From a virus: a stretch of 22,213 nt of DNA. Below are positions 1-22,213 of this stretch, one piece after another (within the stretch, counting starts at the first letter, position 1; every line of letters begins with the position of its first letter). Where the stretch lies: positions 1-22,213 of IMG/VR virus record IMGVR_UViG_3300046535_000089; one strand, written 5' to 3'. Made by a program: the position numbers and the translations under genes. The notes under the pieces are model-generated. The model ran no database searches, had not been told where the DNA came from, and saw nothing but the letters and a program-made list of their open reading frames with translations.

Positions 1-3000
1 CCAGCCGCATCTGCCGGACGCCCGAGCAGGCTTTGGTACATGCCCTGAATCGTAGCTTCCGGCGACATCGCAATCGACTGCGTAATCGTCCCGAGCGGCA
101 CACCCGATGCGGCCTGCTGCTGCCAGTACGCGAGACCAGCGGCATCCGGCGCGCGGCCCAGCGACTGGTGGTACTGGTCGCTGATGGCGGACGTTGCGGC
201 TACTACCGGATTGGCTTTCGCTGCTGTGATCGCGGTCTGGAACCCGGCCAGTGCCTGCGCGATGCTCAAGCCCGTCGTGTCGATGCCCTTCAGCAGATCG
301 ACCTGCTTCTTCGCCGCGTCGAGCATGGCATTCAGCGAATCGAGCTGCTTCTGGTCGACCGACAGCGAGCTATCGGCGAGGTCGCCAAGTTGCGACAGGT
401 CGTTTTTGGTCGTGTACAGATCCTTCAGATAGTCGGCTTGCGTGGCGAACTTGGTCGAGGCATCCTGCGACACCACCGACAGCGCGTCCTTCAGCGAGTC
501 AGCGGTCGGCAGCGGCCCGCCGGCCTTGGCGACCGCCAGCGCCGCCTTGATCTGCGCTTGCGCCGCCATCCGGTCGGTCAGGTCCGTGCTCGCCGCTTTC
601 ATGCCGGAGAGAGTCGACTTGATGGCGTCCGACAGAGCCTTCTCCGCGTTGATGCGCGCGGTCAGGGCATCAGTCGTTGGCTTCATCGTGTTTTGCAGCA
701 CGGTGAAGGCGTTGTCGACGTCGCCCATGAGTCCAGAAGCCACATCTTTTGCGGCCTGCATCGCGTCCTTTGCGGCCTGTACCGCGTCTTTCTCGGCTTG
801 CAGCGCCGACACCCGGTCGTACAGCGCCAGGTTGCTCGCGTCGATCGTGGCGCGTTCCTTGTCGTGCAGTTGCGCCGAGGACATCGTGAGCGCATCGAGC
901 TTGTCCTGCAGGCTCTTGCGCTCGTCGGCGATCTCCTGCTCGGACTTCGTCGTGTCCACGATGGCCGCATGCGTCGCTGCAAACGCGCTTTCCAGATTCA
1001 TCAGCGAGGCGTACGTCTGCTGGCCAGACGTCGTGGTCAGGTCCAGGCATGCCACGACGCTTGCGAACTGCTCGCGGGTCTGCACCCAGCCGAGGTTCAT
1101 CGCACCCAACTGCTGCGACACGTACGCTGCCACCGGCGCCAGTTGTTGCCCCTTGGTCAGGAAGTTCTGCGCAAAGTCTGCCGTCTTCGACTGGAGATTG
1201 TCGATGCCGCCCATGAGGCTGATCAGGCCCTCGCGCGCGCCGACCGACTCGATGCCGACCGCACCGAACGTCTTGCCGATCGACTGCAGCGATGCATCGA
1301 GCTTGGCGTAGTCCGATGCGACCCGTACCAGCGTTTGCAAGTAGCCCTCGCCGACCTTTTCGAACGGCTCCAGCCCGCCGACGACCCACTGCGCCATCTG
1401 GTCGCCGAGTTTCGAGAACACGGCTTCCAGGGCCTTCTGCTGGTCGTCGCCAGACAGGCCCTTGAGAGACACGTTGCCGATGTCCACAACGAAGCTGTTC
1501 AGCTTGGCGGTGAAGTCGTCGCCGCACGCGCCCAGCAAAGTGCTCGCCTGAGTGATCGAGTCCGCCAGGGACTTGATGACCGCGCCAAACTGTCGGTTGG
1601 CCTCGTCTCCGAGCGGAGTCGTCTGGACGCTGGTCTTGTCCTTACCGAACCAGCCGCCGCTCGTCGTGATGTCGGCGTAGGACTTCGCGCTCACGCCATT
1701 CGACAGCACCGAGCCAAGAGAGGTGGCGTCCATCGTAAAACCCGAGTCCGAGACGGATTGCTTGCCGCCCATGATCGAGGTGAAGATGTTTTGGAACACC
1801 GGGATCTTGCTGGCGATGTAGCCGACTACTGCGCCCACCGCAGTGCCAATCGGACCGAAGTAGGAGCCCACTTCAGCGCCCGTCATGGTCATGTCTGCCG
1901 CGCCGAGGTTTGTGGTGCCGTAGCCATGAGCAAGGTTGCCAACTTGAGGATTGCTGATGTTCGTGTTCTGCACGATCTGGGATGCGAAGCTCCCGATGTT
2001 CGTCTGGATCGCCTGCAGCGACGTGAGCATGCCCGACAGGTAGTTAATCTGCGTGCTCGAGTTCGCTGCGGTGAGCTCGATGGATTTGCTGATCGAGTCA
2101 GACTTGGCATTGCCGTCGCCGAGGATCGTGCCGGTGCCTTGTGCTGCCTGACGCTGTGCCGCAGACGGGGCAGAACCGCCACCGCCAGTCAGCGCCACGC
2201 CCAAGCCGGTCACGATTGCCGCCATAGCGGCCATGCGCGCAAAGGCGGAGTACGGGTCGCCCTCGCCCTGCGTCAGGACCGCGTTGACGCCCTTGACCAG
2301 GCTGAGGCCGACTTCAGCGGCGCGCAGGACTTCGGATGCGGCGGCCATCGCCTTATAGCCGGAGGAGCCTTGCTGGAAGAAGCCCTCGGCAGCTTGGGCC
2401 ATGTCGCCGTAGCTTTTCAGCTGCGCCTGGGCGCCTTGGAGCTGAGCGCGATTGATTGCCTCCAGCTTTTCAGGGTTATCGTCCGACAGTTTTTTAGCCG
2501 CGGCGAGATCCTTCTGCGCGCGGAGCTGGCCAGACATCCCTTCGGCGTAGGCTTTGAACATTTCGCCAATGGCCTTGCCGCCGGTGCCGAAGGCATTGCT
2601 CAGGCTATCCGCGATGCTTGCGCCGGCGCGCTGCCAGTCTTGAATTGCCTGGTCGGCTGCTTTTTTATGGAACTCAGCGGCTTCTTGCGCTTGAAGTGCG
2701 GCGGCAATCTTCTGGTGCAGCCCAAGTTCCTTTTCGAGATCAGCCAGCATCGCAACTGCCGCATCATGATCAGCCTGAGTGTGTTGCTCCGTGATCGGGG
2801 CCGCGACTTGCTCCTTCATATTTGCGACTGCTTGTGCATACAGCGCTGCGGTCTCGCCCTCGATGGCGGATTTCGATCTTTGGCGGGCGCCGGCTGTGTC
2901 CTCGATAACCTTCAACTGCTTTTGCAGTTCAGTGGTGTATCTGTCCGTCGCTGCGCTCGATGCATCCGTTATGGCTTTGGCGGTTGCCAGTTGCCCGACC

Positions 3001-5129
3001 TGGTCGTCAGTTTGGGTATTAGCCATGGCAGCAAGAAACTTCTTGTGCTCCTCGACCAGTGAGTCGTACTTTGCCTTGGCTGCAGCTACTTCCTGCGGAT
3101 TTTTAGCGGCTTTGGCGGCCGCATCCATCAGCGCCGATTCCTTGGCGAAGGTCGCCGCTTCGGCCGCGATATACTCGGCTCGTGCGACCGCGCGGCCGGC
3201 GTAATAGTCATCATCCGACAGCGCGAACTTGGAGTGATACGTCGACAGCATCTTTTCGCGCTCGTCGTAGATAGCCTTCTCGCCATCCAACTGGGTCTTT
3301 GCGAGCGTCAGCGCATCTTGCAGCCTCTGGGAACGGTCATCCTGGCCTTTTTCAGGCGCGGGTGTATGCGCCTTCGTTAGCGCTGCCATGTGCGCGTTGA
3401 CGGCATCCTGACTTAGCAGTGGGCTATCCGGGTTGGCGGCCGCGATCTTGGCCAGGTCCTGACCATACTCCCGGATTGCGACCTGCAGCTCTGTCAAGCC
3501 TTTTTTCTCCAGACGCGCGTCGTCCTGCATAACACGCGAGGCGGCATGCTCAGCCTCGGATTGAGCAAGTACCGCCTTGCCTTGTGCGATCGCATCGGCG
3601 TCCGCCTTGTTCTTGACGATGACGGCCGCCGTCAGATCCTTGACGATAGCCAGGCGTTCCGACTCCTGGACTGCGGTCAGCGCGGACGGATCGCGTCCCT
3701 GTTCCTGGTTTCGGAATGCAGTTGCTGCATCGAAGGACTTGAGCTGAGCGACGTACTTGTCGACCTCGCTACCCGGCGTTGCCTTCGCTCCCCAACTACC
3801 GATCGCATCAACCGCGCCGCCAATTGCTTCCTTAACGGCATTCCAGCCGCGCGACACGTAGCCAAGGTTGTGCGCCATTTCCTCGGCGCGATCCTTCGTC
3901 ACCCTTGCCAGCGTTTCCGTCGCCAAGGCGGAGGCGCCCTTCTGATCGCCCTCTTTTTCGAGGGCGCGGATTTGTTCATAAACCGATTCCGTTAGGAAGT
4001 GATACGTGTCGTCGAGCTTGAGCGCCGCACGCGAAATGGCCTCGGTCGAGCGCATGCTGTTGCCGCTCGTCTGGATTGCCAGGGACTCAAATTCCTTGAT
4101 CGTTGCGCCAATCGACTTGCCTGCGGCGTGCTCCATGGCGACTGCTGCCTCGGAGATCAGCCCAATCTGTTCACTGGTGAACTTGCCTGAGCCAGCGAGT
4201 TCAGTGACGGCCTTCTTTGCCTCCCCAATGCCGCCGCCCGCCTCTACAGCGGAATGTGCAAGCGCATTCAGGTTATCGCTGGTCGTGCCGGCATAGTTGC
4301 CGGTCATGATCAGTGCGTCATTCATCGCCTTCTGCTCGTGGGCGCCCTTGATCATCGCGGCAGCTGTCCCGATAACTGCCGCACCAACAGCGAGAATTGT
4401 CACGCCAGCGGCGCTGAACAGCAGGCTGGCAGCGCCGGTCTGCTCGCCCAGCACCATCATCGACCCGCCGAACTTCTGGAAATTACCCTGGCTCATTTCG
4501 TGCGCCAACACGATCAGTTCGCGGCGCGCGCCCATCGAAGACAGCGAGAAGCCGTCCATGTGCCCGCTCGCGCCTCTCGCACCGGACCCGGTTTCTTCCA
4601 GCTTTTTGATCAGGGGCGCGGCAGCATCGGAGATCCCGAGCTGAGCGGCGCGATACGCCTGCAACTGTGTCGTGCTCATCCCGAGCGTGGCGACCTGATC
4701 TTGCAAGCTCTTCAAGAAGCGATCTGCAGCCTTGGCTGCCTGATCCTCTGCCGCCGCAGCGTCGCGCGCGGCCTTCTCGTCGCGCTGCATGGCGTCGATC
4801 TTTGCGCCAAGTGCTGCTGCCGCCCGCTGCGTGGCAGTGGACATGCCGGCTGCGGCTGCGTTATACCGTTCAATTTCGGCTCGGTTTGCGCCGAACAAGC
4901 TGACTTCGCGCTGCAGATTCGCAAGAAATTTGGCGCTTGCATCGTCTGCGGTTTTGGTAGCCTCCCCGCTGGCGCGCATGATCTTGACCGTATCGTTCAT
5001 CGAGCCATTCATCTGCTCGACTTTCTGTTCAACTCTTGCGCTGGTCTCGGCCAGCGCATCGAGCGCACGCGTACCCTCGACCACGGGGCGGCTGTCCAAT
5101 TCGATGCCGATACTTGCGAAATCCGTCAT
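1..5129 (-). CDS. Tail tape measure protein (partial at C-terminus)
   Basis: The frame is open from ATG at 5129 to the left edge, giving 1,709 codons with no stop. Family role: it sets tail length inside the tube and is ejected during infection. The start follows tandem terminators. Residues about 210-260 resemble the N-terminal region of prophage tape measure proteins (TMP_2-like), with GNFQKFGGSMMVLGEQ and then a hydrophobic segment at about 235-260. The middle (about 350-900) is Ala/Lys/Glu/Gln-rich and probably coiled coil. Further hydrophobic stretches lie at about 962-980 and 1086-1115, suitable for membrane insertion on ejection. From about residue 1648 there is a DUF4214-like module (YHQSLGRAPDAAGLAYW), and a second one begins with YQSLLGRPADAAG as the window ends. 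I checked the frame at several widely spaced points and found no frameshift. The preceding genes are the tail chaperones, as expected for this family. Confidence 0.93.
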   Translation of the reverse strand, partial: MTDFASIGIELDSRPVVEGTRALDALAETSARVEQKVEQMNGSMNDTVKIMRASGEATKTADDASAKFLANLQREVSLFGANRAEIERYNAAAAGMSTATQRAAAALGAKIDAMQRDEKAARDAAAAEDQAAKAADRFLKSLQDQVATLGMSTTQLQAYRAAQLGISDAAAPLIKKLEETGSGARGASGHMDGFSLSSMGARRELIVLAHEMSQGNFQKFGGSMMVLGEQTGAASLLFSAAGVTILAVGAAVIGTAAAMIKGAHEQKAMNDALIMTGNYAGTTSDNLNALAHSAVEAGGGIGEAKKAVTELAGSGKFTSEQIGLISEAAVAMEHAAGKSIGATIKEFESLAIQTSGNSMRSTEAISRAALKLDDTYHFLTESVYEQIRALEKEGDQKGASALATETLARVTKDRAEEMAHNLGYVSRGWNAVKEAIGGAVDAIGSWGAKATPGSEVDKYVAQLKSFDAATAFRNQEQGRDPSALTAVQESERLAIVKDLTAAVIVKNKADADAIAQGKAVLAQSEAEHAASRVMQDDARLEKKGLTELQVAIREYGQDLAKIAAANPDSPLLSQDAVNAHMAALTKAHTPAPEKGQDDRSQRLQDALTLAKTQLDGEKAIYDEREKMLSTYHSKFALSDDDYYAGRAVARAEYIAAEAATFAKESALMDAAAKAAKNPQEVAAAKAKYDSLVEEHKKFLAAMANTQTDDQVGQLATAKAITDASSAATDRYTTELQKQLKVIEDTAGARQRSKSAIEGETAALYAQAVANMKEQVAAPITEQHTQADHDAAVAMLADLEKELGLHQKIAAALQAQEAAEFHKKAADQAIQDWQRAGASIADSLSNAFGTGGKAIGEMFKAYAEGMSGQLRAQKDLAAAKKLSDDNPEKLEAINRAQLQGAQAQLKSYGDMAQAAEGFFQQGSSGYKAMAAASEVLRAAEVGLSLVKGVNAVLTQGEGDPYSAFARMAAMAAIVTGLGVALTGGGGSAPSAAQRQAAQGTGTILGDGNAKSDSISKSIELTAANSSTQINYLSGMLTSLQAIQTNIGSFASQIVQNTNISNPQVGNLAHGYGTTNLGAADMTMTGAEVGSYFGPIGTAVGAVVGYIASKIPVFQNIFTSIMGGKQSVSDSGFTMDATSLGSVLSNGVSAKSYADITTSGGWFGKDKTSVQTTPLGDEANRQFGAVIKSLADSITQASTLLGACGDDFTAKLNSFVVDIGNVSLKGLSGDDQQKALEAVFSKLGDQMAQWVVGGLEPFEKVGEGYLQTLVRVASDYAKLDASLQSIGKTFGAVGIESVGAREGLISLMGGIDNLQSKTADFAQNFLTKGQQLAPVAAYVSQQLGAMNLGWVQTREQFASVVACLDLTTTSGQQTYASLMNLESAFAATHAAIVDTTKSEQEIADERKSLQDKLDALTMSSAQLHDKERATIDASNLALYDRVSALQAEKDAVQAAKDAMQAAKDVASGLMGDVDNAFTVLQNTMKPTTDALTARINAEKALSDAIKSTLSGMKAASTDLTDRMAAQAQIKAALAVAKAGGPLPTADSLKDALSVVSQDASTKFATQADYLKDLYTTKNDLSQLGDLADSSLSVDQKQLDSLNAMLDAAKKQVDLLKGIDTTGLSIAQALAGFQTAITAAKANPVVAATSAISDQYHQSLGRAPDAAGLAYWQQQAASGVPLGTITQSIAMSPEATIQGMYQSLLGRPADAA

Positions 5130-5138
5130 GGTTCGCCC

Positions 5139-5166
5139 AATAAAAAGGGCCCGCCGAAGCGAGCCC
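5139..5166 (-). terminator. Intrinsic terminator, proximal of a tandem pair
   Basis: Read on the minus strand, GGGCTCGC and GCGGGCCC pair as an 8-bp stem with one U-G pair around a UUCG loop, followed by TTTTTATT. It lies immediately upstream of the tape measure start, so that gene may depend on read-through. Confidence 0.85.
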
Positions 5167-5170
5167 TGGA

Positions 5171-5194
5171 AATAAAAATCCCGCCGAAGCGGGA
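5171..5194 (-). terminator. Intrinsic terminator, distal of a tandem pair
   Basis: On the minus strand, TCCCGC-TTCG-GCGGGA is followed by TTTTTATT. It begins about 22 bp after the stop of the exported-protein gene (5217-5627). With the next hairpin it forms a double terminator. Confidence 0.85.
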
Positions 5195-5216
5195 CTGTGA
5201 TGATCTGTTGCTATTG

Positions 5217-5627
5217 CTATTTGGCTACGTCGATTTCACTGTACAGCACATCCTTAACGCATCGGCTCTGCCAGTTCGACTCAACGAAGGAAGTATCATC
5301 CTCCTCGATACCGGACTGGTCTGCCGCGACAATGAAGCGCCGGAAGCCCACGTAGCCGCCCATCTTGTTCTTCGCGTTGATTTCGCCGCAGACCGCACGC
5401 CCCTTAGGCGATAGGATCACATTTCGGAACCGCGCCGATTCTGGATCGTTCAATGCCTCACGGATGGCGTTGGTCCCCACTTCGATCTTCTTGGCCTTCT
5501 CCGCCTCCGCACGCTGCTCATCAGTTTGCTGCGGCATGGGCTGAGGCTTGGCGACATGCTGAACTTTTGGTGCCGCAAGCGCTGAGCTTGCCGCAAGCAG
5601 GCCCAGCAAAATAATCCGCTTCATCAT
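5217..5627 (-). CDS. Small exported protein of unknown function
   Basis: A 136-aa protein with a clear signal peptide: basic MMKR, then a hydrophobic core (IILLGLLAASSALA) and a likely signal peptidase I site before APKVQ. There is no lipobox cysteine. A Gln/Glu/Lys-rich linker follows. The rest holds ALNDPESARFRNV and a VCGEINAKNKMGGY segment. I recall this pattern from small secreted proteins of phages and proteobacteria whose function is unknown. Two cysteines in the mature part (VCGE and SRCV) could form a disulfide in the periplasm. A strong AAGGAGAGG ribosome site precedes two adjacent ATGs, and the second (5624) has the better spacing. The gene sits between the tail chaperones and the tape measure and is followed by two terminators, like an independently expressed extra gene (moron). 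It could also be a tail-linked protein. Confidence 0.8.
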   Translation of the reverse strand: MMKRIILLGLLAASSALAAPKVQHVAKPQPMPQQTDEQRAEAEKAKKIEVGTNAIREALNDPESARFRNVILSPKGRAVCGEINAKNKMGGYVGFRRFIVAADQSGIEEDDTSFVESNWQSRCVKDVLYSEIDVAK

Positions 5628-5674
5628 CCTCTCCTTTTTATTGGAAAGGAAATACTACCTCAAGGAAACCAGAA

Positions 5675-5700
5675 CCGGATGATTTTGCTTAATCCTCCGG
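5675..5700. other. Imperfect inverted repeat spanning the chaperone stop codon
   Basis: On the minus strand CCGGAGGAT and ATCATCCGG form a 9-bp arm pair with one mismatch around an 8-base loop that includes the TAA stop of the downstream chaperone frame. No T-run follows, so it is not a clear terminator. It could be an mRNA 3'-end structure or chance. Confidence 0.35.
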
Positions 5701-6057
5701 GGCTGCTTCCTCCGTTTTGCTGTGGTGCAGCACGAACATGCTATCGAGCCGCATGATCACGTCCAGCTCGTACGGATTGAGCCGGATACCCTCCAACTGC
5801 TGCCAGGTCACGATTTCATCGGATAGCCCGCTGACTCCGAAACCGTTGTTCCTGCGCATCCTATTCATGCGCTGAAACCACGACCAGATGTGGCTCAGCT
5901 CGTACGGGAACGGCAGCGGGACCAGTTGCTCAGGTGTTACGCCGCTGGTCCGCTCAATGACTTCCAGGTGCTCGCGCAGGGTGCAGCCGTCACCCTGCAG
6001 CTCAGACAGCTCTAGTTGCTGTCGGGCGTAGTCGCAGAGTTGGTCGGCAAGGCCGGC
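5689..6057 (-). CDS. Tail assembly chaperone, frameshifted downstream part (gpT-like)
   Basis: This frame has no convincing start of its own. It is open from the slippery site at 6057 to TAA at 5689-5691 and is reached by a -1 slip from the upstream chaperone, which would add about 122 residues to 147 and give a fusion of about 269 aa. The segment holds HIWSWFQRMNR and IRLNPYELDVIMRLDS, which resemble gpT-type tail chaperone extensions such as lambda T. In the family the short form and the rarer fusion together load tail tube subunits onto the tape measure. The position between the tail tube and tape measure genes is exactly where such a pair is expected. I inferred the product from layout, frame relation and motif style. 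I could not confirm a downstream stimulatory structure. Confidence 0.8.
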   Translation of the reverse strand, partial: AGLADQLCDYARQQLELSELQGDGCTLREHLEVIERTSGVTPEQLVPLPFPYELSHIWSWFQRMNRMRRNNGFGVSGLSDEIVTWQQLEGIRLNPYELDVIMRLDSMFVLHHSKTEEAAPED

Positions 6058-6497
6058 AAAAAATTGTTGTCCTCGGCCATTGCGCCCAGGATCTTTTCGA
6101 CCCAGGTCTGCTTCTGCTTCAGGATGACCGGGACCATCGCGGCATCGAACGGGCGCGGAACCTGGTTGCCGTCTGCGTCCTTCTTCGTCCAGCCAAACCA
6201 GTCGACCACGACGGCAGCGGCGCGCGCGACGTTCTGGCCGTCCACGATGTCGATGACCTTGGCGGCGCCGTCGTCGGTCTTCACGTCGATGGCCTTGTTA
6301 CGCTTGGCCGCCGCTTTCTGGTTCTCGATGCGCACGGCGCGCTCGGCGGCGCGGGCCTGGTCGCTGTTGCGGCTGACGATGCGGAAGCCGGAGACCGGGT
6401 TGCCGTCCTCGTCGGAGATTACGGCGACATCGAAGGTGATTGGCTTGTCGGCGTCAGCCAGAATTGCGTCGAGATCGTATGCGTTCGTTTGGGTCAT
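6012..6497 (-). CDS. Tail assembly chaperone (gpG-like)
   Basis: A 161-aa protein starting MTQTNAYDL. I chose the ATG at 6497 because AAAGG lies at good spacing before it. An in-frame ATG at 6512 would add five residues but has a poor ribosome site. The protein is acidic and charged, with an N-terminal beta-like part (PITFDVAVISDEDGN), a helical Lys/Arg/Ala-rich stretch, and WFGWTKKDADGN followed by VPVILKQKQTWVEKILGAMAEDNNF near the end. This matches the usual size and place of the first tail chaperone in siphoviruses. Its last codons overlap the slippery TTTTTTG, where a minority of ribosomes should move into the -1 frame. Most should end at TAG (6012). Function is assigned mainly from position and the frameshift architecture. 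Confidence 0.8.
   Translation of the reverse strand: MTQTNAYDLDAILADADKPITFDVAVISDEDGNPVSGFRIVSRNSDQARAAERAVRIENQKAAAKRNKAIDVKTDDGAAKVIDIVDGQNVARAAAVVVDWFGWTKKDADGNQVPRPFDAAMVPVILKQKQTWVEKILGAMAEDNNFLPALPTNSATTPDSN
6057..6063 (-). promoter_or_regulatory. Predicted -1 programmed ribosomal frameshift site
   Basis: On the minus strand the heptamer T TTT TTG is in the X XXY YYZ arrangement relative to the upstream chaperone frame (codons AAT TTT TTG). A one-base backward slip makes GCC the next codon and enters the 122-codon downstream frame. It lies 14 codons before the zero-frame stop, as in other tail chaperone pairs. Confidence 0.85.
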
Positions 6498-6539
6498 GGT
6501 ATTGCCTTTCATTCGCGGGATAAAAAGATGCCGGTGCCC

Positions 6540-6570
6540 GCCGCCGCTTCCCGCGAAGGAAGACGGCGGC
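6540..6570 (-). other. Strong stem-loop in the tail chaperone leader
   Basis: GCCGCCGTCTTCC pairs with GGGAAGCGGCGGC, with one C-A mismatch and G-U pairs, around a short UUCG-containing loop. A T-run (TCTTTTTAT) follows about 12 bases later, too distant for a standard terminator. It lies about 43 bp before the chaperone start and may be an RNA stability element or a weak terminator. Just upstream at 6588-6599 is a small TGGC-GTAA-GCCA hairpin. Confidence 0.5.
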
Positions 6571-6598
6571 CGGTCCGTGCTCGGTGCTGGCTTACGCC

Positions 6599-6629
6599 AA
6601 ATAAAAAAGCCACCGGGTTAGGGTGGCTT
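6599..6629 (-). terminator. Intrinsic terminator after the HNH endonuclease gene
   Basis: AAGCCACC and GGTGGCTT form a perfect 8-bp stem around CTAACCC, followed by a T-rich tail ending in TTATTT on the minus strand. It begins about 20 bp past the endonuclease stop. Confidence 0.85.
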
Positions 6630-6649
6630 CGTTTTGAAATGCAGTTTTG

Positions 6650-7438
6650 CTAGGTGACGTGTACCCAGGCTGTGCGCTTGATTACACGACTTATTAGGCC
6701 CTCGCTTACGCCGTATTCTTCGGACAGTGCGCGTATTGACTTGGCGCTTGATCGAATGCGCTGGACCTTTTCGTCATCCAGCTTTGCAAGGGGGTGAGCC
6801 GTGCCTTTTACCCGGTTCCCATTGTCGATCCGCCCATTTGAGTAGGCCGCCTGCGTCAGGTCTAGGTGCCTCCACTCTTCGTTCCTGTGTATCAGGCTAA
6901 CTTGACTCTGCGATATTCCATAGTCTTGCGCAATCACCCACTGCGGGCGCTTATCAAGACGTATTGCGGCGACTTGCGCCTCCGTGAGCTTCGTGCTTGA
7001 AAAGTCCGAGCCTTTCGATTGCCTATTCTTGCTCAGTTTGTCCAGCATGTTGTCCGCGTTGGTCCCGATGAACAAGTGGTCTGGATTGATGCATGCAGGG
7101 GTATCACAACGATGGCACACATGCATGCCGTCAGGTATTGCTCCATGAGCGACTGCGTAAGCCAATCGGTGCGCCAAGAATACCTTCCCGTCCACTCCAA
7201 GCCTGCCATATCCAGACTTGTTCGTACTTGCGGTCCACAGCCAGCATCCCGTGGCGGCATCTACTTTGGAGAAGTGTTCCAGACGCTGACTTAGGGTCAT
7301 GTGTCCGGTGTATAGACTTTCCGAAAAAGACCCCGATTTTCGCGCCTGCTCGTAATGCGTACTGCACAATCCGCGCGCTTGGACCTTCTTGCCGCAGATG
7401 GAGCATTCCTTCGGGTATGGTATTCTTGCATCAGCCAT
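6650..7438 (-). CDS. HNH homing endonuclease
   Basis: A 262-aa protein. Residues 12-28 form a likely zinc finger (CSIC...GLCSTH, giving C12, C15, C25, H28). Residues 65-140 are an HNH_3-type nuclease: CWLW, a TNKSGYGRL strand, AHRLAYA, then MHVCHRCDTPACINPDHL with likely catalytic H109, N118 and H121, and GTNADNM. The C-terminal half has two helix-turn-helix-like repeats, one with WVIAQDYGISQSQVS at about 167-181 and one with IRALSEEYGVSEGLIS at about 235-250. These are probably the DNA-binding part. Family role: it cuts an allele lacking the gene so that repair copies the gene in. It is inserted between the tail tube and tail chaperone genes. Its first codons and leader are a perfect copy of those of the GIY-YIG gene at 14356-15378. 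A terminator follows it. Confidence 0.92.
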   Translation of the reverse strand: MADARIPYPKECSICGKKVQARGLCSTHYEQARKSGSFSESLYTGHMTLSQRLEHFSKVDAATGCWLWTASTNKSGYGRLGVDGKVFLAHRLAYAVAHGAIPDGMHVCHRCDTPACINPDHLFIGTNADNMLDKLSKNRQSKGSDFSSTKLTEAQVAAIRLDKRPQWVIAQDYGISQSQVSLIHRNEEWRHLDLTQAAYSNGRIDNGNRVKGTAHPLAKLDDEKVQRIRSSAKSIRALSEEYGVSEGLISRVIKRTAWVHVT

Positions 7439-7517
7439 GATGACCTCTCAGACAGGTTGTTTGGTTAGAGCTCGCTTCGTGTTGGTAGCACTTAGCGGGC
7501 TCGTCTATTTTACGCCT
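7431..7517 (-). repeat. 87-bp perfect direct repeat, copy 1 (HNH leader)
   Basis: Identical over 87 bp to 15371-15457. On the minus strand it begins AGGCGTAAAATAG, 5 bp past the tail tube stop, and ends within the third codon of the endonuclease (ATGGCTGA). It carries a GAGAGG ribosome site, a TAAAAT -10-like hexamer near its 5' end without a matching -35, and an internal hairpin. The flanks differ at once on both sides (7430 against 15370, 7518 against 15458). Confidence 0.95.
7468..7502 (-). promoter_or_regulatory. Leader hairpin upstream of the HNH endonuclease
   Basis: Within the 87-bp repeat, GAGCCCGC pairs with GCGAGCTC (7 of 8 positions), with an inner GTG/CAC pairing across CTACCAA. 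The hairpin ends about 30 bases before the ATG, so it does not mask the ribosome site. It may protect or attenuate the message. Confidence 0.45.
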
Positions 7518-7522
7518 ATTGA

Positions 7523-8740
7523 TCAGGCCGCACTATCTTGGATAGACACAATCGTCATATCTGATGCCAGCGCCGGGCCGCCGGCCGCATTCAGCTGCGC
7601 CGTGAAGGGGTACGTACGCATGATCGCCTTCTCGCCGTCGTCGGGCGCGTCATCCGTCAGCTTGATGGCCGACAGGTTGATGGCGACGAAGCCGGCGCCG
7701 TTGGTCGTATCCGCAGCCATCACGGCAACCAGCGAGGTAACGGTCTCGTTGTCGTACAGCGCACCGATGGTCGTGCTGTCGAACAGCGCCGAGAACGTGC
7801 CGGTCACTTCGATGCGACCACGCGACATGTCCGGGTTAAAGTTCGTTCCGACGACGGGGCCGATAGCAGTAAGGTTGCCCTTGATGGTCATCGAGATACT
7901 GGTGACACCCATCTGCTCGACGCCGTTGACCAGCACTGCACCACGGACTGCGGTCAGGACCGGGGTAGCGGTGGCCGGCGTCGGCGAAGTAAGCACTTGC
8001 GTGTTGCCACGTGTGCGCACGCCCAGGCCTTGTGACGCAAGCTTGATGGTGGCGTTGCCGCTCGCCGGCAGGCCGATGTCGCACTGGCCGATGCGCAGGT
8101 CGGGGAACACTTCGCTCTTCTGGATGTCGCCATACCACTCTTCGACCGTGAACAGGGTATCAGTGTGACCGGTCAGCGGCGCCATGGTCTTTTTGCCGAG
8201 GACCGTCATGGTGGCAGTGGCAATCGGACCTTCCGCCACCAGCGCCGAACTGTTGATGGTCAGAACGGTCGCGACGGTCGCTGTCAGCGACGTGACGAGC
8301 AGGTTGTTGTTGAGGTTCGCGGCATTGAACGCGCCAGCAGTCAGCCCAACCACGTCGCCCTGTTTCACGCCGTCGGTCAGGTACGACCCGGTTGCGCGGG
8401 TGACAGTGTAGGTCGGGCCGGTTCCTGCGATGGTCAACGATGCCGCAGTGGTGACGGCGCCGGCAGTGAACACCTTGCGCAGCAGGCTGGCGAGTGGGGC
8501 TGCGTACGTGCCAGGCGACAGCAGGCCATCGAAGTCCCAGGAGGTCGATGCGGTGCCCAGGTTGACGCCGGTCGACTGCTGGTGCTGGACGATCTCATCG
8601 TTCGTGTAGGTCGCACGCGATTTCTTGCCGATCGAGGTCTTGCGGCGCAGGACCTGCCCGCCTGCGCCAGTGGCGGGAATACCAAGGCCGGTTTGGGCCT
8701 TCAGTACGGTAATTTTCTGTATGCCTTGTGCGACGGTCAT
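7523..8740 (-). CDS. Major tail tube protein
   Basis: A 405-aa protein, beta-rich, with many Thr, Ala and Val residues. The N-terminus (MTVAQGIQKITVLKAQTGLG) and the early RRKTSIGKKSRATYTNDEIVQHQQ segment resemble tail tube proteins of siphoviruses (Phage_tube_2-like, from memory). A Thr/Ala-rich region at about 95-185 (TAGAVTTAASLTIAGTGPTY) looks like an inserted Ig-like decoration domain. The conserved tube fold then returns (WYGDIQKSEVFPDLRIGQCDIGLP). In the family it polymerises into rings around the tape measure. GAAAGG precedes the ATG and a terminator hairpin lies just upstream. The order is as expected: tail terminator first, tail chaperones after. The last ten codons are noticeably AT-richer than the rest (ATT GTG TCT ATC CAA GAT AGT), next to the endonuclease insertion. 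Confidence 0.85.
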   Translation of the reverse strand: MTVAQGIQKITVLKAQTGLGIPATGAGGQVLRRKTSIGKKSRATYTNDEIVQHQQSTGVNLGTASTSWDFDGLLSPGTYAAPLASLLRKVFTAGAVTTAASLTIAGTGPTYTVTRATGSYLTDGVKQGDVVGLTAGAFNAANLNNNLLVTSLTATVATVLTINSSALVAEGPIATATMTVLGKKTMAPLTGHTDTLFTVEEWYGDIQKSEVFPDLRIGQCDIGLPASGNATIKLASQGLGVRTRGNTQVLTSPTPATATPVLTAVRGAVLVNGVEQMGVTSISMTIKGNLTAIGPVVGTNFNPDMSRGRIEVTGTFSALFDSTTIGALYDNETVTSLVAVMAADTTNGAGFVAINLSAIKLTDDAPDDGEKAIMRTYPFTAQLNAAGGPALASDMTIVSIQDSAA

Positions 8741-8760
8741 GTGATGAGCCTTTCAAAATG

Positions 8761-8784
8761 AAAAAGGCCCGCCGCAGCGAGCCC
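8761..8784 (-). terminator. Intrinsic terminator before the tail tube gene
   Basis: GGGCTCGC and GCGGGCCT flank a TGCG loop, followed by TTTTTC on the minus strand. A second small UUCG hairpin (CCGC-TTCG-GCGG, 8792-8803) lies just upstream without a T-run. Both fall between the tail terminator stop and the tail tube start. Confidence 0.75.
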
Positions 8785-8814
8785 GGTAATACCGCCGAAG
8801 CGGATCAAATAAAG

Positions 8815-9222
8815 TTAGTTGAAGATGTCGGCGCGCCACGGCGCCCTGATGACAACCTTCCAGCGGTCGCCGTCAACCACGCCATTCGGAATGGCCGGCG
8901 TCTTGTCGATCTGGACGGTGATGCCGCCATCGGTGAAACTAGCGCCGCGCCTGAATACGTCGCGGATCGATGCCGCGCGCTCAGCCGCATCCGCAGTGCC
9001 TGCGCCGGTCGGGTATTGCAGGCTGATCTGCAGGACGCCGAGCTCCTGGTAGAAGCCGTCGCCCATCGTCGGATTGGCTGGCGTGGCGAACATGACGAAC
9101 ACTTCCTGATACGGCACGCCTGCGATGGGCGAATACGCCTCGTTCTCGTGCACGATGTCGATGGCAGGCGCGATTGCGGCCAGCGCGCTTTCCAGCGCGT
9201 TGCGGATGTTTGCCTGGCTCAT
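8815..9222 (-). CDS. Tail terminator-like protein (DUF4128-like)
   Basis: A 135-aa protein starting MSQANIRNALESAL. The pattern is an N-terminal amphipathic helix, then beta strands with VPYQEVFVMFATPANPTMG, QELGVLQISLQYPTG, helix ADAAERAASIRDVFRRG, and a closing strand with DRWKVVIRAPWRADIF. It matches my memory of DUF4128 phage proteins, regarded as tail-terminator-like relatives of lambda gpU. Such proteins cap the growing tail tube and join it to the head. The start overlaps the previous stop in an ATGA and has GAGG upstream, indicating translational coupling. It lies directly before the tail tube gene, as expected. Confidence 0.75.
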   Translation of the reverse strand: MSQANIRNALESALAAIAPAIDIVHENEAYSPIAGVPYQEVFVMFATPANPTMGDGFYQELGVLQISLQYPTGAGTADAAERAASIRDVFRRGASFTDGGITVQIDKTPAIPNGVVDGDRWKVVIRAPWRADIFN

Positions 9223-9728
9223 AATGGGTATGCCTCGAATCCTGCGTTCATGTCGCCTCCGCCGGCCTTGACGCCGTTGACGGCGTTCTCAACGATGTTG
9301 TTCCACTCGACTACGGTCACGGCGACAAGGCCGATCGGCGCCTGACGAGACCAGCCCTCCTCGATGCGCTTCGCGTAGGGCATTGGGTTGTACAGGTAGT
9401 AGACCTTGCCGGCTTTGGCCGCAGCAACGATAGACGCGTGCGCGGCCAACGTCGCCGAGCCGTCCTTGTCGATCACGCCGTCGATGCCGCCATGCGTACG
9501 GTTGAAACCGCCCTCGGTCGGCGCATACTCGGCCATTTGCCATGCCCCGCGAAACGCGCCCCCGGTGTAGCCCTTCGGCGGCGGATGCTTCCAGTACGAC
9601 GCATCGCCGACGGGCGAGCGCTGCACAAGCCGGCTATCCAGCGTCATCAGCGCATAGCGGACAATCTTATCTGCGTCACCCTTCGTCTTTTCGATCCATG
9701 CGTTGATCTGCGCTGAGAACGTAGCCAT
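9219..9728 (-). CDS. Putative tail completion / neck protein (HK97 gp10-like)
   Basis: A 169-aa protein. The N-terminal helix (FSAQINAWIEKTKGDADKIVRYALMTL) leads to LVQRSPVGDASYWKHPPPKGYTGGAFRGAW, the hallmark of HK97 gp10-like or tail completion proteins (a helix, then RSPV-D-G-FRG-W). Later come VYYLYNPMPYAKRIEEGWS and QAPIGLVAVTVVEW. In the family it acts where head and tail join. It overlaps both neighbours by 1-4 bp (TGATG at 9728, ATGA at 9222), so it belongs to a translationally coupled run. Unlike minimal gp10 it has an insert of about 40 residues (YAPTEGGFNRTHGGIDGVID) of unknown role. Confidence 0.75.
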   Translation of the reverse strand: MATFSAQINAWIEKTKGDADKIVRYALMTLDSRLVQRSPVGDASYWKHPPPKGYTGGAFRGAWQMAEYAPTEGGFNRTHGGIDGVIDKDGSATLAAHASIVAAAKAGKVYYLYNPMPYAKRIEEGWSRQAPIGLVAVTVVEWNNIVENAVNGVKAGGGDMNAGFEAYPL

Positions 9729-10105
9729 CAGATGCGCACCACCAGCGTGTACATGACCACAATCCCGGCCGGCGATGTGCGGTCGGTAAATTTGACTGTG
9801 TAGGCCTGCGGGCCGACGTTGACCACATCGCCAACGCTGGGTTGCGTCAGGGGTGCGCCATCATCCGCGTAGGCGGACAGCAGCAGCTTGCGGTCGCCGG
9901 CCTGCACGAGCGTCCAGGAAGCCGTGCCAATGCCATAGTCGCGCGACGTCAGGTCAGTCTCGATGCCCCAGGCGCGCTCCGTGCTGGTCGTACTTGTGAC
10001 GCGGCCGGCGACGTATGGCCCCTTGATCGTGCGCGTGATCGTGATGAGTTGGCCCTTGGACCGGAACTGCGCGTCGGCTGCGAGGGCTTTTTGAGCATAG
10101 TTCAC
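9728..10105 (-). CDS. Putative head closure / stopper protein
   Basis: A 125-aa beta-rich protein: MNYAQKALAADAQFRSKGQLITITR, then TIKGPYVAGRV, AWGIETDLTSRDYGIGTASWTLVQAGDRKLLLSA, and PSVGDVVNVGPQAYTVKFTDRTSPAGIVVMYTLVVR. Size, strand-rich content and place between the connector and gp10-like genes fit the head-closure (stopper) position in siphoviral neck modules. I recognise no exact family, so the function is inferred from order and fold style. It overlaps the preceding gene by 4 bp and the next by 1 bp. Confidence 0.6.
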   Translation of the reverse strand: MNYAQKALAADAQFRSKGQLITITRTIKGPYVAGRVTSTTSTERAWGIETDLTSRDYGIGTASWTLVQAGDRKLLLSAYADDGAPLTQPSVGDVVNVGPQAYTVKFTDRTSPAGIVVMYTLVVRI

Positions 10106-10326
10106 AGCGGATAGTCCTCACGAGCGAGTCGCGGCCCGATAGAGCACGCCTGCCGGTGGTTGTCAGGCCAATGCTCGGGTATTCTCAGCCAGATGTTCGC
10201 TTGGCAAATATCGATCGCCCAGCGCTCCCATCGACCGCCATGAAGCCGGCGATACCATGGATACTGGCCGAACCAGCCGTAGGCAAAGCTCGACTCAATT
10301 ACTGCTCTTGCGATCTTTTTTAGCAT
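10102..10326 (-). CDS. Small hypothetical phage protein
   Basis: A 74-aa protein rich in Trp, Arg and Tyr (FGQYPWYRRLHGGRWERWAIDICQANIWL). It is basic, with no signal peptide, membrane segment or recognised motif. It overlaps the proteasome-like gene by 7 bp and the next gene by 4 bp, and this tight coupling on both sides is the main reason to accept it as real. The many tryptophans suggest a small folded protein in a virion or in complex with its neighbours. Function is unknown. Confidence 0.6.
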   Translation of the reverse strand: MLKKIARAVIESSFAYGWFGQYPWYRRLHGGRWERWAIDICQANIWLRIPEHWPDNHRQACSIGPRLAREDYPL

Positions 10327-10754
10327 TCAAGCTCCAGGGTATCGATGCCGTTGCCACAGTAGACGTCGAAAACGCAAGCCACCTCGACAGCGCGGCGGGC
10401 ATCGCAGCCCAGGTGCATTGCAGCCATCGCATAATCCCGGCCTGAGCCGCGCGCGAAGAACAGAGACTCGACACGCTCAGGGAACGGGTTGTTCGACGCG
10501 TACATGAAGATTTTCCGATCGGCCGTAATCATCAACGCACCGGCGCCATCGTCATCATCTCGACGCGGATAGGTATCAGGATTGCGAGCACCGTAGAACC
10601 AGTTCAGCAACTCAGAAGCGTGCGCGCCGCCACCAGAGAAGGCTACTAGGCCATCGGGCAGGCGGTGGATTTTCGTCACCGTCGACGCCATGCCCCCGCC
10701 GGTAGCTCGCTTATCCGCCGCCAGCGTCTTCCCGTCCCACGCGATGACCGTCAT
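10320..10754 (-). CDS. Proteasome/HslV-fold Ntn hydrolase-like protein
   Basis: A 144-aa protein. MTVIAWDGKTLAADKRAT is the typical start of the proteasome beta/HslV fold in phage versions: Met is removed, Thr2 could be the nucleophile, and Asp and Lys follow at conserved places. Then come GLVAFSGGGAHASELLNWF, ALMITADRKIFMY, and a C-terminal GSGRDYAMAAMHLGCDARRAVEVACVFDVYCGNGID, the signature Gly-rich turn and helix of the fold. Known members cut peptides in large rings. Phage members are common in head genes but their target is not established. The gene overlaps the connector gene (ATGA) and the next gene, so it is expressed with head-tail joining proteins. It may process a head protein or act as a non-catalytic structural part. 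Confidence 0.85.
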   Translation of the reverse strand: MTVIAWDGKTLAADKRATGGGMASTVTKIHRLPDGLVAFSGGGAHASELLNWFYGARNPDTYPRRDDDDGAGALMITADRKIFMYASNNPFPERVESLFFARGSGRDYAMAAMHLGCDARRAVEVACVFDVYCGNGIDTLELEC

Positions 10755-11269
10755 GCGCGCACCATCCGCATCCCCGTGCCACCAGCCTGCAGCAGAGGCT
10801 TGAGCAGCAGGTCAATCGCCCGATAGCGCACATACTCCGGCGCGCCGCTTGCGTACACCGTCTTGATTGGCCCGATCGTTTCCTCGGCCACGGTGCGCTG
10901 CAGGTCCGGGGCGAGTTCGCCGGCAGCCGCACGCAGCGCCATCTCGGCGGTCGCGTTGATGACCTGTTGCGGGACGGTGTTGTACGGCACGTAGTAGTCA
11001 AAGGCGCCAATCCCAATGTCGTCAAGCTTGACGTTGATGCGTGGCCAGTCGAGCGCTTGCGTCAGGCTGGCGCGCGAGCCTTTCCACTTGGACCGGTACA
11101 TCTGCGCCATGTAGTCAGTCGCGCGCACGAGCGCCTGCTCCTTTTCGGTGAGCGTCAGGAGTGCCCACTGAGCGTTGCCGCGGCTCGCATGGTATGCGTC
11201 CGCCTGCTCGACTGACGTCAGCGATTGGGCGCCAGGAACGACCGATCCATCTTCAACGATCAGGCTCAT
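10751..11269 (-). CDS. Head-tail connector protein (DnaT-like family in databases)
   Basis: A 172-aa protein: MSLIVEDGSVVPGAQSLTSVEQADAYHASRGNAQWALLTLTEKEQALVRATDYM, with a helix-rich core and CxxR-like RYRAIDLLLKPLL near the end. This is the layout of a phage family often annotated as putative DnaT-like single-stranded DNA-binding protein. Its constant place after the coat gene argues instead for a head-tail adaptor of the HK97 gp6/SPP1 gp15 kind. I rely on context for the connector role. The start overlaps the preceding small gene's stop (ATGA) and the end overlaps the proteasome-like gene in another ATGA. Confidence 0.75.
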   Translation of the reverse strand: MSLIVEDGSVVPGAQSLTSVEQADAYHASRGNAQWALLTLTEKEQALVRATDYMAQMYRSKWKGSRASLTQALDWPRINVKLDDIGIGAFDYYVPYNTVPQQVINATAEMALRAAAGELAPDLQRTVAEETIGPIKTVYASGAPEYVRYRAIDLLLKPLLQAGGTGMRMVRA

Positions 11270-11439
11270 TGTTTGCTCTCGGAATTACGGCGAGCCGGAT
11301 CGGCCAGCGGGCGAACTGGCAACATGCCAGCCAGTGGGTACTGGCGCGGCGCCGCTTCGCCGGCTTCCATATCCGAGCTTGTTGCGGTTTTGGCTTGCGA
11401 CGCCAGATGCGCAGCTACCAGTTTCGATGCGTCGATCAT
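11266..11439 (-). CDS. Small hypothetical protein, 57 aa
   Basis: Starts MIDASKLVAAHLASQ at ATG 11439, with GAGAGA upstream, and ends at a TGA that overlaps the ATG of the connector gene. It has an N-terminal helix, then a Pro/Ala/Arg-rich tail (APRQYPLAGMLPVRPLADPARR) that is probably disordered. It starts 12 bp after the previous gene. Spacing, ribosome site and ATGA coupling support a real gene. No function can be assigned. Confidence 0.6.
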   Translation of the reverse strand: MIDASKLVAAHLASQAKTATSSDMEAGEAAPRQYPLAGMLPVRPLADPARRNSESKQ

Positions 11440-11451
11440 GGCGTCTCTCGG

Positions 11452-11679
11452 TTACTGCGGGTTTTGATCCAGCAGCGCTTGCAGATCGGCCTTCTTGGCG
11501 TCGGCGTCGAATGCGATGCCTCGTGCAGTCAGGGCTTCGCGCAGAGCGGCGATGCCGAGCGCCTTAGCTGGCTCAGGGTCGAATCGCTCATGCAGATCCG
11601 GGTCGAAATTGGCGGCGTCGATGATGACGAAGGGACCCTGCGAGGCTTCGTCGGTCGATTTGATGCGAATGGTGTCCAT
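11452..11679 (-). CDS. Small HeH/SAP-like protein following the coat gene
   Basis: A 75-aa acidic protein. The first half (IKSTDEASQGPFVIIDAANFDPDLHERFD) has strand character. The second half, IAALREALTARGIAFDADAKKADLQALLDQ, has the helix-extended loop-helix pattern (L-x-x-L-x-x-x-G-I-x-x-D-x-x-x-K-K-x-D-L-x-x-L-L) of the HeH/LEM/SAP superfamily seen in small phage head genes. Such domains often bind DNA or proteins. The gene lies between the coat and connector genes and follows a terminator hairpin, with GAGAGC upstream of ATG. It may be a decoration, FI-like packaging accessory or adaptor protein. Confidence 0.7.
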   Translation of the reverse strand: MDTIRIKSTDEASQGPFVIIDAANFDPDLHERFDPEPAKALGIAALREALTARGIAFDADAKKADLQALLDQNPQ

Positions 11680-11698
11680 GCTTGCTCTCGTGTCAGGT

Positions 11699-11728
11699 AA
11701 AAAAGCCGACCACCCGAGGGCGGCCGGC
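11699..11728 (-). terminator. Intrinsic terminator after the coat protein gene
   Basis: On the minus strand GCCGGCCGCC and GGTGGTCGGC form a stem of about 10 bp with two G-U pairs, followed by six T residues. It starts 9 bp past the coat stop. It would help raise coat message relative to the genes beyond it. Confidence 0.85.
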
Positions 11729-11737
11729 GATTGAGTG

Positions 11738-12910
11738 TTAGCCGCCGATCAGCAGGCCGCACAGGTGCGGGTTCGGCATTGCCACGCCCCACGCCAAGTT
11801 GACCTCGTAGCGCACCTGGCGCTTCTGCTTGTACACGGCGAACTCGTAGGTGATGCCCGACACCGGATCGGTCACCAGCATCACGTCGTCGGCGTCGTCG
11901 CCACCATCCGGCATCGCCGGAGCGCGGGTCGCCAGCTGGATACCAGCGCGCTGGAAGAACATGTTGCGGGTGGTCGCGCCCACGACGGTGATCGCGGTGG
12001 CCGATGCCGGAATGGCTTGCATCAGGCCCGGGGCCGCCAGGGTGATGTTGCCGCCACCTGCGACACTGGCGTTGCCGACCTCGACCACGTACTGGTTCAC
12101 GGCGTCGCCGGCCAGCTTGATGATCTCGCCAGCGACGATCGTGCCGGTACCGGCCGCAGCCAAGGTGATGACGGTCGCGCCCTTGGCATAGCCGGCGTTG
12201 TTGGTAGTCGCGCCTGCGGCAGTACCAGCGGCGACATTCTGCTTCACGGCGCCGGAGGTGTGGATATCCCAGCCCTCGACTTGGGTCAGGCGGCCGTAGC
12301 GCAGCAGGTCATCGTTGCCGGCTTCGTTGACCTTGAACAGACCCGACTGCTTGCCGCGGATGTTGGCAATTGCGCCAGTGCCGAGCACCATGTGCATGTC
12401 CGACTGCGGAGCGCCGTTGTCATCCAGGATCTTGCGCGGCTGGGCGAAGTCGTCCAGGTTGCCGGCGGTGCCGAAGGGCATAGTGCCCACGGTGCCCCAA
12501 GCGCGCGAAGCATGCAGGTGCAGGCCGGCCAGGTCGGCTTCGACTTCGTTCGACAGCGTGCGCAGGGCTTGTGCGATGCGCTGCTCGTTGATGTTGCCCA
12601 GCGTGCCGGCGTTCTGCAGGCCGCGGGTTTCCTCGCCCGTGATGCCGAACGGGACCGAGCGCGCTTTCGAGATCGTCATCTGCACATTGCCGACGGTCTG
12701 GTTCGGGGTGTCGGCAGCGTACGGCGCCGGGGTCAAGTCTTCGGCCTGCATCGCGCCGACGACCGGCGACATGATGACCTGGTTGAGTGCTGCGCGCTCG
12801 GCGGACGAGTCGCGCGAAACTGCGGGGATGAAGCCGATACGCTCGCGTGCGACGACATTCATCGCGTTGTAGATGTTCGGGATGAGGGAAGTGAGAGTCA
12901 GGACGCCCAT
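11738..12910 (-). CDS. Major capsid protein, P22 coat-like
   Basis: A 390-aa protein. The N-terminus (TLTSLIPNIYNAMNVVARERIGFIPAV) and the following ERAALNQVIMSPVVGAMQAEDLTPAPYAADTPNQTVGNVQMTISKARSVPF match the P22 gp5 coat family (P22_CoatProtein). NINEQRIAQALRTLSNEVEADLAGL is the long spine-helix region of the HK97 fold. An Ala/Gly/Thr-rich insert at about 225-310 (GATVITLAAAGTGTIVAGEIIKLAG) looks like the Ig-like insertion domain. The chain ends with VYKQKRQVRYEVNLAWGVAMPNPHLCGLLIGG. GAAAGG precedes the ATG. Hairpins with T-runs stand before and after the gene, making it a transcriptional island. It forms the head shell, assembled on the scaffold encoded just before it. Confidence 0.92.
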   Translation of the reverse strand: MGVLTLTSLIPNIYNAMNVVARERIGFIPAVSRDSSAERAALNQVIMSPVVGAMQAEDLTPAPYAADTPNQTVGNVQMTISKARSVPFGITGEETRGLQNAGTLGNINEQRIAQALRTLSNEVEADLAGLHLHASRAWGTVGTMPFGTAGNLDDFAQPRKILDDNGAPQSDMHMVLGTGAIANIRGKQSGLFKVNEAGNDDLLRYGRLTQVEGWDIHTSGAVKQNVAAGTAAGATTNNAGYAKGATVITLAAAGTGTIVAGEIIKLAGDAVNQYVVEVGNASVAGGGNITLAAPGLMQAIPASATAITVVGATTRNMFFQRAGIQLATRAPAMPDGGDDADDVMLVTDPVSGITYEFAVYKQKRQVRYEVNLAWGVAMPNPHLCGLLIGG

Positions 12911-12925
12911 TTGAAACCTTTCAGG

Positions 12926-12953
12926 AATAAAAAAGGCCCGCGCATAGCGAGCC
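12926..12953 (-). terminator. Intrinsic terminator before the coat gene
   Basis: GGCTCGC-TATGC-GCGGGCC forms a 7-bp stem with one U-G pair, followed by TTTTTTATT on the minus strand. It ends about 16 bp before the coat start, close to its ribosome site. Confidence 0.8.
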
Positions 12954-13032
12954 GGTCAGGATGATTTGAGTTTTCAGAACAACAGGCTATCCAGCCCAAA
13001 GCACCCTGCGCGACATCCATCGGCAAGGCATC

Positions 13033-13055
13033 AAAATGGCCCGCTGTGACGGGCC
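13033..13055 (-). terminator. Possible weak terminator after the scaffold gene
   Basis: GGCCCG-TCACAG-CGGGCC is a 6-bp perfect stem followed only by ATTTTGA. It begins about 20 bp after the scaffold stop. The remaining gap to 12954 shows no convincing gene. Confidence 0.45.
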
Positions 13056-13075
13056 GGCGATTCGTTGATGAGCGC

Positions 13076-13870
13076 TCAGTCGGTGACGACCGCGCCGCCC
13101 TTGATTGCTTCTGCTTGTGCTTGCGGCGCCATCGCGAAGAACTGCGAGCGCGGGATTTCTTTGCCGCCCGCAGCGCCACGGCCGCCGCCCGAGGCGCCGC
13201 CGCCCGATGCGCCCGAGCCCTTGAGGATCGAGTCCTTGTGTGGGTACTGGTTCACCATGACCTGCAGCGCTTCTTCGAAGTCCGCATGGTTGCCATGGTT
13301 GGTCGCCGAGAAGATCGGGTTGCCGGCCTGGTCGAGCGGGACCAGCTTTCCGGATTCGACCTTGAAGCGGTCGCCGAAGAACTTCTGCGCCATGTCAGCC
13401 GGGATCGCGAGCTTGTCGGCGATGAACTTCGAACTGGCAAACGAGCCGCCGATGATGTGATTGTTCAGGTCTTGCGTGAGCTTGGCGTTCTGCTCGGACA
13501 GTGCCTTTTCCTTCTCCTGCGCGGCGCGGGTCGCGGCGGCCACGGCCTCCTGCGCGGACTTGGCGGCGGCGTCCTTGATCTCCTGGACCTTGCCAGCGGT
13601 GATCAGGTCGCCATCCTTGATGTTCTTGGCCAGCTCGAGCGCCTTGCGCGCGGCCTCGCCGTCCTCGATGCCCTCGAAGCCTTTCAGCTTGGCCTCTGCG
13701 GCCTCCTTGGCCTCGCGATGGGACTTACTCTCGCCGTTGAGGCGCGAGATGGTGGCGATCGTGTTGTCGGCGTCGAAGGCGGCTTCGCGGCCATCGGCAT
13801 ACACGAAGATCGGGAGCTTCTTGTCGGCATCGATCACGATGTTGCCGTTGCTGTCAGTTTTAAAAGGCAT
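13076..13870 (-). CDS. Scaffolding-type protein (DUF6651-like)
   Basis: A 264-aa protein. It begins MPFKTDSNGNIVIDADKKLPIFVYADGREAAFD, followed by a helical charged stretch (HREAKEAAEAKLKGFEGIEDGEAARKALELAKNIKDGD), and then an Ala/Lys/Glu/Gln-rich helix (AAAKSAQEAVAAATRAAQEKEKALSEQNAKL), typical of coiled-coil scaffold proteins. The C-terminal third includes FASSKFIADKLAIPADMAQKFFGDRFKVE, a Gly/Ser-rich linker (GSGASGGGASGGGRGAAGG) and a final helix likely to contact the coat protein. Order (minor head, scaffold, coat) and composition support the role. Family scaffold proteins guide shell assembly and then leave. GGGAAGA lies upstream of the ATG. Confidence 0.85.
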   Translation of the reverse strand: MPFKTDSNGNIVIDADKKLPIFVYADGREAAFDADNTIATISRLNGESKSHREAKEAAEAKLKGFEGIEDGEAARKALELAKNIKDGDLITAGKVQEIKDAAAKSAQEAVAAATRAAQEKEKALSEQNAKLTQDLNNHIIGGSFASSKFIADKLAIPADMAQKFFGDRFKVESGKLVPLDQAGNPIFSATNHGNHADFEEALQVMVNQYPHKDSILKGSGASGGGASGGGRGAAGGKEIPRSQFFAMAPQAQAEAIKGGAVVTD

Positions 13871-13950
13871 GGTTCATCTTCCCGGCCATCCGGCCAATAG
13901 CTGAGCATTCCTGCTCGTTGCGCCCTAGTCCATCCGGCATTCGGGCAAAG

Positions 13951-13973
13951 AAAAAGCCACCGCATAGGTGGCC
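13951..13973 (-). terminator. Intrinsic terminator upstream of the scaffold gene
   Basis: GGCCACC-TATGC-GGTGGC with a 6-7 bp stem, followed by TTTTTC on the minus strand. It is the second of two hairpins in this gap. Confidence 0.75.
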
Positions 13974-13983
13974 AGAAATACGA

Positions 13984-14005
13984 AAGGCCCGCCGAAGCGA
14001 GCCTT
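13984..14005 (-). terminator. UUCG hairpin, probable terminator
   Basis: AAGGCTCGC-TTCG-GCGGGCCTT gives a 9-bp stem with one U-G pair. The tail on the minus strand is only TCGTATTTC, so termination may be weak alone, but it precedes a better terminator by about 10 bp. Confidence 0.6.
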
Positions 14006-14105
14006 AAGGTCCAGTTATTTATCCACGCTGTCCGCCGTGTATGCCCTTGTTTGCACCACTACTCTGGCGCACATCGGGCCGCACTCTTCGCCCTCTATAG
14101 AAGGC

Positions 14106-14312
14106 CTATATATCAGGTTTGCTGCTCTTGATCACAAAGTGCGCCGGTACTTCGCCTTGCGCTACCAACTGGACGTCCGTAACCGCCTGCCCATCAGGCA
14201 ACTTGATCTGCGCGCCGCCCATGCCCAGCGCCTTGATGCGCGTCAGCTTGGCCGCGAGGTCATCGACGGTCAGCGGTGGGTCGGTCAGCAGGTCTTTCGG
14301 ATTGAAGGTCAT
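14106..14312 (-). CDS. Small hypothetical protein, 68 aa
   Basis: Starts MTFNPKDLLTDPPLTVDDLAAKL. It has an N-terminal helix (TVDDLAAKLTRIKALGMGG), then strands (AQIKLPDGQAVTDVQLVAQG and VPAHFVIKSSKPDI). There is no signal peptide or membrane segment. I chose ATG 14312 because it lies 14 bp past the apparent native stop of the minor head gene (14327), and the extra upstream residues in this frame would be antisense or remnant sequence. Upstream purines are poor (GACGG). The gene lies between the minor head and scaffold genes. Function is unknown. Confidence 0.65.
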   Translation of the reverse strand: MTFNPKDLLTDPPLTVDDLAAKLTRIKALGMGGAQIKLPDGQAVTDVQLVAQGEVPAHFVIKSSKPDI

Positions 14313-14326
14313 CCGTCGAGTGTACC

Positions 14327-14374
14327 CTACTGCGTGTACTTGGCCTTCAAATCGCTCAACTTGAGGGAGCGGGC
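14327..14374 (-). pseudogene. Displaced remnant of the minor head gene 3' end
   Basis: In the frame starting at 14374 the minus strand reads A-R-S-L-K-L-S-D-L-K-A-K-Y-T-Q then TAG. The intact minor head protein, which ends over 1 kb upstream at 15457, has the C-terminus G-R-P-L-K-L-S-D-L-R-A-K-Y-T-N. Ten of the last 12 residues match and the other two are K/R and Q/N. At DNA level 23 of 36 bases match, so it is not a recent duplication. The segment overlaps the last codons and stop of the GIY-YIG gene in another frame and is preceded in its own frame by TGA, so it is not translated as an extension. It looks like the original end of the head gene, cut off by the endonuclease insertion. Confidence 0.8.
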
Positions 14375-15378
14375 ACCTCAGCGTTACTAGCCTTCGCCAA
14401 CAAGGCTCTTGCAACTCGCTTTTTTGCCGCTGCCGACATCCGAGCCCTCTGCTCAGCGGTCCGCTTCTGGCCGATTCTCTTCGCCGTGGCGCGCTCCACT
14501 GCTTCACGCGGCATCACCCTGCCAATCCGAGGATCAACGTACCCAGGTTGCGCGATAGCTGCTGCATGAGCGGCTGATATCTTCCGCTTGGTCTCTTCGC
14601 TAATGGTCTTGCCAGTGTTTATCGCCGACAGCAGGGCTTTTGTCGTGTCTGGAGTTACGTAACCTTTGCGCGCACGTGATATTTTTTCCGCACGAGCGCT
14701 CCAATCTGAGCGGATTGGCTTGATCCTCCCTGCCTTCACCCATCTTAAATATGTGCTAGAGCCTATCCCTGCTAGACGGCAAATTTCAAGCAGCGGCAGG
14801 GACTCGTCCCTTACCGATTCGAACCTCTTGATCCGCTCGAGAGTTTGCTCCTCGCGCCTAGCGGCGACAGCTAGGGCAGCGGCAGTTTTTGGAGCGCCAG
14901 CCCTAGCCTTTGCTTTTTCCGAGATTCTCTCCCGTGTTTCATCGGAGCAGATTCGCCCCATGAGGGAAGCTGATCTCTTTGCATTTTGCTCTGGTGTTGA
15001 CCCCCTTCCAAGGCGCGCATTTCGCATCTTTAGACGGGACTCTGGTGAGGTTTTTACACCGAGCCTACTGCCGGCTTTGGCACATATGTTGAGCCCGCTC
15101 GGTCCGCACGCGCCAAGCGAATCTATCCAATGTTGTTCGCGTTGCAGCAGTAAGGATTTTTCTGGAACTAGTTCGACAATCTCTAGCGCAAATGCAGCTT
15201 CGCCATATTTGCTCCACGACCTCTGTAATTTCTGCGAGTGATGCTCACCCTTCCGCAGCTCTCGCAAGTGATTTTCCCATCTCTTCTTCAGATTGACGGC
15301 GCTGCCAACGTATATCTTGCCGTTGACCGTATTTCGAATTTGATAGATGCCGGATTGCGCTAGAATAGCGTCAGCCAT
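14356..15378 (-). CDS. GIY-YIG homing endonuclease with NUMOD-type repeats
   Basis: A 340-aa protein. Residues 10-88 form a GIY-YIG nuclease: GIYQIRNTVNG (10-20), KIYVGS (21-26), catalytic-type Arg in KKRWENH (R33), a helix with SWSKYGE, and Glu81 in REQHWID. From about 100 there are several NUMOD3-like DNA-contact repeats (LGVKTSPESRLKMRNARLG, CSDETRERISEKAKA, ISEETKRKISAAHAAA, RTAEQRARMSAAAKKR). A helix-turn-helix-like part (LLEICRLAGIGSSTYLRWVKAGRIK) lies at about 195-220. It is inserted at the 3' end of the minor head gene, behind the same 87-bp leader as the HNH gene. It uses A/T-ending codons more than its neighbours, which suggests transfer. Its stop lies inside the displaced head-gene end. 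It is expected to cut alleles that lack the insertion. Confidence 0.92.
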   Translation of the reverse strand: MADAILAQSGIYQIRNTVNGKIYVGSAVNLKKRWENHLRELRKGEHHSQKLQRSWSKYGEAAFALEIVELVPEKSLLLQREQHWIDSLGACGPSGLNICAKAGSRLGVKTSPESRLKMRNARLGRGSTPEQNAKRSASLMGRICSDETRERISEKAKARAGAPKTAAALAVAARREEQTLERIKRFESVRDESLPLLEICRLAGIGSSTYLRWVKAGRIKPIRSDWSARAEKISRARKGYVTPDTTKALLSAINTGKTISEETKRKISAAHAAAIAQPGYVDPRIGRVMPREAVERATAKRIGQKRTAEQRARMSAAAKKRVARALLAKASNAEVPAPSS

Positions 15379-15457
15379 GATGACCTCTCAGACAGGTTGT
15401 TTGGTTAGAGCTCGCTTCGTGTTGGTAGCACTTAGCGGGCTCGTCTATTTTACGCCT
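15371..15457 (-). repeat. 87-bp perfect direct repeat, copy 2 (GIY-YIG leader)
   Basis: Identical to 7431-7517. On the minus strand it starts at the last base of the minor head TGA stop and ends in the third codon of the endonuclease. It carries the GAGAGG ribosome site, ATG and hairpin. Both proteins start M-A-D-A, but only ATGGCTGA is identical DNA. The third base of codon 3 and all of codon 4 differ in usage (GAT GCA against GAC GCT). Confidence 0.95.
15408..15442 (-). promoter_or_regulatory. Leader hairpin upstream of the GIY-YIG endonuclease
   Basis: Same hairpin as in copy 1: GAGCCCGC with GCGAGCTC (7 of 8 pairs) and an inner GTG/CAC pair. Its identity in two places argues that the leader is kept as a unit. 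Confidence 0.45.
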
Positions 15458-16644
15458 CAGTTCGTGTATTTCGCTCTCAAATCCGAAAGTTTTAGCGGCC
15501 TGCCGGACATATCGACTAAGTCCCTTGGGGTTAATGCTCCGCGCCTGAACAGCTCCGCGCGCCCCGGGCCGAGCACTTCGTTCTGATAGTCCTCGCCCTT
15601 CATCTTCAGGTAGTCTGCAAACGTCGTCTTGGCACTGATCGGGCCGTTTGACGATGCGCGCATACCCGGATCAGGCTCGTCCATGTCGATGCCCATCTCG
15701 CGCAGCGTCTTCATCAGCGCGATTTCGCTCGAGCGACAGTTGAAGTGCCTCGGAACGCCGCCGTTGTACGGCAGATCGTTGCCGTTGATCGGGTTGTAAT
15801 CGTGATCCCAGCAGGCTCCGCTGTAGGCGATGCAGGTCAGGCTGGTATGGCCGTCTAACGTCGATACCTGCATGATGCCGTTAGTGATGTCACGATTCAT
15901 CTCGAAGGTCTTGCGCCGCGCCGCTGCTGCCACCGTGGCCGTACTGGTCTGCACGATCGCCGCGGCGTTCTTCCTCGCCAGCGGCATGATGCCTGGTGGC
16001 CCGACTCCATCAGCAGGCGCCTTCGCTGTCACCTCCTGCCCGACGATGCGCTTGATGATCTGCGCGTTTGTCTCGCCCTGCGCCGCGCCGATGCGGATCT
16101 CGTTGGCGAGCTTGAACTGCGTGTTCTGCGCCTGCCGAAGCCACCAATTCTTTGCCGGTGAGCCCTGGATCAGCGCATCACTCGCCAGCTTATTCAGGTA
16201 GTTCTCGCTCGGCAGTTGCGCGCCCAAGCGGATTTCGATGGACGTCTGCACAGCTTCAGCGCTCGCCTCCGCGCGCAGTTCGGCGATTGCGGCCTTGAGT
16301 TCTGACTGCGCGGGCAGTTCAGCATCGGGTCTTAAATCGACCACTTTGGCCAGCGCATCCTGCACACCCAGCGCTTCGACTTGTGCCACCTCGCCAAGGT
16401 CAAGCTCCGCTTGCGCCTTGCCGTAGTACTTAGCGATCAGTTCGTTCGACTCGCGCAGCAGCGCGTTCTTACCGGCCTTGCCGAGCATCGACAGTTCCGG
16501 AGCATTCGCCAACAGGCTCACGATATCGCGCTGCATCAGCACCAGGGCCGCCATCACGCGCGCCTTTGCCTCGGCTTCGGCGCGGAGCATGTCGACGTGC
16601 TGAGCGAGCAGCAGCTCCATCAGGAACTGTTCAAGGGCGCTCAT
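15457..16644 (-). CDS. Minor head / head morphogenesis protein (Mu F / SPP1 gp7-like)
   Basis: A 395-aa protein. The N-terminal two thirds is helical (MSALEQFLMELLLAQHVDMLRAEAEAKARV, then QAELDLGEVAQVEALGVQDALAKV). At about 235-320 is the conserved morphogenesis region: ARKNAAAIVQTSTATVAAAARR, MQVSTLDGHTSLTCIAYSGACW, then NGNDLPYNGGVPRHFNCRSSEIAL, with its typical Cys and HFNCRS motif. In the family it associates with the portal and is packaged or aids head assembly. The start overlaps the portal stop (ATGA). About the last 20 codons, from GCA TTA ACC CCA AGG, use codons such as TTA, AGG, CTA, AAA and AGA, unlike the GC-ending codons before, and a diverged copy of this C-terminus lies beyond the endonuclease gene (14327-14374). 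The present end is probably replaced sequence. Confidence 0.88.
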   Translation of the reverse strand: MSALEQFLMELLLAQHVDMLRAEAEAKARVMAALVLMQRDIVSLLANAPELSMLGKAGKNALLRESNELIAKYYGKAQAELDLGEVAQVEALGVQDALAKVVDLRPDAELPAQSELKAAIAELRAEASAEAVQTSIEIRLGAQLPSENYLNKLASDALIQGSPAKNWWLRQAQNTQFKLANEIRIGAAQGETNAQIIKRIVGQEVTAKAPADGVGPPGIMPLARKNAAAIVQTSTATVAAAARRKTFEMNRDITNGIMQVSTLDGHTSLTCIAYSGACWDHDYNPINGNDLPYNGGVPRHFNCRSSEIALMKTLREMGIDMDEPDPGMRASSNGPISAKTTFADYLKMKGEDYQNEVLGPGRAELFRRGALTPRDLVDMSGRPLKLSDLRAKYTN

Positions 16645-18041
16645 GCTGTAGCGGGCATCGGCACGCTGAACTCAGGCGGCTCAAGCTCAATCTGCGCCTG
16701 AATGTCTGCCCAGACGCGATCCGGCGACACAATGCCATACCTGCGCATTTCATCGAACGCCGCCTCTTTAGACAGCATGCGCGCGTTCACAAGCTGCACC
16801 AGCGCGGTCACGAACGGGCCAGCCGTCTGCAGGATCGCATCCGACGAGAAATCATCGAAGATGTCGATGCTGCCGACGTAGGTCAGCTTCATCCAGTCGT
16901 GCATGATCATCAGCGCTTGGTCGAGCGTGTCCTCCAGACCCTCGACCATCATCGAGAGCTGACACTTCTGCTCACTGTCCTCGATGGCGTTCTGTGTCGC
17001 GGTCGTCGCAACCTGCGTCTCAGCCAGCAGCTCGGCGCCCATCGCGCGCATCTGGTTTTCGAGGTCCTGAATCGACAGCCTGCCAGCCTCGATGGCCGCG
17101 CCGCTATGCTCGACATACTTCATGTCGCCGCCAGGCGGGAGTTCGGTAGCTGTTTTCGTTCCGATGACAATCGTATCGCCCTCATTCACGCCGATGACCG
17201 CAAGCAGCGGCACGCGAGCGACGTGCAAAACATTCGTTTGGTCAGAGCTGGACTGCCAATGAGCGATATTCAAATCAGCGAGGTCCGTCAGCGGCGGAAC
17301 CGCGGTCATGAAGCCAGTGCGCTTCGTGTAGAACGTCACCAGAGGCACGTACTGGAGCGACATCTTGCCCTCGGCGTGCAGGATCCACTCCTTCTTGTCG
17401 TTCTGGCGATAGGTCGACCAGCGGCCCGGCTCAATCACGCGCACCTGATCGATTTTGGTCACGCCGAAAGCCCCGTCATCCTCTTCTACGCACTCCATGA
17501 GACGCAGCATGGTCAGCACTTCGGCGCCCGCGCCGGTCTTGGCGCTTTTCCAGCCCAGCACCTGCTTGGGCGTGATATGCACGAGGTAGGGCCGGATTCC
17601 CGCCTTCATCTCGTCAGCCTTGGTCGGATACAGCAGCTTGCCGTCCTTGTCGGTGGTCGGCGGGCACTCGACGAGGATGTGCGTCAGGCCGTATTTCAGG
17701 CCCGCGGTGAACACGTTGTGCGCGAACACGTTGAGGTTGTTGCCGCATTGATCGACATCCTGTAGCCACTGCTCCTGCTCGGGTGCGATGTCTTTGCATG
17801 TCACTGGCTCGGCGAACGGCTTGGCGGCCATGTTCTCGACCGTGCGGCCCAGGCCATTGAACAGCGTCGACGTCTTGATGCGGTAGTCGTAGCTCTCGCT
17901 GTCCTCGCGCGGGAACTTCGGCAGGTACTTCTCGCGCGCGGCACGCATGGGTTCGGTCCCGCCACACAGGGTGTCGATTTTGCTCCACCCAGGCGCCATC
18001 GCGTCGACCGCGGGTGACGTATCGTTGACCTTGGTTGCCAT
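16641..18041 (-). CDS. Portal protein (DUF4055 family)
   Basis: A 466-aa protein. The opening (APGWSKIDTLCGGTEPMRAAREKYLPKFPREDSESYDYRIKTSTLFNGLGRTVENMAAKPFAEPV) is characteristic of DUF4055 phage portal proteins. Later parts fit the family: HVLVECPPTT-like THILVECPP, PYLVHITPKQVLGWKS, VPLVTFYTKRTGFMTAVPPLTDLADLNIAHWQSSSDQTNVLHVARVPLLAVIG, and MEDSEQ-type helices before the C-terminus. Family length is about 450-500 aa. The portal is the dodecameric ring for DNA entry and exit, docked by the terminase. AGGAAACAC lies before the ATG. It follows the large terminase gene by 10 bp and overlaps the minor head gene in ATGA, the classical terminase-portal-minor head order. Confidence 0.9.
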   Translation of the reverse strand: MATKVNDTSPAVDAMAPGWSKIDTLCGGTEPMRAAREKYLPKFPREDSESYDYRIKTSTLFNGLGRTVENMAAKPFAEPVTCKDIAPEQEQWLQDVDQCGNNLNVFAHNVFTAGLKYGLTHILVECPPTTDKDGKLLYPTKADEMKAGIRPYLVHITPKQVLGWKSAKTGAGAEVLTMLRLMECVEEDDGAFGVTKIDQVRVIEPGRWSTYRQNDKKEWILHAEGKMSLQYVPLVTFYTKRTGFMTAVPPLTDLADLNIAHWQSSSDQTNVLHVARVPLLAVIGVNEGDTIVIGTKTATELPPGGDMKYVEHSGAAIEAGRLSIQDLENQMRAMGAELLAETQVATTATQNAIEDSEQKCQLSMMVEGLEDTLDQALMIMHDWMKLTYVGSIDIFDDFSSDAILQTAGPFVTALVQLVNARMLSKEAAFDEMRRYGIVSPDRVWADIQAQIELEPPEFSVPMPATA

Positions 18042-18051
18042 GTGTTTCCTG

Positions 18052-19362
18052 TTAAATGTTCAGCGTGCGCACGCCTGCTGTGCGCTTCACGATCGGCCAG
18101 CGCTTGACGATGAAGTAGCCGCCCGCATCGTTGGCATGGTCGAAGCCGCCCTTTTTGTCCGGCTCGCCCTTGTCGTCGTACACCTGGCGCTCAAGGCACA
18201 ACGTGTATTTCTGACACTTATTCGTGTTGACTAGGAATCGGCGCTCGTCGTACGTGTTGCACAGCATCGCGTTGACACTGTTGATGCGGTCCTTCACGCC
18301 CGGATTCGCGCTGTCCACGACGACCGTAAAGTCCGCCTTACGCAGCAGCGACAAGTCGGACTCGCTCGCATTGCTACTCTTTCGGTTCTGCCCTGAGGCA
18401 TCCGGATAAACCGATACGGTGTGGCTGGCGAACTTCGCCTTGATCTTCTCGATCATTGCCGGCGTATCAAACACCTCCGTGAATTCATCCACTGCACGCG
18501 GAAGATCGTCGCGGATCACGAAGACCACTGCGGCCATCTTGCCCACGTTGAAGTCCATGCCGATGTGGAGCGCATCGCCCTTGCGCACAATGTCGTCAGT
18601 GTGATTCCGCCGACGATCAAAGCAGTAATAGATGACGCCCTGGTAGTTCTCGAAGCTCGCCAGATACTCTTGGCGGAACGTGCGCGGGTCCATCTTCCGG
18701 CGCGCAGCCTCAATTTCTTCCGCCGGGACGTTGCCGCCATCAACCGACGTGTACAGCCAGCTTTTATGGTCAGGCTCCCGCCCGCCCTGCCCATCGAGAT
18801 AGGAGTCGTAGCAGTGGTTGAAACCCTTCGGCGTCCCGATCCGGAGCGCGTGACCGCCAATCCTTTGCTCGCCGTCGATCGTGAACTTGCACGTCGAGAG
18901 CATCGGGCGGAGCACTTCTTCCCACGCTTCGTAGGGGCAGTCCGCCCACTCATCGACCAGCGCGAAGAACAGTCCAGAGCCGCGCAGGTTGTCGTAGGCG
19001 TCCAGGCCCACGATGCGGATTACGTGGCCCGCCTTCGTAGTGATCGAGCACTCGGTCTCATTCGGCTTACTAGCCCTCCAGCTTGGCGGAATCGCCTGCT
19101 TGAGCCGGCGCCAGAACACACGCTTGGCCTGCTTGAACGTCGGCGCGCAGTACCAAATCTCGTCCTCGACGCTTACGTTCCATTGGGCAGCGAGCCTCGC
19201 CGCGCGCCGGATCTCGGCCTTGCCGAGGAACGTCTTGCCGAAGCGCCGGCCACACACCGCATCCCGAAAGCGCGCTTTCTTCTGCCAGCCCCACACGTAG
19301 ATGTTCGCCTGCTTCGGCGTAAGCGCAACCGGACCTTCAGAGAATCGGGCGCTCTGGGACAT
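18052..19362 (-). CDS. terL: Terminase large subunit
   Basis: A 436-aa protein. The ATPase half has a Walker A-like CGRRFGKT at 37-44 and a Walker B LFFALVDEW with Asp137-Glu138. The motif between (LDAYDNLRGSG, 120-130) is typical of terminases. The nuclease half has an acidic strand HIGMDFNVGKMAAVVF, VYPDASGQNRKSSN and a late FDHANDAGGYFI, giving the RNase H-like Asp set. It powers DNA packaging and cuts the concatemer at the portal. Length is usual for the family. The start at 19362 overlaps the small subunit by 26 bp, and its purine-rich upstream (GACGAAG) is weak, so it may rely on coupling. Confidence 0.93.
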   Translation of the reverse strand: MSQSARFSEGPVALTPKQANIYVWGWQKKARFRDAVCGRRFGKTFLGKAEIRRAARLAAQWNVSVEDEIWYCAPTFKQAKRVFWRRLKQAIPPSWRASKPNETECSITTKAGHVIRIVGLDAYDNLRGSGLFFALVDEWADCPYEAWEEVLRPMLSTCKFTIDGEQRIGGHALRIGTPKGFNHCYDSYLDGQGGREPDHKSWLYTSVDGGNVPAEEIEAARRKMDPRTFRQEYLASFENYQGVIYYCFDRRRNHTDDIVRKGDALHIGMDFNVGKMAAVVFVIRDDLPRAVDEFTEVFDTPAMIEKIKAKFASHTVSVYPDASGQNRKSSNASESDLSLLRKADFTVVVDSANPGVKDRINSVNAMLCNTYDERRFLVNTNKCQKYTLCLERQVYDDKGEPDKKGGFDHANDAGGYFIVKRWPIVKRTAGVRTLNI

Positions 19363-19813
19363 CTTCGTCTGGACTCAGTTTGTATTCCGGCGTGCTTGGC
19401 ATGCCTGGAGCGTCAGCGCCTGGCGCTTTCGGCGCATCAAGGCGGCGATTCACATACATGTCGCCAACCTCTTTGGCTGCCTGCTCGATCACCGCCACAG
19501 CTAGGGCGATGTTGCGCATGTTCTCGGCCTGCTGCGCCATCCTAGCGAGCGCACGTAGTCGATAGGCGCGGCTTGCGATCGGAATGGCCGCCGTATCCTC
19601 GCGGAATTTGGCGCGCGTGTCGTAGAAGATCGTCTTCCACTTGGCACTGAGCTGCCGGCCAACGTACTTTTCGGGGTCGTAGGTTGCGATCTGCTGGCGA
19701 GGCACATCGAGGCCAAATTCATCCTTTACCGCCAGGGAAACCTGCGTCGGCGTGTCAAAACAGGCCAGCGCTTGGACGATGAACTGCTTCACCTCGTCGT
19801 TGAGTGCTGCCAT
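19337..19813 (-). CDS. terS: Terminase small subunit (DUF2280-like)
   Basis: A 158-aa protein. The N-terminal helix-turn-helix (MAALNDEVKQFIVQALACFDTPTQVSLAVKDEFGLDVPRQQIATYDPEK) is the signature of DUF2280 phage proteins and would bind the packaging site. The middle (FREDTAAIPIASRAYRLRALARMAQQAENM and IALAVAVIEQAAKEVGDMY) is helical and fits the oligomerisation region. The tail is Pro/Ala-rich (PKAPGADAPGMPSTPEYKLSPDEDVPERP) and likely disordered, in a position to contact the large subunit. GGAAGG precedes the ATG. Its 3' end overlaps the large subunit gene. Confidence 0.88.
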   Translation of the reverse strand: MAALNDEVKQFIVQALACFDTPTQVSLAVKDEFGLDVPRQQIATYDPEKYVGRQLSAKWKTIFYDTRAKFREDTAAIPIASRAYRLRALARMAQQAENMRNIALAVAVIEQAAKEVGDMYVNRRLDAPKAPGADAPGMPSTPEYKLSPDEDVPERPIL

Positions 19814-19842
19814 AGTTGCCTTCCGGTAAAGGGCGGGTCAGC

Positions 19843-20478
19843 CTATGCAGCCTTGAGCAAACAGGTTCCGCAAGCCCTCGCGATGTTCAGTTTTGCCACT
19901 TCGGGCGCTCCCTTGGCAGCGTCAATCAAGCGCTGCACGTCCTTCGATGCGCCGTAGCGCCGCACCACGCCGACGAACTCTTCGACATCGTGGCCGCGCA
20001 TTGTCAGCTTGGGTAGCCCATCCTTGGTGAACGTTGGCGCGCCGAATTCATCCTTCGCGTGCCCTATGTGGTACATCTCATGTTCGACCAGGGCGCAGAA
20101 CTCGGCGTCCGAGCATCGGCGGCTGTGATCGGCATCCAGCGTGATCACGAAGTCAGGAACCGCCCCGAACCAGTCGCGCATCTGCTGCTCTTGCCGCCCC
20201 TTCTGCCAGGGTCCAGCGCGGAAGGTCACTTCCTCGCACTGGCCGAGCACTGTGCGCCCCTGCTTGGCGAATCCACCCGAGGCCCACAAGAATTCGAAGT
20301 TGGCATGCTCGAGGTGCGCATGGTCTTCGTTGCGAAGCTGCCCGCCTTCAGCGAGGAACATCGCGTGCGCCCATGCTCGAACATCCGGCGCCGGCATGAA
20401 GCTCAAGTACGGCGATTCGAACAGCTCATCTGGCGGCGCAGGGCGAAGCGGGCCATCGGTCACTCTCGCTTTTGCCAT
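19843..20478 (-). CDS. Putative phage metallopeptidase
   Basis: A 211-aa protein with a zinc-peptidase HExxH motif, HEMYH at 133-137, in the context FCALVEHEMYHIGHAKDEFG. The upstream strand PDFVITLDADHSRR and later VEEFVGVVRRYGA are typical of the phage metallopeptidase family (PhageMetallopep-like, from memory). The N-terminal half includes NFEFLWASGGFAKQGRTVLGQCEEVTFRAGPWQKGR. There is no signal peptide. It lies just before the terminase genes, and relatives are often near packaging genes. A role in processing a virion or host protein is possible but not shown. A good ribosome site (AAAGGG) precedes ATG 20478. Confidence 0.82.
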   Translation of the reverse strand: MAKARVTDGPLRPAPPDELFESPYLSFMPAPDVRAWAHAMFLAEGGQLRNEDHAHLEHANFEFLWASGGFAKQGRTVLGQCEEVTFRAGPWQKGRQEQQMRDWFGAVPDFVITLDADHSRRCSDAEFCALVEHEMYHIGHAKDEFGAPTFTKDGLPKLTMRGHDVEEFVGVVRRYGASKDVQRLIDAAKGAPEVAKLNIARACGTCLLKAA

Positions 20479-20519
20479 ACAGCCCTTTGCTTATCCGAAT
20501 ATTCTTCGGCGGCATCTCG

Positions 20520-20657
20520 TCAAAGCGCGTGATTTCCCGCACCTGGTCTTGGCATCATCGTGAAACCGCCGAATAAACTGTCACCGCCCGCTCCAAGCGG
20601 GACCGCGATGTTCTGCGGAGGAGCCTCTTGGCCTTGATTCGTCGATGACTGCGCCCG
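20520..20657 (-). other. Orphan open frame without a start (possible broken small gene)
   Basis: The interval 20479-20702 has no gene with a good start. Within it a 46-codon frame between TAG (20658) and TGA (20520) reads protein-like (NQGQEAPPQNIAVPLGAGGD, then LFGGFTMMPRPG). Another frame just upstream reads PAAAQYVAGAVIDES, as if a short coding region were split by a frameshift. An internal ATG would give only 12 residues. It may be a decayed gene, one using an unusual start, or chance in GC-rich DNA. Confidence 0.35.
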
Positions 20658-20702
20658 CTACATACTGCGCCGCCGCTGGAGCGCGCTGGCGGTCTGCGCG
20701 TG

Positions 20703-20930
20703 TTAGCTGCCGACGGGACGAAGCGGGTTTGCTTCCAATTCGTCCGCGAGGGCCGCCATCTCCGCTTCCGTGAGGTAGCGCTTCACCGTGACTGTGATCG
20801 CCTGCCCGGGGCCGGATGCAGACAACGAGAAGGCCGTCACCATCTCGTCCTTGATCCCCATTGCCAGCATGAGGCGCTTGATGTCGGGGCTGTGCGATGT
20901 TGCGATCTTGGTTGTTTTATGGAAGCTCAT
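20703..20930 (-). CDS. Small hypothetical protein, 75 aa
   Basis: Starts MSFHKTTKIATSHSPDIKRLMLAMGIKDEM. It has an N-terminal polar strand and helix, then beta (VTAFSLSASGPGQAITVTVKRYL) and a final helix (TEAEMAALADELEANPL). It has no membrane segment or recognised motif. It starts 1 bp after the previous gene's stop with AGGA upstream, so it is likely co-translated with the fibre-like gene. Function is unknown. Confidence 0.7.
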   Translation of the reverse strand: MSFHKTTKIATSHSPDIKRLMLAMGIKDEMVTAFSLSASGPGQAITVTVKRYLTEAEMAALADELEANPLRPVGS

Positions 20931-20931
20931 G

Positions 20932-21924
20932 TCAATGATCCTGCCTACTGAAATACACCGTCCGGTGAATGACCTCTGTACTCGCCAGCGTCATCACCAA
21001 CTCGCACGAGTTCGTCGCGCCATCAGTCAGGTCCAGCCCGCCAATCAGCAGGATCGCCTTGCCGCCCTGGATCGCTGGCACAGACAGCGCAGTCACGCCG
21101 GTCGCGTTTGGCGTTTGCACCGATGCGATCGTGGTGTTGCCGCTCAGTGCCAGATCGGCGCTGACGTCCAGCGCGAAGAACCTGCGGTCATCCGGGTCCT
21201 TGCCGAACACGTGCGACCTGTCATCCAGTGCGGTGAGCAGGACCGTGCCGTCGATGATCTCGCCATTCGCGCACGTCACGCGGAAGGTGAACTGACCGCC
21301 AGCCGGGTCGAGCGCGCCGATCTTCGCTACCATCAGCGAGCCCTGAAGCGCCGGGCCTTCCAGTATCGAGAGGTTTGTGCTTGCGTTGACGATCTCAACA
21401 GAAGTCGCCGTGGTCGCACCATCAGCCAGCGGCTTCGTAAAGTCTCCGACGATGTAGACCTGGTCGTTGATGCCCTTCGTGAGCTTGACCGGGCCGGTGT
21501 CGGTGAATACGGCGACACGCGGGTGGCCGACAAAGTAAGCGGTGCGCGATGCGGGAACGGCGATGTTGCTCGTACCGGTCTGCGCGTTGCCCGGCGTGAC
21601 CGTTGCCGCCCCGGTGCCGCTCGTGTTGGCTTGCGTGCTGCTTGCGGCAGTCTCGTTGACCGTGACCGGAACGTAAGTCGCCGGCGTGACGGTCGCGGCG
21701 GCGGTCGAACTGGTGTTGGCCTGGGTGCTGTTGGCGGCCGTCTCGTTCACGGCTTTCGGGCCGCCGGCGCCCGGCGTGACAGTCGCGGCGCCGGTGCTGC
21801 TCGCGTTGGCCTGAATAGTCGTGGTTCCGGCCATGGCCTCGACGACGCCGGCCGGCATTGTTGGTGCCGCCAGCACGATAGCCGCGCCAATGGCGGCGGC
21901 CCCGATTGGACGTAGGCCGAGCAT
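20932..21924 (-). CDS. Fibre-like structural protein with 30-residue repeats
   Basis: A 330-aa protein. The N-terminus MLGLRPIGAAAIGAAIVLAAP is Gly/Ala-rich and hydrophobic. It resembles the start of phage virion proteins more than a true signal peptide, as it lacks basic residues except one Arg. Residues about 37-111 hold Thr/Ala/Asn-rich repeats with exact 30-residue phase (Q38, Q68, Q98; TVTP at 48, 78, 108; NETAA at 60 and 90). Residues about 125-330 have two similar beta modules (GPALQGSLMVAKIGALD and VPAIQGGKAILLIGGLD), each followed by a strand and a Cys (RVTCANGE, NSCELVM), like stacked Ig-like domains. This layout suggests a fibre or decoration protein. The start overlaps the preceding stop by one base (TGATG). 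Confidence 0.65.
   Translation of the reverse strand: MLGLRPIGAAAIGAAIVLAAPTMPAGVVEAMAGTTTIQANASSTGAATVTPGAGGPKAVNETAANSTQANTSSTAAATVTPATYVPVTVNETAASSTQANTSGTGAATVTPGNAQTGTSNIAVPASRTAYFVGHPRVAVFTDTGPVKLTKGINDQVYIVGDFTKPLADGATTATSVEIVNASTNLSILEGPALQGSLMVAKIGALDPAGGQFTFRVTCANGEIIDGTVLLTALDDRSHVFGKDPDDRRFFALDVSADLALSGNTTIASVQTPNATGVTALSVPAIQGGKAILLIGGLDLTDGATNSCELVMTLASTEVIHRTVYFSRQDH
21592..21816 (-). repeat. Imperfect tandem repeat, 90-bp period, in the fibre-like gene
   Basis: Two and a half units encode QAN-S-S/G-T-x-AATVTP followed by a variable linker and VNETAA. The GGCGTGAC-TCGC-GC-G DNA core (plus-strand reading) recurs at matching spacing. Period is 30 codons without frame disruption. 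Confidence 0.8.
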
Positions 21925-22213
21925 CAGTTCGCCCCGTCACCGAGGAAAATCTTGTAATGCGCGCCGCCGGTGTCGTTCGTGACGAACGAGCCGGGGGTGG
22001 ACGATCCCTGCACTACAATGCGCGCGTGGCTGATACCGATTTTCCGGCTGCCGCTCTGGTAGTTGAAGTCGGATTGATGCGAGAAGTTCGTGCCCGTATT
22101 GTGCTCGGTGTCGTACAGCGTGACCTGCAGCGCGTGGTCACCCTGCATCACGAACGAGTTTTGCGTCCATTCGGCCAGGTAGTGGTGGATGCTCGACGCG
22201 TGGTTCGCGCCCT
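21924..22213 (-). CDS. C-terminal part of an unknown beta-rich phage protein (partial)
   Basis: The frame is open from the right edge to TGA at 21924. Beyond the GTG that could serve as a start (22151) it continues upstream as GANHASSIHHYLAEWTQNSF, so this is the end of a larger gene. It is rich in His, Asn, Gly and Ser (HNTGTNFSHQSDFNYQSGSRKIGISHARIVVQG), with strand-like pattern and no membrane segment. Composition suggests a fibre or surface protein, but no family is recognised. The last base overlaps the start of the fibre-like gene, which may be a partner. Confidence 0.65.
   Translation of the reverse strand, partial: GANHASSIHHYLAEWTQNSFVMQGDHALQVTLYDTEHNTGTNFSHQSDFNYQSGSRKIGISHARIVVQGSSTPGSFVTNDTGGAHYKIFLGDGAN

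Follow-up and report, generated by a model that had tools for sequence, protein, structure and literature searches.

A probable GIY-YIG homing element in the 3' end of a phage minor head gene, with a recoded replacement end and a candidate antisense RNA leader

The window, a stretch of 22,213 nucleotides from an IMG/VR virus record, probably carries a free-standing GIY-YIG homing element within the 3' end of an essential head gene, an element which has its own recoded tail and a leader that most likely encodes an antisense RNA. Judged from the alignments with relatives, the native gene end was left behind, a foreign end is in use, and the target DNA was changed with the protein conserved. The earlier note on this DNA had proposed that a homing element brought in a recoded or foreign 3' end, so that the host protein stays intact while the DNA of the site is altered. 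The tails of the relatives support both parts of this proposal: in a codon alignment with the relative L008 the window shows 87% identity over the 400 nt before the tail and 57% over the last 84 nt.

The invaded gene (15457..16644, minus strand) is a minor head gene of the Mu F-like head morphogenesis type, since its open reading frame, read from 16644 to 15457, matches PHROG 241 (head morphogenesis, 4.1e-81) in a profile search and Phage_Mu_F (3.2e-4) in Pfam. Its product ends in ..SGRPLKLSDLRAKYTN, and the tail in use closes with ..GRPLKLSDLRAKYTN and a stop codon. Behind it, on the same strand, lie a conserved leader of 90 bp (15368..15457), the endonuclease gene (14356..15378) and the abandoned native 3' end of that head gene, here called the relic (14327..14374), of which 14371-14327 translates as RSLKLSDLKAKYTQ followed by a stop; after 14 nt comes a 68-aa gene (14106..14312). 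The coordinates and the reading given in the earlier note were confirmed here from the sequence. Our recount also agrees that the two ends share 10 of their last 12 residues and 23 of 36 bases; over the 45 nt of the relic, stop included, 26 positions are identical to the working tail.

To place these ends among relatives, we used about 40 loci gathered by searches with the minor head protein. In the body of the gene the window is 83% identical to L008 and 72% to both L012 and L013. Along the gene, identity to L008 goes from 89% to 72, 67 and 56% across the last three 36-nt blocks, and the drop in identity to the relatives starts near 15550, not far from the 15540 of the earlier note; the foreign, recoded end was thus assigned to 15457..15552 (minus strand), the left boundary being approximate. 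The gene would hence be a hybrid of a native body and a foreign 3' end. The shift in codon use from about 15540, which had been pointed out earlier, is indeed present (GC3 is 15/28 in the working tail and 289/366 in the remainder of the gene), but it is weak evidence when taken alone, as another 30-codon stretch of the same gene is equally low.

The relic resembles the native tails of relatives without the nuclease better than the working tail does. It matches the L008 tail at 37/45 positions (working tail 25/45), the L013 tail at 36/45 (28/45) and the L012 tail at 33/45 (23/45). As a chance control, all 45-mers on both strands of the window were compared with the nuclease-free native tails; 14371-14327 was the best match among them, with 37/45 as against 30/45 for the next, and we therefore conclude that the relic is not a chance resemblance. 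Empty sites were found in 18 relatives, in which the native tail and its stop are followed by 13-16 nt and the ATG of the 68-aa gene. The check proposed in the earlier note, that nuclease-free relatives should end like 14327-14374 directly before the 68-aa gene, thus came out as expected in L008, L012 and L013; the ends of the empty sites in L010/L011 are slightly different from these three.

Codon alignments of all pairs of relatives point to which of the two ends is the newcomer. In pairs that include a nuclease-bearing allele (the window, L007 or L009), identity in the tail drops by 11-30 points, whereas in pairs of empty alleles the corresponding drop is -14 to +2 points. Since the nuclease-bearing alleles drop in the tail and the empty pairs do not, the working tail is taken as the newcomer and the relic as the vertically inherited end. 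The conserved protein and diverged DNA could also have arisen by duplication of the gene end in place, after which the working copy drifted fast at synonymous sites, no foreign DNA being involved. This we regard as very improbable, because the relic has diverged from L008 in a clock-like manner (82% identity, near the 83% of the whole body), the working tail is only 52-63% identical to every close relative, and its best matches, apart from the tail of the nuclease-bearing L007, lie in the distant clade L016/L017/L018/L026 (31-32/45). Viral contigs were also scanned with a pattern built from the two tails; this found no donor phage with the recoded tail as its native end, and only the same contig group and L007/L034 were matched, L007 being the only other match.

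The gene that follows the leader encodes a protein of 340 aa, read from 15378 to 14356, which matches Pfam GIY-YIG (5.9e-15) and PHROG 314 (homing endonuclease, 4.5e-39) and has NUMOD3 repeats, also matched in Pfam. It adjoins the end of the minor head gene as a separate reading frame with its own start and stop, outside any intron or intein, and its stop codon falls within the relic (..CCCTCAAGTTGA, then GCG), in a frame other than that of the relic reading. A group I intron, which had already been argued against, was rejected: neither a group I intron nor any other Rfam family was matched in the window at E<=1, the stop codon of the host gene precedes the insert, and a duplicated gene end lies behind it. 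Searches of named-phage DNA with the whole locus and with the leader gave no useful match.

The same spot can hold a second kind of cargo. In L005/L006, L014, L024 and L027 it is occupied by a 75-aa ORF that shows no nuclease features and has a native-tail relic behind it; this ORF and the nuclease have their stop codons in one and the same TTGA. Neither this ORF nor the 68-aa gene was assigned to a family in the Pfam/PHROG search. A derivation of the C-terminus of the nuclease (..AEVPAPSS) from the 75-aa ORF was considered and dropped, as the likeness comes largely from both running into the same native relic. As a relic also follows the 75-aa ORF, the scar cannot be ascribed to homing alone and the nuclease is not needed for it; the site thus exchanges cargo. 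Either the nuclease and the 75-aa ORF were swapped at one old insertion, or one break site was used repeatedly.

One order of events would put the 75-aa ORF first: it left the relic and the nuclease later took its place, which would make the relic older than the nuclease. The right junction is common to the nuclease and 75-aa alleles, and the decay AAGGCTGAGCG in the relic of the nuclease allele L039 is shared with the 75-aa alleles L014/L027. We nevertheless find this order rather unlikely: the relic of the window is almost undecayed and includes more of the native tail than the L014 and L024 relics do, and the same data are explained equally well by the reverse order or by repeated use of one break site.

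The 75-aa alleles also bear on whether homing was involved at all. The insert could be an ordinary moron, acquired through homologous recombination at its left edge and an illegitimate join at its right, with the scar as a by-product; a part of this explanation is that a newcomer gene would survive only if it brings a complete end for the head gene. That a gene without nuclease features sits at the same place before the same kind of relic fits such an origin, as do other small ORFs that occupy the site in L008 and L080. We consider moron acquisition unlikely, because tail replacement is strongest in the nuclease-bearing alleles, the tails of L014 and L024 behave almost as native ones, and the pattern recurs with other nucleases, at the 3' end of a portal gene and the 5' end of a baseplate gene. 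We thus retain the homing element as the preferred explanation.

These other loci vary in how much of the pattern they keep. L009 has the same leader and a related nuclease, and its minor head tail departs from close relatives right after ..SGRP; despite this recoded tail, no relic was found behind the nuclease. In L013, which shares its contig with L032, the portal and minor head genes are separated by another GIY-YIG nuclease gene that has this leader too. The last 105 nt of the L013 portal gene are 62-63% identical to L014/L012, with 92-93% in the body (90/88 for the L012-L014 pair), and the nuclease terminates at the native ATGA overlap. At L188 a LEM-3-type GIY-YIG gene presents the mirror image at the 5' end of a baseplate wedge gene: the native start, MRYRTLDANG.., is stranded upstream, with counterparts MRYRKLDADGDY in Burkholderia phage Magia and MRYRKQDANGDY in BgManors32, and the baseplate gene has a new, differently spelled start that overlaps the 3' end of the nuclease gene. 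L030 has an HNH gene with a comparable split. In a blind scan for relics behind 64 leader-borne nucleases, few were clear (the window, L030 and possibly L174), L188 having been recognized by inspection; given so few relics, end replacement appears to be recurrent but not general.

The leader itself is more widespread than the scar. A second copy in the window (7428..7517, minus strand), 99% identical over the 90 bp, lies behind the tail tube gene and precedes an HNH_3 homing endonuclease gene (6650..7438, minus strand; Pfam HNH_3, 4.4e-12). No relic of the tail tube end was found behind this HNH_3 gene, and the idea of a recoded tail tube end before the cassette was rejected, since relatives without the cassette drop equally, as natural variation. 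By exact and degenerate scans we collected 17 leaders under stringent and about 65 under broader conditions. The ORFs behind the legible leaders of the stringent set are endonuclease-like (GIY-YIG, HNH_3, AP2-HNH, CxxC-HNH and EndoVII-like), and in the degenerate set 39 ORFs lie behind leaders with an H1 stem (described below) of >=6 pairs, of which 25 match families of nucleases or NUMOD3 at E<=0.01. In bacterial genomes, however, the small ORFs behind some of the leaders do not encode endonucleases, which argues that the RNA family is wider than the endonucleases. A scan of the order Burkholderiales with the leader model gave matches, mostly weak, in 8 of 399 genomes, and relatives of the nuclease in named virulent Xanthomonas and Pseudomonas phages have no such leader.

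Given its sequence signals, the leader most likely encodes in cis an antisense RNA of the kind of symR, PtaRNA1 and R1162, which would gate the nuclease. The predicted RNA, of about 80 nt (15372..15453, plus strand), is drawn from the fold, a PtaRNA1 match and covariation, and would cover the ribosome-binding site (RBS) and start codon of the endonuclease gene. A predicted -10 box of its promoter, TAGAAT (15361..15366, plus strand), lies in codons 5-6 of the endonuclease gene and keeps a fixed offset among leaders: of 57 leaders, 31 have a -10-like hexamer on the opposite strand at an offset of +12 to +14 from the ATG, and any other offset from 0 to 44 gives 0-2. That the box sits in their first codons would account for unrelated nucleases starting with MAxxIL or similar. 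At the other end, hairpin H1 (GAGCCCGC/GCGAGCTC, 15408..15442), which is followed by GTCTATTTT, resembles a terminator when read on the plus strand. Promoter and terminator signals thus stand opposite the regulated gene, and the candidate RNA spans its RBS and start codon.

Both hairpins are preserved across leaders. For H1 with its inner stem, 94.8% of cells are paired and covariation is 0.365, as compared with 0.093 after shuffling and <=0.063 after sliding, in an alignment that was fitted to the structure; an independent test on three pairs outside the search pattern gave 114/150 against 60 in the swap-null. Hairpin H2 (ACCT/AGGT, 15383..15397) surrounds the Shine-Dalgarno sequence of the endonuclease gene. 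A perfect 4-bp stem at constant spacing to the ATG is present in 35 of 50 leaders, in 22 different sequences (swap-null 4.8, maximum 12), and in 10 of 15 leaders of a smaller set (swap-null 2.6). The antisense strand folds into two hairpins and a U-rich end with a z of -3.7, the mRNA strand with a z of -2.1. The divergent leader L128 matches symR at 51.4 bits (E 3.6e-7, below the gathering cut-off of 61), divergent leaders match R1162 at 51.5 bits (E 3e-6, likewise under its gathering cut-off), and the leader of the window matches PtaRNA1 at 15372-15446 weakly, at 19.6 bits (E 0.053 in a 141-base search, below the cut-off of 47).

Our initial reading of the leader as an mRNA promoter with a hairpin was replaced after these family matches and the -10 test. 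In a similar sense, the leader might be only the 5' UTR of the mRNA, with promoter and RBS hairpin and no antisense RNA, as in the hairpins by which T4 homing endonucleases are regulated (PMC2988022); that H2 encloses the Shine-Dalgarno sequence agrees with this. We think it improbable, however, since a -10 box on the opposite strand is kept within the codons of unrelated proteins, the same strand has a terminator-like hairpin with a T-rich tract and folds better than the mRNA strand, and the leaders resemble three antisense RNA families.

Taken together, the mobile unit would consist of the foreign recoded last ~30 codons with their stop, the leader and the endonuclease gene. It may have entered by recombination on the left in the gene body and on the right inside the native tail; recombination with a borrowed end would leave the head protein intact and the native end as a dead relic of 45 nt. 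By analogy with known homing systems, the endonuclease would cut the native 3' end of a relative that lacks the insertion and is resident or co-infecting, repair of the double-strand break from the filled allele would copy in the recoded end together with the nuclease gene by co-conversion, and the product, no longer cut, would be immune. It is plausible that the native site is cleaved and that the recoded one is immune. As for regulation, the antisense promoter would lie in the first nuclease codons and its terminator hairpin just behind the stop of the head gene. As in known antisense systems, the RNA would hold down translation of the nuclease once a phage or lysogen is established, whereas a naive cell, which does not yet contain the RNA, would permit a burst. 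An integrase was found in 11 of the 13 records of relatives searched; as most carry one, these phages are likely to have a lysogenic state, where repression of this kind would be of consequence.

The closest known counterpart is found in fungal mitochondria, in mobile ORFs (mORFs), whose hallmark is an endonuclease, a foreign gene end and a displaced native end, with C-terminal duplications in Allomyces atp6 and Glomus atp6/atp9/cox2/nad3 (PMC3630166). The minor head site has the corresponding parts: a nuclease ORF, of the GIY-YIG type as in the atp9 case, preceded by a host gene with an in-frame C-terminus that is foreign and recoded, a native C-terminus displaced downstream that is nearer to relatives than the working one, and relatives with empty sites. 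In contrast to mORFs, the element resides in a bacterial virus (the record has terminase, portal and tail genes, and the mitochondrial host is lacking), on a head gene, has a much shorter tail and a leader of its own that probably encodes an antisense RNA, and its nuclease stop lies inside the relic.

We therefore differ from the earlier note, which took T4 SegF as the nearest precedent. With SegF and other free-standing phage nucleases the element shares a free-standing GIY-YIG gene next to an essential gene and an expected spread via double-strand-break repair with co-conversion; free-standing homing with co-conversion and RBS hairpins are both known in phages, but the T4 cases rely on co-converted natural variation, and a displaced duplicate gene end is not described for T4-type intronless homing in that source (PMC2988022). 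Homing endonuclease gene (HEG) islands, and nuclease genes that mark the boundaries of genetic exchange between phages (Barth et al. 2023, PMC10448857), are similar in that homing endonucleases next to essential genes drive exchange; the boundaries there are gene-scale, whereas the swap in the window concerns a gene end. The leader would share with SymE/SymR, PtaRNA1 and plasmid R1162 (RF01809, RF01811, RF00043) a cis-antisense RNA of ~75-80 nt over the RBS and start codon, but the regulated gene here is a homing endonuclease. With the RBS hairpins of T4 (I-TevI, segB, mobE, seg43(25)) it shares a structured 5' region at the RBS of a nuclease, but it is a portable cassette common to unrelated nuclease families and has promoter and terminator signals on the opposite strand. 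In the open-access (PMC) phage literature we found neither displaced gene ends nor homing endonucleases with an antisense RNA gene. Of our findings, the antisense-gated cassette is both more novel and less proven than the end replacement.

In its widest form, our proposal is that homing elements gated by antisense RNA form a broad class in the phages of Proteobacteria, and we hold this about as probable as its opposite. One portable cassette of ~95 bp (antisense RNA gene, RBS and first codons) would be joined to GIY-YIG, HNH_3, HNH/HNH_5, AP2-HNH and EndoVII-like nucleases, some of these elements would invade coding sequences and supply a recoded 3' or 5' substitute, and the RNA would play the part of a type I antitoxin, with the nuclease active chiefly when the element enters a cell that lacks it. 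The close empty and filled alleles at one site make the claims of end replacement and of antisense control directly testable. If the homing reading is right, phages show a route hitherto known from fungal mitochondria, the entry into an essential gene, needing no intron or intein, by means of a recoded replacement end. Essential genes would thus become open to free-standing elements, and the resulting hybrid genes would mimic ordinary recombination. The leader, with its candidate antisense RNA gene built into the start of unrelated nuclease families, may be an answer to how the free-standing endonucleases of temperate phages spare their own host.

At the 3' end of the minor head gene, the spot that holds the GIY-YIG endonuclease in the window is occupied in the related record L005 by a 75-aa ORF of unknown family (MSDKKRLRIVSDGTA.., 1974-2260), with the same relic of the native gene end downstream; records L006, L014, L024 and L027 are arranged likewise, and small cargo ORFs related to this one were found in L008 and L080. 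The minor head gene of L101 has an in-frame stop after SGRPL and that of L099 an early stop, and these stops at the same site represent either broken alleles or sequencing errors. A minor head relative in L025 (812-aa ORF, 4001-6439, + strand) is interrupted by an intein at DSHT|C. The DNA that encodes the intein contains, in a different reading frame, an ORF of 323 aa for a GIY-YIG endonuclease (5031-6002, + strand), and the intein frame is also open across it; the arrangement is either an overlapping-frame homing gene within an intein or a double frameshift.

The leader, a conserved 90-bp stretch preceding the endonuclease genes, has a second, 99% identical copy in the window, with an HNH_3 endonuclease, downstream of the tail tube gene (7517-6650, − strand). 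Several phage records carry two such cassettes, often with unrelated nucleases: L052 (10624 and 8837, − strand), L163 (4508 and 2265, − strand), G019 and the window. The stems of the leader hairpin H1 are fully compensated in the second leader of L052 and in L122 (GAGGCCGGC/GCCGGCCTC, GAGGTCAGC/GCTGACCTC). Putative leader-like antisense RNA genes were also found in bacterial genomes (L126, L128, L129, L131 and L132, near position 1500), and the ORFs behind them are small and do not encode endonucleases. An int-alpA RNA scored above the gathering cut-off in L129, L131 and L188.

In L030 (1-1400, + strand), a leader-borne HNH endonuclease splits an HNH gene, whose old part is truncated and lies upstream, while a recoded full copy lies downstream. 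In L188 (3449-4600, − strand), an endonuclease has taken over the 5' end of the baseplate wedge gene, and the former start, MRYRTLDANG, is stranded upstream; this 5'-end case is the mirror image of the 3'-end finding in the minor head gene.
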